Of a stretch of 64,000 nucleotides of DNA, positions 1-64,000 are shown piece after piece. The stretch's first letter is position 1; the number at the start of each line of letters is the position of its first letter. Source of the DNA: Dehalococcoidia bacterium. Its GTDB lineage: Bacteria > Chloroflexota > Dehalococcoidia > DSTF01 > JALHUB01. The stretch lies in the NCBI GenBank assembly GCA_030018455.1, contig JASEFU010000001.1:654195-718194 (forward strand), read 5' to 3'. The notes beneath the pieces are model-generated. The model had not been told where the DNA came from. It did not search any database and saw only the letters and a program-made list of their open reading frames with translations. The position numbers were made by a program, and so were the translations under genes.

Positions 1-1
1 G

Positions 2-193
2 AGCGTCGAGGAGCTTGTGCCGGCGTCGAGCGAGGCGGTGGTGCTGGCGATACAGCGGTCGACCGGCGACCTGGTGCTGGGTCCGAGCAGTTCCGCTACG
101 GTTCAGAAGGATGACATCCTTATCGTCGTCGGCTACGAGGCGGACCTGGAGCCGCTTTTCAGGCTGGGCCACCCCGGTCCGCACGCTCCTTGA
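2..193 (+). CDS. TrkA/RCK C-terminal domain protein (3' end only)
   Basis: Only the last 63 residues lie in the window, and the gene begins upstream. The visible part reads like a TrkA_C (RCK_C) domain: a beta strand with AIQRSTGD, then a 'KDDILIVVGYEADLEPLF' stretch that matches the usual 'GD.l.vvG....l..l' ending of this ligand-binding domain. Such domains sit at the C-terminus of KtrA/TrkA potassium-uptake regulators and of some antiporters. The protein stops 34 bases before the next gene on the same strand. Which transporter family it belongs to cannot be decided from this fragment. Confidence 0.7.
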   Translation, partial: SVEELVPASSEAVVLAIQRSTGDLVLGPSSSATVQKDDILIVVGYEADLEPLFRLGHPGPHAP

Positions 194-227
194 CAGGCCG
201 CGACCCGCGAGAACGTGTCGGAGGCGC

Positions 228-1163
228 ATGAGGAACAAGCGTTGCCTTCTCATCTTTAACCCCACTGCCAGAGGCGCCCCTTCGGTTGAGAAGCTGCAAG
301 CGTGTCTTCGTTGGCTCGAACAGGAGGAGTGGGACGCGGCGCTCACGCTTACAGAGGAGCGCGGGCACGCGATCTCGCTGGCCCGCCGGGCAGCGGAGGA
401 GGGTACAGAAATCGTCGTCGCCTGCGGCGGCGACGGCACCGTCAACGAAGTGACGAACGGCCTTGCCGGTTCAGCCAGCGCGCTTGCCGTCATCCCCGGC
501 GGCACTGCCAACGTCTGGGCCAAGGAAGTCAGAATTCCGCGGAATCCCCTGCGCGCCGTGCGTCTGCTCGCCGAAGGGGAGGTACGAAGGGTCGACCTCG
601 GCCGCGTGCGGTTCCACTCCGGGGGCGAGCGCTACTTCCTGCTCATGGCCGGCGTCGGGCTCGATGGGCATATCGTAGGCATTGTGCCCGAGCGGCTGAA
701 GCGCCGGCTGGGCGCGGCCGCCTACGTTGTGCACGGCCTCCGGGAGGCGTTGCGCTACCGCAGCACCCGCACCACTCTCGCTATCGACGGCTCTCCACTG
801 GAAGCAGAGCTCAACTGGCTGCTGGCCGGCAATACGCGCTCGTACGGCGGCGTGGTGAACGTGGCCCGTCAGGCATGCGCCGATGACGGGCTGCTCGACG
901 TGTACGTCTTCCAGGGCCACGGCGTCCGGCGGATGTTCGTGCACGGGCTGCGGATATTGGCCCGTGCGCACGAAAGGGCGCCCGGCGTCGTCTATATGAG
1001 GGCGAAAGATATCGAACTTGCCGAGCCCTGCGCGCTACCCGTGCAGGTCGACGGCGATTTCGTGGGGCTGGCACCCCTCACGATGTCCGTCGCGCCCGCG
1101 GCCCTCGCGGTCGTCGTCCCCGCGGGCGTCAAGAGTCCGCTGTTCCAGCAGGCGCTCCCCTGA
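228..1163 (+). CDS. Diacylglycerol kinase family lipid kinase (DagK/YegS-like)
   Basis: A 311-residue lipid kinase of the DAGK_cat family, expected to phosphorylate diacylglycerol or a related lipid at the inner membrane face. The N-terminus has the family's NPTARG strand (residues 11-16) and the nucleotide-binding GGDGTVNE motif (67-74), followed by 'IPGGTANVWA' and a C-terminal beta-sandwich domain ending 'VQVDGDFVG'. The open frame extends further upstream to base 15, but the ATG at 228 matches the family's N-terminus and lies after the preceding stop. The last 35 bases overlap the 3' end of recF on the opposite strand. The exact lipid substrate cannot be read from the sequence. Confidence 0.85.
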   Translation: MRNKRCLLIFNPTARGAPSVEKLQACLRWLEQEEWDAALTLTEERGHAISLARRAAEEGTEIVVACGGDGTVNEVTNGLAGSASALAVIPGGTANVWAKEVRIPRNPLRAVRLLAEGEVRRVDLGRVRFHSGGERYFLLMAGVGLDGHIVGIVPERLKRRLGAAAYVVHGLREALRYRSTRTTLAIDGSPLEAELNWLLAGNTRSYGGVVNVARQACADDGLLDVYVFQGHGVRRMFVHGLRILARAHERAPGVVYMRAKDIELAEPCALPVQVDGDFVGLAPLTMSVAPAALAVVVPAGVKSPLFQQALP

Positions 1164-2346
1164 AGGCCTGCTCCAGCCTTCGCACCCGACCGTCTTCCAC
1201 CACGAAGACTGTCGCTCCCACCGCAATCCGTTCGATCTCCCCTTGCTCGGCAGAGGTGATCCACACCTGGTCGAAGCCGCCGGCCGCCTCCAGGACGCTT
1301 GTCCGCCGCCGCGCGTCCATCTCCGAGAGGATGTCGTCGAGGAGCAGCACGGGGTGCTCTCCGGAGCGTTCGAGCAGCAGGCGGGCCTCGGCGAGGCGGA
1401 GCGCGAGGGCGATGGTGCGCGCCTGCGCCCGCGAGGCGAAAGCGACGGCGGGCCGGCCGTTCAGCGTGAGGGCAACGTCGTCGCGGTGCGGCCCCCACAG
1501 CGATGCGGCGGCCGCGACTTCGCGCTCGCGGTTGCGGTTCAGCGTTTCGACGAGGCCGGCGGCGATGTCGCGTTCCTCGGCGTCGCTGAGGTCGGCGCCG
1601 TCCCATTCTCTGCCGCCGCGCGGTCGGTACGCCACCATGAGCTCTTCACGGGCGTCGCTCAGGAAGGCGTGCGTCTCCCCCGCATAGCCGGAAAGGAGCG
1701 CGACGGCGCGGGCGCGCCTGCTGACGATGGCGGCGGCCAGGTCGGCGAAGCGGACGTCCCAGAAGGCAAGCTCGTCCCTGCCTGCTAGGGCGGACTGGAC
1801 GCGGTGCAACAATGCGTTCCGCTGCGTCAGGACCTTGCCATACTGCTGGAGGGCGCCGAGATAGGCTTCGTCGACCTGCGAGAGCGCCACGTCGAGGTAG
1901 CGACGGCGCAGGGCGGGCGGCCCGCCCACGAGGTCGATGTCCGGTGAGGTGAAGAGGACGGCCTTGATGCGCCCCATCGCCCCCGACAGCCGCCTAGGGG
2001 TGCCGTTCACCCGTACTTTCTTCGCCGCCCGCGCGCGATCGTCCGTCGCGGACGCCGTCTGCTGTCCCTCGATAATCATCTCGACGCGGACGGGGCCCGA
2101 GGACGTCTCGGCATCGGCGACGAGGCGGGCGACGGGAATCGGGCCGTCGAGCGCTTCCCAGCGGATGAGTTCCACGTCCGTTGACACGCGCAGCGAGCGC
2201 ATGGTCGACAGGAGATGGACGGCTTCGAGGAGGTTTGTCTTGCCCTGGGCGTTGTCTCCGAGGAAGAGCAGGCGTCCCGCCGGCAGCGAGAGGTCGAGGC
2301 GGCTGTAGTTGCGGAAGTCGCTGAGGCTCAGATGGGAGATGCGCAT
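1129..2346 (-). CDS. recF: DNA replication and repair protein RecF
   Basis: A 405-residue SMC-like ATPase that helps load RecA at gapped DNA with RecO and RecR. Walker A is GDNAQGKT at residues 30-37, after the typical N-terminus 'SLSDFRNYS'. Walker B is 'LLLDDILSEMD' near the C-terminus, with an ABC-type signature region 'SRAQARTIALALRLAE' before it. The length is slightly above the usual 360-380. The gene is convergent with the lipid kinase and overlaps it by 35 bases. Upstream (beyond 2346) there is no dnaN or gyrB, unlike the common dnaA-dnaN-recF layout. Confidence 0.95.
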   Translation of the reverse strand: MRISHLSLSDFRNYSRLDLSLPAGRLLFLGDNAQGKTNLLEAVHLLSTMRSLRVSTDVELIRWEALDGPIPVARLVADAETSSGPVRVEMIIEGQQTASATDDRARAAKKVRVNGTPRRLSGAMGRIKAVLFTSPDIDLVGGPPALRRRYLDVALSQVDEAYLGALQQYGKVLTQRNALLHRVQSALAGRDELAFWDVRFADLAAAIVSRRARAVALLSGYAGETHAFLSDAREELMVAYRPRGGREWDGADLSDAEERDIAAGLVETLNRNREREVAAAASLWGPHRDDVALTLNGRPAVAFASRAQARTIALALRLAEARLLLERSGEHPVLLLDDILSEMDARRRTSVLEAAGGFDQVWITSAEQGEIERIAVGATVFVVEDGRVRRLEQAFRGAPAGTADS

Positions 2347-2496
2347 AGCGGCAAGGCTCCGGCGGCGGTGGAGTCACCTTCGAGTGTAGCGGAAGCGGGA
2401 GCGAGGGGATAGGGGTCGCGCGCCGCGGGGAAACGGTTGTGGGCGGGCACCGCCGCAAATGGGACGGGCGTCGAGCCCACGGGGTCGTTACCATAG

Positions 2497-2515
2497 GGCG
2501 GGCATCTTGCCCGCC
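2497..2515. repeat. Intergenic GC-rich palindrome
   Basis: An 8-bp perfect inverted repeat (GGCGGGCA/TGCCCGCC, loop of 3) just downstream of the coiled-coil gene and followed by a 'cctac' end. It resembles the other intergenic palindromes at 19484, 21240 and 37837. It could serve as a terminator for the gene at 2529, but no U-tract follows. Confidence 0.5.
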
Positions 2516-2528
2516 TGGGAGAACAGGC

Positions 2529-3572
2529 CTACGGCGCTGCCGCGGCGAAGCGCACCCGCAGCCGCAGGGCGTCGGGGCGTGATTCCTCTATCTCCGCTTG
2601 CTGTCCCGTCGCCTGCGAGAGGGTATCGACCAGCTCGCGCGCGGTTACCGGCTCCCGGAGGGTGAGCACGATGCGAGCTTCGCCGTCGAAGTAGCGCTCT
2701 ACGGATGCCCCTTCGACCGACGGCAACCGCATCAGCGCCCGTTGCGCCTCCATCAGCCCCTGGAAGCCGGGGACAGCGGAGATCGCCAGGGTGAGGGGCG
2801 CCTCTCCGGGCGAGAACTCCGGTTCCCTCTCCGCGGGCGGCGGCGCCTCTTCCGCCGGCTTGCCGGGCAGCGGCGTCGTCCGAAGCTTTTCGACCGAGGC
2901 CGCCAGCTCTTCCAGGCGCTTTTCCAGCCGCTCGTTTGCCCGCGCCAGCGAGCTCACCTGTTCGCTCAAGTGACGCCTGTCGTCGTCCATCCGGTCCTGC
3001 GCCCGCTCGATGTAGTCTTTGAGGGCGCGGGAGCCCGACTGGACCTCGTCGATAAGCGTGCGCCGTTCCTCCGTTAGGCGGTCGAGGGCGCGGTCGAAGT
3101 GCTCGGTGAGGGTGCGTATAAGCTGATTGATTTCCTCAAACGAAGGCCCCTGAGCGGGGGCGGCGACGCCGGCGGGGGTCGGCGCCGGCTGTTCCGGGGG
3201 AGCGCCCCCAAGCAGAGTTTCCGCCTCCGAAAGGGCCTGTGCCAGGATCTCTGCTGCCCGGCGGGCTGCTTCTCTTGCGGGTTCACGGCGTTCCTCGCCC
3301 GGCGTCTCCTCTGACGGAACGGGCTCCTCCGGCCGTTCCGGTGGTATCTGCGTCTTCTCCGGCATATATGCTACCTCTTCTTCGGAGGTCGAAGGTCGGG
3401 CGCGCGCCCGGCCCGCGGTCTTTTGCGGCTTCGGCGGCCCGGCGACGGCCTGCCACAGGCGCTCGAGCGGCGGAGGCAAAGGGATGCCTCGTTTGCGTCG
3501 CGCTTTGTGTGGGCTTTTCGGGAAGTCCTTTTCCGGCCCGCCTCTGGTCTCCGGTGACTTCTTCTGCTTCAT
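2529..3572 (-). CDS. Coiled-coil protein with C-terminal alpha/beta domain, unknown function
   Basis: A 347-residue protein of no recognised family. Residues 1-69 are basic and disordered-looking. Next come an acidic Pro/Glu-rich segment, a long heptad-rich helix at about 125-215 ('FDRALDRLTEERRTLIDEV', 'ANERLEKRLEELAASVEKL'), and a C-terminal domain of about 85 residues with alternating beta strands ('LTLAISAVPGFQGLMEAQRA', 'GEARIVLTLREPVTARELVD') that resembles small ferredoxin-like ligand or oligomerisation domains. There is no signal peptide. An in-frame ATG at 3365 (MPEKTQ) has a better GAGGT Shine-Dalgarno and would give 278 residues, so the first 69 residues are uncertain. A role in cell division or chromosome organisation is possible but only a guess. 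Confidence 0.6.
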   Translation of the reverse strand: MKQKKSPETRGGPEKDFPKSPHKARRKRGIPLPPPLERLWQAVAGPPKPQKTAGRARARPSTSEEEVAYMPEKTQIPPERPEEPVPSEETPGEERREPAREAARRAAEILAQALSEAETLLGGAPPEQPAPTPAGVAAPAQGPSFEEINQLIRTLTEHFDRALDRLTEERRTLIDEVQSGSRALKDYIERAQDRMDDDRRHLSEQVSSLARANERLEKRLEELAASVEKLRTTPLPGKPAEEAPPPAEREPEFSPGEAPLTLAISAVPGFQGLMEAQRALMRLPSVEGASVERYFDGEARIVLTLREPVTARELVDTLSQATGQQAEIEESRPDALRLRVRFAAAAP

Positions 3573-3750
3573 CCCGCTTCCATGATGACAGTGGGGCCGT
3601 GGGAAGACGGCCTCATACGTTATATCGGCAGGAGAGGTGCCACATCGAAGAGAGGGCTTACCCCTATTCGAGAACAGCGATCATTATACCGCAGCGTCTT
3701 GAACGATGGTGGGGGCGGGAAATCGGCCCAAGATAGGCGACAGCAGCGTT

Positions 3751-4140
3751 TCAGGGCCGGCGTCGCTGCCGCGGCGGCGGGCGCACCTGCCCGCACCAGG
3801 CGCGTGCCTCCATCTTGAGGCGGGGGCCGACCGTCGTGTGAATGCCGTCGGACTGGCCGAGCAAGTCGCCGCCGCTTGTATAGAGCCGGTAGCAGATGTG
3901 TCCGTCAAGGTCGGCGGGGAGCTTGAGCAAGAGTTCGCCGTGGGAACAGCAGACGGTCAGACCATCGGGGAAAGGCACGGCGTTGCCGGAGTCGGCAACG
4001 GGCCGGCCGGCAGAATCGTAGAGGTGGAAAAAGACACGCGAACCCCCGTCCTCATCGATGCCGATATTGAGGATGACTTCGCCCGTAGGCGCGTCTATGA
4101 AGGCGATTGACGTGCCGGGCCTTCGGTGTCCGAGCCTCGT
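3751..4140 (-). CDS. Hypothetical protein, probable ACG start
   Basis: An open frame with protein-like composition downstream of the RRM gene. It holds strands such as 'GEVILNIGIDEDGGSRVFFH' and 'LLLKLPADLDGHICYRLYTS' and has an Arg/Pro-rich tail. It has no ATG, GTG or TTG near the expected start. A perfect AGGAGG Shine-Dalgarno lies at 4151-4146 and is followed after 5 bases by an in-frame ACG at 4140-4138, which gives 129 residues. The frame also runs upstream through the end of the RRM gene in a different phase, so a frameshift fusion is an alternative. No family was recognised. The gene follows the RRM gene by 37 bases, so the two are probably co-transcribed. Confidence 0.45.
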   Translation of the reverse strand, partial: TRLGHRRPGTSIAFIDAPTGEVILNIGIDEDGGSRVFFHLYDSAGRPVADSGNAVPFPDGLTVCCSHGELLLKLPADLDGHICYRLYTSGGDLLGQSDGIHTTVGPRLKMEARAWCGQVRPPPRQRRRP

Positions 4141-4177
4141 AGGGTCCTCCTGTCGCGAGAGTGTCCGGCGGCCGCTG

Positions 4178-4465
4178 TCAGCGACGGCGCCGAAAGCCTG
4201 TCCGCCGCGGATGCCGCCCCTGATGGCCGGAGGACGTATCAACAGCGACGTCCATCGTCCGGCCTTTGAGACCGGCCCCCTTGAGGGCCTCCATCGCTGC
4301 CCGCGCGGCTTCATCCTCGAGCTCGACGAAAGCAAAACCACGCGACCTGCCGCCGCGGCTGCGGGCAACGCGGAGGGATGTAATCCTTCCGAATGCCGCG
4401 AACGTGGCGTGCAGGTCGCTTTCGGTGGTTTCAGGGGACAAGTTTCCGACGAAGAGAGTAGTCAG
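4178..4465 (-). CDS. RRM-domain RNA-binding protein, probable CTG start
   Basis: A 95-residue single RNA-recognition-motif protein of the small bacterial Rbp type, expected to bind single-stranded RNA, often in cold or stress adaptation. RNP2 is LFVGNL at residues 4-9, RNP1 is RGFAFVEL at 42-49, and the Arg-rich tail starts at about 82. Starting at the in-frame TTG (4441) would delete RNP2. The only codon that leaves RNP2 intact and has a ribosome site is CTG at 4465-4463, preceded by GGAGG with a 6-base gap; no ATG, GTG or TTG is in frame nearby upstream. It lies 78 bases downstream of the zinc-ribbon gene and probably shares its transcript. Confidence 0.85.
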   Translation of the reverse strand: MTTLFVGNLSPETTESDLHATFAAFGRITSLRVARSRGGRSRGFAFVELEDEAARAAMEALKGAGLKGRTMDVAVDTSSGHQGRHPRRTGFRRRR

Positions 4466-4543
4466 TTCGCTCCTCCTTTCCGGGCGCCTTCGCCAGCGGC
4501 GACGGCGTCCCTGCCCCCTTACTGGAGACTTCGCTACCAGTCG

Positions 4544-4864
4544 TTACCAGTAGCGGCTTCGGGCGGGCGAGCGCTGAGCGAAGCAGTCGCGACAGTAGAC
4601 GGCCCTATCGCCGCGGGGCTCGAAGGGCACCTCGGCGGTGCGGCCGCACTGCGCGCAGACGGTGGTGTACATCCTTCGCGGGGATGCTCCGTAACCGCCG
4701 CCCCAGCCCCCTCCGCGCTCCATCTTCCTGGCGGCGCGGCAGGTGGCGCAGCGCTTGGGCTCGTTGGTGAACCCGCTGCGGGCATGGTACTCCTGGTCTT
4801 CTACGGAGAAAATGAACTCGGCTCCGCAGTCCACGCAGGTTAGGGTTTTGTCGGTGTAGGACAC
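4544..4864 (-). CDS. Double zinc-ribbon protein
   Basis: A 106-residue protein with two CxxC-CxxC zinc ribbons. The first uses C10, C13, C39 and C42 and resembles the 'probable zinc-ribbon' family (CVDCGxxFxF...KRCxxCR). The second uses C70, C73, C91 and C94. A Gly-rich linker (GGGWGGGYG, about 51-59) and an Arg/Ser tail suggest nucleic-acid or ribosome binding. The open frame extends upstream to 4972, but the GTG at 4864 is chosen because AAAGGAGG lies 7 bases before it and the domain starts at once. The start codon and its Shine-Dalgarno lie in a long hairpin (see 4862-4904). It is the first gene of a set with the RRM protein. Confidence 0.8.
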   Translation of the reverse strand: MSYTDKTLTCVDCGAEFIFSVEDQEYHARSGFTNEPKRCATCRAARKMERGGGWGGGYGASPRRMYTTVCAQCGRTAEVPFEPRGDRAVYCRDCFAQRSPARSRYW

Positions 4865-4904
4865 TCGACGACCTCCTTTATTTGCTGCTCCTTGTCGTCG
4901 AGTG
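4862..4904 (-). promoter_or_regulatory. Start-codon hairpin of the zinc-ribbon gene
   Basis: A perfect 11-bp inverted repeat: arm 4894-4904 (CACTCGACGAC on the minus strand) pairs with arm 4862-4872 (GTCGTCGAGTG), with a 21-base loop. The second arm ends in the GTG initiator (4864-4862), and the loop carries the AAAGGAGG Shine-Dalgarno apart from its last base. In mRNA this would bury the start codon in a stem while partly exposing the ribosome site in the loop. A translational switch (temperature, protein or ligand) is inferred. Confidence 0.6.
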
Positions 4905-4962
4905 CGAGAGAGAACGAAGGCTCTGTACTGGCAGTTCGAGGACAGGACACTAACTTGCACGT

Positions 4963-4991
4963 AGTATATCACACCCTGCGACCTTTGTCAC
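4963..4991 (-). promoter_or_regulatory. Promoter of the zinc-ribbon/RRM genes
   Basis: Minus-strand GTGACA, 17-base spacer, TATACT (5/6 matches in each box). It predicts a leader of about 90 bases in front of the GTG at 4864, long enough to hold the start-codon hairpin. Confidence 0.6.
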
Positions 4992-5117
4992 TCGTGTTGG
5001 CGATTCTCCAGGGCTCCCCCTGCGTCCGGGTGTGGGGACGCATCTGGCCGCCCTGATGCCCCTGCCGCGCAACCCCGAATCCACGGGCACCCGCGCCGTC
5101 GTCTCCCGCGGGAAAAG

Positions 5118-5146
5118 TTGACACTGTCGGTGCCCTCCAGTAAGAT
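5118..5146 (+). promoter_or_regulatory. pyrG promoter
   Basis: A perfect TTGACA (5118-5123), a 17-base spacer, then TAAGAT (5141-5146), which matches 4/6 of the -10 consensus. It lies 40 bases before the pyrG ATG. No pyrG attenuator (C-tract in the initial transcript) is obvious. The region 4992-5117 shows nothing else recognisable. Confidence 0.65.
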
Positions 5147-5186
5147 ACTCGGTGGGCGGCGCCTCCCGGCGTCGCTGAGTCTTTAG

Positions 5187-6869
<1,683 letters not shown>

Positions 6870-6890
6870 GGTCGTAACGTCGGCGCAACG

Positions 6891-6920
6891 TGTACATTCA
6901 CCCGGCAAACCGATTAGAAT
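6891..6920 (+). promoter_or_regulatory. Candidate transaldolase promoter
   Basis: TGTACA (6891-6896), an 18-base spacer and TAGAAT (6915-6920), about 40 bases before the GTG start of the transaldolase. The -10 box is good and the -35 box is moderate. Confidence 0.4.
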
Positions 6921-6960
6921 CGTGAGAAGAGAGCCTTAGTCCGGAACTTGGGAGAAGCGA

Positions 6961-7629
6961 GTGCGTCTGTTCCTCGACACGGCCAATATCGACGAGATAC
7001 GCGAAGCGGCGCGGCTCGGCGTTATCTCCGGTGTCACCACCAACCCCACCCTCATGGCCAAGGAAGAGGGGGTCGACTATAGAGACAGGGTGGTGGAGAT
7101 ATGCGAGGTCGTGAACGGCCCCGTCTCCGCCGAATGCCTTTCCCGCGATGTCCCTGGCCTGATTGCTGAGGCGAAGGAGGTCGCGTCCTGGCATCCCAAC
7201 GTGGTGGTGAAGATCCCGATCGATGCCGCCGGCCTCGAAGCCACGTCGAAGCTCGCGCGCGAAGGCGTGAAGGTGAATATGACGCTCGTCTTCTCCGCCA
7301 ACCAGGCGCTCCTGGCCGCTCTCGCCGGCGCGGCCTACGTGAGCCCGTTCGTCGGGCGCCTCGACGACGCCGGCCACGACGGCATGGAGGTGGTCCGCGA
7401 CGCGGTGGAGATAATTGACCGCTACCGGCTTCCGTCTCAGGTGATCGCCGCCAGCCTGCGCCACCCCAGGCACGTTGTCGCCGCCGCCAGGTGCGGGGCG
7501 CCCATCGCCACCGTGCCCTACCAGGTGTTCAAGGCGATGCTGAAGCACCCGCTGACGGACGCCGGGATAGAGCGCTTTCTGGCCGACGCACGGCGCTATT
7601 CGAAGTCGGAGGCGCGGCGGGAAAACTGA
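6961..7629 (+). CDS. Fructose-6-phosphate aldolase / transaldolase (TalC/Fsa family)
   Basis: A 222-residue short-form transaldolase that transfers dihydroxyacetone units in the non-oxidative pentose phosphate pathway or cleaves fructose 6-phosphate. It begins 'MRLFLDTANIDEI', carries 'GVTTNPTLMAKE', and has the Schiff-base lysine Lys84 in 'VVVKIPI', followed by 'NMTLVFSANQALLAA' and 'YVSPFVGRLDD'. The GTG start at 6961 has GGAG 6 bases upstream. The length fits the TalC subgroup (about 215-220). Whether the main activity is transaldolase or fructose-6-phosphate aldolase cannot be decided here. Another pentose-pathway gene, rpe, lies at 55142. Confidence 0.93.
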   Translation: MRLFLDTANIDEIREAARLGVISGVTTNPTLMAKEEGVDYRDRVVEICEVVNGPVSAECLSRDVPGLIAEAKEVASWHPNVVVKIPIDAAGLEATSKLAREGVKVNMTLVFSANQALLAALAGAAYVSPFVGRLDDAGHDGMEVVRDAVEIIDRYRLPSQVIAASLRHPRHVVAAARCGAPIATVPYQVFKAMLKHPLTDAGIERFLADARRYSKSEARREN

Positions 7630-7649
7630 ATTTGTGGCAGATGTAGTTG

Positions 7650-7678
7650 TTGCAAATCCGGTGCTGGTGTAATATATA
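7650..7678 (+). promoter_or_regulatory. rho promoter
   Basis: TTGCAA, a 17-base spacer and TATATA, about 90 bases upstream of the rho ATG. The long leader (7685-7768) is consistent with the autoregulation of rho known from other bacteria, but no specific element was recognised in it. Confidence 0.5.
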
Positions 7679-7768
7679 GTCGAACCGCGGACTGAAGTGC
7701 CTTATCTCCCTGCACCAGTTACCGAATCCCCAATCCCTGACAATCTTAAAGAATAGAGGACTATCAAG

Positions 7769-9049
7769 ATGGGTCCAGCCAATGGACTGAATATCGCTGA
7801 GTTGGAGACGAAGACCCGCGAGGACCTCATGGACATCGCGAAGGAGCTGGGTATCTCCGGCTACAGCACACTCAAGAAACAAGACCTCATCTTCCGCCTG
7901 CTGCAGGCGCAGACGGAACGAGAGGGGAATATATTCAGCGGCGGCGTCCTCGAGGTCGTGGATGACGGCTACGGCTTTCTGCGCGGCGAAAGCCTTCTTC
8001 CCGGCCTGAACGACGTTTACGTCTCGCAGTCGCAGATCCGCCGCTTTGCCCTGCGCACCGGCGATTACGTCACCGGCCAGGTGCGGCCGCCCAAAGACAG
8101 CGAGCGCTACTACGGGCTGCTGCGCGTGGAGGCGGTGAACGGGCTCGACCCGGAGGTGGCCAAGAACCGGCCCTACTTCGAGAACCTGACCGCCATCTTC
8201 CCCAACCGAATGCTGAACCTAGAGACGGCGCCTAATCAGCTCTCGCAGCGCGTCATCAACCTCGTGGCGCCGATTGGAAGGGGACAGCGCGGGCTCATCG
8301 TCTCGCCGCCCAAGGCCGGCAAGACCTTCCTCCTAAAGGCGATCGCTAACGGCGTGACAACGAACGCCAGCGACGTCCACCTCATGGTCCTCCTCATCGG
8401 TGAGCGGCCGGAAGAGGTGACAGACATGCGACGCTCCGTCCAGGGGGAGGTCATAAGTTCCACGTTCGACGAGCCCGTGGAGGACCACGTGCGCGTCGCC
8501 GAGCTAGGACTCGACCGCGCCAAGCGGCTCGTGGAGTGCGGCAAAGACGTCGTGATCTTGCTCGATAGCATCACGCGCCTCACCCGCGCCTACAACCTGG
8601 CGATGCCCACGAGCGGCCGCACCCTCTCTGGCGGCATCGACCCCATTGCCCTGCACCCGCCCAAGCGCTTCTTCGGCGCCGCCCGCAACACGGAAGAAAG
8701 CGGCAGCCTCACCATCATCGGCACGTGTCTCGTCGACACCGGCAGCCGCATGGACGAGGTGATCTACGAGGAGTTCAAGGGCACGGGCAACATGGAGATC
8801 CACCTCGACCGGCGCCTCGCCGAGCGGCGAATCTGGCCCGCCATCGACATCCTGCGCAGCGGCACCCGTCGCGAAGAACTGCTGCTGGACGAGGAGACGC
8901 TGCGCCAGGTGTGGCTCGTCCGCAGGATGACGGCGATGATCGGCGCCAACGCGCCCAACCCCACTGAGGCTACCGAGCGGCTGCTCGAGAGACTGGCCAA
9001 GACGCGGAATAACGCGGAGTTCCTGGCCACCCTCAAGCAAGAGATGTAG
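7769..9049 (+). CDS. rho: Transcription termination factor Rho
   Basis: A 426-residue hexameric RNA helicase that ends transcription at unstructured C-rich RNA. The N-terminal Rho_N helical domain ('[17 protein letters not shown]', residues about 12-45) is followed by the cold-shock-like RNA-binding domain ('[11 protein letters not shown]') and a RecA-type ATPase core with P-loop 'PPKAGKT', Walker B '[11 protein letters not shown]' and the '[20 protein letters not shown]' Q/R loop region. The length is typical and there is no large insertion of the actinobacterial type. The start ATG gives a normal N-terminus. Confidence 0.98.
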
Positions 9050-9254
9050 CGTTCTCTTATTCCTCTCGTTCCTTCCGAAAGACCGCGCGCGGGCAACAAC
9101 TGCCGCAAAAATTACATTTTCGTGTCGAAAACCCCTAGACTTATAAGAGAATGGCGGCTAAAATGCGCGCAAATCGGCTTGTCGCCGTCTTGACAACGTG
9201 GTGTAGAATAGCAAAGGTTTTTCGGCGGCCACGACCGAGTAGGAGGCAGGGAGC

Positions 9255-10487
9255 ATTAGAGGCACGCTCAGCCCACGCTACCCGGGTCGTAGAAAACGAT
9301 CAGGGACGTGTACCGGAGACCAGGGACAGACCTCTCCCGCCACTGCCGCCTTCTGTGGAAAACACAGGGCAGGCTTCCACTTAACCGTCCTCATCGCAGC
9401 TTTCATCGCCGTACTCTTCACCTCTTTTCTCGCCGGGCGCATCGATCTCGCTAAACACCGCTTTTCTTCCCCCGTTTCGCTTTCTCTGCCGGGAGTGGCG
9501 GCGGCTATCATCCCGCCCGAGCACTCGGTGCTGCGCTCGCCTATGCTGCCGTACACGGAACGGGGCATCCGCGGTGAAGAACCCTTGCCGACAGTGGCGC
9601 CGGTGCCCACCCTGCCGGCGCAGCAAGAAGAGGACATGCTCTTCGCGGCCGCGGCCCCCTTGCCCGCTCCTAAGCCGCCGTTCTTCGTCTACACCGTGCA
9701 GGAAGGAGATTCCGTCGGCGCCCTGGCGTCCCGCTTTGGTCTGGCGCCCGCTTCCATCCTCTGGAACAACCTTGACCTCGAGAACGCCGACGTCCTTACC
9801 GTCGGGCAGCAGCTGCGAATACCCACCAGCGATGGCCTGATCTACGAGGTCAGGCTGGGAGACACCCTGAGCGACATCGCCGAGCGCTTCGGCGTAACTG
9901 TCGACGACATCGTTGCCTTCCCTGCTAACGGGCTGAGCGGGCCGGACGGCATCGTTGAGAACCAGACGCTGTTCGTGCCTAACGGCGTGTTGCCTGCGCC
10001 GGCGGAGACACCGGTCGTGGAAGTCCCGCCGCCCGCTCCCATACTACCGTCGCCGGGGCCGACGAGCCCGCCGGCGAGCCCACCCCCGACGATCCCGCCC
10101 GCGAGAGGGCCGTCGTCCACCGGCTTCATCTGGCCGACCACCGGCAACATATCCAGCTACTTCGGGCCGTCGCACCCCCTGGGCATCGACATCGATATGT
10201 TCGGGCGTGGAGGCGCGCCTATCTACGCCGCCGCGTCGGGCACCGTCACCTTTGCGGGCGGGAACGCCTGCTGCTCCTACGGCCTCTACGTAATAGTGAA
10301 CCACGGGAACGGCTTCGAGACGCTATACGCCCACCTGGGTTCGATCGCCGTGTACCAGGGGCAGTGGGTCGAGCAGGGGCAGATTGTCGGCTACGTCGGC
10401 CTCACCGGCTACACCACCGGTTATCACCTGCACTTCGAGGTCCACCTCAACGGAGTCCACGTTAACCCGCTGAACTACCTCCCTTAG
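9255..10487 (+). CDS. Membrane-anchored LysM and M23 peptidase protein, probable ATT start
   Basis: A cell-wall protein with a membrane anchor ('LTVLIAAFIAVLFTSFLAG'), two LysM peptidoglycan-binding repeats ('YTVQEGDSVGALASRFGL' and 'YEVRLGDTLSDIAERFGV'), a Pro-rich linker and a C-terminal M23 (LytM) peptidase domain with 'HPLGIDIDMF' and 'GYHLHFEVHLNG' metal-ligand motifs. The first GTG in frame (9495) would remove the membrane segment, and the frame from 9255 to 9494 has no ATG, GTG, TTG or CTG. An AGGAGG Shine-Dalgarno lies 8 bases before the in-frame ATT at 9255, giving 410 residues with a basic N-terminus. Lytic activity or activation of an amidase are both possible. Confidence 0.85.
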   Translation: MRGTLSPRYPGRRKRSGTCTGDQGQTSPATAAFCGKHRAGFHLTVLIAAFIAVLFTSFLAGRIDLAKHRFSSPVSLSLPGVAAAIIPPEHSVLRSPMLPYTERGIRGEEPLPTVAPVPTLPAQQEEDMLFAAAAPLPAPKPPFFVYTVQEGDSVGALASRFGLAPASILWNNLDLENADVLTVGQQLRIPTSDGLIYEVRLGDTLSDIAERFGVTVDDIVAFPANGLSGPDGIVENQTLFVPNGVLPAPAETPVVEVPPPAPILPSPGPTSPPASPPPTIPPARGPSSTGFIWPTTGNISSYFGPSHPLGIDIDMFGRGGAPIYAAASGTVTFAGGNACCSYGLYVIVNHGNGFETLYAHLGSIAVYQGQWVEQGQIVGYVGLTGYTTGYHLHFEVHLNGVHVNPLNYLP

Positions 10488-10525
10488 GGGCAGCCCGTCC
10501 GTAGCGTAGTCTCCTGTCGCCTGTG

Positions 10526-11179
10526 CTACTTTGGGGTTTTTCGCGGCGCCGTGTGGTCGAGGAGCACTATCTCCGATTCGGCGGGAAGCGTCGCGTGGGT
10601 AACGGTTAGCCGCGGCTGAAGCTCGGAGGGGGACGCCCCCATCTCGCGCAGGAAACGGTCTACTCCGTCGAGCTTGAGGTCGGAGCCGGGCATCGCGTAG
10701 TGCATGGGCACGATCATCCGCGGCTCGAGGAGGCTCACCGTCTCGGCAGCGGTCGCCGCGTCGAGACCGCCCTGCCCGCCGATGGGGACAAGCAGGAGGT
10801 CGACGTTGCTCATCGTCTCCGCCTGCTCTGCGCTGGGGACCTGCGCCAGCCGTCCCAGGTGGCAGACGCGCATCCCCTCGAGCTCGATGACGTAGGCGGT
10901 GTTCTTGCCGTCCTTGCCGCGTCCCTTAGCGGAGTTCGTCGCGATCCCCGTAATCAGGATGCCCGCGCTCTCGTACTCCCCGGGGCCCCAGATCACGAGC
11001 GGGGAACCGCTGACGCCGCCCACGTAGCTATGATCGGGGTGGGCGCAGCTAACGGTGACGATATCGGCTGCGGGGCGGCCCATCGACAAACCGCCGGTCT
11101 TGGGGAAGGGGTCAGTCAGAATTGCGGCCTCTCTGCCGCGAATACGGAAGCAGGAGAGGCCAAGCCATATGAGTTCCAT
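10526..11179 (-). CDS. MBL-fold metal-dependent hydrolase (UlaG-like)
   Basis: A 217-residue protein of the beta-lactamase-fold L-ascorbate-lactonase/UlaG-like subgroup. It starts 'MELIWLGLSCFRIRG' and carries a metal motif 'SCAHPDHSY', 'GPGEYESAGILITGI', 'HLGRL' and 'MIVPMHYAMPG', which are the usual metal-ligand positions in this compact family. The substrate is unknown. It is transcribed from a -10 box placed 7 bases before the ATG, so the mRNA is probably leaderless. It is convergent with the LysM/M23 gene, 38 bases apart. Confidence 0.8.
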   Translation of the reverse strand: MELIWLGLSCFRIRGREAAILTDPFPKTGGLSMGRPAADIVTVSCAHPDHSYVGGVSGSPLVIWGPGEYESAGILITGIATNSAKGRGKDGKNTAYVIELEGMRVCHLGRLAQVPSAEQAETMSNVDLLLVPIGGQGGLDAATAAETVSLLEPRMIVPMHYAMPGSDLKLDGVDRFLREMGASPSELQPRLTVTHATLPAESEIVLLDHTAPRKTPK

Positions 11180-11186
11180 CGGACGC

Positions 11187-11192
11187 AGTATA
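11187..11192 (-). promoter_or_regulatory. -10 box of the MBL hydrolase gene
   Basis: TATACT on the minus strand, 7 bases before the ATG at 11179. The predicted transcription start coincides with the start codon. The -35 region (CTGCCT at 11215-11210, 17-base spacer) is weak. Confidence 0.5.
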
Positions 11193-11409
11193 GCATCCCT
11201 TTCCTCTTCAGGCAGCCCCTGCGACGGGGGTTGACAGACCCACCGGCACGCTTATTCTTGTCGCGAGAGTTGCGTCGAGTATTACAACTGGACCGGCATA
11301 GACTGGGTAGGGTTCAGCGGCGAGCGGGAAGGCTCTGGGCAGGTCCCTTATGAACACCTTCTCCAGCAAATCAGATAGAGGTGGCGCAATGCCAGCAAGG
11401 AGGCGATTA

Positions 11410-12297
11410 ATGAAACGATTTATGCTGGCAGCGTGCGCCGTGGCTGCGGCGCTGGTTGTGCTCAGTGTTGCGGAGGCTCAGACGCCGGAGCCTGTTTCCA
11501 CGGTGCCGGAGACTCCGGCTGAGAACCTGCCCACGATCGCGCCGCTTCCCACGGCGCAGCCGACGGCCACCTTTCTTGGGAACGCTTGGGTCAACGCTAG
11601 GCTCTCGGATGAACCGGTATTCGCGAAGATAGGCGACGTGGTCTGTGGTGAGGCACGGCGGTTTGTTCCGCCCGGCGCATACGGATCCGTCTACGAAGTT
11701 GAAGTTGCGTCGGCAGACGACAGGGCAGGCTGTGGGTACGAAGGCGCCACAGTGACATTCCTCATCGGAGACCGCACGGCGAACGAGTCTGGAATCTGGC
11801 GTTCCGGCCAGACGACCCAGTTGGTGTTGACGGTTGGGCCGCCGTTTGCGCAGTTCTTTGGGACAGCCTCTGTGGACCCCGCCACAACCGATCTGAATGA
11901 CCCCCAGGTCGTGCCGTATGTGAACGGCTTGGATTGCGGCTACCAGTTGAACCCGTGGCAAGGGGCGGGCTCCCCCTTCGGCTACCATGTAGTAGTCTAT
12001 TCCGCTGAGATCAAGGCGGGATGTGCGACGGATGGGCAAGAAGTGTCCTTTAAGCTGGTAGATAAGAGAACAGGGGAGATCGCTGCCGAGGCGATGGGCA
12101 GAGCAATCTGGTATCCCCTTGCCTTTGAGAGAGATATCAATCTCGCTTTCACCCGCGTGCCCGTTGCGCAGATCCCGGTTGCCGGCGGTGATGGTGGCAC
12201 GGGCGTGACGTGGGCACCCGTTTTCGCGATCGGCGGGCTACTGATTCTTGTGGGAGGGATCGGCGGGCTCCTGGCGATCAGAAGGCTGGTTCGTTAA
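11410..12297 (+). CDS. Exported protein with C-terminal membrane anchor, unknown function
   Basis: A 295-residue protein with a clear signal peptide ('MKRFMLAACAVAAALVVLSV', cleavage near AEA-Q), a Pro/Thr-rich spacer, two similar extracellular beta domains (each with 'C.....P.....Y.V.V.SA......GC....VTF'-type spacing, about 60-150 and 160-240) and a C-terminal transmembrane helix 'VFAIGGLLILVGGIGGLLAI' followed by RRLVR. The ATG at 11410 is preferred over those at 11350 and 11389 because AAGGAGG lies 6 bases before it and the signal peptide starts directly. The four cysteines may form two disulfides. The layout resembles a sorted or anchored surface protein. No family was recognised. Confidence 0.75.
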   Translation: MKRFMLAACAVAAALVVLSVAEAQTPEPVSTVPETPAENLPTIAPLPTAQPTATFLGNAWVNARLSDEPVFAKIGDVVCGEARRFVPPGAYGSVYEVEVASADDRAGCGYEGATVTFLIGDRTANESGIWRSGQTTQLVLTVGPPFAQFFGTASVDPATTDLNDPQVVPYVNGLDCGYQLNPWQGAGSPFGYHVVVYSAEIKAGCATDGQEVSFKLVDKRTGEIAAEAMGRAIWYPLAFERDINLAFTRVPVAQIPVAGGDGGTGVTWAPVFAIGGLLILVGGIGGLLAIRRLVR

Positions 12298-12398
12298 TCA
12301 GTCGTCCAATCCAGCTTGCGCTTGAAGGGCCGTCCTTGCGGGCGGCCCTCTTGCTCGCTAGAGAGTCGCGGGAGCGTGGTACCATATCGCGTCAGCGC

Positions 12399-12427
12399 TT
12401 GACATCGCATTGGGCTCGTGGTTAACT
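12399..12427 (+). promoter_or_regulatory. hrcA operon promoter
   Basis: A perfect TTGACA at 12399-12404, a 17-base spacer and a weak -10 (TTAACT). The CIRCE operator starts 9 bases downstream, so bound HrcA would cover the transcription start. Confidence 0.5.
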
Positions 12428-12436
12428 GAGAATTGG

Positions 12437-12463
12437 TTAGCACTCTCCACTTTAGAGTGCTAA
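12437..12463 (+). promoter_or_regulatory. CIRCE operator of hrcA
   Basis: A perfect CIRCE element: TTAGCACTC, 9-base spacer, GAGTGCTAA. It is the known binding site of the HrcA repressor and lies 161 bases before the hrcA ATG. An identical pair of arms precedes groEL at 36109. The leader 12464-12624 shows no other recognised element. Confidence 0.95.
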
Positions 12464-12624
12464 TCGGGAAGTGAAAGAGGACTGCAACCTCTGCTTCCGG
12501 TCTCGCATGCGTAACGCGCGGAGACTGGCGGGTTTCGGTTGCATGGTTTTTCGGCGGCCCGAAGAGCGCAGGGGACATCTGCTCTCCATCGGTCACGACG
12601 GCTGCCTTGTGTACGACAGGTAAC

Positions 12625-13653
12625 ATGACGATGCTGGCTGAAAGGACAGCGCAGATCTTACGTTGCATCGTCGGGGAGTACATCGATACGGCTGTGCCGG
12701 TCGGCTCCGAGACGATAGTCCGCAAGTACAACCTTCCCGTGTCTCCGGCCACCGTGCGCAACGAGATGGCGCGGCTCGAGGACGAAGGCTATATCACCCA
12801 TCCGCACACTTCCGCCGGACGCATCCCTTCCGACAGGGGGTACCGTTACTACGTCGAGTACCTGATGGAGGAGGAAGAGCTGGACGGCGTCTTCAAGTAC
12901 TCTCTCCGTCAGCGTCTGGTTGACGTTCGGCAGTTCAGCGGCCCGTTCGACGAATGGCTGCGGCTTGCGGTCGCCGTGCTGGCGGAGAGCGTGCGCAACG
13001 CCGCCGTGGCCACGGTGCCGCGGCCCCCGCGCTGCGAGTTGCAGCACCTGGAGATCGTCGTCCTCGACCACGGACGGGCGCTGCTCATCGTCGTGTTCAG
13101 CGGCGCCTGGGTGAAGCAGCACGTCCTCACCTTCACGGAGCCGATGACGCAGGAAGAGGCCTCGGTTCTCGCCGCGCGCCTGAGCGACCTCTTCGGGCGG
13201 CTCACGTACCCGGAGGTCGTTGGCCGGAACGTCGCGCTGTCGCCGGCCGAGAGGCAGGTCATGGACGCGGTCGCCGACATCATGGCGGCCGAGGACGAGG
13301 CCCTGTTCGACGCGGCCTACCTCGACGGGATATTGCACGTCTTCCGGCAGCCGGAGTTCGCCGCGATGGACGTGGTGCTGGAGCTGCTGGCAAACCTGCA
13401 GGAGGAGAACCTCCCCAAGGCGATCCCGTTCAAGCGGTTGGCGGGGCAGGACATCGCCATGGTGATCGGCGGCGAAAACGAGCAGGATGCGCTCAGACGT
13501 TGCAGCATCATCCTCACCGGATACGGCGATCCGGGAAGCGCCAGCGGCGCCCTTGCCGTGCTCGGCCCTACCAGGATGCGGTATTCGCGCATCATACCCA
13601 CCCTCCGCTTCCTTTCGGAGGTGGTCGGTGAGCAAATGGCGTACTTATCATAA
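12625..13653 (+). CDS. hrcA: Heat-inducible transcription repressor HrcA
   Basis: A 342-residue repressor that binds CIRCE and is kept active by GroEL. The N-terminal winged helix is recognisable by 'ERTAQILRCIVGEYIDTAVP', 'VSPATVRNEMARLEDEGYI' and 'HPHTSAGRIPSDRGYRYYV', and a GAF-like dimerisation domain follows, with a C-terminal 'GSASGALAVLGPTRMRYSRI'. The ATG at 12625 is chosen over the TTG at 12607; the second ATG at 12631 is also possible. It is the first gene of hrcA-grpE and is autoregulated through the CIRCE site upstream. Confidence 0.97.
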   Translation: MTMLAERTAQILRCIVGEYIDTAVPVGSETIVRKYNLPVSPATVRNEMARLEDEGYITHPHTSAGRIPSDRGYRYYVEYLMEEEELDGVFKYSLRQRLVDVRQFSGPFDEWLRLAVAVLAESVRNAAVATVPRPPRCELQHLEIVVLDHGRALLIVVFSGAWVKQHVLTFTEPMTQEEASVLAARLSDLFGRLTYPEVVGRNVALSPAERQVMDAVADIMAAEDEALFDAAYLDGILHVFRQPEFAAMDVVLELLANLQEENLPKAIPFKRLAGQDIAMVIGGENEQDALRRCSIILTGYGDPGSASGALAVLGPTRMRYSRIIPTLRFLSEVVGEQMAYLS

Positions 13654-13677
13654 TTATCGAAAGAGCTGGGGGCATGG

Positions 13678-14283
13678 ATGTCTGAACAGGAGAAGGAGAA
13701 CGAACAGCCGGAGATAGTCGATAAGCGCAGTTCCAGCGGCGGCAAGAAGAAGGCGGAGGAGCGCCCCGCGGAGACGGAGGATGTCGAGGCCCTGCGCACC
13801 GGCCTGGAGGAAGAGCGCAAGAAGGCAGAAGCCTACCTCGCGAACTGGCAGCGGGCCGCCGCCGACTTCCAGAACTATAAGCGTCGCGTCGAACAGGAGC
13901 GCGACGAGGTGGCGCGCCTGGCGAACGCCGCCCTCATCATCAACATCCTGCCCATTCTTGACGACCTCGAGCGCGCGCTCCTCAGCGTCGACACGCACCT
14001 GGCCGGCCTGACCTGGGTCGACGGCATCCGCCTCATCTACCGCAAATTTCAGGCCGTGCTCGAGGCGGCGGGCGTCAGCGAGATCAAGACGGAGGGGCAG
14101 GACTTCGACCCGCGGGTGCATGAGGCGGTGATGTACGGCGAGGGGGAGGAAGGGAAGATCGTCTCGGAGGTGCAGCGCGGGTATACGCTTGACGGCCGCG
14201 TGCTGCGCCCGGCGATGGTCGTCGTCGGCCGCGGCAAGCCGGGGGCCGGTCCGGAGGGCAAGGACGAGGGCGAACAAGGATAA
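13678..14283 (+). CDS. grpE: Nucleotide exchange factor GrpE
   Basis: A 201-residue co-chaperone that drives ADP release from DnaK. It has an acidic disordered N-terminus, a long coiled helix (about 40-85, with 'NWQRAAADFQNYKRRVEQER'), a four-helix dimer region 'ILPILDDLERAL' and the C-terminal beta wing 'DPRVHEAVMYGEGEEGKIV...GYTLDGRVLRPAMVVVG'. It follows hrcA by 24 bases, so both are under CIRCE control. Confidence 0.97.
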   Translation: MSEQEKENEQPEIVDKRSSSGGKKKAEERPAETEDVEALRTGLEEERKKAEAYLANWQRAAADFQNYKRRVEQERDEVARLANAALIINILPILDDLERALLSVDTHLAGLTWVDGIRLIYRKFQAVLEAAGVSEIKTEGQDFDPRVHEAVMYGEGEEGKIVSEVQRGYTLDGRVLRPAMVVVGRGKPGAGPEGKDEGEQG

Positions 14284-14295
14284 GAAGGGGAAGTT

Positions 14296-14402
14296 CGGAG
14301 GGACACTCTGACGGGGTTGAAGGCTTGCCTGCTGCGGGCAGGGGTGTTGCCTTCGCTTCCATGACTGGTCAGCGGGCGGGTGGGTGGGAAGATAAGCGTT
14401 GG
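14296..14402 (-). repeat. Degenerate copy of a dispersed intergenic repeat
   Basis: In the grpE-dnaK gap. The reverse strand of 14373-14391 (AACGCTTATCTTCCCACC and nearby CCCGCCCGCTG) matches the elements at 40394 and 48799, and a GGACAC core lies near 14300. The rest of the 316-base gap holds a short palindrome at 14515-14534 and no gene. Confidence 0.4.
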
Positions 14403-14514
14403 CTTGCAGACAGACGGAAAAACGGTGGATGGCCGGAAAACGTGGCAATTGTCGAATCCTACTCTGAAGACCAGGGAGCTTCAGATTTCGGCGAAGATAT
14501 ATGCTTGACGGGGG

Positions 14515-14534
14515 CTGCGGGATTTAGCCCGCAG
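14515..14534. repeat. Palindrome upstream of dnaK
   Basis: CTGCGGG, 6-base loop, CCCGCAG. It lies 65 bases before the dnaK ATG. A TTAGCACCC sequence at 14540 looks like half a CIRCE but has no second arm. Confidence 0.45.
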
Positions 14535-14599
14535 AATTGTTAGCACCCACGACGTCGGCAATCATCAATCGAAGATGACTCTCAACGGAGGAGCCTGAT

Positions 14600-16489
<1,890 letters not shown>

Positions 16490-16621
16490 AGTCGGTCTGG
16501 GGGGACACCTCTACCTGCTGTCAAAGCCCCAGGCCATCGGCAGGGGACGGCGTCTCTTGCACCCTCGTGTGGTCGATGGCGCCGCCTCGCAGGTCGGGGA
16601 CTCGGGACGGCGTCGAGCAAG

Positions 16622-16646
16622 TGCCCCAGCCTTCAGGTTGGGGCAT
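16622..16646. repeat. Hairpin between dnaK and the transporter gene
   Basis: TGCCCCA and TGGGGCA arms enclosing a CC/GG inner pair, with 'cagccttcaggttgggg' character. It could end dnaK transcription, but there is no U-tract. The remainder of 16490-16791 shows no gene. Confidence 0.4.
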
Positions 16647-16791
16647 GTTTTCGCAGCACGCTGCGGTAATTCCGGCCCGTCGTTATCCTTCAGAGAGCCC
16701 ACGACTTCGCCGAAAGGGGCGAGTCGGGCACAGAGGGCCGACCTGCCGGGGGGAGATGGATCGGTGCCAGGCCCTGGCCCCGGCGCGTTCT

Positions 16792-16820
16792 CTGACATGC
16801 CGCCCCCCGCGTGATATCAT
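16792..16820 (+). promoter_or_regulatory. Promoter of the GPH transporter gene
   Basis: CTGACA (5/6), a 17-base spacer and TATCAT (5/6), with the -10 box ending 6 bases before the ATG at 16827. The transcript should be leaderless or nearly so, and no Shine-Dalgarno is present. Confidence 0.6.
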
Positions 16821-16826
16821 CTTCGC

Positions 16827-18179
16827 ATGGCGAGCACGCCCGACAGCGCCAGAGAGCTGCCGCTACGCAATAAGATGCTCTATGCCTCCGGCTCACTCGG
16901 AGGCAACGTCATCTCCCGCAGCAAAGACCTCTGGATCATCTACTTCTATGCCCCGCCTGCCGACGCCGATCTCCCCACCCTCGTCCCCCGCGTCACGCTC
17001 GGCCTGCTGCTCTTCCTCGCCCGCCTCATCGAAGCCTTCGACGACCCCCTCATCGGCTACTGGAGCGACCGCACGAGCAGCCGTTGGGGACGGCGCATCC
17101 CCTTCGTAATCACCGCCACGCCCTTCTACGCCTTCTTCTTCTTCCTCCTCTGGACGCCGCCTGACGACTCGACCACCGTGCGCAACGCCGTCTACTTCTT
17201 CGTGGTCCTCGAAACCTTTCACCTTTTCAGCACGCTGTCCGGCGGCCCCTTCGAATCCCTACTGCCTGAAATCGCGGTGACCAGCAAGGACCGCGTCGCC
17301 GTCGTCGCCTGGCAGGTCGCTTTCGGGGCGGTCGGCGCCGGCATCGGCCTCGTCGCTAGCGGCCTGATCATCGACGCCTTCGGTTTCACCATCATGGGAC
17401 TGATCATGGGCGCGACGGGCCTTCTTTCGCGCTACGTTGCTCTCGCCGGCGTCTGGGGGCACGTTAAGCGGGAGGTGCCCCCGGCGCGCATGAAATTGAT
17501 GCAGGCCTTTCGCACCACCTTCTCCAATGACCAGTTCCTCTTCTTTCTCCCCACATACATCCTGTTCAACGCCGGCATCTCGATGATGACGGGCGTGCTG
17601 CCCTTCTTCACGACGGCGGTGCTGGAGATCGAGGAGGAAGGCGCGATAGTCGCTGCCCTGACGGCGACCGCGATAACCGTTCTGATGCTTGCCCTCGTGC
17701 CGATGTACCTCATCTCCCGACGCAAGGGCAAGGCGTGGACGTATTCGCTGGCGATGCTTATCGCCGGGCTGTACCTGCCGTGGCTGTTCTTCATGGGCTT
17801 CGTTCCCGGCATCGACCGCCTCGTCCAGACCTTTATCTTCGCCGCCTTCATTGGCTTGCCGATGACGGCCATGCAGACGTTCCCCAACGCGATAATGGCC
17901 GACATCATAGATTACGATGCCGTGAAGACGGGCCTCCGCCGCGAGGCGATGTACTACGGGACACAGGCCACCCTCGAAAAGATGGCGTCGGCCCTTTATC
18001 CGCCCATTCTCGCCGGCCTCCTCGAGCTCGGGAGCACTACGGCCGACCCACTCGGGATCAGGCTCGTCGGGCCGGTGGCAGGCCTCCTGTCGCTAACGGC
18101 GTATTTCTCCTTTCGCGGCTATCGTCTGCCGGATACCGTCACGCCGGAGACCCTGGCCGAACGCGGCATGACACGGTGA
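16827..18179 (+). CDS. MFS transporter, GPH (MelB-like) family
   Basis: A 450-residue membrane protein with about 12 predicted helices. The N-terminal half has the MFS_2/GPH signature: 'DDPLIGYWSDRTSSRWGRRIPF' is the cytoplasmic loop 2-3 motif of the glycoside-pentoside-hexuronide:cation symporters. The C-terminal half includes 'FPNAIMADIIDYDAVKTGLRREAMYYG', another typical GPH segment. A sodium- or proton-coupled sugar or lipid-headgroup symporter is inferred, with unknown substrate. It sits between dnaK and dnaJ on the same strand but has its own promoter, so it is probably not part of the chaperone operon. Confidence 0.85.
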   Translation: MASTPDSARELPLRNKMLYASGSLGGNVISRSKDLWIIYFYAPPADADLPTLVPRVTLGLLLFLARLIEAFDDPLIGYWSDRTSSRWGRRIPFVITATPFYAFFFFLLWTPPDDSTTVRNAVYFFVVLETFHLFSTLSGGPFESLLPEIAVTSKDRVAVVAWQVAFGAVGAGIGLVASGLIIDAFGFTIMGLIMGATGLLSRYVALAGVWGHVKREVPPARMKLMQAFRTTFSNDQFLFFLPTYILFNAGISMMTGVLPFFTTAVLEIEEEGAIVAALTATAITVLMLALVPMYLISRRKGKAWTYSLAMLIAGLYLPWLFFMGFVPGIDRLVQTFIFAAFIGLPMTAMQTFPNAIMADIIDYDAVKTGLRREAMYYGTQATLEKMASALYPPILAGLLELGSTTADPLGIRLVGPVAGLLSLTAYFSFRGYRLPDTVTPETLAERGMTR

Positions 18180-18242
18180 AAGCAAGGCGCGTGTCTGCTA
18201 TCATTAAAGGTCGGGCCATTATGCCCGAATCGCTCCCATACC

Positions 18243-18248
18243 GATAAT
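18243..18248 (+). promoter_or_regulatory. Candidate -10 box of dnaJ
   Basis: GATAAT ending 6 bases before the dnaJ ATG, with no Shine-Dalgarno in front of the ATG. A leaderless dnaJ transcript is inferred. The -35 side is weak, so read-through from the transporter gene remains possible. Confidence 0.4.
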
Positions 18249-18254
18249 AGACCG

Positions 18255-19367
18255 ATGACGACGAAACTCGACTATTACGACGTGCTGGGCGTTCCCCGCA
18301 ACGCGACGCCTGAAGAGATAAAGAAGGCGTTCCGGCGGCTGGCGATGCGGCATCATCCTGACCGCAGCAAGGAGCCGGACGCGGAGCAGCGGTTCAAGGA
18401 GATCAATGAGGCCTACGAGGTCCTCTCCGACCCCCAGAAGCGCTCCGCCTACGACCGCTTTGGGCACGCGGGCATCGATGGGCCGTACGTGCGCGGCTTC
18501 GACGGCTTTGATTTCGGAGGCTTCGGCGATATCTTCGATGCCTTCTTCGGCGGCACCGCATCGCGCCGCCGCCAGCCGCAGCGCGGCCCCGATCTGCGCG
18601 TGAATCTAACGCTCTCGTTCGAGGAGGCTGTCTTCGGCTGCGATAAGCAGATCGAGGTGGTACGGCACGAGGCGTGCTCCGCCTGCAAGGGGCTGCGGGC
18701 CGAGCCGGGCACTGACCCGCGCAAGTGCCCCAACTGCGGCGGCAGCGGCGAAGTGCGGCGCTACCAGCGGAGCATCTTCGGACAGTTCGTCAACATCGCC
18801 ACCTGCGAGCGCTGCGGCGGCGAGGGCCGCGTCGTCGATACACCCTGTCACAAGTGCAGGGGTAGCGGCCGCGAGCGCATGAAGCGGCGGTTGGAGGTCA
18901 AGGTGCCGGCGGGTGTCAACACCGGCTGGCAAATGCGCCTAACCGGCGAAGGCGAGATGGGTAGCCACGGCGGCGGCAGGGGTAACCTGTACGTCCTGTT
19001 CGAGGTCGAGGACCATCCGCTCTTCAAGCGCGAGGACGACGACCTGGTGTACGAGCTCAAGCTGAACTTCGCGCAGGCAGCCCTCGGCGACGAGGTGCCG
19101 GTGCCGACGCTCAACGGCGAGCGCCGGCTGAAGATACCGGCGGGCATCCAGAACGACCACGTCTTCGTGCTGAAGAAGGAAGGCGTGCCCCACCTGCGAG
19201 GCGGCGGCCGCGGCGACATGTTCGTGCGGGTGCGGATCGAGACGCCGACGCGGCTGAGCGACGAGCAGAAGCGGCTGCTCGAGCAGTTGAAGGCGTCGCT
19301 TGCTGAGGAGCACGGCAAGGACGGCAAGGGCTTCATTGGCAGAATAAAGGACTCGCTGGGCGGGTAA
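18255..19367 (+). CDS. dnaJ: Chaperone protein DnaJ
   Basis: A 370-residue type I Hsp40. The J domain (1-70) has the HPD motif in '[12 protein letters not shown]'. A Gly/Phe region ('[20 protein letters not shown]') follows, then the zinc domain with four CxxC repeats ([30 protein letters not shown]) and the two substrate-binding beta domains. The first zinc repeat lacks the final Gly of CxxCxGxG. It stimulates DnaK ATPase and delivers unfolded clients. A GGGCGGG/CCCGCC inverted repeat overlaps its stop codon. Confidence 0.97.
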
Positions 19368-19451
19368 AGATCTTGCCCGCCTGGATGCGCCACCGGGGGC
19401 TCGAGGAAGGACAGGCAGTGCGAGCCCAGGCATCCGGCGACAAACACGTAG

Positions 19452-19504
19452 CCGAGCCTTTTCAGGCTCGGGGGTCAATTGGCGGCCAGGCTGGAAGCCT
19501 GGCC
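19452..19504. repeat. Two adjacent palindromes between dnaJ and prmA
   Basis: CCGAGCCT/AGGCTCGG (19452-19471) and GGCCAGGCT/AGCCTGGCC (19484-19504). The second is followed by 'tac' and closely resembles the element at 21351-21373. They belong to the intergenic palindrome family of this genome. Confidence 0.55.
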
Positions 19505-19540
19505 TACACTTTCGTGTTTTCGATGCGCGCCGTGGATAGC

Positions 19541-20473
19541 ATGTCGCGCCAACTGGAGCCGCCATTGGCTGAATGGGTTGAGATAGCGGTGCCCGTCGCG
19601 CCCGGCGACGTGGAAGCCGTCGCCGAGGTCATGCGGCGCTACTCTTCCGGCGGCGTAGCCATCGAAGAGCCGCTGCTCTCGCGCGACGAGCCGCCCGTCA
19701 TCGATCCCGACAGGCCGCGCTTCGTCAAAGCATACCTGCGCCGGGACCATCATCTGCCCTCTCTTCGTCGCGCCCTGCGCCGCGACCTCGCGCGTCTCGA
19801 CCTATCCGGCCCTCTGCCCCGCCTCCGCGGCCGCGTCGTCCGCGAGGAGCACTGGGCGGAGGCCTGGCGCCGCTACTTCGATATCGAGCGCGTGGGCGAG
19901 CGTGTCGTCGTGTGTCCCGCATGGCGGCGCTACCGCGCGCGGTCGGGAGAGGTCGTTATCCGGCTCGATCCCGGCATGGCGTTTGGGACAGGGCAGCACC
20001 CCACGACCCGCATGTGCCTGGTCGCGCTCGAGAGACGCGTGCGCGCGGGCTGCCGCCTGCTCGATCTGGGCGCCGGCTCCGGCATCCTCGCCATCGCCGC
20101 CGCGAAGCTGAGCGCCCGCGAAGTCGTCGCGCTCGACACCGACCCCTTGGCAATCGCTGTCGCCGAGAAGAACGTCGCCCTGAACGGAGTGGGCGGGCAG
20201 GTGACGGTGCGGCCGGGCAGCGTGGGCGAGAAGTGGCCCGCCTCGCCGCCCTTTCGCCCCTTCGATTGTCTCGTCGCCAACATCAACGCCGATACCATCG
20301 TCCGTCTCGCGCCCGCCCTTGTTGCCGCGCTTCGGGAGGGCGGCGTCGGCATCGTCAGCGGTATAATCGACGAGAAAGAGGAGGGGTGCCGCCGCGCGCT
20401 TGAGAGCGCCGGCGCGCGCATCGTCGAGGTGATGGCGGACGGCGATTGGCGGACGCTCGTCTTCGAAAGTTGA
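19541..20473 (+). CDS. prmA: Ribosomal protein L11 methyltransferase
   Basis: A 310-residue SAM-dependent methyltransferase that trimethylates ribosomal protein L11. The N-terminal domain begins 'WVEIAVPVAPGDVEAVAEVM'. The catalytic part has 'LDPGMAFGTGQHPTTRMCL', a family hallmark, motif I 'LLDLGAGSGILAIAAAKL', the acidic 'VVALDTDPLAIAVAEKN' and 'FDCLVANINADTIVRLAP' with the NxN/P-type motif. The frame is open from 19373, but the ATG at 19541 puts the start next to the conserved domain; an ATG at 19523 is also possible. It ends 1 base before rsmE. Confidence 0.93.
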   Translation: MSRQLEPPLAEWVEIAVPVAPGDVEAVAEVMRRYSSGGVAIEEPLLSRDEPPVIDPDRPRFVKAYLRRDHHLPSLRRALRRDLARLDLSGPLPRLRGRVVREEHWAEAWRRYFDIERVGERVVVCPAWRRYRARSGEVVIRLDPGMAFGTGQHPTTRMCLVALERRVRAGCRLLDLGAGSGILAIAAAKLSAREVVALDTDPLAIAVAEKNVALNGVGGQVTVRPGSVGEKWPASPPFRPFDCLVANINADTIVRLAPALVAALREGGVGIVSGIIDEKEEGCRRALESAGARIVEVMADGDWRTLVFES

Positions 20474-20474
20474 G

Positions 20475-21227
20475 ATGCGCAGGTTCTTCGTCCCGCTGGA
20501 GCTGAGCGCCGGACAGACGGTCGATCTGGAGAGCGATCTGACGCATCGCCTGCGTCGCGTGCTCCGTCTGGGCGCGGGGGACGGCGTCATCCTCGTCGAC
20601 GCCGCCGGGCGCGAGTGTGAGGCCGTGCTGGAGAGCGTCGACGGCTCGCGGGCGACGGCGCGGGTCGTTGGGGAGCGTCGCGGCCTTCCGGAGCCGGCGG
20701 TGGAGATCGTCCTCTACCAGTCGCTCATCAAGGGCGACCGCTTTGAGTGGGTGCTGGAGAAGGGCACGGAGCTGGGCGTGGCGAAGTTCGTGCCGCTGCT
20801 GGTGGAACGAGGAGTCGTGCGGCCGCGGACGGAGCGGCTCGGGCGGCGGGAGCGCTGGCAGCGCATCGTGAGGGAGGCGGCGGAGCAGTGCGGACGGAGC
20901 GCGCTGCCGCCGGTCGAGCCGCCGGTAGGGCTTTCGGAGGCGCTGGCGTCGCCCGGAGGGCTGCGGCTGCTGCCGTGGGAAGAGGAGCGGACGCTTGGGC
21001 TGCGTGCCGTCCTGCGAGAGGGGCTGGCGCAGCGGGAAGGCGGGAAGCGGCCGCTGGTCGGCGTCTTCATCGGGCCGGAGGGTGGGTTCACGCGTGCGGA
21101 AGTGGAGGAAGCGCTCGCGCTGGGCGTCCGCGCCGTCTCGCTGGGGCCGCGCATTTTGCGCTCGGAGACGGCGGGCATCGCGACGGTTGCCGCCGTGCTC
21201 TACGAATGCGGCGAACTGGGCGTCTGA
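20475..21227 (+). CDS. rsmE: 16S rRNA (uracil-1498-N3)-methyltransferase RsmE
   Basis: A 250-residue SPOUT methyltransferase that modifies U1498 of 16S rRNA. The N-terminal PUA-like domain starts 'MRRFFVPLELSAGQTVDL' and has 'THRLRRVLRLGAGD'. The SPOUT knot region has 'LYQSLIKGDRFEWVLEKGTELGV' split over the linker, then 'FIGPEGGFTRAEVEEA' and 'SLGPRILRSETAGI', the SAM-binding knot. It is directly coupled to prmA, a pairing common in bacteria. Confidence 0.95.
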   Translation: MRRFFVPLELSAGQTVDLESDLTHRLRRVLRLGAGDGVILVDAAGRECEAVLESVDGSRATARVVGERRGLPEPAVEIVLYQSLIKGDRFEWVLEKGTELGVAKFVPLLVERGVVRPRTERLGRRERWQRIVREAAEQCGRSALPPVEPPVGLSEALASPGGLRLLPWEEERTLGLRAVLREGLAQREGGKRPLVGVFIGPEGGFTRAEVEEALALGVRAVSLGPRILRSETAGIATVAAVLYECGELGV

Positions 21228-21235
21228 CGAAAAGT

Positions 21236-21373
21236 GTAGCGGAGGGCTTTCGCCCTCCACGTCCTGTCTCAGCCAATCGAGACGACTAACGACAACGTAG
21301 CGGAGGGCTTTAGCCCTCCACGTCCTGTCCCTGTGAATCGAGGCGACGTGGAAGGCTGAAGCCTTCCTCTACA
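21236..21373. repeat. Tandem palindromic intergenic repeat
   Basis: Two copies of a 61-base unit start at 21236 and 21297. Each begins GTAGCGGAGGGCTTT(c/a)GCCCTCCACGTCCTG in two parts and contains the palindrome GGAGGGC...GCCCTCC. A third palindrome (GGAAGGCT/AGCCTTCC) with a 'ctac' end closes the block at 21373. The block separates two convergent genes (rsmE and the M23 lipoprotein), where it may act as a bidirectional terminator. Confidence 0.8.
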
Positions 21374-21391
21374 TTCCCCATCCCGTTGTCT

Positions 21392-22453
21392 CTACGGGCC
21401 GATGGTCTGTAGCGTCCACGGGATGGGGTCCATCTCCACGCCGCGCACCACGATCTCCCAGTGCAGGTGCGGCCCCGTCACCATCCCCGTCGACCCGACG
21501 GCGCCGATGAGGTCGCCCTTGTTCACCATCTGCCCCGCCTGCACGTTCATCGCCGAGAGGTGGGAGTAGCAACTGAAGACGCCGACGCCGTGGTCGATGA
21601 TGACGGTGTCACCCCGTATAGGCGACGGCCCCGCGTACGCCACACGGCCGCTGTTCGACGCCGCTACCCAGTCACCCTCGTTGCCTGCCAGGTCGACGCC
21701 GTGGTGATAGCCGGTCACCGGCCCGCCGTTATAGCTGCGCCCGATGCCGTAGGGGCTGACGATCACGGCCTGGACGGGATAGATGAAGGGCCCCGACCAC
21801 AGCTTCTGCGGGGTGAACAGGGCGAAGACGTTCGCCCGTATTGCTTCCTCCTGCTGCGCCAGCTCCGGCGTGAGCAGCGACGAGCTTTCCGGCGGCAGGT
21901 CGATGTTCTCCACCGCGTACTGGATATCGACGACGTTTATCTGCGTTTCCAGCGTCTCGAAGAGGCCGCCGCTGGCGTGGAAGAGTTGCACCGTTACCGG
22001 GTAGACGCCCGGCTCCTGGAAGGCGCCCGTCGCCAGCACGCCCCAGAAGTACCCGCCGTCGGCGACCAGCGGGTAGAGGCGCCCGGCGAACGTCGCCGAA
22101 GCGCTCGCGGCGCCGCGGCCCCACAGTCTTATCGTCGCGCACTCCCCCTGTCCGATGTCCGGCGGCAGCAGCTCGATGACCGGCACGCCGGCGGGATCCA
22201 GGGCGGGCGTAGGCTGGGTGGCGGGTGTGTCGACAGGGGGGACAGGCGATGGCTCAGGGCTGGGGATCGGTGTCGCTTCCGGCGTGGGCTCGAGGGTGGC
22301 GGTCGCCAGGGGCGCGGGCGTACGCGACGGCGCCTTCGTGGCGGTGGCGGCCCGCAGCGCTTCCTCGCCCTCCGACGCGCCGGAGCAAGCGAGAAAGAAA
22401 AGCGCCGCTCCGACCGCCGCCGCGCAGACCGCTCCTCGCGCCGAGATCCTCAT
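21392..22453 (-). CDS. M23 family peptidase lipoprotein
   Basis: A 353-residue exported lipoprotein. The signal peptide ends in a lipobox 'FLACSG' (Cys at about residue 22). A long Pro/Thr/Glu-rich linker (about 35-90) is followed by an Ig-like domain and a C-terminal M23/LytM peptidase domain with 'GYHHGVDLAGNEGD', 'HLSAMNVQAGQMVNKGDLIG' and 'TGPHLHWEIVVRG', which carry the zinc ligands and the HxH motif. It should act on peptidoglycan outside the membrane. The frame stays open far upstream, but the ATG at 22453 begins the signal peptide. It is the second M23 protein of the window (see 9255). Confidence 0.88.
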   Translation of the reverse strand: MRISARGAVCAAAVGAALFFLACSGASEGEEALRAATATKAPSRTPAPLATATLEPTPEATPIPSPEPSPVPPVDTPATQPTPALDPAGVPVIELLPPDIGQGECATIRLWGRGAASASATFAGRLYPLVADGGYFWGVLATGAFQEPGVYPVTVQLFHASGGLFETLETQINVVDIQYAVENIDLPPESSSLLTPELAQQEEAIRANVFALFTPQKLWSGPFIYPVQAVIVSPYGIGRSYNGGPVTGYHHGVDLAGNEGDWVAASNSGRVAYAGPSPIRGDTVIIDHGVGVFSCYSHLSAMNVQAGQMVNKGDLIGAVGSTGMVTGPHLHWEIVVRGVEMDPIPWTLQTIGP

Positions 22454-22533
22454 GCCGCCTCTTCCCCGCCTAACATCCGCAAGCTTTCCCAATTCTAGCC
22501 GTTCCCTCGAAGACGCGCAAAACCCGGCCCTTC

Positions 22534-23619
22534 TTACTCCCGGTCGGGGCGTGGAAGCCGCTGCTCGACGGGCAGCATCGGTGGGAAGGGGGCGTGCGGC
22601 TCCGTCTGGTACCAGTAGGCGGTGCTCGAGTAGTCGTTGCTCAGGTTGTTGGCGTGCCCGTGCTCGATGCTGACCCGGATCTCCCGCTCGAACATGATCG
22701 GGTCTTCGATGTGGAAGCGGTACATCGAGTTCTTCCCTTTCCACGGCCACTCCGGCGTGCCGCTGTAGACGGTGACGCCGTAGTAAGGGGTGCAGTACTC
22801 CTGCCGGGGCGAGAAGGCGGTGTTGAAGTAGTCCTCGGTGCCCGTGCCGTGCAGGGTCGGCGGCCAGACGTCGCCGTCGATGAAGACCATGTCGTCGCCC
22901 TCGCCGAACCAGTCGTTCTTCTCCCGCTGGAAGCAGTCGACGTTCAGGTTGCAGCCGACGTAGTGTCCTCTGCCCTTCGCTTCGAGAATGACGTAGTTCG
23001 CCTTTCCGTCGAGGTTGGGCGTCGACCACACCGTCCGTCGCAGCTCGCTGACGACGCCCGCTTCCAGGTCGTCATCGAAGCGGCCTTCGCCCCAGCCCTT
23101 AGTCGGGTTCTCGCGCCGCCACTGGGCGTGGAAGCGCCCCAGGCCGTTGTCCGGCGTGTCGTGCTCCTCGTAGTCCACGTAGTAGTAGAAGATCATCCCT
23201 GCCTCCGCTTCGTTCACCACCTCAATCCTGGCGGCGCGGGCGTAAGGCATGGGGAAGAAACAGTTAAAGCCGCGGCCGTCCTGCGGCCCCATCGACAGCG
23301 GGAGCGACCACAAGTTCTTGACGATGCCGTGGCCGATGCCGAAGAAATCGCCGATGGGAGCTTCGACGCAGGGCGACGCCGAGCCGTCCCAGTACATGCG
23401 GAGGAGCGTCGTGCGCGGGTAGAAGGGGTTGTTGCGTGTCGCCATCGTGCACCAGATGTGGCGGATTATCCCCGCGCCCTCGATGTCGCACAGCGTCGCC
23501 GTCTCGCCGCCGCGAATGATCACGAAATCGGCGTTACCGCCGCTCCTGTCCCAGCTCGACGCCCGCCGTCGCCTTCCCGGCCGCAGGCGCGCGATATCCG
23601 CCAGAGATGACCCGATCAT
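22534..23619 (-). CDS. DUF2961 / GH172-family protein
   Basis: A 361-residue protein of the DUF2961 family, part of which is now classed as glycoside hydrolase family 172 (fructofuranosidase/arabinofuranosidase-like enzymes). Recognisable segments are 'GGNADFVIIRGGETATLCDI', 'GIIRHIWCTM', 'LRMYWDGSASPCVEAPIGDF', 'GFNCFFPMPY' and 'GTGTEDYFNTAFS', the last containing the acidic pair typical of the family. There is no signal peptide, so it is probably cytoplasmic. The ATG at 23619 has AAGGAGT 7 bases upstream. It follows the GGDEF/HD-GYP gene by 76 bases on the same strand. The substrate is unknown. Confidence 0.85.
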   Translation of the reverse strand: MIGSSLADIARLRPGRRRRASSWDRSGGNADFVIIRGGETATLCDIEGAGIIRHIWCTMATRNNPFYPRTTLLRMYWDGSASPCVEAPIGDFFGIGHGIVKNLWSLPLSMGPQDGRGFNCFFPMPYARAARIEVVNEAEAGMIFYYYVDYEEHDTPDNGLGRFHAQWRRENPTKGWGEGRFDDDLEAGVVSELRRTVWSTPNLDGKANYVILEAKGRGHYVGCNLNVDCFQREKNDWFGEGDDMVFIDGDVWPPTLHGTGTEDYFNTAFSPRQEYCTPYYGVTVYSGTPEWPWKGKNSMYRFHIEDPIMFEREIRVSIEHGHANNLSNDYSSTAYWYQTEPHAPFPPMLPVEQRLPRPDRE

Positions 23620-23695
23620 CGTTCGCACTCCTTGAACGTGGAAGTCTCGACGGGAGTCTAGCAGATAGCGATCAGTGGGGCGAAGGGACAGACGG

Positions 23696-25801
23696 TCAGG
23701 CGGCAGCCTTCTCGGCCAGGCGCGCTTCCATGAGGTTGACGAAGGTGTCGACAAGCGCCGGATCAAACTGGGTGCCGGCGTTGGCGCGCAGCTCGGCGAC
23801 GGCGTGCGCATGGCTCTGCGCTTTGCGGAAGGGGCGGTCGGACGTCATCGCGGAATAGGCGTCGACGACCGCCATTATGCGGCCCAGCAAGGGGATCTCT
23901 TCGCCCTTGAGGCCGCGCGGGTAGCCCGTGCCGTCCCAGCGTTCGTGGTGGTTGATGACGGCGTCCGACACGTCGCCGGCATGCGGCACCCCTTTGATGA
24001 TGAGGTCGCTCAGTACCACGTGGCGGCGCACGATCTCCCGTTCGTCCGGCGTGAGAGGCCCGGGCTTCTTGAGGATGTGGTCGGGGATGCCTATCTTGCC
24101 GATGTCGTGGAGAAGGCCGGCGATGCGCAGAGCGCTTTGCGTGTCCTCTGACAGTCCCAGCGCCTTGCCGAGCATCATCGCGTACTCCGCGTTCTCCTCG
24201 CTGTGCGACTTCGTGTAGCGGTCCTTCTTATCGACCGCCTGCACGAGGCCGTCGAGCACGCCGAGGGTCGTGTTCTGGTAGGCGTAGAGCTCGCCGGGGT
24301 TGCGGTTGGCGAGAGTTATGGCGTCGCCGCCCGCGCGCTTGGACTCGAACAGGGAAGCGTCGACGTAGGCGAGAAGCTCCTCTTTGTTCGCGCTGTCCTG
24401 GGGGAAGACGGCTATTCCCATGCTGACGCGGAGGGGGAGGCGCTGGCCGCCGTCGAAATAAATGCCCTGGTCTATCAACCGCCGGCGTATGCGCTTCGCC
24501 ACCAGCATCGCTTTTCGCCGGTTGCTGCCGGGGGCGATGATCATGAACTTGTCGCCGCCGTGCCTTCCGACGATCATCTCGCCTCTCACCAGCGAGATGA
24601 GGATGTCCGCTACCAGCTTCAGCACTTTATCGCCGGCCGCATGCCCATAAGTGGAGTTGAACAGCTTGAAGTCATCGATGTCTATGAGAATGACCGCGAG
24701 CGGCTCGTTGCGCTTCCTGGCCCGCTCCATCTCCCTGGACAGCCTCTCCTGAAGATAGCGATGGTTGCAGAGGCCGGTCGGGGCATCGGTATTCGCCAGA
24801 TTGGAGAGTTCCTGATAGCTCTGGTAGAGGGCGAGGCTCATCTGGTTGAAGCTTCGCTTCAGCGCCCGGATCTCCTCGACCCCCTTCACCGGGATGGTCT
24901 GTCCGTACGCTCCCTTGCTTATTCTCTGCGCATGCAGGACGAGTCCGTGTATGGGCCTGGTGACGCTCCTGGCCGCGAAAATGACAACCAACGAGAACAG
25001 GAAACCTCCCAGCCACACGAGCCCGATGACCGTCATCGCCGTAGTGCGGATGCGGGTCGTGATGTCGTCGGTAGGTATGGAAACGGTAAGGGAAGCTGCG
25101 CCGGGCGGGCCGATAGGCAGATCGGTGGTCAGAATGCCGTAAGAGCCGTTTATGACGGCTTCCCCGGCGGGCGGGGGAGCCCCGGCGTCCGGCGCCGTCG
25201 CAGCCGTCGAGCCGACGGAAACTTCGCCTGCCGTCAGCGTCAATTCGGCGCCCAGGACGCCGGCGATGGTGTCGAGCATGTCCCGGTCGAGTTGCTTGCC
25301 TGCCAGCACGAGGGAGGTTGGGGGAGAGTTTTCCCGTTCGACAGGCGCGAGGCCGATAAGCCAGAGTGAGCCGTCGAACGCCGTGATAGTGGAGAAGACC
25401 GGGGTTCTCTGCGCCCTCTTAAGTTCGGCCGCCGTTACGAGCGGGAGAGGCCCCACCCCCGCGACCGACATCCCGTCGCGCGTAATCAGTTGAAGGGCGT
25501 CGACGTTGCCGACGGTCATGGCGGGAATGAAGTAGCCGTCGACGGGGGAGGTATCGCCGCCGGCGCCCGCCGCCTGGACCTCCGACGTGTTCGCGAGCGA
25601 GCTCGCGAGGCCCATTAGATCGCGCTGTTGCTGCGTCAGCAGCAGCTCAATGGCCGCGCTCCTTCTCTTGAGCTGATCGCGGACCATCTCATGCGCGTTG
25701 TGACTCGATAGTCGCAACCCGACGAACGTGCTGGCGATGGTCAGCAGCACGAAGACGGCGGCCAGCGGCAACAGGAGCTGCTTATCCAGTGTCCATTTCA
25801 T
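23696..25801 (-). CDS. Membrane sensor with degenerate GGDEF and HD-GYP domains
   Basis: A 701-residue protein. TM1 is at about 10-29, an extracellular sensor at 30-250, TM2 at 256-277, HAMP at about 280-330, GGDEF at 335-495 and HD-GYP at 510-695. The diguanylate cyclase signature reads GGDKF (415-419) instead of GG(D/E)EF, and the metal/GTP motif has 'FNSTYGH' in place of 'xNDxYGH', so cyclase activity is doubtful. The HD-GYP domain keeps His565-Asp566 in 'LLHDIGKIGIPD' and the GYP loop at 626-628 in 'RWDGTGYPRG', so c-di-GMP hydrolysis is likely. The GGDEF part may sense GTP. It may be co-transcribed with the GH172 gene. Confidence 0.93.
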   Translation of the reverse strand: MKWTLDKQLLLPLAAVFVLLTIASTFVGLRLSSHNAHEMVRDQLKRRSAAIELLLTQQQRDLMGLASSLANTSEVQAAGAGGDTSPVDGYFIPAMTVGNVDALQLITRDGMSVAGVGPLPLVTAAELKRAQRTPVFSTITAFDGSLWLIGLAPVERENSPPTSLVLAGKQLDRDMLDTIAGVLGAELTLTAGEVSVGSTAATAPDAGAPPPAGEAVINGSYGILTTDLPIGPPGAASLTVSIPTDDITTRIRTTAMTVIGLVWLGGFLFSLVVIFAARSVTRPIHGLVLHAQRISKGAYGQTIPVKGVEEIRALKRSFNQMSLALYQSYQELSNLANTDAPTGLCNHRYLQERLSREMERARKRNEPLAVILIDIDDFKLFNSTYGHAAGDKVLKLVADILISLVRGEMIVGRHGGDKFMIIAPGSNRRKAMLVAKRIRRRLIDQGIYFDGGQRLPLRVSMGIAVFPQDSANKEELLAYVDASLFESKRAGGDAITLANRNPGELYAYQNTTLGVLDGLVQAVDKKDRYTKSHSEENAEYAMMLGKALGLSEDTQSALRIAGLLHDIGKIGIPDHILKKPGPLTPDEREIVRRHVVLSDLIIKGVPHAGDVSDAVINHHERWDGTGYPRGLKGEEIPLLGRIMAVVDAYSAMTSDRPFRKAQSHAHAVAELRANAGTQFDPALVDTFVNLMEARLAEKAAA

Positions 25802-25970
25802 TTGTAAAGCTCAAGTGGTCACCTGAGCATAATCGGATACAGATTGCGTCTTCTGCACACGGCGCTTACCGTAATCGCTTCAGGCCGTGGCGTTTTCGGC
25901 GCTCTTTGTCCTTTCGTCGCTATCTGCTATCGTAGAGCCGCCTCGTGGCAACGGGGCCGAAAGAGGGGAA

Positions 25971-26858
25971 ATGAGCGCTCTGACTGTTATCGATGCTCAC
26001 GTCCATACTTATCCGTCGCCGCAAATAGGGCTGCAGGCCACGGGCGGGATGAATTTCAGCGGCTGCGCAGGCACGGTGCAGGAACTCCTGGCCCTTATGG
26101 CGGTGGGCGGCATCGATAAGGCGGTGATGGTCAACATGACGCCTGTGGCGGACATGAGAGAGGCCGCCCTCGCCTCCGGGAAGGGACCGTACGAGGAGGT
26201 GGCGCGCCAGATGGTCGAGAGGATGAAGCGGCGCAACGCCTGGACGTGTCAGGTGGGCCGCGATCATCCCAGCCTCGTGCCGTTTATCAGCCTCGACCCA
26301 TCGATGGGGCCGGACGAGGCCGCTGCGGAAGTGCGCACGCGGGCGAGCGAAGGGGCGCGGGGTATCAAACTTCATCCCTCTGCGCAGCGCTTCAATCCCG
26401 ACGACCGCAACCTGTGGCCTGCCTACGAGGAGGCGCAGTCGCTGGGGCTGCCGGTGATCTCGCACGGCGGCCTGTTCCTCGGCGACCCCGAGACGTCGGA
26501 CCACTCGCGGCCGCGGGCGTTCGAGCGGGTGCTGGCGGCGTTTCCGCGCCTCACGCTCGTCGTCGCCCACCTCGGCCAGGGCTACGTCGAAGAGTCGATC
26601 GCGATGGCGGAAAAGCACGCGAACCTCTTTTTCGACTGCTCCGCAGCCGTCAACGGCACGGTGGAGCCGCAATCGATGTCGGACGAGGAGGCGGCGGACG
26701 TAATCAGGCGGATCGGTGTTGACCGTGTGCTCTTTGGCTCGGACTGGCCGTGGTTCCACCCGCTTCGGGATGCGGAGCGCATCGAGTCGCTGCCGCTTTC
26801 CGATGCGGAAAAGAGCCTGGTCCTGGGAGGGAACGCCCGCCGCGTTCTCGGCCTGTAG
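25971..26858 (+). CDS. Amidohydrolase family protein
   Basis: A 295-residue TIM-barrel metallo-hydrolase of the amidohydrolase-2 (ACMSD-like) type. Metal ligands are visible in 'DAHVHTYP' (HxH after strand 1), 'PVISHGGLFLG' and 'FGSDWPWFHP' near the C-terminus. Members hydrolyse or decarboxylate small organic acids; the substrate is unknown. The ATG at 25971 follows GAGGGG and begins the domain at once, although the frame is open from 25887. It is the first gene of a tight operon with the selenoprotein candidate 15 bases downstream. Confidence 0.88.
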   Translation: MSALTVIDAHVHTYPSPQIGLQATGGMNFSGCAGTVQELLALMAVGGIDKAVMVNMTPVADMREAALASGKGPYEEVARQMVERMKRRNAWTCQVGRDHPSLVPFISLDPSMGPDEAAAEVRTRASEGARGIKLHPSAQRFNPDDRNLWPAYEEAQSLGLPVISHGGLFLGDPETSDHSRPRAFERVLAAFPRLTLVVAHLGQGYVEESIAMAEKHANLFFDCSAAVNGTVEPQSMSDEEAADVIRRIGVDRVLFGSDWPWFHPLRDAERIESLPLSDAEKSLVLGGNARRVLGL

Positions 26859-26873
26859 CTGGAACGGCAAGGC

Positions 26874-27755
26874 ATGGTCGATAGCTTCAAGTGGCTGCCG
26901 CCGTCGATGGCCGCGTACTACCGGGCGCGGCCGATCGAGAAGCAAGAGGTGCCCTGGGCCCCTCTGAAGAAGCCCTTGAATCAGTGCCGCTTCTCAGTCG
27001 TCACTACTGGAGGCGTGTACGTGAAGGGAAAGCAACCGCCGTTCGATGTCGAAAGGGAGCGGCGGGAGCCCTTCTGGGGGGACCCGACGTATCGGGTCAT
27101 CCCCAGGGACGTGCGGCAGGAGGAGATCGGCGTCGCGCATCTTCACATAAACACCAGCGACATCGAGGAGGACGTGAACATCGTCCTCCCCATCCACCGT
27201 TTCCTGGAGCTGGAAGAGGCGGGGGAAATCGGCTCGCTGGCGCCCAGCAGCTACTCGCTGATGGGGTTCCAGTGGAACCAGGACGAGTGGCGCGACCGCT
27301 ACGGCCCCGAGATCGCGGCCCGCATGAAAGAGGAGGCGGTGGACGCGGCGCTCATCACGCCCGTCTGACCGGACTGCTGCCGGAACGCGCCCGTGCTGGC
27401 GCGCGCAATCGAGGCGGCAGGGATCAGCACGGTCCTCTTGACGATGATGCCCTTTCTCGCCGAAGCTTCCGGAACTCCGCGCATCGTCGGGATCGAGTTC
27501 CCGTTCGGACATACCGTGGGTCACGCGCATGACCGCGACGAGCAGCTTGCCGTAATTCGCGGCGCTTTGCAGGCGCTCGAGGAAGCGCAGCAACCGAACA
27601 ACGTCGTTGAGCTGCCGTTCGAGTGGCCGGACTTCGAACACTGGAAGAGGGCGTGGCATCCGCCGGAGCCCGCGCCGGTGATAGCGTTCCTGCGGGAGCA
27701 GGCGAGGCGCCAGGCGGAAGCGCGGCGCGCAGGCAAAGACAACTCGAATCAATGA
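26874..27755 (+). CDS. GrdB-like reductase family protein, predicted selenoprotein (in-frame TGA at 27366)
   Basis: Two open frames in the same phase are separated only by TGA (27366-27368). Read through as selenocysteine they give one 293-residue protein similar to the selenoprotein B subunit of glycine/sarcosine/betaine and D-proline reductases. The TGA is residue 165 in 'ALITPV-U-PDCCRN', a UxxC redox motif at the place where GrdB has U-G-T-C. The C-terminal half 'RIVGIEFPFGHTVGHAHD' also fits the family. A SECIS-like hairpin follows 17 bases after the TGA. The frame that ends at 27755 overlaps the next start codon (ATGA), as expected for an intact operon. The protein is too short for the classical glycine reductase subunit, so it is a homologue of unknown substrate. 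The alternative is a nonsense-mutated gene; no Sec machinery lies in the window. Confidence 0.8.
27366..27403 (+). promoter_or_regulatory. Predicted bacterial SECIS element
   Basis: TGA (27366-27368), then a hairpin with a perfect 6-bp stem CGCGCC (27386-27391)/GGCGCG (27398-27403) and a 6-base loop CGTGCT. The loop starts 23 bases after the TGA, and its second base is G. Both fit the loose bSECIS rules (short distance, G among the first two loop bases), which would recruit SelB. Confidence 0.65.
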
Positions 27756-28654
27756 TACCTCCGGAGCTTCCGGCCGCTGTCCGCGCTCTCTACCCGTTTA
27801 GGAGCAACTACAAACGGGTGAACGGACGCTGGATGCATTACCTCGACGAGGGCGCCGGCGAGCCGATAGTGCTGCTTCATGGCAACCCCACGTGGTCGCT
27901 CCTCTACCGTAACTTCATCCCGCCGCTGGCGGAGCGCTATCGCGTTGTCGCGCCCGACTACGTGGGCTTCGGCCTTTCTGAGAAGCCGGCCGACGAGTCG
28001 GCGTACAGCCTGCGGAACCACACGGCGATCCTAACGTCGCTTCTGGACGGACTGGGGCTGCGGAACGTGACGCTGGTGATGCAGGACTGGGGCGGCCCAA
28101 TTGGGCTCGGCTATGCGCTGGCCCGACGCTCTAATGTCCGCACGCTGGTGATCATGAACACGTGGGCGTTCACCGACGCTTCCCGCTTTCACCGCTCGGT
28201 CTACCCGTGGCGGCTGCTGCACGCGCCCATCTTCGGGCAGTTGCTCTTGAAGCGTCGGAACTTGATGGTGGAGGCCAACCTGGCGATGGGCGTCTTCCAC
28301 AGTGAACGCATTTCGGGAGCCGTGCTGGAAACATACCGCTTCCCGTTTCCCGATTACGACTCCCGCACGGGCATCCTCGCGTTCCCGCGCTCAATACCGC
28401 TGCAGCCCGGCGACGCTGCCTATGAGGTGATGGCCCGGATATCGCGGGGTCTCGGCGACCTGGACGTGCCGGCGAAGATCATCTGGGGAGAGCAGGACAT
28501 CGTCTTCCCCGTGGAGTTAGCGTACAGGTTCCAGGCGGCGTTGCCGCAGGCGGACGAGCCCTACGTTATCCACGAGGCGCGGCATTTTCTTCAGGAGGAC
28601 GCGCCGGAGGAGATAACGGAGCAGATAATGGCGTTCCCGGCATCGATTTCGTAG
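27752..28654 (+). CDS. Haloalkane-dehalogenase-like alpha/beta hydrolase
   Basis: A 300-residue alpha/beta-fold hydrolase with the haloalkane dehalogenase pattern: oxyanion 'HGNPTWS' (43-49, Asn45 a possible halide ligand), nucleophile Asp112 followed by Trp113 in 'VMQDWGGPIG' (second halide ligand), an acid in 'WGEQDIVFP' and catalytic His278 in 'EARHFLQED'. An Asp nucleophile next to Trp is typical for hydrolytic carbon-halogen cleavage rather than for esterases. The ATG at 27752 overlaps the stop of the selenoprotein gene by 4 bases. The physiological substrate is unknown. Confidence 0.85.
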   Translation: MIPPELPAAVRALYPFRSNYKRVNGRWMHYLDEGAGEPIVLLHGNPTWSLLYRNFIPPLAERYRVVAPDYVGFGLSEKPADESAYSLRNHTAILTSLLDGLGLRNVTLVMQDWGGPIGLGYALARRSNVRTLVIMNTWAFTDASRFHRSVYPWRLLHAPIFGQLLLKRRNLMVEANLAMGVFHSERISGAVLETYRFPFPDYDSRTGILAFPRSIPLQPGDAAYEVMARISRGLGDLDVPAKIIWGEQDIVFPVELAYRFQAALPQADEPYVIHEARHFLQEDAPEEITEQIMAFPASIS

Positions 28655-28663
28655 GAGCAGACG

Positions 28664-29068
28664 ATGGAGTTTCTAGACGCGCCGGATGTGGCGCTGGAGC
28701 AGTACCGCAGGGAGCTGGTGCTGCGGGAGCCGAGTTTGCGCCACTACGAGGAGTTCGGCGAGTTCATGCGCCGTCATTTCCGGCTCACGCCGGCGGATGT
28801 CGCTGCCAGACGCAGGGTCTATTTCCGATCAGACGGGGGGCGTCTGTACGAGATCGCGTTTCTCGGCGGCACGGGGGGCGCTTTTCCGAGCGGCCTCGAG
28901 ATCTTCCTCCTGATGCCAGAACTGGAAGCGACGCCGGAGCAGGACGACATCGACGCCGATATCTGGTTTTTCCTCCGGCGCGTCGTCGAGGGGGTAGGCG
29001 GCGAGTGGACGCTGGAGCGGTTCAACCGGATGGTGGGACTGTACGGGCTGCCGTTCACGCCACCCTGA
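28664..29068 (+). CDS. Hypothetical protein in the dehalogenase operon
   Basis: A 134-residue protein of no recognised family. It is predicted to be helical at the start ('ALEQYRRELVLREPSLRHYEEF'), with a central beta-rich part ('RLYEIAFLGGTGG', 'GLEIFLLMPELEA') and a helical end. There is no signal peptide and no cysteine. AGGAG lies 6 bases before the ATG. It starts 9 bases after the hydrolase and 36 bases before the nitroreductase, so co-transcription is very likely. Confidence 0.75.
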   Translation: MEFLDAPDVALEQYRRELVLREPSLRHYEEFGEFMRRHFRLTPADVAARRRVYFRSDGGRLYEIAFLGGTGGAFPSGLEIFLLMPELEATPEQDDIDADIWFFLRRVVEGVGGEWTLERFNRMVGLYGLPFTPP

Positions 29069-29104
29069 GCTGGGCTTGGCGGCCGCGGATGAGGAGGAGC
29101 GAGC

Positions 29105-29620
29105 ATGGAATTCGCAAAGCTGATCGATGAGAGACGCTCGGTGCGCGCCTATCAGCAGAGGGAGGTGGAAGACGACAAGCTGCGGCTGGTGCTCCACGCC
29201 GCGAACCGCGCGCCCTCCGCCGGAGACCTGCAAGCGTACGGCATAGTCGTTGTGCGGGACGGGCAGGCGAAGCGCGCGCTCGCCGGCGCCGCCTACGACC
29301 AGCTTTTCGTGAGCGAGGCGCCGATCGTGCTCGTGTTCCTCGCCCGGCCGTCGCTTTCGGCGGTGAAGTACGGCTCGCGGGGGAGGGCGCTGTACTGCGT
29401 TCAGGACGCGACGATCGCCTGCGCCTACGCGCAGCTCGCAGCGCACGATCTGGGACTGGGCGCGTGCTGGGTGGGCGCCTTCCGCGACGAGGCCGTTTGC
29501 GAGATTGTGGGGTGCTCCTCGGACGAGCTGCCGGTGGCGCTGCTTCCGCTCGGCTATCCGGCGGAGAGGCCGGAACCGACGCCTAGGCGGCGGCTGGAGG
29601 AGCTGGCGCGAAGCATGTGA
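29105..29620 (+). CDS. Nitroreductase family protein
   Basis: A 171-residue FMN-dependent oxidoreductase of the nitroreductase fold. 'IDERRSVRAYQQREVEDDKL' holds the Arg/Ser FMN phosphate contacts, 'APSAGDLQAYGIVVV' the next FMN loop, and 'LGACWVGAFRDEAVCEIVG' plus 'LLPLGYPAE' complete the typical C-terminal pattern. Members reduce nitro, quinone or flavin substrates with NAD(P)H, and one branch removes iodine from tyrosines. The function in this operon is unknown. A GGAGGAG Shine-Dalgarno precedes the ATG. Confidence 0.88.
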   Translation: MEFAKLIDERRSVRAYQQREVEDDKLRLVLHAANRAPSAGDLQAYGIVVVRDGQAKRALAGAAYDQLFVSEAPIVLVFLARPSLSAVKYGSRGRALYCVQDATIACAYAQLAAHDLGLGACWVGAFRDEAVCEIVGCSSDELPVALLPLGYPAERPEPTPRRRLEELARSM

Positions 29621-29913
29621 AGAAAGACAGCGAGGCGCTCGGGGTGCCGCTGATGTGGGGCCGCCGCCGGGTGCCTGCGGCCCCCTGAGCCTGCTGCGCA
29701 GGCTCCGCCCGCTGCGCGGGCGCGGCGGCCCCACACCCACGTTACCCGCGTCGCGTGCGTTCCACACCCCGGAATCGCCACGCCGCCCGCATCAGAAACC
29801 GGGCCATTCGCCTCGGGGAGGCGCGAATCGATGCTCTCCCTGCCTTGCTTGCGATGCCCTGTACTTGACGCGCCTTTCTCTTCCTGATACAGATATCTCT
29901 GTAAACTGGTGGC
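29621..29913. other. Intergenic region before the MacAB-like genes
   Basis: It holds no gene. It contains a GC-rich direct/inverted stretch (29665-29735, 'gctgcgcaggctccgcccgctgcgcgggc' type) and, near the end, TTGACG (29865) and TAAACT (29902-29907). The TAAACT lies 6 bases before the GTG at 29914 and may be a -10 box for a leaderless message. Confidence 0.4.
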
Positions 29914-31947
29914 GTGGGCGGAGGCATGCAGCAACCGGAATTACACGACCTCGAACCGAATCGGCGTTGGCGCGTTTTGGTGTTCCTTCTTGCCCTTGTC
30001 GCGGCGGCTGTTTGCGCCTTCCTCGTGCAGCGCTTCTTCTTCGCCGAAGGCGGCACGAAAGAACAGCCCTTCGAGCCCTACACCGTCGGCACCATGACCC
30101 TTCGCGCCCAGATGATCACCTCCGGCATCGCCGTCGCCGAAAACGAGGCCGCCCTCACCTTTCCCGTGCCCGGCCGGGTGAAGGAGATCCACGTCAAGCT
30201 CGGCGACGAGGTCAAGGCGGGGCAAACCCTGATCTCCATCGAGGCCGATGAGCTGGAAAATGCAGTGAAAACCGCCCAATCGGGCCTCGAGGCGGCGCGC
30301 CTCCGTCTCCGAAAACTGAAAGAGGGCGCTACCACCGCCGAACTCAGCGCCGCCGAGGACGCCGTCACAAGCGCGCGCAGCGCTCTCACCAAGGCCGAGA
30401 ACGACCTCTCCGATGCGCTCGACCCCCCGGACGAACCGGAGCTGACCGCAGCCGAAGAGGCCGTCGCCCGCGCCAAGGCAGCGCTCTCGTCCGCTGAAAG
30501 CCAGCTCAACACCCTCCTGAACGGCGCCTCCGACGCCGACCTCGCCGCCGCCGAAGCAAGAGTCGTCGAAGCGGAGACCGCGCTGTCGCGGGCGATCAGG
30601 ACGCGCGACAACGCCGAAGAAGACCAGGAGAACTCCCAGAGCGCCTTCGAGTACGCCGCCGAACGCTACTGCGAGGTCGAAGGGTCCCTTCAAGACGTCT
30701 GCATCGATATGGAAAGCAATGACTACCAGGAGCCGCTCACCAGCGACCAGATAGACGACCTCCTCGAACACATCCAGCCGGAGCCGACCCCCACCAAAAC
30801 GCCGGGACCCACACCCACCCACACCCCCACCGCTACCCCCGTACCCACCGGCGAACCGACTCCTACCCGCACGCCCCGGCCCACCGCCGAGCCCCTCACC
30901 GATCTTGAAGAAGTCACGCGCGACCTCGTCTACGCCAGCACCAACTACCGCAACTCCATCACGTCGCTCGAGACGGCTGAGGAATCGGTGCTGACGGCGG
31001 AAGCGGCGCTCTACGCCGCCGAGCTCGCGCTGGACGAGCTGAGGGAGGGCGCCTCGGCCGAAGACATCGCCGCTGCCGAGGACGCCGTGGCGTCCGCGCG
31101 CGCCGCTCTCGCCGCCAGCCAGGCCGCCCTCGACGAACTTGTCTTCGGCCCCACCGAACGCACAATCGCCAATCTGCGCGCGGCCGTAAACTCCGCGCGC
31201 GCCGGCCTCGAAGCCGCCATCGACGCCCGCTCGGAACTGCTCGACGGCGCGACCGCTACCGAGATGGCGCTCCAGGAGGAAGAGGTGCGCCAGGCGGAAC
31301 TCGCGCTTGAAAAGGCGCAGAAGGCGCTCGACGACACACGCCTCGTCTCGCCCTTCGACGGCGTCGTCGCCGCTCTGTCAGTCAAGGTGGGCGAATTCGT
31401 TTCCACCGCTTCCGCCACCCCCGCCGTCACCATCCTGACCCCCGGCCTGCTTGCCTTCGAGCTCAACGTCGGCGAAACAGAGCTGCCAAGCATCAAGGTT
31501 GGTCAGGTGGGAGGCGTCATCTTCGATGCCATACCCGGCAAGGTCTATCCCGTGCGCGTGTACGCGGTCGGCCTCGCGCCCGAAACGCAACAAGGAGTCA
31601 TCATCTACAAGGTCAAGTGTCAGATACTCGGCGACATCAATCAGGGCGAGGGCCCCAGGCCGGCGCCAGGAATGAACGGTTCCGCGTCGATCATTACCGA
31701 GCAACGGGCCGACGTTGTCGCTGTGCCCAGCGCGGTCATTCGGAGCCGGGGAGGAGAAAAGGTGGTCGAGGTCGTGGTCGATGGAAAGGTTGAGATGAGG
31801 CCTGTCCAGACCGGACTGAGCGACGGCGACAACACCGAGATAACCAGCGGCCTCAGTGTAGGTGACGTGGTGGCTCTGCGCGGGGCGGCGGCGGCGAAAA
31901 ACGCAGGCAATGAGAACAAGGAGGAGCTGCCCGAAGGGATCCGATAA
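29914..31947 (+). CDS. MacA/HlyD-type efflux adaptor with Pro/Thr-rich insertion
   Basis: A 677-residue membrane fusion protein. TM helix at about 23-40 ('[19 protein letters not shown]'), then the first half of the lipoyl domain ('[24 protein letters not shown]'), a very long alpha-helical coiled-coil region (about 105-475), the second lipoyl half ('[17 protein letters not shown]'), a beta-barrel and a membrane-proximal domain. Inside the coiled coil, at about 289-330, lies a low-complexity (TP)n-rich stretch. Normal MacA proteins are about 370 residues. The start is uncertain: the GTG at 29914 or the ATG at 29926; neither has a good Shine-Dalgarno. It is operonic with the ATPase and permease that follow. 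Confidence 0.88.
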
Positions 31948-31967
31948 GGAGTGGTTGAGAAGGCAGC

Positions 31968-32702
31968 ATGATCAGGCTTACCGATATCAGCAAGGTCTAC
32001 CGGACAGGCGACGTTCCGATCTACGCCCTCCGCTCCATCAGCCTGGAGATACAGGACGGCGAGTTCGTGGCCATAATCGGGCCCTCCGGTTCGGGCAAGT
32101 CGACGGTCATGAACATCATCGGATGTCTCGATGTCCCTTCGGCGGGGAAGTATTATCTGGACGGGTACGAGGTCAGCACCCTTGGCGACAACGCCCTCGC
32201 CACCATCCGCAACCGGAAGATCGGCTTTGTCTTCCAGAGCTTCAACCTCCTGCCGCGCCTCACCGCCGTCGAGCAGGTCGAAGTGCCCCTCACGTACCGC
32301 GGGACCCGAAACCGGCGCCGGATAGCGAAGCAGGCTCTCGCCGACGTCGGCCTCGCGAACCGGATCCATCACAGGCCCACGCAACTCTCCGGCGGCGAGC
32401 AACAGCGCGTCGCCATCGCCCGCGCCATTGTCGGACGGCCCTCCATTTTGCTTGCTGACGAGCCGACCGGCGCGCTGGACACGGCTACCAGCGTCGAAAT
32501 AATGCGCATCTTCGAGAGCCTCAACCGTGAGCTGGGCATGACCGTCGTCTTCGTCACCCACGACATGGAAGTGGCCGACCACACCCGCAGGATCGTTAGA
32601 TTGCGTGACGGACAGATTGTCGGAGACGAGGCGAACTTTCCCAGGCCCATCCCCGCCCCCGAGCCCGTCGGGCAGGCGGTCGGTGGTATGGAACCCTTCT
32701 GA
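31968..32702 (+). CDS. ABC transporter ATP-binding protein (MacB/LolD type)
   Basis: A 244-residue ATPase of the MacB/LolD/FtsE group. Walker A is 'GPSGSGKST', the Q loop 'GFVFQSFNLLPRLTA', the signature 'LSGGEQQRVAIARAI', Walker B 'ILLADEPTGALD' and the H switch 'VVFVTHDMEVADH'. It starts 20 bases after the adaptor with AGAAGG in front of the ATG. It powers the MacB-like permease encoded next, probably for export of a peptide, lipid or drug. Confidence 0.95.
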   Translation: MIRLTDISKVYRTGDVPIYALRSISLEIQDGEFVAIIGPSGSGKSTVMNIIGCLDVPSAGKYYLDGYEVSTLGDNALATIRNRKIGFVFQSFNLLPRLTAVEQVEVPLTYRGTRNRRRIAKQALADVGLANRIHHRPTQLSGGEQQRVAIARAIVGRPSILLADEPTGALDTATSVEIMRIFESLNRELGMTVVFVTHDMEVADHTRRIVRLRDGQIVGDEANFPRPIPAPEPVGQAVGGMEPF

Positions 32703-32711
32703 TTTCCGCCG

Positions 32712-33977
32712 GTGAACGTTCTCGATACGATCCCCATCGCGATTCGCGCCCTGGCCGCCAACAAGCTGCGGTCGTCGCTCACCATGTTGGGCATCATCAT
32801 CGGCGTGGGCGCCGTCATCGCTTTGATGGCCGCCGGTCAGGGCGCCCAAAAGGGCATCACCGACCGCATCAGAGGCCTGGGCAGCAACCTTCTCTTCATC
32901 CGCCCCGGCCAAGCCCAGGATGCTAGCGGAAATCCCACCGGGGGAAGCGTCTATACCCTGGTGAGCGCCGACGGCGACGCGATCAACGATCCGGAGCGGT
33001 TCCCCTATGTGGAGAGCGTCACGTCTCAGGTGTTCTTTGAGGCCCCCGTCAGCAGCGGCGGGAACAGCATGACCGTCAACTGCACGGGCGTCACCCCTGA
33101 CTACCAGTTCACGCGCGACCACTACGTCGCCAGGGGGCAGTTCATCAGTGACGAAGACGTAACCCGAAAGGGTCTTGTGGCGGTCCTGGGAGCCAACGTG
33201 GCCGAGGAGTTGTTCGGCGATATCGACCCCATCGGCAAGCAAGTCAGGATGACGGTGGGGGCGTTCCGCATCTACTTCAGCTTCAGTTTTCGCGTCATCG
33301 GCGTGATGGAGCGCAAGGGCGCCACCGCCACCGGCGACGAAGACGACCTCATGCTCATCCCTCTGCCGACGATGCAGGCGCGCATCCCGTACATCAGACA
33401 TCCCAAGGGGCTAAGCAACGTCCATCAGATCACGGTAAAGGTGACCGACTCAAGCAAATTCGAGCAGGCCAAGGAGGAGATAGCGGCGCTACTGAGAGAA
33501 CGCCATAACGTCACCAAAGACGATTTCACAATCCGCTCTCAGGAAGACCTTGTGGCCACAGTCACCGAAGTCTCCCAGACCCTGACTGTCCTCCTCGGCA
33601 GCATAGCCGGCATTTCTCTCGTTGTGGGCGGCATCGGCATTATGAACATCATGCTCGTTTCCGTGACTGAGAGGACGCGCGAGATCGGCATCCGCAAGGC
33701 GCTCGGGGCCAAGAGGGCGGACATCCTCTTTCAGTTCATCGTGGAAGCGTTGACGGTCACACTGCTCGGAGGGATGACAGGCATCCTCCTCGGCGTCTTG
33801 GCGGCGCGTCTCGCCGACGGGCAGCACGTCTTTGGCCGTGACCTCCACACTGCCGTGACGCCGTTCTCTATCATCGTCGCCTTCACCGTCTCCGTCGGCA
33901 TCGGGCTGTTCTTCGGGATCTATCCCGCATACAGCGCCTCGCGCCTGAACCCGATAGAGGCCCTCCGTCACGAGTAG
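32712..33977 (+). CDS. ABC transporter permease (MacB type)
   Basis: A 421-residue permease. The N-terminal TM ('LTMLGIIIGVGAVIALMAAG') is followed by a large extracellular MacB-PCD domain (about 45-275) and three C-terminal helices with the FtsX signature 'IMNIMLVSVTERTREIGIRKALGAKRADIL'. The start is GTG. In E. coli MacB the ATPase and the permease are fused; here they are separate genes, as in many monoderm bacteria. No outer-membrane TolC gene is nearby. Confidence 0.95.
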   Translation: MNVLDTIPIAIRALAANKLRSSLTMLGIIIGVGAVIALMAAGQGAQKGITDRIRGLGSNLLFIRPGQAQDASGNPTGGSVYTLVSADGDAINDPERFPYVESVTSQVFFEAPVSSGGNSMTVNCTGVTPDYQFTRDHYVARGQFISDEDVTRKGLVAVLGANVAEELFGDIDPIGKQVRMTVGAFRIYFSFSFRVIGVMERKGATATGDEDDLMLIPLPTMQARIPYIRHPKGLSNVHQITVKVTDSSKFEQAKEEIAALLRERHNVTKDDFTIRSQEDLVATVTEVSQTLTVLLGSIAGISLVVGGIGIMNIMLVSVTERTREIGIRKALGAKRADILFQFIVEALTVTLLGGMTGILLGVLAARLADGQHVFGRDLHTAVTPFSIIVAFTVSVGIGLFFGIYPAYSASRLNPIEALRHE

Positions 33978-34015
33978 CCCCCGGCCTGTGAACGGCGTTT
34001 TTCGTGGCTCGGCCG

Positions 34016-34678
34016 TCAGATTGCCCCCGTCCCTGCGTCGCCCGCATCTGCGGACAGCAGCCTCCTGCGAAAGAAGTCGGCAACGTGTGCGGCTGCCACT
34101 CCCGCCTTTCCCGACCAGAAATGGTCGGCGCCGGGGACGACGATTATCTCCTGCTCGGCGAAAGACTGCGGCGCGACTGCTGAGAGGCCGCTTGCAGGGG
34201 CAATGCCGTCGCGGTCGCCGAACACAAAGAGGGTGGGGCAGCGGGGTAGGGGCGAGGTACCGCCCATGGCCAAAGGCGGCGAGACGGCGGCCAGCGCCCG
34301 CACCCGTTCGTCGATCGTGGAGAGGGCGACGATGGCGCCGAAAGAGTACCCGGCCAGCCCTAGTGCGCCGGCGCGTAGCGAGGGCCATTTCGCAAGGAAG
34401 CCGAGGGCCGCCCGCGCGTCCTGCTGCTCATCGAGCCCGCCGCCGAACGAGCCCTCGCTCTCCCCTGTGCCGCGGAAGTTGAAGCGGAGCGCGGCGATCC
34501 CGCCCGCGACGAGAGCCTCGCATACGGCGACGACAACCGAGTTGTGCATGTCGCCGCCGTACAGGGGGTGGGGGTGGCAGACGGCGACGCCGGGAAACGG
34601 AGGCGCGCCTTCCGGGAGGTGGAGCGCGCCTTCCAGCCTCAGCTTCCCCGCCGCGAACGTGACCGGTTCAATGGCCAT
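34016..34678 (-). CDS. Alpha/beta hydrolase (dienelactone-hydrolase-like)
   Basis: A 220-residue serine hydrolase. It has 'AVCHPHPLYGGDMHNSVV' near the N-terminus, 'ALRFNFRGTGESEG', the nucleophile elbow 'GLAGYSFGA' (GxSxG), an acid in 'FVFGDRDGIAP' and the catalytic His in 'PGADHFWSG'. This set is typical of the small 'alpha/beta superfamily, PHPLYGG' hydrolases whose substrate is unknown. The start ATG at 34678 is preferred; longer frames upstream lack the conserved domain. It lies 88 bases downstream of marR-1 on the same strand and may be regulated by it. Confidence 0.85.
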   Translation of the reverse strand: MAIEPVTFAAGKLRLEGALHLPEGAPPFPGVAVCHPHPLYGGDMHNSVVVAVCEALVAGGIAALRFNFRGTGESEGSFGGGLDEQQDARAALGFLAKWPSLRAGALGLAGYSFGAIVALSTIDERVRALAAVSPPLAMGGTSPLPRCPTLFVFGDRDGIAPASGLSAVAPQSFAEQEIIVVPGADHFWSGKAGVAAAHVADFFRRRLLSADAGDAGTGAI

Positions 34679-34766
34679 TTCGATGCATGTAGACGGTTGA
34701 AGACCGGCCGTCGGTCTCCATGGTCCGCGCCGGCCCGAGGACTTGTCGTCGCCTTTTCGCCGGCTG

Positions 34767-35231
34767 CTAGAGCCGTGAGATATTCTGCCGGAACTTGGCG
34801 AGGAGGGCTTTGAACTGCTCCCTCTCCTCGGGCGTGAACACGGCAAAGAGTTCTTCGCGGATGTCCCGCCACATGTCGCGGATGGAATCGCGCGTCTTCC
34901 TCCCCTTGTCGGTCATCCTGACAAGCACCTTGCGGCGGTCTCGCGGGTCCTGGAGCCGCTCGACAAGCCCCCGTTCGCACATGCGGTCGAGCAACGTGGT
35001 CATGCTGGGGCTTTCCTGGAGAAGGAAGCGGGCGAGCGCTGTCACCGACAGGGGACGTCCCGCGGCCTCATCGAGAGCGACGAGGACGATCGCCTGCGGG
35101 ATCGTGATCTTAGCCCGCGCCAGCGTTCGTTCCGTCTCCTTGCGCATGATCATATAAGCTGTGTAGAGGGAGGCCCACTCTCCGCGATCGGCTGGAGGCG
35201 GTCGTTCGTTCGCCACGTCGCTGTCCCTCAT
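34767..35231 (-). CDS. MarR-family transcriptional regulator
   Basis: A 154-residue winged-helix regulator. 'ITIPQAIVLVALDEAAGRPLSV' leads into the recognition helix 'SPSMTTLLDRMCERGLVERL', and the beta wing is 'DPRDRRKVLVRMTDKGRK', the family's DxR..K signature. The ATG at 35231 is used; the open frame extends further upstream without homology. It is divergent from a second MarR gene across an AT-rich gap. MarR proteins usually repress themselves and neighbours and release DNA on binding a phenolic or oxidant ligand; the ligand is unknown. Confidence 0.88.
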   Translation of the reverse strand: MRDSDVANERPPPADRGEWASLYTAYMIMRKETERTLARAKITIPQAIVLVALDEAAGRPLSVTALARFLLQESPSMTTLLDRMCERGLVERLQDPRDRRKVLVRMTDKGRKTRDSIRDMWRDIREELFAVFTPEEREQFKALLAKFRQNISRL

Positions 35232-35462
35232 TCGCCCTTGTCGCGATCTTGTTCTAAAGGATGAAGCGTAACGTGTTAAAAGTGAGTATGCTACTTGACA
35301 CAAAACATATACCCTATTACTAATTAAAAGCAATAGCCTATATTCGATGCAATCGCGCAGGCGGTTTCTCAACATAAGCTTGCCTTCGCGTTGCGGAACG
35401 GGTAGAGGGCGACAGCGGCAGGATCGGCGTAGATGTCTTAGTTAGACGATGGAGGAGAGCTT
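35232..35462. promoter_or_regulatory. AT-rich divergent promoter region of two marR genes
   Basis: The segment 35275-35345 is far more AT-rich than its surroundings. On the plus strand TTGACA (35295-35300) is followed after 17 bases by TACTAA (35318-35323). No clear MarR operator palindrome was seen. Confidence 0.45.
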
Positions 35463-35963
35463 GTGACGACCGGAACCCCCTATCCCAAGGCAGTAGATGT
35501 GGACAAGATCAAGGGCTTGGGCGAATGGCGCGCTCTTTACCAGGCGTATAACGCCGTGTTCAAGCTGCAGGAGCTTGCTCTCATATCGCAGGGGATATCG
35601 CTGCCGCAACTGCAACTCCTTGGGCTGCTCGCCATGGAGCAGCGCCCGCTGGCCATTAGCGAGCTGGCGATCTGGATGGTGAAGGAGCCCAACAGCCTCA
35701 CCGGCCTCGTTGACCGGGCGGAGGCGAAAGGCTGGGTGCACACCCACGGCGACCCCAAGGACAGGCGCAAGCGGCTTGTCGAGTTCACGGAGGCCGGTGT
35801 CCGCAAGTTCGAGGAGGCGTTCAATCTCTCGAACAAGGTGGCCGGAAAGATATTCGGCAATCTTTCGGCGAGCGAACTGAGCCAGTTCCGCGCCGCCTGC
35901 CAGAAGGTGCGCGACGCCGCTCTCGGCGAGATGAGGAACCGTCCCGGTTTCAAAGTCAGATAA
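35463..35963 (+). CDS. MarR-family transcriptional regulator
   Basis: A 166-residue winged-helix regulator. 'AISELAIWMVKEPNSLTGLV' covers the DNA-reading helix and 'HGDPKDRRKRLVEFTEAG' the wing. The start is GTG with GGAGGAG upstream. It differs clearly from the MarR protein encoded on the other side of the gap, so the two are not a recent duplication. It is followed by the CIRCE-controlled groEL, from which it is separated by 235 bases holding a promoter. Confidence 0.85.
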   Translation: MTTGTPYPKAVDVDKIKGLGEWRALYQAYNAVFKLQELALISQGISLPQLQLLGLLAMEQRPLAISELAIWMVKEPNSLTGLVDRAEAKGWVHTHGDPKDRRKRLVEFTEAGVRKFEEAFNLSNKVAGKIFGNLSASELSQFRAACQKVRDAALGEMRNRPGFKVR

Positions 35964-36100
35964 TCGCTTTGTGAATCAAGCGCCGGCGCCGGCGTCCTCT
36001 TGACGGGCGCCGGCGCCCCTGTTCGACGCCGCCCTGGAGACGCCGTTCTTGCGCGCGTCTCCGCTCACCTCTTGCATTTCTCGATTCCGTCGGCTAAAAA

Positions 36101-36106
36101 TATAAT
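36101..36106 (+). promoter_or_regulatory. -10 box of groEL
   Basis: A perfect TATAAT ending 2 bases before the CIRCE element. The -35 side is weak. HrcA bound at CIRCE would overlap the transcription start. Confidence 0.6.
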
Positions 36107-36108
36107 GG

Positions 36109-36135
36109 TTAGCACTCTCCCCTCAGGAGTGCTAA
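36109..36135 (+). promoter_or_regulatory. CIRCE operator of groEL
   Basis: TTAGCACTC, 9-base spacer, GAGTGCTAA. The arms are identical to those upstream of hrcA, and only the spacer differs. It is the expected binding site of the HrcA encoded at 12625. Confidence 0.95.
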
Positions 36136-36195
36136 AGTGTGTGTGAGAGCCTATCCCTGAAGGCAATAAGACCCATACTACACAACAAGGAGTGA

Positions 36196-37809
<1,614 letters not shown>

Positions 37810-37836
37810 ACGCGTATTGCCGAACAGACCGTAGTA

Positions 37837-37858
37837 GGGGCGCACGGCTGTGCGCCCC
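37837..37858. terminator. Bidirectional terminator-like hairpin after groEL
   Basis: A 9-bp perfect stem GGGGCGCAC/GTGCGCCCC with a 4-base loop, followed on the plus strand by TATTTGT. It lies between convergent genes (groEL and the exported protein at 37885). It also belongs to the 'gtagtaggggcgca' palindromes seen in intergenic regions of related genomes. Confidence 0.65.
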
Positions 37859-37884
37859 TATTTGTATCCCACTAGGAAGACGCT

Positions 37885-38493
37885 TCAACTGGGTAGCCTC
37901 TTCTGGGCGCTTCGTGTGAGAACTGCTGTCCCCCCGGCCAGCGACGCCGCGCCGCCCGCTAAGACCAGCGCCGCCCACCAGCGGGCAGCGCCTGCGCCTG
38001 GGTCACGCGCGCCGGTGCCGGGCATCGCCACGGTGACAGGAGTGGCTGTGGCAGGCGGCAGACACATCGGGATTCCCGTCTGGAGGAAGGTTGACGCCTG
38101 GCCACACGCGTTGAACGCAGTGACCTTCCACGCGAGGTACGAACAATAGCATTCGCTCTTCGCCCTTTGATACTCTGGCGGGAAAAGGAAAGTAGTCGTA
38201 TCAGCGGCCAGCTGATAGTGGAGATGTTGCTCAAGTGGCGTGAAGCCGCACACAGTTAAGTCGATAAGGAAACCCTCTTCGTTGTCGGAGTTGTCGGTCC
38301 AGCGCATAGCGGACAAGTCCACTTCCAGGGCGGAAGGCGCGGCGGGTATCGCCGTACACGGGGTTGCGGTTGCCATGACGGCAGGGGTGGGAGTACTCCG
38401 TTGCGCTCCTTGTGCGGTCGAGCCCTCAATGATAAAACAAGCGAGAGCCGTCAGGACGATGGCGAGCATCATTGGCAATGTGCGTGTACTCAT
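37885..38493 (-). CDS. Exported protein with C-terminal anchor, unknown function
   Basis: A 202-residue secreted protein. It has a signal peptide ('LPMMLAIVLTALACFIIEG'), a Thr/Pro-rich spacer, one compact domain of about 95 residues with fibronectin-III-like features ('LSAMRWTDNSDNEEGFLIDL', 'AWKVTAFNACGQAST') and several cysteines (CGF, CYCSY, ACG, MCL). After a second linker a transmembrane helix near 'WWAALVLAGGAASLAGGTAV' ends in basic residues. Its design matches the exported protein at 11410. No enzyme motif was seen. Confidence 0.7.
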   Translation of the reverse strand: MSTRTLPMMLAIVLTALACFIIEGSTAQGAQRSTPTPAVMATATPCTAIPAAPSALEVDLSAMRWTDNSDNEEGFLIDLTVCGFTPLEQHLHYQLAADTTTFLFPPEYQRAKSECYCSYLAWKVTAFNACGQASTFLQTGIPMCLPPATATPVTVAMPGTGARDPGAGAARWWAALVLAGGAASLAGGTAVLTRSAQKRLPS

Positions 38494-38561
38494 CGTTCCT
38501 ATCTTTTACAGAACGCACGAATGCGCAGAAAGTCAACGCGGACGCAACAAATGGCGTCCCC

Positions 38562-38590
38562 TTGTACGATTTGTTGCGGCCCGTTAACCT
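38562..38590 (+). promoter_or_regulatory. Candidate promoter of the ROK kinase gene
   Basis: TTGTAC, a 17-base spacer, TAACCT, with the -10 box ending 6 bases before the GTG at 38597. Both boxes are weak. The position again suggests a leaderless message. Confidence 0.35.
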
Positions 38591-38596
38591 AACGCT

Positions 38597-39583
38597 GTGA
38601 CTAACCAGCCGGCCCGTCTGCTCGCCGGGCTCGACCTCGGCGCCACCAAGATCTTCTCCGTCGTCATCGATGCCGGCGGGGCGATACTGGGCCGCGACAT
38701 CCGCCCAACGCTGGGCACGGAAGGCCCCGACGCCGTCATCGCCCGCATGGTCGACTCCCTCAAGGCCGCGATCGCCGACGCGGGGGCGACCATCGACGAC
38801 GTGGCGACGGTGGGCGTCTCCGCGCCCGGCCCGATCGACTACGCGAGCGGCGTCGTCACCAACCCGCCCAACCTGCCCGGCTGGCGCGACGTCCCGCTCG
38901 CCCTCATCCTCCAGCGCGAGCTCGACGCCCGCTGCCTGCTGGAGAACGACGCCAACGCCGCCGCCGTCGCCGAGCACCGCTGGGGCGCCGGACGCGGCTC
39001 GCAGCACATGCTCTTCCTCACCCTGAGCAGCGGCATCGGCGGGGGAATCATCATTGACGGCGCGCTGTACCGTGGCGCCTCCGGCTCGGCGGGCGAGATG
39101 GGGCATATGACCATCGACAAGCGCGGCCCCGTCTGCTCCTGCGGACGCCGCGGCTGCCTGGAGGCGCTCGCCTCCGGCCTGGCGATAGCGAAGCGAGCGC
39201 AGGAGGCAGCGGCAAAGGCGCCACGTTCGCGGCTGGCGCGCATGGCGGAGGAGGACCCGCCGCTGACCGCGAAGAAGGCCTCTCAGGCCGCTTCCGAGGG
39301 AGACGCGGCGTCGCGGCGGATTATCGCCCGCGCGGGACACTATTTGGGTGTGGGCATCGCCAGCCTCGTCAACATCTTCAACCCGCAGGTCATCGTGCTC
39401 GGGGGCAGCCTGACGAAGATGGGCGACCTCTACCTCGGCCCGATGCGGGAGGCGGTGCGAGACGAGTGCTTCCCGCAGCCGTTCGAGGACGTCCGCATCG
39501 TCGTGGGGCGGTTTGTGGACGAGGCGCCGGCGATGGGCGCCGCTTTCCTCGCCGCCGAGTTCGCTTCCAGTGTCAGAGGCTGA
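38597..39583 (+). CDS. ROK-family sugar kinase (glucokinase-like)
   Basis: A 328-residue kinase of the ROK family. The ATP phosphate loop is 'LAGLDLGATKIFSVVIDAGG'. The catalytic region has 'LENDANAAAVAEHRWGAG' with the general-base Asp. The zinc motif is 'GHMTIDKRGPVCSCGRRGCLEALASG' (C-x-C-G-x-x-G-C), and 'VIVLGGSL' closes the second domain. The usual substrate is glucose or an N-acetyl-amino sugar, and nagA at 59449 would fit amino-sugar use, but this is inference. GTG start, no Shine-Dalgarno. Confidence 0.92.
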   Translation: MTNQPARLLAGLDLGATKIFSVVIDAGGAILGRDIRPTLGTEGPDAVIARMVDSLKAAIADAGATIDDVATVGVSAPGPIDYASGVVTNPPNLPGWRDVPLALILQRELDARCLLENDANAAAVAEHRWGAGRGSQHMLFLTLSSGIGGGIIIDGALYRGASGSAGEMGHMTIDKRGPVCSCGRRGCLEALASGLAIAKRAQEAAAKAPRSRLARMAEEDPPLTAKKASQAASEGDAASRRIIARAGHYLGVGIASLVNIFNPQVIVLGGSLTKMGDLYLGPMREAVRDECFPQPFEDVRIVVGRFVDEAPAMGAAFLAAEFASSVRG

Positions 39584-39883
39584 CGGGAATTTTCCGCGGG
39601 ACGCTCACTGTTCGACGCCCGCCGGCGCGGACCTTACAATTCCTGCCGCGCCAATTCTCTTGAGACGCCTCTAAGAAATGACGCATTGGAAAGCACCGCA
39701 AGAGCATAATCATCATGGACTTTTCGCCCTGATCGTAGCCCTGAAGAGCTGACTGAACGTTCTTGTGATTAAACGTGGTCGAGGCCGAGGGCCGTTTCAG
39801 AATCGAGGGCAGCGAGACGATGCCGCGGACCGGTGCAGCGCATCTTCTCCTCCACTACGGCAGCACGCCGCGCCGGCGTCCCT
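39584..39883. other. Intergenic region without recognised features
   Basis: About 300 bases between two convergent genes. No gene, strong hairpin or repeat was recognised. Part of it (39670-39780) is less GC-rich than the flanks. Confidence 0.5.
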
Positions 39884-40303
39884 TTAGCCGCCTTCGCGCG
39901 GCGCGATGGTCAGCGTGCGCTTGAGCTTGTTCTCCGTGTCCGCTGGCGTCAGGCATTCCAGCCGGTACTCGCCCGGAATGTCGACTTCGAACGTGAACGA
40001 GAGCGTGCCCGTGACGGGCGTCGCTTCGGGCTCGCCGTCGGGGTTCGCTTCGACCGTCTCCGTGCCGATGACCTGCACCACGTTCGACCCCTGCTTCAGC
40101 CGGCACTCGACCTCGACCGGCACGGGATACGTCTGCGCGTAGTCGAGCTCGAGGCGCAACTCCTCGCCGGCGACCGGCGTCCCCGAGACGCGCATGGCGG
40201 CCAGCGGCTCGTGGTTCCCGTCGCCGTCGCCGAACTCGATGCCGCAGGCGGACGCCGCCAGCGCGAGCAGGACTAGCGGTGCAAGAAGGCAGATTCGTTT
40301 CAA
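39884..40303 (-). CDS. Small lipoprotein, unknown function
   Basis: A 139-residue predicted lipoprotein with a signal peptide 'MKRICLLAPLVLLALAASAC' ending in the lipobox ASAC-G (Cys20). The mature part is a single beta-sandwich-like domain ('GEELRLELDYAQTYPVPVEV', 'LSFTFEVDIPGEYRLECL'). It could bind a ligand or a cell-surface partner; no family was recognised. The start is TTG. Confidence 0.75.
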   Translation of the reverse strand: MKRICLLAPLVLLALAASACGIEFGDGDGNHEPLAAMRVSGTPVAGEELRLELDYAQTYPVPVEVECRLKQGSNVVQVIGTETVEANPDGEPEATPVTGTLSFTFEVDIPGEYRLECLTPADTENKLKRTLTIAPREGG

Positions 40304-40393
40304 TGCGGTTCCAGTCTGTCCTTGATACTAAGCTCCCTCTGCCGATGAGACAAGGCGCCGTGCCCCTGGGGAGCGTCGCCGTCCTCGCCGCAA

Positions 40394-40500
40394 CATGAAC
40401 GCTTGTCTTCCCACCTGCCTGCCGGCAGGCAGGCCCTCCCGCCCGCTGGCGTCTTATTGGATCTGGGGGACACCCCTGCCTTGCCGGCAGGCGGGCCCAG
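40394..40500 (+). repeat. Dispersed intergenic repeat with perfect 20-base palindrome
   Basis: Starts AACATGAACGCTTGTCTTCC, contains a perfect 20-base palindrome at 40414-40433 (CCTGCCTGCC and its complement), then CCCGCCCGCTG, a GGGGGACACC core at about 40465 and a second CTGCC...GGCAG hairpin. Shared pieces occur at 48799-48862 and, reversed, at 14296-14402. Confidence 0.55.
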
Positions 40501-40568
40501 ACCCCCGGAAGAGGGGGCAAGCCCCCTCTTCACTCCTCCTGGCCCCCGGATGCAACAGTGAGCGTCCG

Positions 40569-40597
40569 TTGCCGGGCTCGGTTTCGGCGTCTATAAT
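40569..40597 (+). promoter_or_regulatory. Promoter of the endonuclease V gene
   Basis: TTGCCG, a 17-base spacer and a perfect TATAAT that ends 6 bases before the GTG. It is the clearest case of a leaderless arrangement in this window. Confidence 0.65.
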
Positions 40598-40603
40598 GAA
40601 GTT

Positions 40604-41293
40604 GTGAAGGCCCCGGAAACGCAACGTTGGGACGTCTCCACAGCGGAAGCTGTGGAGATTCAGCGTAAGCTGGCCCCTCTCGTCGTCAGCGAGGGGAGCC
40701 CCGCGGACGTGCGCCGCGTAGCCGGGGTCGATATCTCCGTCGACCGCTACCGGGCGCGGGCGCGCGGCGCAGTCGTCGTCCTCAGCTATCCGGAGCTTGC
40801 GATCGAGGAAGAGGTGGTCATCGAGACCGCGCTGCGCTTCCCCTACGTGCCCGGCCTGCTCTCGTTCCGCGAGGCGCCGGTGATACTCGAAGCGTTCGAG
40901 CGCGTCCGCCGGATGCCCGACCTGCTCCTCGTCGACGGCCACGGACTGGCGCATCCGCGGCGATTCGGCATCGCCTGCCACCTGGGCGTGACCCTCGGTC
41001 TGCCGACGATCGGCTGCGCGAAATCGCGCCTCTGCGGCGTGCACGACGCGCCGTCGCTGGAAGCGGGAAGCCGCGCGCCGCTGTGGGACGCCGGCGAAGT
41101 GATCGGCAGCGTCGTGCGCACGCGCGACGGCATAGCGCCCGTGTTCGTCTCCGTCGGCCACCTCATCGGGCTCGACGAGGCGGTAGAATGGACGCTGCGC
41201 TGCGCCAGCGGCTACCGGATACCGGAACCGCTGCGGCAGGCGCACATGGCGGCGGGACGACACAAGACGGCTGAAGCCCTGAAAGCGGGATAA
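40604..41293 (+). CDS. nfi: Endonuclease V
   Basis: A 229-residue deoxyinosine 3'-endonuclease for repair of deaminated adenine. Family motifs: 'VAGVDISVDRYRARARGAVV' with the first metal-binding Asp, 'FPYVPGLLSFREAP' (the PYIP wedge and catalytic Glu) and 'LLVDGHGLAHPRRFGIACHLG' with the second Asp and His. 'GLPTIGCAKSRLCG' completes the core. GTG start, leaderless by its promoter. It ends 2 bases before prfB, so it probably heads the nfi-prfB-peptidase transcript. Confidence 0.95.
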   Translation: MKAPETQRWDVSTAEAVEIQRKLAPLVVSEGSPADVRRVAGVDISVDRYRARARGAVVVLSYPELAIEEEVVIETALRFPYVPGLLSFREAPVILEAFERVRRMPDLLLVDGHGLAHPRRFGIACHLGVTLGLPTIGCAKSRLCGVHDAPSLEAGSRAPLWDAGEVIGSVVRTRDGIAPVFVSVGHLIGLDEAVEWTLRCASGYRIPEPLRQAHMAAGRHKTAEALKAG

Positions 41294-41295
41294 CG

Positions 41296-42403
41296 ATGCA
41301 AGAGACGATCGATAGACTCACCGCGTTGCAAAAGCGAATATCCGAACTCCTGGTGCGTCTTTGACGTGGCTGGCCTTGAGCAAGAGGCCCGGCGCCTCGA
41401 GGCCGAGTCGTCGCGTCCCGGCTTCTGGGAGGACGGCGCCTCCGCCCAGGCGACGATGAAGCGGCTCGCCGAAGTGCAGGAGACCGTCTCCACCTGGCGC
41501 GACCTCGAGAAGACGGCGGGCGATCTGCGCCAGCTCGCCGACCTCGCGCAATCGGAGGAGGACGAGACGCTGGCGCAGGAGCTGGCCGAAGAGACCGAGG
41601 CCCTCGCTGAGCGCCTCCACCGCCTTGAATTCGACCTCTCGTTTTCCGGCCCCTATGACAAGCGCAGCGCCATACTCGCCATACACGCCGGCGCAGGCGG
41701 CATCGACTCGCAGGACTGGGCGGAGATGCTGCTGCGCATGTTCCTCCGCTGGGCGGAGCGCCGCAACTACCAGACCGACGTGCTCGACGTGACGCCCGGC
41801 GAAGAAGCGGGCATAAAGAGCGCCACCGCCGAGATCGCCGGACGCTACGCCTACGGCCGGCTACGCAGCGAGCGCGGCGTGCACCGTCTCGTGCGGCTCT
41901 CGCCGTTCGACGCCGATCACGCCCGCCATACCTCCTTCGCCCTCGTCGAGGTCATGCCCGAATCGGAAGGCCTCGCGGAGCTGAAGATCGACCCCGAAGA
42001 GCTGCGGATCGACGTCTTCCGCGCCAGCGGCCATGGCGGACAGAACGTCCAGAAGAACGCCACCGCCGTGCGCATCACCCACGTTCCCACCGGCGTAGTC
42101 GCGACCTGCCAGAACGAGCGCTCACTGCACCGCAACCGCGAGTCGGCGATGAAGGTGCTGGAGGCGCGCCTCCTCGAGTTGGAGCTCGAGAAGAGGGCGG
42201 AGGAGCAGTCCCGCCTCAAGGGCGAGCACGTCGCGGCCGGCTGGGGGAACCAGATCCGCAGCTACGTGCTGCACCCCTACAAGATGGTCAAAGACCACCG
42301 GACCGGCTACGAGACGAGCGACCCCAACGCCGTGCTCGACGGCGAGCTTGACCCCTTCATGGAGGCCTACCTGAAGTCGACAATCGGAGGGGGGACAGCG
42401 TAA
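41296..42403 (+). CDS. prfB: Peptide chain release factor 2, with programmed +1 frameshift
   Basis: A release factor that recognises UAA and UGA. The gene is split: 22 codons from the ATG at 41296 to CTT, in-frame TGA at 41362-41364, then +1 shift and 346 codons to 42403, giving 368 residues in total. The shifted frame has the RF2 codon-reading SPF in 'RLSPFDADHARHTSF' and the GGQ motif in 'SGHGGQNVQKNATA'. In frame 0 the first exon 'MQETIDRLTALQKRISELLV' matches the RF2 N-terminus. Frameshifting at CTT-TGA-C is the known autoregulation by RF2 level. The GTG at 41366 is not the real start. Confidence 0.96.
41359..41365 (+). promoter_or_regulatory. RF2 frameshift site
   Basis: CTT TGA C, the canonical slippery site. 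The internal Shine-Dalgarno that usually lies 3 bases upstream is only weakly present (CTGGTG). Confidence 0.9.
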
Positions 42404-43716
42404 TGAGAGCGTTAACGGCCTTTCTCCTTCTCCTCGCCGCCGCGCTGCCGCTGACAGCGGTGCGGGCGCAGGAGGGGATAACCGTCACCTCGGCGACGGC
42501 GCGCAACCAGTTCCCCGACGGCGTCGTCTTCAATATGGCCGCCGAAAGCGACGCCGAGATCACGAGCGTCGTCTTCCGCTACACCATCCCTCCCGAGGGC
42601 GCGAGAGTCTACGGCGACCCCGAGTGCACCGAAGGCGCGAGGGTCGAATGCAGCTTCAACCTCAAGAGCACCGCCAAGCTCTTCCTCGTGCCCGGCGCCA
42701 ACATCATCTACCACTGGGAGATAAAGGACGACGCAGGCAACGAGCTCAAGACGGAGCCGAAGACGTTCGTTTACGAGGACGACCGCTTCCAGTGGAAGAG
42801 CCGGACTCAGGACGACCTCGTCATCTGGTACTACTCCGCGGACGAGTCGCAGTTGCGCGACCTCCTCAACACCGGCGTCGACGGGCTGCGGCGGATGGAG
42901 TCGCTCCTCGGCACTTCGCTCGACTTCCCGGTGAAGGTGTTCCTGTACGATTCCGCAGCGGATATGCAGGCGGCGGCTTACGGCGGCAAGACGGGGCAGA
43001 GCGGCGTCATCACTCTCGGCGAGGTGTTCTTCTCCGATACCGCCATCGTCGCCGCCGATGTTTTCCCCCACGATGTCCTGCGCCATGAGCTGGCGCACAT
43101 CGTCATGCGGCAGGCGCTGGAAGGGCCCTTCGGCAACGCGCCCGCCTGGCTGGACGAAGGCACGGCCGTCTATGCGCAGTCGCAGCCGCTGTCGGGCGAG
43201 GAGGGTGTGCTTCAATCAGCCATCCGCGGCAACCGCGTCTTCTCGCTGCGCATGATGACCTCGGGGAGTCTCGCCCGCAATGAGTCGGACGTCAGCCTCT
43301 TCTATGCCCAGGCGTGGAGCGTGGTGTCGTATCTTATCGAGACGCACGGGGAGGAGAAGTTCGCGGCGCTGCTGGCGGCGCTAAGGGAAGGCAACGGGAT
43401 CGACGAAGCGCTGGAGTCCGTCTACGGGTTCGACCAGGACGGCCTGGACAACGCCTGGCGCGAAAGCGTGGGACTGCCGCCGCGGGCCAGCGAAGGCGGC
43501 GCGGGCAGGGCCACGGGGATACCACAGCTCACCCCTTACGGCGCCGGCGGCCAGCAGACCGCACCGACTTCGACGCCGACGCCGGGAGCGGAGAGCGGAC
43601 CTGTGGACGACGACGGTTCGGGGTTCCCGTTCGCGCTGGCGGGAATTGTCGCAGCGGCCGTGGCAATCGGCGGCGGACTGATAGCCGGAGGCGTTCTCTT
43701 CGCCCGCAGGCGCTAG
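42403..43716 (+). CDS. Exported peptidase-MA-like metalloprotease
   Basis: A 437-residue protein with a signal peptide ('ALTAFLLLLAAALPLTAVRA'), a beta-rich N-terminal domain, and a gluzincin-type domain with the zinc motif HELAH in 'VLRHELAHIVMRQAL' and the downstream glutamate region 'APAWLDEGTAVYAQSQ', as in the peptidase_MA_2 family. A Thr/Pro-rich linker and a C-terminal transmembrane helix ('FALAGIVAAAVAIGGGLIAGGVL') anchor it outside the cell. The ATG overlaps the prfB stop by one base (TAATG). The substrate is unknown. Confidence 0.85.
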   Translation: MRALTAFLLLLAAALPLTAVRAQEGITVTSATARNQFPDGVVFNMAAESDAEITSVVFRYTIPPEGARVYGDPECTEGARVECSFNLKSTAKLFLVPGANIIYHWEIKDDAGNELKTEPKTFVYEDDRFQWKSRTQDDLVIWYYSADESQLRDLLNTGVDGLRRMESLLGTSLDFPVKVFLYDSAADMQAAAYGGKTGQSGVITLGEVFFSDTAIVAADVFPHDVLRHELAHIVMRQALEGPFGNAPAWLDEGTAVYAQSQPLSGEEGVLQSAIRGNRVFSLRMMTSGSLARNESDVSLFYAQAWSVVSYLIETHGEEKFAALLAALREGNGIDEALESVYGFDQDGLDNAWRESVGLPPRASEGGAGRATGIPQLTPYGAGGQQTAPTSTPTPGAESGPVDDDGSGFPFALAGIVAAAVAIGGGLIAGGVLFARRR

Positions 43717-43759
43717 TCTCCCGGCAGGGTCGGGGCTCTGTCCCCGACCAGCCAGCCCT

Positions 43760-45289
43760 TTAACGGTCGGTCTTCGCCGTCCCTTCCGCGTCCGACGCCG
43801 TCTCCCTCGATAACGTCAGCTTCGTCGCACCAAAGTAGGCGGGCCGGTACCCGAACACGCTGGCGTTGCTCTTGCCGGCGTCCGGCACGTAGAAGAACCG
43901 GTAGCCCTGGCTCCGAAGTTCCTGGAAGGCGTCGTACTTGAGGAGCCAGACGTAGCGAATGTCCTTCTCCCTGTCCACCGCCTCGCCTCTGTCCGAGAGC
44001 ATGCTTATCGCCTCGTAATCGCGCTCTAGGATGCCGATCTCCAGCCGGTCCTTGTGCCGCATAACGAGCTGCGGGTAGATGAACCCCGTAAGCACGACCG
44101 AATGCGGCGGGACATCGAGGGCGGCGATCTCGTCTGCAAAGGCGCGCTGGTTCTCCAGCGTGTCGATATCTGACAGAAGCATCCCCTCGCCGACGCGCGC
44201 GTTCGTGAACGTCTCGCGGTTGATCTCGTCGCCGGGTGAGGTTACGTCGACGAAGCCCGCGAGCACGATCAGCGCCACGACCGCCGCGAGCGCCGCCCTG
44301 TGTAAGTAGCGGGCCATGAAGAAGAAGGCGAACGGGAAGATGGGGATGAGGTACGCTACCTCGTGGGGCAGCCGGGTGAACGAGACGAAGAAGAGCACTC
44401 CCATGGCGACCCAGAGCGCGACGTGGGAATCGTCGGCGAGGTCGCGCGGGAGGCGCGTCAGCCGCGGCAGCGACACGGCAAGCCCCGCCAGCACGGCGAG
44501 CGCCCCCAGCACTCCCAGCGTCTCCTTCCCCAGCAGACGCAGGAACGAGAGAAAGCCCACCTTCGCGTCGTAGAAGTTGAAGGCGTCGATGCCGTAGCGG
44601 GCGAGCACCGGCGAGTACGCCACGAGCGACGTGACCGCCAGCGCGCAGGCGAACGGCAGCCCTTCGCGCCGCAGCCGCCGCTCGCGCCACAGCCAGAGCA
44701 GGAAGGCGGGCGCCGCCCACAACGAGGTGAGGCGGAACCCGGTTGCCAGCCCCAGCGCGACCCCGCCCAGCAGTGTCCGCTCCTTCATCAGCGCCAGGTA
44801 GCAGGCCAGCAAGCAGGTCAGCGCCCACATGTAGTCCATGGTCGACACGCTGTTTATCCACAGCAGGGGCGTGAAGGCGAACCCGAGCGTCAGCAGCCCC
44901 CTGTAAGGCAGCCCAAGCTCGCGGACGATGCGGGCGAAGACGTAGACGCCGGCGAGGGAGACGACGACGGTCGAGAGGTTCGTCCACACCCAGCCGAAGG
45001 GCAGCAGCGGCAGCGTGACGAGCTCGTGCAGGGGGAAGCCGGGGAGCCGCGATGGGAAGTACTCGCCTTCCGACAGCAGGTACTCGCCGGTGAGCGCGAC
45101 GCGCCAGGCATCGGGGTCGGTGCCGTAGCCGAGGTCGAGCCAGGGGACGCGGGAGACGACGTAGATGACGGCGAGGGCCGCGAAGGCGAGGGGATGGGTG
45201 AGATCGAGATCGAGCGCGCGCTCGACATAATCCCAGGCGGCGAGACGCGGCCGCGGCCTCCCTTCCTCCGCCGTCTCAACCGATTCCAC
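43760..45289 (-). CDS. Polytopic GT-C-type glycosyltransferase
   Basis: A 509-residue membrane protein with about 10-11 helices and the layout of the PMT/ArnT-like GT-C fold: an early acidic loop after TM1 ('LGYGTDPDAWRVALTGEYLL'), a 'SEGEYFPSRLPGFPLHEL' segment and a soluble C-terminal part ('LRSQGYRFFYVPDAG'). It should transfer a sugar from a polyprenyl-phosphate donor to a lipid or protein. It is the last gene of an operon, 19 bases after the thioredoxin-like gene. The exact specificity is not visible. Confidence 0.75.
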   Translation of the reverse strand: MESVETAEEGRPRPRLAAWDYVERALDLDLTHPLAFAALAVIYVVSRVPWLDLGYGTDPDAWRVALTGEYLLSEGEYFPSRLPGFPLHELVTLPLLPFGWVWTNLSTVVVSLAGVYVFARIVRELGLPYRGLLTLGFAFTPLLWINSVSTMDYMWALTCLLACYLALMKERTLLGGVALGLATGFRLTSLWAAPAFLLWLWRERRLRREGLPFACALAVTSLVAYSPVLARYGIDAFNFYDAKVGFLSFLRLLGKETLGVLGALAVLAGLAVSLPRLTRLPRDLADDSHVALWVAMGVLFFVSFTRLPHEVAYLIPIFPFAFFFMARYLHRAALAAVVALIVLAGFVDVTSPGDEINRETFTNARVGEGMLLSDIDTLENQRAFADEIAALDVPPHSVVLTGFIYPQLVMRHKDRLEIGILERDYEAISMLSDRGEAVDREKDIRYVWLLKYDAFQELRSQGYRFFYVPDAGKSNASVFGYRPAYFGATKLTLSRETASDAEGTAKTDR

Positions 45290-45308
45290 AAGGCCTCCTT
45301 TCCGTCGT

Positions 45309-46076
45309 CTATCCGGGCAGGATGATCCCGCTCTCGCGGCGCTCCTGGGGCCGTTGCTGCTCCACCGGCGACGTCGGGCCGAGGGCGCCTGCCGCGGGCT
45401 GGAGCGCCTTCCTTTGCGCGAACTGCATTATCTGCGCCATCAGCGTCTGCTCGCTCATCGCCCCCACGAGGGCGACCCGCCCGCCGATCACCGTCACCGG
45501 CACGGCGCTAATGTTGTGGCGCTCGATGAGTCGCGGGAACTCCATTATCTCGATCACGTCGGCGCGCACCCGCGGGCTTTCCAGCGCCAGCTTGTGCGCC
45601 AGACGGGCCATCGCCGGGCAAGAAGGGCAGGTGGGGGTTACGAATGCCTCGAGCGAGACGTCGCTTTTCAGCCGCTTGAGCTGGCGCGCCGTCTCCGTCG
45701 CCAGGTCCACCTTGCCGCGCGAGACGTCGATAACCCCCTCGACGAAAGCGGGGAACTCGTGGCCGCCGGGCAGGCCGAAGAATCGTATCGGACGGTTAAG
45801 GGCGCCGCGGAGCACGATCCCCGGCACGCGGTCGACGCCCAGGCGCGCCGCCTCCTGCGCCGCCTCCGAGAACTCGTGGACGGTCAGCCGGATCTTGTCG
45901 GAGAGAGCCGACAGCTCCTTGAGGAGTTGCTGTGTCTCCTCGCAGAAGGCGCACTCCTCGCGGCCGGGTATGAAGATGGGGAGCCGGCGCTGCGTGAACA
46001 GATCGATGCGGACGGCGCCCGTGAGTTCGCGGGCAAAGCGCTCCCGCAGGTATTCCTGGTCACGAAGGGGTATCAA
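45309..46076 (-). CDS. Glutaredoxin/PDO-like protein with two thioredoxin folds
   Basis: A 255-residue protein with two thioredoxin-like domains, each with a CxxC site: 'EECAFCEET' (Cys-Ala-Phe-Cys, residues about 42-45) and 'PTCPSCPAM' (Cys-Pro-Ser-Cys, about 151-154), followed by the cis-Pro segments 'DRVPGIVLRG' and 'SAVPVTVIGG'. This is the architecture of the protein disulfide oxidoreductases of thermophiles and of AhpF-type N-terminal domains. It lacks a signal peptide. It overlaps the CDP-alcohol transferase gene by 17 bases. The C-terminal tail is not conserved. Confidence 0.85.
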   Translation of the reverse strand: MIPLRDQEYLRERFARELTGAVRIDLFTQRRLPIFIPGREECAFCEETQQLLKELSALSDKIRLTVHEFSEAAQEAARLGVDRVPGIVLRGALNRPIRFFGLPGGHEFPAFVEGVIDVSRGKVDLATETARQLKRLKSDVSLEAFVTPTCPSCPAMARLAHKLALESPRVRADVIEIMEFPRLIERHNISAVPVTVIGGRVALVGAMSEQTLMAQIMQFAQRKALQPAAGALGPTSPVEQQRPQERRESGIILPG

Positions 46077-46698
46077 CTCTCTCTCCGCGCTCCCTGCTCT
46101 GCCGCTGCTCGATCGAGGGGGCTGCCCGCCACTTCATCCATACAGCGAAAAGACGCTCGAAGACAGTGAAGTTGCCGAGCACGGCGACAATCCAGAGGGC
46201 GATTCTCGCCTGGTCTATGATAAGGCCGATCCCGAGAACGATCACGCGTTCGGGCCGCGTGAACAGCCCTTCGCGCAGCTCGAGGCCCGCTGCCTCAGCG
46301 CGCGCCCGCATGTAGCTCGTCAGCAGCGAGCCGGCGGCGGCCGCGAAGGCCAGGACGCTCTCCTCGACGTCGCCCCTGTCGGCGAAGTGGAAGAGGAGAC
46401 CGCCGAGGACCGCCGCTTCCGATAAGCGGTCGAAGAGAGAGTCTAGGACGCCGCCGAACGCGGTGACGCGGCCCGTAACGCGGGCGAGGAGACCGTCCAT
46501 CATGTCGAAGGCGGCGGCGACGAGCATCACGATACCGCCCGCCAGGAACTCTCCCCGGGCGATGAGAACCGCCGCTGCCAGCGCGCCCGCGAACCCGATG
46601 AGCGTTATAGCGTTAGGGGTGAGACCCGTGCGCGCGAGCAGGCGCGCGAGCGGCCCGCTGATGCTCTCAGGAAGGGCCCGCGGGCTGAGTCTGAACAT
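46060..46698 (-). CDS. CDP-alcohol phosphatidyltransferase
   Basis: A 212-residue membrane enzyme with the signature DGxxARx8GxxxDxxxD, here 'DGLLARVTGRVTAFGGVLDS' plus the final Asp. The N-terminal 'RTGLTPNAITLIGFAG' is typical. It condenses CDP-diacylglycerol with an alcohol. Next to a PimA-like GT4 gene it would fit phosphatidylinositol(-phosphate) synthase, as in the actinobacterial PIM operon; PgsA-type phosphatidylglycerophosphate synthase is the alternative. It overlaps the GT4 stop by one base. Confidence 0.88.
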   Translation of the reverse strand: MFRLSPRALPESISGPLARLLARTGLTPNAITLIGFAGALAAAVLIARGEFLAGGIVMLVAAAFDMMDGLLARVTGRVTAFGGVLDSLFDRLSEAAVLGGLLFHFADRGDVEESVLAFAAAAGSLLTSYMRARAEAAGLELREGLFTRPERVIVLGIGLIIDQARIALWIVAVLGNFTVFERLFAVWMKWRAAPSIEQRQSRERGERVDTPS

Positions 46699-47876
46699 TA
46701 CTCTGGACTCCAGCGGTGCATCAATGCAGCCTGCTCTTCCCGGATGCCGGCCGCCCGCTCGTACTGGAGGCGCTCATAGTAGCTCAGCACTTTCTGCGAC
46801 ACCCGCTCCCAACTGTACTCCTGCGCCCGCTGTCGCGCCCTTTCGCCCATCTCATGTCGCTTGTCCGGATGGGAGAGCAGCTCGATGAGGGCGGAAGCCA
46901 GACCCTCCGCGTCCTTCGGGCGGACGAGCAGCCCCTCAACGCCGTGGGTCAGCACGCTTGCGTACCCCTCGATGTTGCTGGCGACGAGCGGCCTGCCCGC
47001 GGCCATCGCTTCCAGAAGGACGATGCCCTGGCTCTCGTTCCCCGTCGCGGGCGCGCAGACGACGTCGGCGGTGTGATGATAGCGGGCGAGCTCGTCGTAA
47101 GAAACGTAGCCGATGAACTCAACGTCTGCCAACCCCTTCTCGGCGACCCAGCGTCGGTACCCGCGCGCTGCCCGTGTCGGCGGCCCGACGATGAGGAGCC
47201 GCGCCTCCGGCATCTCGCGCTTCACCGTCTCGAACGCCTGGAGCAGGTACTTTACGCCCTTTCGCTTCTCCAGCCGTCCCACGAACAGAACGTTCGGCCG
47301 CCCGTCGGCGTAGCGCTCCACCGGCGGTCGTTCGAGCGCGAAGTGGTCGACATCGACGCCGTTGGGGATGATGTTGTAGTAGCCGGGGAAGTAGCGAGAC
47401 ACGAGACGCATCGCCGGCACCGATACGGCGATCTTGCCGTCGAGGCGGCGGAACCAGCGCTTGAGCACGTGACGTCCGTACAGGTACCACTTGGTCGTCC
47501 CGCCCTCCTTGGCGGCGTGGAAGGTGCCCACGTTGATGGCCGTAGAGAGACGCAGGAAGTTTAGGGGCAGGAAGGGCGCGAACGGCTCGTGCACGTGGAC
47601 GATGTCGAACTGCTCCTCCTGCAACACCTTCTTCACTTTTGGCGCCAGACGCAGCGACAGCGTAACGCGCGCCACCGAGCCGCTCGCCGGTATGCCGTAG
47701 GCGCGGCTGATGGGGATCACGTTCTCTTCTGCTCGATGCAGGGAGGGCCGCGACGACGGCGCGATGACCCGTACCTCGTGGCCGAGGGCGACGAAGTGGT
47801 CTCTCAGGTGGGCGATGTGGTTGTTGACGCCGCCGGGCACCGCCCAGTCGTACGGCGAGACAAAGCCGATCTTCAT
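46698..47876 (-). CDS. GT4 glycosyltransferase, PimA-like
   Basis: A 392-residue retaining GT-B glycosyltransferase. The N-terminus 'MKIGFVSPYDWAVPGGVNNH' closely follows the pattern of phosphatidylinositol alpha-mannosyltransferase PimA (VPGGVxxH), and the C-terminal domain has the donor-binding 'NVLFVGRLEKRKGVKYLLQA' and the 'NESQGIVLLEAMAAGRPLVA' (ExxxxxxxE) motif. With the CDP-alcohol transferase downstream it suggests mannosylation of a phosphatidylinositol-like lipid. It overlaps the PHP gene by 4 bases. Confidence 0.9.
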   Translation of the reverse strand: MKIGFVSPYDWAVPGGVNNHIAHLRDHFVALGHEVRVIAPSSRPSLHRAEENVIPISRAYGIPASGSVARVTLSLRLAPKVKKVLQEEQFDIVHVHEPFAPFLPLNFLRLSTAINVGTFHAAKEGGTTKWYLYGRHVLKRWFRRLDGKIAVSVPAMRLVSRYFPGYYNIIPNGVDVDHFALERPPVERYADGRPNVLFVGRLEKRKGVKYLLQAFETVKREMPEARLLIVGPPTRAARGYRRWVAEKGLADVEFIGYVSYDELARYHHTADVVCAPATGNESQGIVLLEAMAAGRPLVASNIEGYASVLTHGVEGLLVRPKDAEGLASALIELLSHPDKRHEMGERARQRAQEYSWERVSQKVLSYYERLQYERAAGIREEQAALMHRWSPE

Positions 47877-48628
47877 CGCGGTCTCCAGCGCTTCACGAAG
47901 CTGGCGATAGTCGGCAGCCAGCCCGCTTTCCTGGGTGTAACGCTAAACCCCCGCCACTGCTGCAACAGGAACCGCCGGTACCCGATCTCGGAGAGCGAAG
48001 GGTAGCGTCCGTTGGTGGCGCCGGTCGTGCCCTCGAGGATAGCCCTTCGCAGATCGGCCGCTGTTTCGCCCGGGAACTCGGTGAGGGCGGCGCCGATGAC
48101 GGGCAGAAAGTGGGCGTCGCTGCCGCCTACCTCCGGAAGATGGTACCTCTCGCGGTTCAGCCGCAGCGCTTTCCCGGCGTTGACGTTAGAGCCGGGGCCT
48201 GAGTTGGCGATCTGGATGGCGTCGAAGTAGACGCCCGTGCCCCGCTTCAGCATGATCCGCTCGATCGTGTGCTCGCTGATGCTGCGGGTGAGCCAATTCA
48301 TGGGATGGGGTATGATACACAGTCCGCCCTGCCTGTGCACCGCCTCAAGTGTCTCCATCACAGGGCGCAACGGCGCGACCGGCTCCTCGAGGAACAGCGC
48401 GATGAGGTGCCCTTCGAGGGTGGTCAGCTCTATGCCGGCAATAACCTCAAACCGGTAGCGGCCGCGCGCCCAGAGCTCGCGCGCCTTCAGGCCGCCCGTG
48501 AGATCATCATGATCGGTGACCGCGATCACCGAGAGGTCGGTGTTCGCCTCTACGTAGTCGAGTATCTCCTGCGGGCCGGCCATGCCGTCGCCGACCGCGG
48601 AGTGGATGTGAATGTCAGCCTTCCCCAC
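47873..48628 (-). CDS. PHP-domain metal-dependent phosphoesterase
   Basis: A 251-residue PHP phosphoesterase. Metal ligands are visible in 'KADIHIHSAVGDG' (HxH), 'VIAVTDHDDLTG' and 'CIIPHPMNWL', and 'VGGSDAHFLPVIG' supplies the C-terminal Asp-x-His. Members act on phosphorylated nucleosides or small phosphoesters. The GTG at 48628 is chosen because AAGGA lies 8 bases upstream; the frame extends to a GTG at 48667 without homology. It heads the operon PHP-GT4-CDP-alcohol transferase-PDO-GT-C. Confidence 0.87.
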   Translation of the reverse strand: MGKADIHIHSAVGDGMAGPQEILDYVEANTDLSVIAVTDHDDLTGGLKARELWARGRYRFEVIAGIELTTLEGHLIALFLEEPVAPLRPVMETLEAVHRQGGLCIIPHPMNWLTRSISEHTIERIMLKRGTGVYFDAIQIANSGPGSNVNAGKALRLNRERYHLPEVGGSDAHFLPVIGAALTEFPGETAADLRRAILEGTTGATNGRYPSLSEIGYRRFLLQQWRGFSVTPRKAGWLPTIASFVKRWRPR

Positions 48629-48798
48629 TTCTCGATCCTTCTCACGGATTTCACAACATTGTACCACCAGGAGGCCGGCTGCGGCGTGACCAAAGTCACC
48701 CTTTCGACGGTGAGCGAATCTGTCAACGGATGGTCAACGGATAAGCGGATGGCGCAGGGGGCGTTCATGCTTTGGGCGGCGTCGACGTGGTGGCCGTA

Positions 48799-48862
48799 AC
48801 ATGAACGTCCGTCTTCCCGCCCGCCCACCCGCAACGCGTTGGACGACCCCGGGGGACACCTT
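48799..48862 (+). repeat. Copy of the dispersed intergenic repeat
   Basis: AACATGAACGTCCGTCTTCCCGCC ends in CCCGGGGGACACC (given in pieces). It matches the element at 40394 at both ends but lacks the long palindrome. It sits between two co-directional operons, in a gap (48668-48888) with no gene. Confidence 0.45.
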
Positions 48863-48888
48863 CGCAGCTTCTCTTCGCCGCCAGGTCC

Positions 48889-51327
48889 CTAGTGCGCTTC
48901 GGCGGTGACGCGCTCCCAGGCGGCCGCGACCTCCCGCGCCAGGGCCTCGTGTTCGGGGCGTTGCAGGTCGGGATCGCTCTCGAGGAGGCGGGCCGCTTCC
49001 TCGCGCGCGAGCTCGATCAGACGGACGTCGGAGAGGCGCGCCGCCCTGAACTCGGGCAGCCCGCTCTGGCGCGTCCCGAAGAACTCGCCGGGGCCCCGCA
49101 GCCGCAGGTCGGCTTCTGCCAGCGCGAAGCCGTCCGTCGTCCGCTCCATCAGTTGCAGCCGCTCCCGGGCCTCGTCCGACGGGCTATCGGAGAGGAGCAG
49201 GCAGTAGCTCTGGGCGTCGCTGCGCCCCACGCGGCCGCGGAGCTGGTGGAGCTGCGCCAGCCCGAAGCGCTCCGCTCCCTCAACCATCATCACCGTCGCG
49301 TTCGGGATGTCGACGCCCACCTCGACGACCGCCGTCGACACGAGGATATCGAGGCGGCGGTCGCGGAAGTCGCGCATCACCGCGTCCTTCTTCTGCGCCG
49401 CCAGCCGCCCGTGCAGCAGCCCGAGGCGCAGGTCGGGGAAGACCTCCGCTCGCAGCCGCTCGAACTCGTGGGCGGCGGCCCGCGCCGTCAGCGTCTCCGA
49501 CTCCTCGATGAGCGGACATATGATGAACGCCTGCTCTCCCTGCCCGACGCGTTCCCGCACGAAGGCGTAGGCCTCGTCGCGGCCCTCCGGCGGCACCCAT
49601 CGCGTCTCGACGGGCTTGCGTCCCGGCGGCATCTCGTCGATGACGGAGATATCGAGGTCGCCGTAGAGGGTGAGGGCGAGGGTGCGCGGTATGGGCGTCG
49701 CCGTCATTACCAGCAGGTGCGGGTTGACGCCCTTCTCGCGCAGCGCCGCCCGCTGCATCACCCCAAAGCGGTGCTGCTCGTCGACGACCGCGAGCGCGAG
49801 GCCTGCGAAGTCGACGCTTCCCTGGATGACGGCGTGCGTGCCGACGACGATATCGATCTCGCCGGCGGCTATGCTTTCGCGGACGGCGCGCTTCTCCGCC
49901 GCCGGCAGGCTGCCCGAGAGGAGGGCGATGCGCAGCGGCCGCGCCAGATAGGGGGCGTCGACCTGCGCCACCGGTGCCTTCTCGTCCCCGCAGCCGAAGA
50001 TGCCGCAAAGGGTGCGGAAGTGCTGCTCGGCGAGGATTTCGGTGGGGGCCATCATCGCGCCCTGGCGACCCGACGCCGCTGCCGCCAGCAGGCTGGCCGC
50101 CGCCACCACCGTCTTGCCGCTGCCGACGTCGCCCTGCAGCAGGCGGTTCATCGGGCGCTCGCCGGCGACGTCGGCCAGCGCCTGCTCCAGCGCCTTCTCC
50201 TGCGCGGAGGTAAGCGTGAAGGGCAGCGCCCCGACGAAGCCGCGTCGCACGTCCGCCGGCAGGGGCAGGGGCAGCGCCAGCCCCCGCTCGCGCCACTCCC
50301 GTCTCCGAACGAGAACGCCGAGCTGGATGACCAGCAGCTCGTCGAAGGCGAGCCGCCGTCGCGCCGCCTCCAGCCGCTCCCAGCCGTCGGGGTAGTGCAT
50401 CTGACGGACGGCTGTCGTCAGCGGAGTCAGGCGGAGCCGCGTCAGCATCTCAGGCGGCAGGGGCTCCGCCAGCGCGTCGGCGAACGAGTCGAGCGCTTCC
50501 TTGACGACGCGGCGTATCGTTCTCGGCGGCAGGCCGGACGTCGAGCGGTAGACGGGGACGAGACGGCCCGTGTGCACGAGCTCCTCTTCCAGCGGCTCGT
50601 ACTCGGGGTTCTCCATCGTCTTCTGCCCCTTGAACAGCGTGACCTTGCCCGCGAGCACGACCTGACGGTTCGTCTTGAGCTGCCCGGCAACATAGGGCTG
50701 GTTGAACCAGACGACGCGCATCGTGCCCGTGGCGTCGCCCACGAGCGCCTCCGTCCCTCGCAGACGCCGTCCGATGGTGGTCTCGGCGGCGCTCCACACC
50801 GTCGCCACCAGCGTCTGCTCCTCGCCGACGACGAGTTCCGCTACGGGACGGATGCGCGCGAAGTCGTTGTGGCGGCGGGGGAAGAAGTAGAGCAGGTCGC
50901 GCACGGTCTCGACGCCGAGGCGGGCGAACTTCACGGCGAGGGCGTCGCGCACCCCCCTGACGGCGGTGACCGGCGCTGAGAGGTCGCCTGCTGTCGCGGA
51001 CGCTTTCGGCCGTCGCGGCTTCTTCGCCGCCGCCGGCTCGCGCGCGGGAGACGGCGCCGCCTTCAAGGGGGCGGCACCCGGTTGCCCGTCGATGAGATGG
51101 ATGGTCTGCGTGAGCCAGCGGGCGCGTTCCTCGACGCCGAGCGACGCGTAGCCGCCGCGGGGAAGCGCTCTTATCGATGCGCCGACGGGAGACGCGGGAG
51201 GGAAGACGTTCTGCTCAATGAGCCGGTCTAGGTAGCGGTCGATGCCGCCTATCACCGCCTTATCGGCGCAGCCCAGGCGGCGCTCGTGCTCCAGTATCTT
51301 GCGGAGCTGGCCCTCCCGCTCGTTCAA
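48889..51327 (-). CDS. recG: ATP-dependent DNA helicase RecG
   Basis: An 812-residue branch-migration helicase that rescues stalled forks. It has an N-terminal extension of about 100 residues, a wedge (OB) domain ('VATVWSAAETTIGRRLRGTE'), helicase motif I 'LLQGDVGSGKTVVAAASL', the DExH-type motif 'VVDEQHRFGVMQR', 'LVMTATPIPRTLALTLYGDL' and 'QLRGRVGRSDAQSYCLLL'. The TTG at 51327 is the probable start: its TTGA overlaps the degV stop, and AAGGA is just upstream. The open frame continues upstream through degV in another phase and is not coding there. The length is above the usual 690 because of the N-terminal extension. Confidence 0.96.
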   Translation of the reverse strand: MNEREGQLRKILEHERRLGCADKAVIGGIDRYLDRLIEQNVFPPASPVGASIRALPRGGYASLGVEERARWLTQTIHLIDGQPGAAPLKAAPSPAREPAAAKKPRRPKASATAGDLSAPVTAVRGVRDALAVKFARLGVETVRDLLYFFPRRHNDFARIRPVAELVVGEEQTLVATVWSAAETTIGRRLRGTEALVGDATGTMRVVWFNQPYVAGQLKTNRQVVLAGKVTLFKGQKTMENPEYEPLEEELVHTGRLVPVYRSTSGLPPRTIRRVVKEALDSFADALAEPLPPEMLTRLRLTPLTTAVRQMHYPDGWERLEAARRRLAFDELLVIQLGVLVRRREWRERGLALPLPLPADVRRGFVGALPFTLTSAQEKALEQALADVAGERPMNRLLQGDVGSGKTVVAAASLLAAAASGRQGAMMAPTEILAEQHFRTLCGIFGCGDEKAPVAQVDAPYLARPLRIALLSGSLPAAEKRAVRESIAAGEIDIVVGTHAVIQGSVDFAGLALAVVDEQHRFGVMQRAALREKGVNPHLLVMTATPIPRTLALTLYGDLDISVIDEMPPGRKPVETRWVPPEGRDEAYAFVRERVGQGEQAFIICPLIEESETLTARAAAHEFERLRAEVFPDLRLGLLHGRLAAQKKDAVMRDFRDRRLDILVSTAVVEVGVDIPNATVMMVEGAERFGLAQLHQLRGRVGRSDAQSYCLLLSDSPSDEARERLQLMERTTDGFALAEADLRLRGPGEFFGTRQSGLPEFRAARLSDVRLIELAREEAARLLESDPDLQRPEHEALAREVAAAWERVTAEAH

Positions 51328-52169
51328 GCTTCCTTTTCCCCCTCCACCACTGTCATGCCCATGATGCCGGGCCCGCCGTGCGCCCCCAGCGCCGGCCCGA
51401 TCCTGACGATCTCGATCTGCGCCTCGGGGAGCGAGGCCCGCACCCAACCGGCGATCATCTCCGCGTCCTCCGGGGTCGTCGCGTACATGATACCGACGTG
51501 CGTGATGTTGGGGTACGACATCGCCAGCTCGAACATGCGCTTGAGCGCGGCGGCGCGGGTGCGCGCCCTCCCGACGGCCTGGATCTCGGTCTTGACGGTG
51601 AGTATGGGCTTGATGTGGAGGAGGCTGCCCAGCGCCGCCTCGATGCGGCTGATGCGGCCGCCCCGCCGCGCCCACTCGAGCGTGTCGAGCGCGGCGAAAG
51701 TGTGCTGTCGCGCCGCCCACGAACGCGCGATTGCCGTCACGCGCTCCATCGGCGCTCCGTCGCGGGCGGCGCGAGCCGCCGCCATCACGGCGAAGCCCAG
51801 CCCCAGCGAAGCGCTGTCGGAATCGACGATTTCGATGCGGCAGCGGCCCTTCAGCATGTCCCGCGCCGCCAGCGCCGACGCCACCATCCCTGAGAAACGG
51901 CCGCCCAGGAGGACCGCTGCTATCTCGTCCGTTTCCCTGGAGAGCCTCTCGTACGCTTCGAGGAAGGCGCCCACAGGCGCCTGCGACGTGGTCGGGGCGA
52001 CGCTGCTGTTCGTCATCCGCCTGAAGAACTCTTCCGTCGTCAGGTCAACGCCGTCGCGCAACTCCTCGCGCCCGAACATCACGAGCGCGGGCACGACGGT
52101 AATGCGGAGTTCTTCGGCGACGCCGGGTGGAAGGTCGGCCGTGCTGTCGGTTACGATGCGGACGGTCAT
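51324..52169 (-). CDS. DegV family fatty-acid-binding protein (FakB)
   Basis: A 281-residue DegV-fold protein that binds one fatty acid and presents it to the kinase FakA. It starts 'MTVRIVTDSTADLPPGVAEE' and has 'LTTEEFFRRMTNSSVAPTTS', 'DSDSASLGLGFAVMAAARAA' and 'HIKPILTVKTEIQAVGRART', the usual family blocks. It lies 21 bases after fakA and overlaps recG by 4 bases, so fakA-degV-recG form an operon. A role in incorporation of exogenous fatty acids follows from the family. Confidence 0.94.
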   Translation of the reverse strand: MTVRIVTDSTADLPPGVAEELRITVVPALVMFGREELRDGVDLTTEEFFRRMTNSSVAPTTSQAPVGAFLEAYERLSRETDEIAAVLLGGRFSGMVASALAARDMLKGRCRIEIVDSDSASLGLGFAVMAAARAARDGAPMERVTAIARSWAARQHTFAALDTLEWARRGGRISRIEAALGSLLHIKPILTVKTEIQAVGRARTRAAALKRMFELAMSYPNITHVGIMYATTPEDAEMIAGWVRASLPEAQIEIVRIGPALGAHGGPGIMGMTVVEGEKEA

Positions 52170-52190
52170 CGCGGGCCGGTTCCCCCGGCG

Positions 52191-53873
52191 CTATTCGAGA
52201 GAGACGATGTACTTGTAGTGGGGCTGTCCGCCATAGACGACCTCAGTCTGGAGGGAGGGATGGTCTCTGGTTACCCGGTCCGCGAGTGAGCGCGCCTCCT
52301 CGGCGCTGCTGTCGGCGCCGTAGTAAATGGTGGCGAGGGCCATCTCCGAAGCCGACGCCTGCGCGAGAGCGGCAAGCACGGCTGCTTCCGCCGAGTTTTC
52401 CGCTGCCACGAGGCTGCCGTCTAGGAGCGCTATCGCCTGGCCCTTGCGCACGCGCACGCCCTCGATGACCGCCGAACGTATCGCCCGCGTCACCTCGATC
52501 GTCCTCACCTGGTGGCGGGCTTCCGACATGATCGCCGCGTTTTCGCGCAAACCCTTCTCGAGGTTGATGGCGAGCAACGCGGCTACACCCTGCGGCATCG
52601 ATTCGGTAGGGACGACGCGCACGTCTTTTTTGCTGTGCGCGGCCGCCTGCTCGGCAGTGAGGACAACGTTTTTGTTGTTGGGCAGGACAATGACCTCGTT
52701 CTCGGGGCATGAGTCGATGGCGGCCAGTATCTGCTGCATGCTGGGGTTCATGGTGCGGCCGCCGGGGACGATGGCGGTTACCCCCAGGCTACGGTAGATG
52801 TCTTCGAGCCCCTTGCCGGAGACCACGGCGACGGTGCTGATGGGGGCAAGCGTGGGCTCGTAGCCGGCCTGCGCCTTCTGCACGAACTGTTCCGCCTGCG
52901 CCCGTATGTTCTCGATCTTTATGCGGACCACCTCGCCCAGCGACGTGCCGTAGCTGAGGGCGGCGCCCGGGTCGCTGGTGTGGAGGTGCACGCGCAGCAG
53001 CCGGTCGTCGCCCACCACGAGCACGGAGTCGCCCAGGCTCACCATCTTTTCGAGCGCGGCGTCGGCGCTGAGTCCCTCGCCCTGGACGAGGAACTCAGTG
53101 CAATAGCCGTAAGCGGCGCTCCCGCTCTCGTGGACGGCGGCGGTCGCGTTCAGCCAGCTCTGCTCGGGGTCTTGCATCGCCAGGGGGGCCAGCGGCGCCA
53201 GGTCGCCGCGCAGGTAGCGCAGCGCGCCTTCGAGCATGATGTAGAGCCCCTGGCCGCCGGCGTCGACGACGCCCGCCTCTTTGAGCACGGGGAGCAGCGT
53301 CGGCGTCTTGGCGACCGCTTCCTTGGCCGCCGCCACCGTCGACGCCAGGACGCCGCGGAGTCCGCTGCGGAGCCTGCCGCCGCGTCTGCGGGCAGCCTGC
53401 GCCGCCTCGCGCAGCACCGTCAGGATCGTGCCCTCGACCGGCTGGCGCACGGCGCGGTGGGCGCTGCTCGCCGCCTGTTCTAGGGCGTCCGCGAGGTCCA
53501 CGCTGTCGAAGCGTTGCTTGCCGGAAAGACTATCGGCGAGACCTCGCAGCATCTGCGAGAGGATGACGCCTGAGTTGCCGCGCGCGCCCATGAGGGCGCC
53601 GTGCGCCATCGCGCTGGCGACCACGCCGGCGTCGTCGCTCCCTGTCTGGTACGCCTCGTCCATGGTGGAGCGCATGGTGAGGTACATGTTGGTGCCGGTG
53701 TCGCCGTCGGGCACAGGGAAGACGTTGATGGCGTTTATCGCCTCCGCGTTGCGCTCCAGCCAGGTGGTGGCGGCGGCGAACATCTCGCGCAGGTCTTCGC
53801 CCGTCAGCACATGGGGGTCTTCCCCGTTGCGGGTGCGTTGAACGGCGCTGGTCCTCTGATCGTGGCGTTTCAT
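52191..53873 (-). CDS. fakA: Fatty acid kinase FakA (DAK2-domain, YloV-like)
   Basis: A 560-residue kinase that phosphorylates FakB-bound fatty acids. The N-terminal DAK2 (DhaL-like) domain has 'INAINVFPVPDGDTGTNMYL' with the Mg-ATP aspartates and 'MGARGNSGVILSQMLRG'. The central part contains 'VVDAGGQGLYIMLEGALRYL', and the C-terminal DegV-like domain has 'ENEVIVLPNNKNVVLTAEQA'. The ATG at 53873 is used. The gene is divergent from rpmB, as in many monoderm bacteria. Confidence 0.95.
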   Translation of the reverse strand: MKRHDQRTSAVQRTRNGEDPHVLTGEDLREMFAAATTWLERNAEAINAINVFPVPDGDTGTNMYLTMRSTMDEAYQTGSDDAGVVASAMAHGALMGARGNSGVILSQMLRGLADSLSGKQRFDSVDLADALEQAASSAHRAVRQPVEGTILTVLREAAQAARRRGGRLRSGLRGVLASTVAAAKEAVAKTPTLLPVLKEAGVVDAGGQGLYIMLEGALRYLRGDLAPLAPLAMQDPEQSWLNATAAVHESGSAAYGYCTEFLVQGEGLSADAALEKMVSLGDSVLVVGDDRLLRVHLHTSDPGAALSYGTSLGEVVRIKIENIRAQAEQFVQKAQAGYEPTLAPISTVAVVSGKGLEDIYRSLGVTAIVPGGRTMNPSMQQILAAIDSCPENEVIVLPNNKNVVLTAEQAAAHSKKDVRVVPTESMPQGVAALLAINLEKGLRENAAIMSEARHQVRTIEVTRAIRSAVIEGVRVRKGQAIALLDGSLVAAENSAEAAVLAALAQASASEMALATIYYGADSSAEEARSLADRVTRDHPSLQTEVVYGGQPHYKYIVSLE

Positions 53874-53961
53874 CGGGAGTTGTTTCGGGTCAGTCCCGCA
53901 TGTTAGTATGGCAGTTGAATTCTAGCAACAACGAGTCCACCCCGTAAAGGAAAGCAATCTC

Positions 53962-54180
53962 ATGGCCGGGAAGTGCGATATCTGTGGCAAGAGCACCGTA
54001 TTCGGGCGCAACATACGTCACCGTCACGCCGGACGGTGGGAGCGGAAGGCGCCGCGAACAAACCGCGTGTTCCGACCGAACGTCCACAAGCAGACGATAC
54101 GCGTTAATGGCGCGGCTGTGAAGGTCAACATCTGCACTCGCTGCCTGCGCACCCTCACCAAAGCCCCTGCCGCCCTTTGA
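53962..54180 (+). CDS. rpmB: 50S ribosomal protein L28
   Basis: A 72-residue ribosomal protein. It starts 'MAGKCDICGKSTVFGRNIRH' and has 'TNRVFRPNVHKQTIRVNG' and 'VNICTRCLRTLTKA'. The two CxxC pairs (CDIC, CTRC) make it the zinc-binding form of L28. A ribosome site AAAGGA precedes the ATG. It lies divergently from fakA, 88 bases apart. The 98 bases after it hold nothing recognised. Confidence 0.97.
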   Translation: MAGKCDICGKSTVFGRNIRHRHAGRWERKAPRTNRVFRPNVHKQTIRVNGAAVKVNICTRCLRTLTKAPAAL

Positions 54181-54278
54181 AAGTCGGAGCCAGCAGAGGG
54201 GGCTTGACATTCTCCGCGTATGGACGATAATGACTTGTGAGGCCGGGTGCGGCGTTTAATCTAGCCGCTTCCCGGCGT

Positions 54279-55109
54279 CTATTTTTCTGTGCCCACCGTC
54301 CACCCGTTGGGCTCCAGTCCTTGAACCTCTCCTCCCACGTCTTCTGCCAAACGCTCCTCGTGCAAGTGCCGTTCTGGCATGAAGTAAATTCCGTGGAAGA
54401 CTACTCCCCGGTCGTTTTGTAGGTCTATGCTCTTCTGTTGAACACAGCGATAGTATCGCTGGATGGCGGACAGGAATGTGTCTCCGGCTGGTAGCGGCCG
54501 CCGATGAAGCTCGTTCTCCTGGAAATGCCGCACGCACGACGCCACCATGTCGGCGATCTGAATGCCCGGCGTGATTCGGGAATCGACGAACAGGGGTGTC
54601 TCTACAATGCGGCTATAGGATTGGCCTTCCGGATGTTTGAACAAGAAGCCGCTTATTGCCGACGAGAGATCTCGCCCGAAGTTGGGGCCTTGACCGTCGA
54701 ATATCAACAGTGCCATGTCATCGTGAGACTGAGCGTCTAGCAGGAGGGCAACGCGCTGCAGAATGTATCGGTACTGGTTTGGTAGCATCCCGGGTTGAAG
54801 CAAGGGAACAACGGTGGGCCTTTCCATAACGATTGCAAAAAGCGTCAGATCAATATTCCTGATAAGTTCAAATGTCGACTCCACGAGTTCCCGCTTAGCC
54901 GCCCTCTTTTCGAATGTGGTGCGGGTTAGCAGCTTGTGCCCTTTCAGTTCGAAGTTCTCCGGGTTTTCGGTCAGCCTCTTCTTCATGTTGAACATCTGCC
55001 GACTGAGGTCCCGACTTCTGGCCTGATCGATGCAAACGGCCGCAAGCACGGGCCTGAGCGTTGTGGCGCTAGGATGAACATCGCCGCTTTGATCGATGAA
55101 GACCAGCAC
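54279..55109 (-). CDS. DUF3800 domain protein
   Basis: A 276-residue protein of the DUF3800 family, an RNase H-like fold often found near phage defence genes. It begins 'MLVFIDQSGDVHPSATTL'; the conserved opening is normally D-E-S-G, but here the Glu is Gln. 'ALLIFDGQG' and 'FVDSRITPGIQIADMVASCV' are the other family blocks (the last Asp-x4-QxAD). It uses GTG with GAGG upstream. Its base composition is visibly less GC-rich than that of rpe or argH, which suggests transfer from outside. The nuclease activity of the family is unproven, and the Gln may weaken catalysis. Confidence 0.82.
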   Translation of the reverse strand: MLVFIDQSGDVHPSATTLRPVLAAVCIDQARSRDLSRQMFNMKKRLTENPENFELKGHKLLTRTTFEKRAAKRELVESTFELIRNIDLTLFAIVMERPTVVPLLQPGMLPNQYRYILQRVALLLDAQSHDDMALLIFDGQGPNFGRDLSSAISGFLFKHPEGQSYSRIVETPLFVDSRITPGIQIADMVASCVRHFQENELHRRPLPAGDTFLSAIQRYYRCVQQKSIDLQNDRGVVFHGIYFMPERHLHEERLAEDVGGEVQGLEPNGWTVGTEK

Positions 55110-55141
55110 CCGTTTCTACCTCACGGAACCAGCAGCAGAAT

Positions 55142-55813
55142 TCACGCTCGTACAACGCTTTCGCGCAGTCGCTTGATGTTCTCCTCGACGGTCGATTTCT
55201 CGTTGAAGACGGCGGTGCCCGCCACCAGCACCCGCGCTCCCGCCTCCACGCACGCCGGCGCCGTATCGACCGTGATCCCCCCGTCCATCTCCAGCTCCGC
55301 GCGCAGCCCCTGCTCGTCGAGCAATCGCCGCAGACGCCGCACCTTCGGCAGCACGCCGGCTATGAACTCCTGCCCGCCGAACCCGGGGTCGACGCTCATA
55401 ACCAGCACGAGGTCGAGCTCCGCCAGCATCTCCTCGGCGGCGGCGACCGGCGTACCCGGGTTGAGAGCGATGCCCGCCTTCACGTTGCGGCGCCTGATCT
55501 GCTCTAGCGCCCGGTGAACGTGGGGCGTCGCCTCCGGGTGCACTGTCAGGATGTCCGCGCCCGCGTCCGCGAACGCGTCGATGTGGCGCTCCGGCTCCTC
55601 GATCATGAGGTGGACGTCGAGCGGGAGGCCGGTGGCGCGGCGCGCCGCCCTGACGATAAGCGGCCCGATTGTAATGTTGGGGACAAAGCGTCCGTCCATG
55701 ACGTCGACGTGGATGTAGTCGGCGCCCGCCGCTTCGGCGGCCTGCAACTGCTCGCCCAACCGCGTGTAGTCCGCTGCAAGGATGGAGGGGGCGATCTTGA
55801 TGGTTGCGGTCAC
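55142..55813 (-). CDS. rpe: Ribulose-phosphate 3-epimerase
   Basis: A 223-residue TIM-barrel epimerase that interconverts ribulose 5-phosphate and xylulose 5-phosphate. It starts 'IKIAPSILAADYTRLGEQL' and has 'YIHVDVMDGRFVPNITIGPL' with the metal-binding His and Asp, 'LDVHLMIEEPERHIDAFADA', 'LVMSVDPGFGGQEFI' and 'LEMDGGITVDTAPACVEAGA'. The GTG start overlaps the argH stop by 4 bases (GTGA), so the two are translationally coupled. Confidence 0.97.
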   Translation of the reverse strand: MTATIKIAPSILAADYTRLGEQLQAAEAAGADYIHVDVMDGRFVPNITIGPLIVRAARRATGLPLDVHLMIEEPERHIDAFADAGADILTVHPEATPHVHRALEQIRRRNVKAGIALNPGTPVAAAEEMLAELDLVLVMSVDPGFGGQEFIAGVLPKVRRLRRLLDEQGLRAELEMDGGITVDTAPACVEAGARVLVAGTAVFNEKSTVEENIKRLRESVVRA

Positions 55814-57240
55814 CGTTCTTCGAGCTCCTTCTGCAGCCGCTCGCGCTCTTCGCGCAGGGCCTGTCGCACCTGGCGGGGCGCCGTGCCACCGGGGATGTCC
55901 CTCGACTTCAGCGACGCTTCGAGGTCGAGCCGCAGCGCGTCCTCGTCGAACAAGGGCGAGAAACGCCGGTACTCGGCGAGCGTTAGCTCCGAAAGCTCCT
56001 TGCCCTTGCGCTGCGCATACTTCACGAGCTTGCCGACGGCCTCGTGCGCCTGCCGGAACGGCACGCCCTTTCGCGCCAGGTAGTCGGCGAGATCGGTGGC
56101 GAGGGCATAGCCGCCGGCCGCCGCGGCGCGCATCCGCTCCTCGTTGACCCGCATCGTTTGCAGCAGGGGCGCGAAGACGATCAGCGTGGACACCACGGCC
56201 TGGTGAGCGTCGAGCAGCGGCTCCTTGTCCTCCTGCAGGTCGCGGTTGTAGGAAAGGGGCAGGCCCTTGAGGGTCGCGAGCAGCCCGGCGAGCCGCCCGT
56301 AGACGCGGCCGGTACGGGCGCGCGCCAGCTCCGCCACGTCGGGGTTCTTCTTCTGCGGCATGATACTGGAGCCGGTGGCGAAGGCGTCGTCGAGCTCGAT
56401 AAAGCCGAACTCCGCGCTCGACCAGAGGACGATCTCTTCGGCGAGACGCGAGAGGTGCATCATGCAGACCGCGGCGTCGAAGAGGAACTCCAGCGCGAAG
56501 TCGCGGTCGGAGACGGCGTCGATGCTGTTGCGGCTGATGTCGGCAAAGCCGAGCTCGCTTGCCACCGCACCGCGGTCGATGGGGTAGGGCACCCCCGCGA
56601 GGGCGCCGCTTCCCAGCGGGAGGACGTCGGCGCGCGAAAAGCAGTCGCCGAAGCGCTCGAGGTCCCGTTCCAGCATCTCGAAATAGGCAAGCAGGTGGTG
56701 GGCGAAGAGCACCGGCTGCGCCCTCTGGAGGTGCGTGTAACCCGGCATGACGGCGTCGATGTGGCGCTCCCCGACCTTGATAATAGTCATCTGCAGGACG
56801 CGGATGGCCCCCATGATCTCGGCGACGCGCTCCTTGAGGAACAGGCGCAGGTCGGTGGCCACCTGGTCGTTGCGGGAGCGCGCGGTGTGCAGGCGGTCGG
56901 CGGCCCCGCCTATCTTCTCCTTGAGGCGCGCCTCGATGTTAGTGTGTATGTCCTCGAGGCTCTCGTCGAAGGGGAACTCACCCTTTTCGATCTCGCGCTC
57001 GATCTCCCGCAGGCCGCGGACGATGGCGTCGGCGTCGGCCCTGGGGATGATTCGCTGCCGGGCGAGCATGCGGGCGTGGGCGATAGACGCGCGGATGTCT
57101 TGGCGGTAGAGCGCGGAGTCGACGCCCAGGGACGACGTGTAGATGTCGACCAGCGGGTGCGTTTTGGCGGCGAAGCGCCCGCTCCAGGGCTTCTTGCCGC
57201 GGCCGGCCTTTCGCGCCGGTCCTTGCTCCTTGTTCGCCAC
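55810..57240 (-). CDS. argH: Argininosuccinate lyase
   Basis: A 476-residue lyase that releases arginine and fumarate, the last step of arginine synthesis. It has 'KKPWSGRFAAKTHPLVDIYT', 'LEDIHTNIEARLKEKIG' and 'LHTARSRNDQVATDLRLFLK'. Also 'MPGYTHLQRAQPVLFAHHLL' carries the catalytic base region and 'GSSIMPQKKNPDVAELARAR' the fumarase-superfamily signature. The frame is open to 57300, but the GTG at 57240 has GGAG 8 bases upstream and fits the family's N-terminus. argG is not in the window. Confidence 0.97.
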   Translation of the reverse strand: MANKEQGPARKAGRGKKPWSGRFAAKTHPLVDIYTSSLGVDSALYRQDIRASIAHARMLARQRIIPRADADAIVRGLREIEREIEKGEFPFDESLEDIHTNIEARLKEKIGGAADRLHTARSRNDQVATDLRLFLKERVAEIMGAIRVLQMTIIKVGERHIDAVMPGYTHLQRAQPVLFAHHLLAYFEMLERDLERFGDCFSRADVLPLGSGALAGVPYPIDRGAVASELGFADISRNSIDAVSDRDFALEFLFDAAVCMMHLSRLAEEIVLWSSAEFGFIELDDAFATGSSIMPQKKNPDVAELARARTGRVYGRLAGLLATLKGLPLSYNRDLQEDKEPLLDAHQAVVSTLIVFAPLLQTMRVNEERMRAAAAGGYALATDLADYLARKGVPFRQAHEAVGKLVKYAQRKGKELSELTLAEYRRFSPLFDEDALRLDLEASLKSRDIPGGTAPRQVRQALREERERLQKELEER

Positions 57241-57380
57241 GTCGGCCACTCCTATGGCGTCGTCTGTAAAGCAACGGCCGGGCCCGACGCCCGACCTCAT
57301 TTTCGCTCAGCGCGGCGCTTGTGCCAAGATGCCCGCCAGGAACGGAAAGCGACGGGTGCCGTCGAGGGCGCTCCGTCGCG

Positions 57381-58508
57381 TCACGACGGCTTGCCCCGCG
57401 AGTTGAACGCGACCGCCGCGATGCCGTTTACCCGCTGCCGCACCCAGACCACGACCTGGCTGTTCCAGATCGTCAGCAGGTAGCCCAGCCGAGCCAGCAG
57501 CACGGCCACCATGAGGCCGAACCCGAGGAGCACTACCAGCTCGAGGGCGAACACATCGACGTGGTGCAGGAGGATGGCGGCGCCGGAGAGGGCAACGCTT
57601 ATGCCGTACACGACGACAAGCAGCCCGCGCGGGCCGAAGCCGGTCCTCTCCAGCCGGTCGTGGATGTGGTCGAGGTCGCGGCCGAAGGGATGACGCCGGT
57701 CGAGGGCGCGGCGGACGGCCGCCAGCACCGTATCGAGGATCGGGAAGCCGAGGGCGACGATGGGCACGCTGATGAAGACGGCATCGGTGACGCCGGTGGC
57801 GGCGCGGATGGAGAGCGAGCCGAGGATGAAGCCGAGGAGCAAAGCGCCGGAGTCGCCCAGGTAGCTCGTTGCCGGCGGCAGATTGAACGGAATGAAGCCG
57901 AGCCCGGCGCCTGCCGCCGCGACAAGCAGTATCGCCACCGTCGGGTGCTCGGAGCTGGCGGCGATATGGGCGAGGGCAGCCGCCGCGAATATCGACACGC
58001 CGGGGGCCACGCCGTCGCGGCCGTCGATCAAATTGATGGCGTTTGTGAAGAAGACGATCCAGATAACCGTGGCGACGGGCGCCATGAAGTGCATGTCGAT
58101 CTCGGCGCCCCAGGGGAAGGCAAGCTGGTCTATGCTGTAGCCGGCGGCGTAGACGGCAGAGGCGGCGGCCACCTGGCCGATCAGTTTCGGCTTGTAGTCG
58201 AGAGGCCGCCAGTCGTCAACGAGGCCGATGAGGAAGATAAGGGAGCAGGCGCCCAGGAAGCCGAGGAAATCGCCCGACTTGGGTGAGAAGTAGTCGGACG
58301 CCTCCTGCGAGAGGGCGGAGGCGATGAAAGGCGTGACGGCGAATGAGAAGAAGAGGGCTATTCCCCCCCAGCAGGGCCGTTCGCCGTCGCCGCGCTTCGC
58401 CTGGAAGATGCCGGGCACGTGGATGCGCCGCGCGAACGTCTCCAGCACGACGGCCGTCAGCAGGGCGATGCCTGTGGCCAGAAACAGGGTCAGGAGGTAT
58501 ACGCTCAA
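57381..58508 (-). CDS. MraY/WecA-family polyprenyl-phosphate sugar-1-phosphate transferase
   Basis: A 375-residue membrane protein with about 10-11 helices. Family motifs: 'FLIGLVDDWRPLDYKPKLIG' (the DD metal motif), 'FFTNAINLIDGRDGVAPGVS' (NxxNxxDGxDG; the usual Leu between the two DG is Arg), 'TSYLGDSGALLLGFILG' and 'DLDHIHDRLERTG' in place of the HxHHxL motif. It should attach GlcNAc-1-P or a related sugar phosphate to undecaprenyl phosphate and so start a cell-wall polymer or teichoic-acid-like glycan. The TTG start has only a weak ribosome site. Confidence 0.88.
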   Translation of the reverse strand: MSVYLLTLFLATGIALLTAVVLETFARRIHVPGIFQAKRGDGERPCWGGIALFFSFAVTPFIASALSQEASDYFSPKSGDFLGFLGACSLIFLIGLVDDWRPLDYKPKLIGQVAAASAVYAAGYSIDQLAFPWGAEIDMHFMAPVATVIWIVFFTNAINLIDGRDGVAPGVSIFAAAALAHIAASSEHPTVAILLVAAAGAGLGFIPFNLPPATSYLGDSGALLLGFILGSLSIRAATGVTDAVFISVPIVALGFPILDTVLAAVRRALDRRHPFGRDLDHIHDRLERTGFGPRGLLVVVYGISVALSGAAILLHHVDVFALELVVLLGFGLMVAVLLARLGYLLTIWNSQVVVWVRQRVNGIAAVAFNSRGKPS

Positions 58509-58699
58509 GTGCCCTCTCAGCCTCCCCCGCCGTTGCGTGCCCCTATCTTAACACCTTCTGCCGCGCATCTCCATTCGTTTTCGGCCTGCGAGCGAAGGCG
58601 GCCCGCTGAAACGTAGTCCATTGGCGTCCCATAGTATATAAACGAAGAAGCTCCCGCTCCTATACCACGTCCGGCGCGGGCAGGGAGGGCCGGCAGCGC

Positions 58700-59434
58700 A
58701 TGAAGATCAAAGCTGTCCTTTTCGATCTCGGCGATACGCTGTGGAGCGTCGACTACTCCGCCGAGGCGGAAGCGTACGACCACGTCCGGCAGGCGCTGAT
58801 CGAGGCGCTCGGCGAACGCGTACCGGACGCGCAGGCGCTGCGGGACGCGGCCGCCGCCGTGTTCGTGGAGGAGGCGCAGGCGTGGCAGGCGGGCAAGATG
58901 GAGCAACTACCCGCGGAGGAAGCCTTCCGGCGCGCGTTCGCAAGGCTGGGGCTCGACGTTCCCGAGGAAACGCTCCGGCGCATGCCCGATCTGGCCGTTT
59001 CGGGCAGCATCCGTTACCGGGTCGACCCGGAAACGCGGCGGACGTTGCGCGCCCTGAGAGAGCGCGGCTTTCGCATCGGCGTTATCTCCAACACCTACCA
59101 GTCGCGGGCGTCGCTCGAACGCTCCCTCGCCGACCACGGGCTGCTCCCCTTAATCGACGTGCTGGTCATCTCGTCAGAAGTCGGCCTTACAAAGCCGCAC
59201 CCGGCGATCTTCGAAGCGGCGCTGAATGCGCTGCGGGTCTCGCCCGCTGAGGCCGTGTTCATCGGCGACACGCCGCTCGCCGACATAAAAGGCGCGAAAA
59301 ACCTGGGGATGCGCGCCGTCCTGACGCACCAGTTCCGTCAGGCCGACCCAGGGGAATACCAACCCGATCTGATAATCAAACGTCCGGGCGAGATCATCGA
59401 CTACGTGGACAGGCAGGAGCGCGACGGTCCCTGA
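58700..59434 (+). CDS. HAD-family hydrolase
   Basis: A 244-residue HAD phosphatase. Motif I is 'KAVLFDLGDTLWSVDYS' (DxGDT: nucleophile Asp), motif II 'IGVISNTYQS', motif III Lys in 'VGLTKPHPAIFEAAL' and motif IV 'AVFIGDTPLADIKGAKNLGM'. A four-helix cap lies between I and II (subfamily IA). Substrate unknown; phosphoglycolate or a nucleotide are common for this class. The ATG at 58700 lies after an AT-rich stretch with TATATA (58635), possibly part of its promoter. Confidence 0.9.
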   Translation: MKIKAVLFDLGDTLWSVDYSAEAEAYDHVRQALIEALGERVPDAQALRDAAAAVFVEEAQAWQAGKMEQLPAEEAFRRAFARLGLDVPEETLRRMPDLAVSGSIRYRVDPETRRTLRALRERGFRIGVISNTYQSRASLERSLADHGLLPLIDVLVISSEVGLTKPHPAIFEAALNALRVSPAEAVFIGDTPLADIKGAKNLGMRAVLTHQFRQADPGEYQPDLIIKRPGEIIDYVDRQERDGP

Positions 59435-59448
59435 TGCCCCCGCGGCGA

Positions 59449-60615
59449 TCAGTGGCGCCGGTAGACCTCCCGGCCGGCGACAAACGTCATTTCGACCTCG
59501 AGGTCGGGCGCGAGCACGACGATGTCGGCGTCGCCGCCGGGCGATATCCTCCCCTTGCTTCCTTCCCTGATGACTGCTGCGGGGCTAACGGTCGCCATCG
59601 TCACCGCCTCGGAGGGGCGGAGCAGCAGCCGGCGCCAGACGTTCGCGACTGCCCGGTCCATCGTCACCGTGCTGCCGGCGAGGGTGCCGTCGCCGCGACG
59701 GGCCACGCCGCCTTCGACCCGCACCTTCGCGCCCTGAAGCTCGAACACGCCGTCGGAGAGGCCCGCCAGGGGAATGCCGTCGCTCACGAGCACTGTCCCC
59801 GCCGCGCTCTTCGCCCTGAGCAGCAGCTCGATGGCGCCGGGGTGCGCGTGCACGCCGTCGGCGATGATCTCGGCGGTCACCGAAGGGCGGTTGAGGACGG
59901 CGCCCAGACAGCCCGGGTCGCGGTGGTGGAAGAGACGCATGGCGTTGAAGCAGTGCGTTACGTGGCTGATGCCCGCCGAGAAACCTTCCATCGCTTCCTC
60001 GTAGCCGGCGTCGCTGTGGGCGAGAGCGGCCACGACGCCTGCGGCCGTCGCCTCGCGGATCACCGCCTCTGCGCCCGGCAGCTCCGGCGCGATGGCCAGT
60101 ACGCGCAGGTTGCCTTCCGCGGCGTCCAGATATCCTCGCAACTCCGATACGTCGGGCGGATGCAGGGAGGGCGGGTCGAAGGCGCCGGGACGCTCCGTGC
60201 TGAGGAAGGGCCCCTCGAGGTAGAAGCCGAGCGGCCGGGCGCCGTTGGTGGGCGCGCGCAGCAGGGGCAGGAGGGTGCGCATCTGCGCCACAAGCTCCTC
60301 GCGGGGCGCCGGCACGAGAGCGATAAGAAACGACGTGACGCCGGTCGAGACCGCCCACTGCGCATAGCCGCGCAGCTCGTCGGGGTCGCCCGAGGTGAGC
60401 GAGAAGCCGCCGCCGCCGTGCGTGTGCAGGTCGACGAAGCCGGGGGCGACGATGAGGCCACGCAGATCGAGCGTGCGGGCTTCGGGCGGCGGCGCGTCCC
60501 TATCGACGCGGAGAATACGCCCGTCCTGGATGACGACCGTACCGTCCTCGATCTCCTCGGTGGGCGTGAGGATGCGGGCGTGTGTGAGGGCGAGTAGATA
60601 GGACGAAGGGCTCAT
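59449..60615 (-). CDS. nagA: N-acetylglucosamine-6-phosphate deacetylase
   Basis: A 388-residue amidohydrolase that deacetylates GlcNAc-6-P to glucosamine-6-P. Metal motif 'VDLHTHGGGGFSLTSGD', the substrate region 'YLEGPFLSTERPGAFDP', 'VVAALAHSDAGYEEAMEGFS', 'HVTHCFNAMRLFHHRDPGC' with His ligands, and 'LVSDGIPLAG' with the catalytic Asp. GGAGG lies 5 bases before the ATG. It is needed for amino-sugar recycling and may work with the ROK kinase at 38597. Convergent with the HAD gene, 14 bases apart. Confidence 0.95.
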   Translation of the reverse strand: MSPSSYLLALTHARILTPTEEIEDGTVVIQDGRILRVDRDAPPPEARTLDLRGLIVAPGFVDLHTHGGGGFSLTSGDPDELRGYAQWAVSTGVTSFLIALVPAPREELVAQMRTLLPLLRAPTNGARPLGFYLEGPFLSTERPGAFDPPSLHPPDVSELRGYLDAAEGNLRVLAIAPELPGAEAVIREATAAGVVAALAHSDAGYEEAMEGFSAGISHVTHCFNAMRLFHHRDPGCLGAVLNRPSVTAEIIADGVHAHPGAIELLLRAKSAAGTVLVSDGIPLAGLSDGVFELQGAKVRVEGGVARRGDGTLAGSTVTMDRAVANVWRRLLLRPSEAVTMATVSPAAVIREGSKGRISPGGDADIVVLAPDLEVEMTFVAGREVYRRH

Positions 60616-60686
60616 CGATTCCTCCGCGACGGGCAGGGCCGTTCACGTATATTATCGACTGCTTCTGTTCCGAACCGTGGCGGCGC

Positions 60687-62417
60687 CTACCACTGGCGGT
60701 AGCGGTTGGCGATGGGGAGACGCCGGTCGCGGCCGAAGGCGCGGGGCGTGATCTTGACGCCCGGAGGCGCTTGCCGCCGCTTGTACTCGTTCCGGTCGAC
60801 CATCGTGATCACGCGCTTCACCGTCGTTTCGTCAAAGCCCATGGCGACGATCTCGGCGAGGCTCTTGTCCTCCTCCACGTACGCCTGGAGTATGGGGTCG
60901 AGCACCTCGTAGGGGGGAAGCGTGTCCTGGTCGACCTGGCCTGGCCGTAGCTCCGCCGAAGGCACTTTCGTGAAGACGGTCTCGGGAATGAGGGCGCGGC
61001 CCTCGCGCGCGTTCCGGTACTCCGCCAGCTTGTACACGAGAGTCTTGGGGACGTCCTTTATCACCGCGAAGCCGCCCGCCATGTCGCCGTAGAGGGTGGA
61101 GTAGCCGGTCGCCATCTCGCTCTTGTTGCCGGTCACGAGGACGAGCCAGCCGAACTTGTTGGACAGCCCCATAAGGATGTTGCCGCGGATCCGCGTCTGG
61201 ATGTTCTCCTCCGCCACGTCGAATTCAGTGCCCGCGAACTCGGGCTCGAGCATGTGCAGGTACGCCGAGAACGCCTCCTCGATGGGGATGGACTTAAGCT
61301 CGATGCCGAGGTTCTCCGCCAGCGCTTCCGCGTCGCGGCGCGAGCCGGGCGAGGAGAAGCGCGAAGGCATGGAGACGCCGACCACGTTCTCGGCACCCAG
61401 GGCATCGACGGCGACGACGGCGACAAGGCTGGAATCGACGCCGCCCGAGAGGCCGATGACTACTTTGCGAAAGCCGTTCTTGTGGACGTAGTCGCGCGTC
61501 CCCAACACAAGGGCGGCGTACACTTCGGCGACATCGTCCAGCGGCTCGACGGGCCGCGCGGCCAGCGTCGGCTTGTCGGGATGCAACGGCTCTGCGGACA
61601 CCCGGACCTTCGCCGGCGAATTGACTGCCAGCGCCGTCCTCTCCTTGCGCCGGCGGGGCCCGCGCAATCGGGCCTGCATCACTTCGTCGAGGTTGAGGTC
61701 GCACACCAGGAGGTCTTCTTCGAAGGGGAGCGCCCGCGCCAGGACCCGGCCTTCGGGGTCGAAGACCAGGCTGTTGCCGTCGAAGACCAGCTCGTCCTGT
61801 CCGCCCACCAGGTTCAGATAGCAGAGCATGACGGTGCCGTCGCTGGCGCGGGTGGAGAGCATGCGCTCGCGGGAGAGGCGCTTGCCGGCTTGGAAGGGGG
61901 AAGAGCTAACGTTAAGGATGACTTCCGCCCCCGCAAACGACTGCGCCTGCGCCGGCCCTTCGGGGTACCAGATGTCCTCGCAGATGTTCACGCCGACCTC
62001 GACGCCCGCTATCTCGTGAATTGAACAGCCGCTGCCGGGAGTGAAGTAGCGGTCCTCATCGAAGACGCCGTAGTTGGGGAGGTACTGCTTGCGGTAGACG
62101 TCGACGAGGCGGCCGTCGTGGATGACGGCGGCGGCGTTGTAGATCTCACCGTCGGAGTCGACGAAGCCGACGACGGCGGTGACGCCCGTGGTCTTGCCGA
62201 CGACCTCCTGGAGGGCGTCGAGGTTGTTGCGGATAAACTGAGGACGCAAGATGAGGTCTTCAGGCGGGTAGCCGGTGATGGCGAGCTCAGGGAAAGCGAC
62301 GACGTCGACGGCGAGGGCGCGGGCGCAGTCAATGTAGCGCACTATCTTTTCGACATTGCCCTTGAGGTCGCCTACGGTGACGTTGACCTGAGCGAGGCCG
62401 ACGCGGAGGTTGCGCAT
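60687..62417 (-). CDS. nadE: Glutamine-dependent NAD+ synthetase
   Basis: A 576-residue enzyme that converts deamido-NAD to NAD with glutamine as nitrogen donor. The N-terminal CN-hydrolase domain (1-265) has the Glu-Lys-Cys set in 'VVAFPELAITGYPPEDLIL', 'VYRKQYLPNYGVFDEDRYF' and 'GVNICEDIWYP'. The C-terminal synthetase domain has the ATP loop 'VIGLSGGVDSSLVAVVAVD', 'NIQTRIRGNILMGLSNKFGW' and 'STLYGDMAGGFAVIKDVPKT'. The length is normal for the two-domain form. It starts 108 bases after citrate synthase on the same strand. Confidence 0.97.
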   Translation of the reverse strand: MRNLRVGLAQVNVTVGDLKGNVEKIVRYIDCARALAVDVVAFPELAITGYPPEDLILRPQFIRNNLDALQEVVGKTTGVTAVVGFVDSDGEIYNAAAVIHDGRLVDVYRKQYLPNYGVFDEDRYFTPGSGCSIHEIAGVEVGVNICEDIWYPEGPAQAQSFAGAEVILNVSSSPFQAGKRLSRERMLSTRASDGTVMLCYLNLVGGQDELVFDGNSLVFDPEGRVLARALPFEEDLLVCDLNLDEVMQARLRGPRRRKERTALAVNSPAKVRVSAEPLHPDKPTLAARPVEPLDDVAEVYAALVLGTRDYVHKNGFRKVVIGLSGGVDSSLVAVVAVDALGAENVVGVSMPSRFSSPGSRRDAEALAENLGIELKSIPIEEAFSAYLHMLEPEFAGTEFDVAEENIQTRIRGNILMGLSNKFGWLVLVTGNKSEMATGYSTLYGDMAGGFAVIKDVPKTLVYKLAEYRNAREGRALIPETVFTKVPSAELRPGQVDQDTLPPYEVLDPILQAYVEEDKSLAEIVAMGFDETTVKRVITMVDRNEYKRRQAPPGVKITPRAFGRDRRLPIANRYRQW

Positions 62418-62525
62418 GGGCGTCTCAATCGAGATTAGCGCTTCCCGAAACGCAGGTCAAGGCGCGGAGGCCGCGGCGCCGGTCGGCGCGGTCGGCGGCG
62501 GCGCATGGCCGCATCGCTGGTGGCG

Positions 62526-63671
62526 CTAGCCGCGCAGCTCGAGCGGGACGTAGGCGCGGTCGCCGTGGCCCTGGTATATCTGTGTCGGCCGGAAGAGCCT
62601 GTTGTTGGCGATCTGCTCCCTCCAGTGCGCGACCCAGCCGGCGATGCGCGAGACGGCGAACACGGGCGTAAACAGGTCGATGGGGATGCCCATGCGGTCG
62701 TACACGATGCCCGAGTAGAAGTCGACGTTGGGCCAGATGCCGCGCTCTCCCAGCCGCGCCGTCGCGACCTTCTCGACCTCGACGGCGATGTCGTACAGCG
62801 GCGTGGGGCCGAACTCCTCGAAGAGCGGCTTGACCAGGCTCTTGAGGATGCGGGCGCGCGGGTCCATCGTCTTGTACTCACGGTGGCCCATGCCGTAGAT
62901 CACCTCTTTGCGGGCGATCTTTTCGTTTATCACCGCTTCGACCCGCTCGACCGAGCCGATCTCCTCCAGCATTTGCAGCACGCGCTCGTTTGCGCCTCCG
63001 TGCAGCGGGCCCCCGAGCGAGGCGACGGCGGCAGCGATGGTGCCGTACGGATCGGCGAGCGTCGAGCTTGTTACCATGGCGGTGAACGTCGAGGCGTTGA
63101 CCGTGTGCTCGACGTGCAGGATGAGGCAGACGTCGAAGGTGCGCTCGACAAGCGGCGGCGGCGCCTCGCCGTGGAGCATGTAGAGGAAGTTCGCCGAGCA
63201 GCTCAGGTCTTCGCGGGGAGCGACCGGCTCCTTCCCTTGGCGGATGTTGTGGAAGGCGGCGACGAGCGTCGGCACCTGCGCGATAAGCCGGCAGCACGCT
63301 TGGTGATTGACCTCCTCGTCATCGACGGTGCGCGGGTAGAAAAGAGCCATCGAGGCGATGCTGGTCTGGAGGGCGGACATAGGGTGCGCGTTCTTGGGGT
63401 ATGCCTTCATCATCTCGATGATGCCAGGCTCGACTGCTCGATGCGCCGCCAGCTCGCTTTTGAACTGGTCCAGTTCCTGCCTGCTGGGCAGCTCCCCCTT
63501 GAGCACGAGGTAGGCCGTTTCCTCGTACGTGCTCTTCTCGGCCAGCTCCTCGATCGCGTAGCCCCTGAGCTTGAGGATGCCCCGGTGGCCGTCGATGTCG
63601 CTTATCTCTGACTTGGTAACGGGCACGCCCGCCAGCCCCGGCACGTACCCATCTTCCGACGCCTTGACCAT
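62526..63671 (-). CDS. gltA: Citrate synthase
   Basis: A 381-residue type II-like citrate synthase (short, about 370-380) that condenses acetyl-CoA and oxaloacetate. Catalytic residues lie in 'LGGPLHGGANERVLQML' (His), 'EVIYGMGHREYKTMDPRA' (His) and 'VDFYSGIVYDRMGIP' (Asp), and 'DIDGHRGILKLRGYAIEELA' is the typical start. The ATG at 63671 is preferred over the one at 63677, because GGAGG lies 6 bases before it. A TACAAT -10-like box is at 63789-63784 (minus). Use as a methylcitrate synthase cannot be excluded. Confidence 0.95.
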   Translation of the reverse strand: MVKASEDGYVPGLAGVPVTKSEISDIDGHRGILKLRGYAIEELAEKSTYEETAYLVLKGELPSRQELDQFKSELAAHRAVEPGIIEMMKAYPKNAHPMSALQTSIASMALFYPRTVDDEEVNHQACCRLIAQVPTLVAAFHNIRQGKEPVAPREDLSCSANFLYMLHGEAPPPLVERTFDVCLILHVEHTVNASTFTAMVTSSTLADPYGTIAAAVASLGGPLHGGANERVLQMLEEIGSVERVEAVINEKIARKEVIYGMGHREYKTMDPRARILKSLVKPLFEEFGPTPLYDIAVEVEKVATARLGERGIWPNVDFYSGIVYDRMGIPIDLFTPVFAVSRIAGWVAHWREQIANNRLFRPTQIYQGHGDRAYVPLELRG

Positions 63672-63882
63672 CGTCATCCTCCTTCGCGCGTCTCCCGCAC
63701 CACCGCCGTCTTATTTCGCTCAATCGATTCCGAGGGATTGACATGCCGGAGACCCGACAAGAGGCCCGGCCCTTTGAATGTGAATTGTATCACGACCGGT
63801 GGAATAGGACCAACGCCCCGGCGAGGCCGGTTCTATTACGAGATGATTAATTTTGGGGGACAAGCGGGCAAGAAGGCAAGGA

Positions 63883-64000
63883 CTAGCTTTGAATCCTCTC
63901 GACGCGCAGGCGTATGGCGCCGGCCGGCGCCTCGACCTCTACCTCGTCCCCTTCTCTCTTCCTCACGAGCGCCTTGCCGACGGGCGAGGCGATCGATATT
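63883..64000 (-). CDS. greA: Transcription elongation factor GreA (3' end only)
   Basis: Only the last 38 residues lie in the window; the gene runs off the right edge. They read 'ISIASPVGKALVRKREGDEV' and continue with a 'EAPAGAIRLRVERI' strand, which is the FKBP-like C-terminal domain of GreA/GreB (SPxGxALxGKxxGD). The 'LVRK' in place of the common 'LLGK' is a minor variation. GreA stimulates transcript cleavage in backtracked RNA polymerase. Confidence 0.85.
   Translation of the reverse strand, partial: ISIASPVGKALVRKREGDEVEVEAPAGAIRLRVERIQS

Follow-up and report, generated by a model that had tools for sequence, protein, structure and literature searches.

Do five tightly spaced genes of a Dehalococcoidia bacterium, one of which encodes a selenoprotein, form one dedicated pathway, or are they a local assemblage around a protein with a story of its own? 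The genes lie on the + strand at positions 25971-29620 of the window, by which we mean the whole stretch of 64,000 nucleotides that was analysed. A preliminary description had suggested that their products might jointly process an organic compound activated by halogenation or in some other way. Here, we examined the coding and regulatory signals of the cluster, the nature of the selenoprotein and the neighbourhoods of its homologues in other genomes.

Layout of the cluster

The five open reading frames follow each other in tight series, with gaps of 15, -4, 9 and 36 bases; the ORF positions confirm the grouping on one strand given in the preliminary description, and the gene identities proposed there hold in family scans. 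The first gene (25971-26858, +) encodes a metal-dependent hydrolase of the Amidohydro_2 family of 295 aa (PF04909, 2.8e-41) with the motifs DAHVHT, KLHP, ISHGG, AHLGQG and GSDWPW. It is followed by the gene for a PrdB-like selenoprotein of 293 aa (26874-27755, +; TIGR04483, PF07355), in which selenocysteine (Sec) at position 165 belongs to the sequence U-P-D-C-C, a UxxC motif. The third gene (27752-28654, +) encodes an alpha/beta hydrolase of 300 aa that matches models of haloalkane dehalogenases (HLDs) at 7.8e-61 and has a pentad like that of HLD subfamily III; its start shares the tetranucleotide ATGA with the stop of the Sec gene. The series is completed by an orphan ORF of 134 aa (28664-29068, +), to which the family scans assigned no family, and by a nitroreductase-fold flavoprotein of 171 aa (29105-29620, +; PF00881 Nitroreductase, 1.5e-27).

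Purine-rich, Shine-Dalgarno-like stretches are located 5' of genes 1, 4 and 5. The search for promoter-like sites in the five-gene region found none and terminator-like sites were not more frequent there than in shuffled sequence, so the borders of the unit are not fixed by sequence signals. The five genes are probably co-transcribed, as judged from their spacing alone. Scans of the window for Rfam families and tRNAs gave no matches. Upstream of the cluster, a DUF2961 protein (2.4e-86), whose function is unknown, is encoded at 22534-23811 on the - strand. Downstream, at a distance of about 290 bases, genes for HlyD-type, ABC ATPase and MacB-type proteins follow on the same strand (29914-33977). 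An HlyD-like fragment was also found downstream in the sister genome introduced below, beyond an opposite-strand gene for a thiamine-pyrophosphate enzyme.

The selenoprotein and its family

Gene 2 reads through an in-frame UGA at 27366-27368 (+), within the motif P-V-U-P-D-C-C. This UGA very probably encodes selenocysteine, because TGA is kept at the Sec165 codon in 83 of 83 homologous loci, a hairpin behind it is conserved beyond the expectation from synonymous codon choice, and the genome possesses both a tRNA-Sec (74.7 bits, above the Rfam cut-off) and SelB (318.5 bits). The SECIS-like hairpin (27386-27403, +) begins 17 bases past the UGA and consists of the stem CGCGCC/GGCGCG and the loop CGTGCT. 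Across 79 distinct sequences it forms on average 5.73 of 6 pairs, compared to 4.10 +/- 0.11 in a null model in which codons were redrawn synonymously (200 draws, maximum 4.38), and registers slid along the sequence yield 1.1-3.3 pairs. For the window sequence taken singly, the free-energy z-score of the hairpin was weak (-1.27).

Homologues of the Sec protein occur in 103 of the 294 genomes of the class that were searched, and nearly all of them carry one TGA. A collection of 80 named loci, at 41-69% identity, extends the family to Chloroflexota, Acidimicrobiia, Dormibacterota, Desulfobacterota and Nitrospinota, plus one record named Bacillota. U-P-x-C was invariant across the loci examined, while the residue that follows varied. 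Genomes of genus g32 have up to five PrdB-like, TGA-containing paralogues each, some of them as tandem triples (e.g. G073:C27:8889-13266).

The pyruvoyl partner of the GrdE/PrdA type (PF09338) was not detected in a profile search of the bacterium's own genome, nor in any of the 34 class genomes with a strong Sec homologue, this genome included. The same model found PF09338 in 12 of the 294 class genomes, which serve as a positive control for the negative result in the own genome. With so few positives, chance alone could account for its absence from the Sec clade (P = 0.22), and genes missing from draft genomes can be assembly gaps. Judged from these genome sequences, the absence nevertheless counts against membership in PrdB or GrdB, whose known reaction depends on the partner.

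An AlphaFold prediction for the Sec protein, calculated with 51 sequences, reached a pLDDT of 95.8 and places U165 at a strand-helix junction. Searches with the model gave no useful fold assignment, which is not evidence of a new fold: Foldseek returned nothing at E <= 0.001 and the VIA comparison gave middling scores (Z <= 8.2) to common Rossmann-like folds. A phosphotriesterase-like identity, considered on the basis of PDB sequence matches, was dropped since these matches were weak and judged to be due to chance.

To compare their surroundings, 40 anonymous and 80 named Sec-gene neighbourhoods were used; the sets overlap. The partners of the Sec gene vary between lineages and no neighbour is conserved across the family. 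The Pfam families of recurrent or adjacent partners include glycoside hydrolase 1, acetyltransferase-SCP2, 4HBT thioesterase with PhzF, FAD oxidase, 2-hydroxyacid dehydrogenase, aminotransferase, a hydrolase-AMP-ligase fusion, GDPD, LysE and aldehyde ferredoxin oxidoreductase, among others. The best-conserved same-strand partnership in any lineage compared was the arrangement LysE-4HBT thioesterase-PhzF-Sec of soil Chloroflexota and Dormibacterota (L155, L158, L160, L161, L163, L164 and L165), in which stops and starts often overlap or lie a few bases apart.

The Sec protein is thus a member of a widespread, uncharacterised clade of PrdB-resembling selenoproteins without the usual partner. Sequence comparison shows the conserved Sec codon with its hairpin, the absence of the pyruvoyl partner and the lack of a neighbour conserved throughout the family. 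With moderate confidence, we interpret the locus as a lineage-specific, probably co-transcribed cluster around this orphan protein, which would work alone as a UxxC selenol/thiol reductase. By analogy, the most likely mechanism is that the Sec165 selenolate, situated at a helix start, makes a nucleophilic attack on a small molecule, at an electrophilic carbon or heteroatom, that Cys168 resolves the resulting selenoether or selenenyl-sulfide, and that a thioredoxin-type system re-reduces the protein. This scheme is proposed on account of the UxxC motif and of how GrdB relatives work, among them FarB with its proposed cleavage of a C-F bond (PMC10838667).

A less probable, though serious, alternative is that the Sec protein is a general redox protein of the thiol-disulfide or peroxide type and does not act on a small organic substrate. 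The invariant U-P-x-C with variable neighbours, the stand-alone gene and the occurrence in lineages unlikely to run Stickland fermentation are consistent with such a role, as is the presence in L106 of an upstream, opposite-strand gene with a redoxin/glutaredoxin domain, in a cluster common to L108 and L113. Against it, many residues outside the motif are invariant in the family (W68, G69, D70, R74, H89, H91, D100 and R203), suggesting a specific substrate pocket, and no thioredoxin-like match was prominent among the structural hits, all of which were weak.

Amidohydrolase, nitroreductase, hydrolase and orphan ORF

The preliminary description had named co-conservation of the five genes across neighbourhoods as the test of its proposal, and the outcome went against it. 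The five genes occur together in none of the other neighbourhoods, and at most three of the five recur, in a single genome. This locus, the only such one of 81 neighbourhoods, is that of G158 (L047; its contig is evidently identical to that of L086, Dehalococcoidia bacterium PFL39), in which amidohydrolase, Sec protein and nitroreductase are encoded in the same order and on the same strand with identities of 70%, 69% and 65%. As G158 belongs to another genus and is the single other genome of the window's family in the comparison, conservation at the family level amounts to one comparison.

Do these three genes constitute a small functional module, in which the nitroreductase provides electrons from NAD(P)H and FMN or shares the substrate? 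Apart from their common order in two genera, amidohydrolase orthologues (at least about 53% identity) were detected in ten class genomes from four families, nine of which carry the Sec gene (hypergeometric 1.2e-8, a figure that ignores kinship). Conversely, at the eight amidohydrolase loci outside the window's family, from three families, the gene was never beside the Sec gene; seven of the eight loci had a radC-like gene nearby, and at six of those seven the amidohydrolase gene came directly after ribosomal protein genes. Co-occurrence leaves room for a link between amidohydrolase and Sec protein beyond the window's family, but is suggestive at best. Two further, unrelated loci, L097 and L116, also have a nitroreductase-family gene next to the Sec gene and on its strand. 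In view of the small numbers, we did not accept this adjacency as proof of a link; furthermore, nitroreductases are common, and those of L097 and L116 are only distantly related and differently arranged. A module is therefore a doubtful reading, although within the preferred interpretation of a stand-alone reductase the amidohydrolase and nitroreductase of this one family may take part in the process that the reductase serves.

Rather unlikely, too, is a bolder version according to which this widespread selenoenzyme family would perform reductive carbon-heteroatom cleavage of the PrdB/GrdB type without a pyruvoyl partner, in lineages where Stickland fermentation is unlikely, coupled here to a substrate-making amidohydrolase and a nitroreductase-type flavoprotein.

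The remaining two genes set the window apart from its sister genome. In G158, a gap of 35 bases separates the Sec and nitroreductase genes at the place where the window has the hydrolase gene and the orphan ORF. Both are absent beside the Sec gene there and were not found in the window's order at any other Sec locus. With one sister genome to compare, the simpler reading is that both were inserted in the window's lineage, because no homologue of the orphan ORF was convincing in either of two genome draws (294 and 390 genomes) and the nearest relatives of the hydrolase (44-47% identity) are sited away from the Sec gene. The two genome hits of the orphan ORF (E 5e-4 and 8.5e-4) were weak and partial and judged to be due to chance, and the protein folded alone gave no confident fold (pLDDT 56). 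Both genes look like later, genome-specific additions between the Sec and nitroreductase genes.

Alpha/beta hydrolase genes are same-strand neighbours of the Sec gene in eight cases. We rejected the idea that this excess reflects one partner, as at least three different proteins are involved: the HLD-like hydrolase of the window, hydrolases of 240 aa and fusions of an alpha/beta hydrolase with an AMP ligase (837-840 aa). The fusions were found in Anaerolineae (L106, L108 and L113), where they start 18-21 bases past the Sec homologue (e.g. L106:8898-11408), and are presumably OleBC-like, judging by domain order.

The window hydrolase possesses the complete pentad N45, D112, W113, D249 and H278. 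Its best solved relatives in a PDB sequence search were 8ooh (7e-46) and 8ckp (3e-45), which we take to be structures of DhmeA. All five residues correspond to the catalytic pentad described for DhmeA of HLD subfamily III (PMC10503415), a likeness shared with OleB. The window hydrolase scored below the cut-off of every NCBIfam haloalkane dehalogenase model (206/241, 192/265 and 190/466 bits, score/cut-off). Subfamily III enzymes have low dehalogenase activity, the name 'haloalkane dehalogenase-like' is preferred for them, and the beta-lactone decarboxylase OleB is among the putative members (PMC10503415). Because the subfamily dehalogenates poorly and includes OleB, the pentad, as a sequence feature, does not indicate a halogenated substrate, and the possibility of such a substrate raised in the preliminary description finds no specific support.

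It is accordingly very improbable that the five genes are dedicated to a single pathway acting on a halogenated or activated organic compound, with hydrolysis by the HLD-like enzyme, reduction by selenol and flavin, and cleavage by the amidohydrolase. The tight spacing on one strand and the complete pentad would fit it, as would the cleavage of the C-F bond of fluoroacetate proposed for the GrdB-like FarB/FarE system (PMC10838667); yet the genes are not co-conserved, with hydrolase and orphan ORF missing beside the Sec gene in the sister genome, HLD-III members show low dehalogenase activity, and the partner of the proposed fluoroacetate reductase is GrdE-like, from a family absent here. What stands of the original proposal are the gene identities and their tight linkage, not the joint pathway.

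Relation to known selenoproteins

The weakest reading, that the Sec protein is a subunit of a D-proline (PrdB) or glycine-type (GrdB) reductase, is already contradicted: its UxxC motif and best family, TIGR04483 at 2.2e-54, favour it, but the score of 184.4 bits is below the curated equivalog cut-off of 300, the GrdB models are matched in their C-terminal half alone (about positions 210-430), and PF09338, although found in 12 other genomes, is missing wherever strong homologues occur in the class. TIGR04483 was matched by 51 of 51 clade members, whereas the match to PF07355 reached 6.6e-11 (42.5 bits).

In the marine data sets from the Sargasso Sea and Global Ocean Sampling, UxxC PrdB-like selenoproteins belong to the selenoprotein families of highest abundance, and 'PrdB' was described as proline reductase (PMC1088965, PMC2398784). 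As UxxC PrdB-like selenoproteins, they resemble the protein studied here, and we infer from the description that they may belong to the same orphan clade. Since PrdB is the best model for this clade and yet the partner needed for the reaction is missing, the annotated function of a common environmental selenoprotein becomes doubtful. The operon as such is ordinary and matters little; the orphan selenoprotein family is moderately interesting.

Compared with PrdB (TIGR04483), the Sec protein falls under the curated cut-off, lacks the PrdA-type pyruvoyl partner and has extra N- and C-terminal segments; shared features are the C-terminal GRDB-type domain, the UxxC motif with Sec and a core of about 240 residues. 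It has neither the full-length GrdB architecture (about 431 aa) nor a GrdE partner. From GrdB, GrdF, GrdH and the FarB/FarE system (PMC10838667) it differs by the match restricted to the C-terminal half and the absence of a GrdE/FarE-type partner, while it resembles them in the homologous selenoprotein domain and in the proposed chemistry, with Sec as the nucleophile.

Follow-up and report, generated by a model that had tools for sequence, protein, structure and literature searches.

A Dehalococcoidia gene with an in-frame UGA very probably encodes a selenoprotein of the PrdB/GrdB superfamily

We identified, within a window of 64,000 nucleotides (the whole stretch of DNA that was analysed), a gene at 26874-27755 that is very probably a selenoprotein gene, its internal 'stop' being read as selenocysteine (Sec). 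On the sequence evidence laid out below, we consider it highly likely that three things hold together: the product is a selenoprotein, it belongs to the PrdB/GrdB superfamily, and the canonical pyruvoyl partner of such proteins is absent. Translation of the region with TGA as Sec gives a single frame of 293 residues, made up of 164 codons, the TGA and a further 128 sense codons, and U165 stands in the context ITPV-U-PDCC, a UxxC redox motif. The first-pass annotation had described one TGA at 27366 uniting two same-frame ORFs and had noted the U-P-D-C motif, and the translation bears out both observations. It had also warned that annotation pipelines would split the gene; a standard gene caller would indeed return exactly those two ORFs, and the reading given here restores as one gene what would otherwise be broken in two. 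The features concerned are as follows.

26874..27755, + strand: predicted selenoprotein gene, PrdB/GrdB superfamily, 293 aa with Sec165
27366..27368, + strand: in-frame TGA (UGA), predicted Sec codon, motif U-P-D-C; TGA conserved in relatives
27386..27403, + strand: predicted bacterial SECIS hairpin, 6-bp stem (27386-27391/27398-27403) and 6-nt loop (27392-27397)

Family placement and the pyruvoyl partner

The protein is a member of Pfam family PF07355 (GRDB), scoring 42.5 bits against a gathering cut-off of 22. Among NCBIfam models PrdB fits best (TIGR04483; E 2.3e-54), yet the score of 184.4 bits falls short of its equivalog cut-off of 300, and the GrdB models are far weaker (E 2e-11; TIGR01917, 43 bits against a cut-off of 602). 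The earlier label 'GrdB-like' thus stands at the level of the superfamily, PF07355 being above its cut-off, but the nearest model is PrdB and not GrdB; the more fitting label would be PrdB/GrdB superfamily, nearest to PrdB. In an AlphaFold model of the full chain (pLDDT 94.8, pTM 0.91), the part after residue 165 is placed within the same alpha/beta fold as the rest. A search of solved structures found no clear relative. Weak phosphotriesterase matches covering a portion of the chain (E 6e-4), and middling fold matches of which microcystinase C was the best (Z 8.1), were set aside as regards function.

In L138, another genome of the same class, two GrdB-type genes adjoin GrdE-type genes, and their Sec codon lines up with U165, in agreement with the earlier claim that the TGA occupies the Sec position of GrdB. 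These two Sec genes (L138:8263-9576 and 9422-11257, minus strand) carry the motif UGTGTRC, and canonical glycine/betaine-type reductases exist in the same class.

D-proline and glycine reductases employ a pyruvoyl subunit, PrdA/GrdE. The present protein might be a subunit of a reductase of either type, its pyruvoyl partner being encoded elsewhere or too diverged to detect, an explanation favoured by PrdB as the best curated match and by the Sec position shared with GrdB. We nevertheless regard it as improbable: the PrdB score remains at 184 bits against 300, the electron-transfer protein PrdC appears in the source genome only below cut-off, and PF09338 (PrdA/GrdE) was not found in that genome, which is 97.7% complete. 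The same search found PF09338 in 12 of 294 relatives and in none of the 30 genomes with the closest homologues. Because the domain was not found here and occurs in other relatives but not in those with the closest homologues, a canonical Stickland reductase is unlikely. That a PrdA/GrdE gene was missed in an unassembled part of the draft is possible, though unlikely.

Decoding of the internal UGA

Homologues were found by protein search in 103 of the 294 relatives, and nearly all of them carry one internal TGA. The codon aligned to 27366-27368 is TGA in all 30 closest genes and never TAA, TAG or a Cys codon, which settles in favour of Sec the earlier question of whether relatives have U or C at residue 165. 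Additionally, an alignment-based scan of named genomes, using an alignment of 23 of the 30 closest genes, gave 77 loci; 74 were inspected in detail (three short fragments were omitted), of which one ends before the site and the other 73 cover it, all with TGA. The Cys form was not seen in the named-genome scan, though one of two patterns had Cys at the site; a single-sequence scan of the named genomes' contigs gave no matches. Because TGA is present in 30/30 closest genes and 73/73 scan matches, two sets that overlap strongly and contain the same assemblies, its occurrence here is not due to chance. The scan matches come chiefly from Chloroflexota (Dehalococcoidia, Anaerolineae), together with Deltaproteobacteria/Desulfobacterota, and single matching contigs are labelled, by MAG labels as given, Nitrospinota, Acidobacteria, Acidimicrobiia, Myxococcales and Methanothrix. 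Purifying selection persists 3' of the TGA, with pN/pS about equal before (0.12-0.44) and after it (0.15-0.41) in 11 pairs.

The hairpin downstream of the UGA reads CGCGCC-CGUGCU-GGCGCG in the mRNA (27386-27403), with a 23-nt spacer from the UGA to the start of the loop. Published limits for bSECIS elements are a loop of 3-9 nt, a stem of 4-16 bp, a G at the first or second position of the loop, a distance of 16-37 nt from the UGA and an MFE <= -7.5 (PMC13188914), and the hairpin lies within all of them (the 6-nt loop CGUGCU has its G at position 2, the stem is 6 bp long, the distance is 23 nt and the energy -11.8 kcal/mol). Across 28 distinct relatives the pairing is kept in 96.4% of cells, compared with 16-59% for slid controls. 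Compensatory changes occur in the same relatives at pair 1 (C-G to U-A, four sequences) and pair 3 (U-A to C-G, six sequences), counts that come from related sequences and not from independent events, and none of 500 shuffles had as many double-changed cells or as high a covariation score. Furthermore, the folding energies of 71 sequences sum to -717 kcal/mol, whereas recoding the same peptides with synonymous codons gives -446 +/- 22 kcal/mol (0/200 as low). For single sequences, the hairpin energy was not significant against dinucleotide shuffles, so that covariation and the synonymous-recoding null were used instead and the case for a SECIS element rests on conservation. Codon constancy around the UGA reached only modest significance in a rank test (p = 0.03), although the hairpin's Pro, Val and Leu codons are nearly fixed. 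An Rfam search returned nothing useful.

The more distant homologues (L107, L112, L113, L117-L121, L123, L124, L126, L128, L130 and L131), mostly deltaproteobacterial, have U-P-L/F/Y/I-C in place of U-P-D-C. Many such distant, mainly deltaproteobacterial members have another short hairpin, of the CAGUCC-GUG-GGACUG type, in the same stretch 3' of the UGA.

The source genome, 2.38 Mb in size and 97.7% complete, has its nearest relatives in the Dehalococcoidia (Chloroflexota) and contains selA, selB, selC and selD, the four genes for which the first-pass annotation had proposed a search. Of the grounds for refutation named in that annotation, none of those checked applied. Its tRNA-Sec scores 74.7 bits, and ARAGORN concurs. 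Among relatives, 28 of 30 genomes that carry the selenoprotein gene have a detected tRNA-Sec, compared with 4 of 14 that lack the gene (Fisher p = 2e-5, relatedness ignored); the two gene-bearing genomes without tRNA-Sec are 76% and 84% complete. The selD gene of the source genome (L016:1501-2436, contig 7) has an in-frame TGA of its own, in the context SCAG-U-AGK, and selenophosphate synthetase is likely a second selenoprotein of this genome. A haem-copper oxidase above cut-off was not found in the source genome, which is compatible with an anaerobe but no proof of one.

If the TGA were a true stop, the locus would be either a pseudogene or two separate proteins, one of 164 aa and one of 120 aa re-initiated at the GTG at 27393, precisely the pair that a standard gene caller would report. 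This is very improbable, given that the same TGA recurs in MAGs bearing the labels of several phyla and is never TAA or TAG, and given the purifying selection on either side of it, the conserved hairpin and the complete Sec machinery. A sequencing error at 27366 for TGC or TGT (Cys), for which no evidence was found, is more improbable still, as TGA is found in all independently assembled relatives, which rules out an error for the family. Under selenocysteine decoding, SelB carrying Sec-tRNA(Sec) would bind the hairpin right after the UGA and Sec would be inserted at residue 165, and read-through is predicted to give a single folded protein of 293 residues in the PrdB/GrdB superfamily.

Gene neighbourhood and a proposed reaction

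The selenoprotein gene is surrounded by the following genes on the same strand.

25974..26858, + strand: Amidohydrolase_2 family protein (PF04909), upstream; start from the L061 alignment, the longer ORF beginning at 25887
27752..28654, + strand: haloalkane-dehalogenase-like alpha/beta hydrolase; overlaps the selenoprotein gene by ATGA, place not conserved
28664..29068, + strand: 134-aa protein, no Pfam or NCBIfam match
29105..29620, + strand: nitroreductase-family flavoprotein (PF00881); its L061 homologue lies directly 3' of the selenoprotein gene

Next to the cluster, on the opposite strand (23696-25801, minus), lies the gene of a membrane-type signalling protein with GGDEF, HD and HAMP domains. 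In L061, a same-family relative, the order is amidohydrolase (70% identical), selenoprotein, nitroreductase (67%), and neither the dehalogenase-like hydrolase nor the 134-aa ORF was found at the selenoprotein locus. The segment 27752-29068, which holds the hydrolase and the 134-aa orphan ORF between the selenoprotein and nitroreductase genes, reflects either an insertion in the present lineage or a loss in L061. The first-pass annotation had taken the dehalogenase-like neighbour as meaningful and had read the ATGA overlap, in which the ATG of the next gene lies at 27752, as a sign of an operon tuned to the read-through product. Neither suggestion is supported: since the hydrolase is not beside the gene even in L061, where the nitroreductase follows, the overlap is a local arrangement. 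A conserved operon was likewise rejected for the wider set of relatives, in which 55 same-strand neighbours belong to mixed Pfam families (the commonest being GH1 in six and 2-hydroxyacid dehydrogenase in five), which indicates no shared pathway.

By homology to PrdB and GrdB, the U165 selenol may act on a small molecule by attacking a bond of the carbon-heteroatom or disulfide type, after which Cys168 would resolve the selenyl-sulfide and a cellular thiol or flavin system would re-reduce the enzyme. Because no pyruvoyl partner was detected, the substrate is probably not a Schiff-base-activated amine as in D-proline or glycine reductase. More likely, the protein works alone as a reductase on a substrate that is electrophilic to begin with, a proposal to which we attach about even confidence. 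In similarly balanced terms, there may be a separate clade of ~290-residue, apparently Sec-only, stand-alone PrdB-like enzymes, mainly from Chloroflexota and Desulfobacterota, that carry out selenol-based reduction without a pyruvoyl subunit.

Relation to known systems

GrdB, the selenoprotein B of betaine and sarcosine reductase (PF07355), has Sec at the same aligned position and a homologous C-terminal domain. In contrast to the present protein, GrdB is ~430 aa long and occurs with GrdE, and the L138 GrdB has UGTGTRC where UPDCC is found here. FarB, a relative of GrdB, has been proposed to act in monofluoroacetate reduction, with cleavage of a C-F bond (PMC10838667, which also cites the pyruvoyl subunit of D-proline and glycine reductases). 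By analogy, such proteins are thought to accept other substrates, although this does not make the present protein a dehalogenase.

The likeness to PrdB (TIGR04483) extends across residues 23-251 and includes the UxxC motif with Sec. The 293-aa protein differs in scoring below the equivalog cut-off (184 vs 300 bits) and in its greater length, which comes with additional parts at both the N- and the C-terminus; here PrdA was not detected and PrdC appears only below cut-off. UxxC PrdB-like selenoproteins often occur without PrdA/GrdE, and 'proline reductase' is probably a wrong name for them.

Such proteins are well represented in environmental bacteria. PrdB-type UxxC proteins rank third in abundance among the known selenoprotein families of the Sargasso Sea, with 42 genes (PMC1088965), number 235 in the GOS metagenomes (PMC2398784), and are among the most abundant selenoproteins in ocean metagenomes (PMC1088965, PMC2398784). 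The first-pass annotation had considered a short stand-alone member outside the Clostridia unusual, a view at odds with this abundance and with the homologues in 103 of 294 relatives. The Sargasso Sea and GOS proteins, filed as PrdB, resemble the present one by description, as UxxC selenoproteins of environmental bacteria (PMC1088965, PMC2398784). The family to which the gene belongs, bacterial selenoproteins related to the proline and glycine reductases, is widespread and has been described before.
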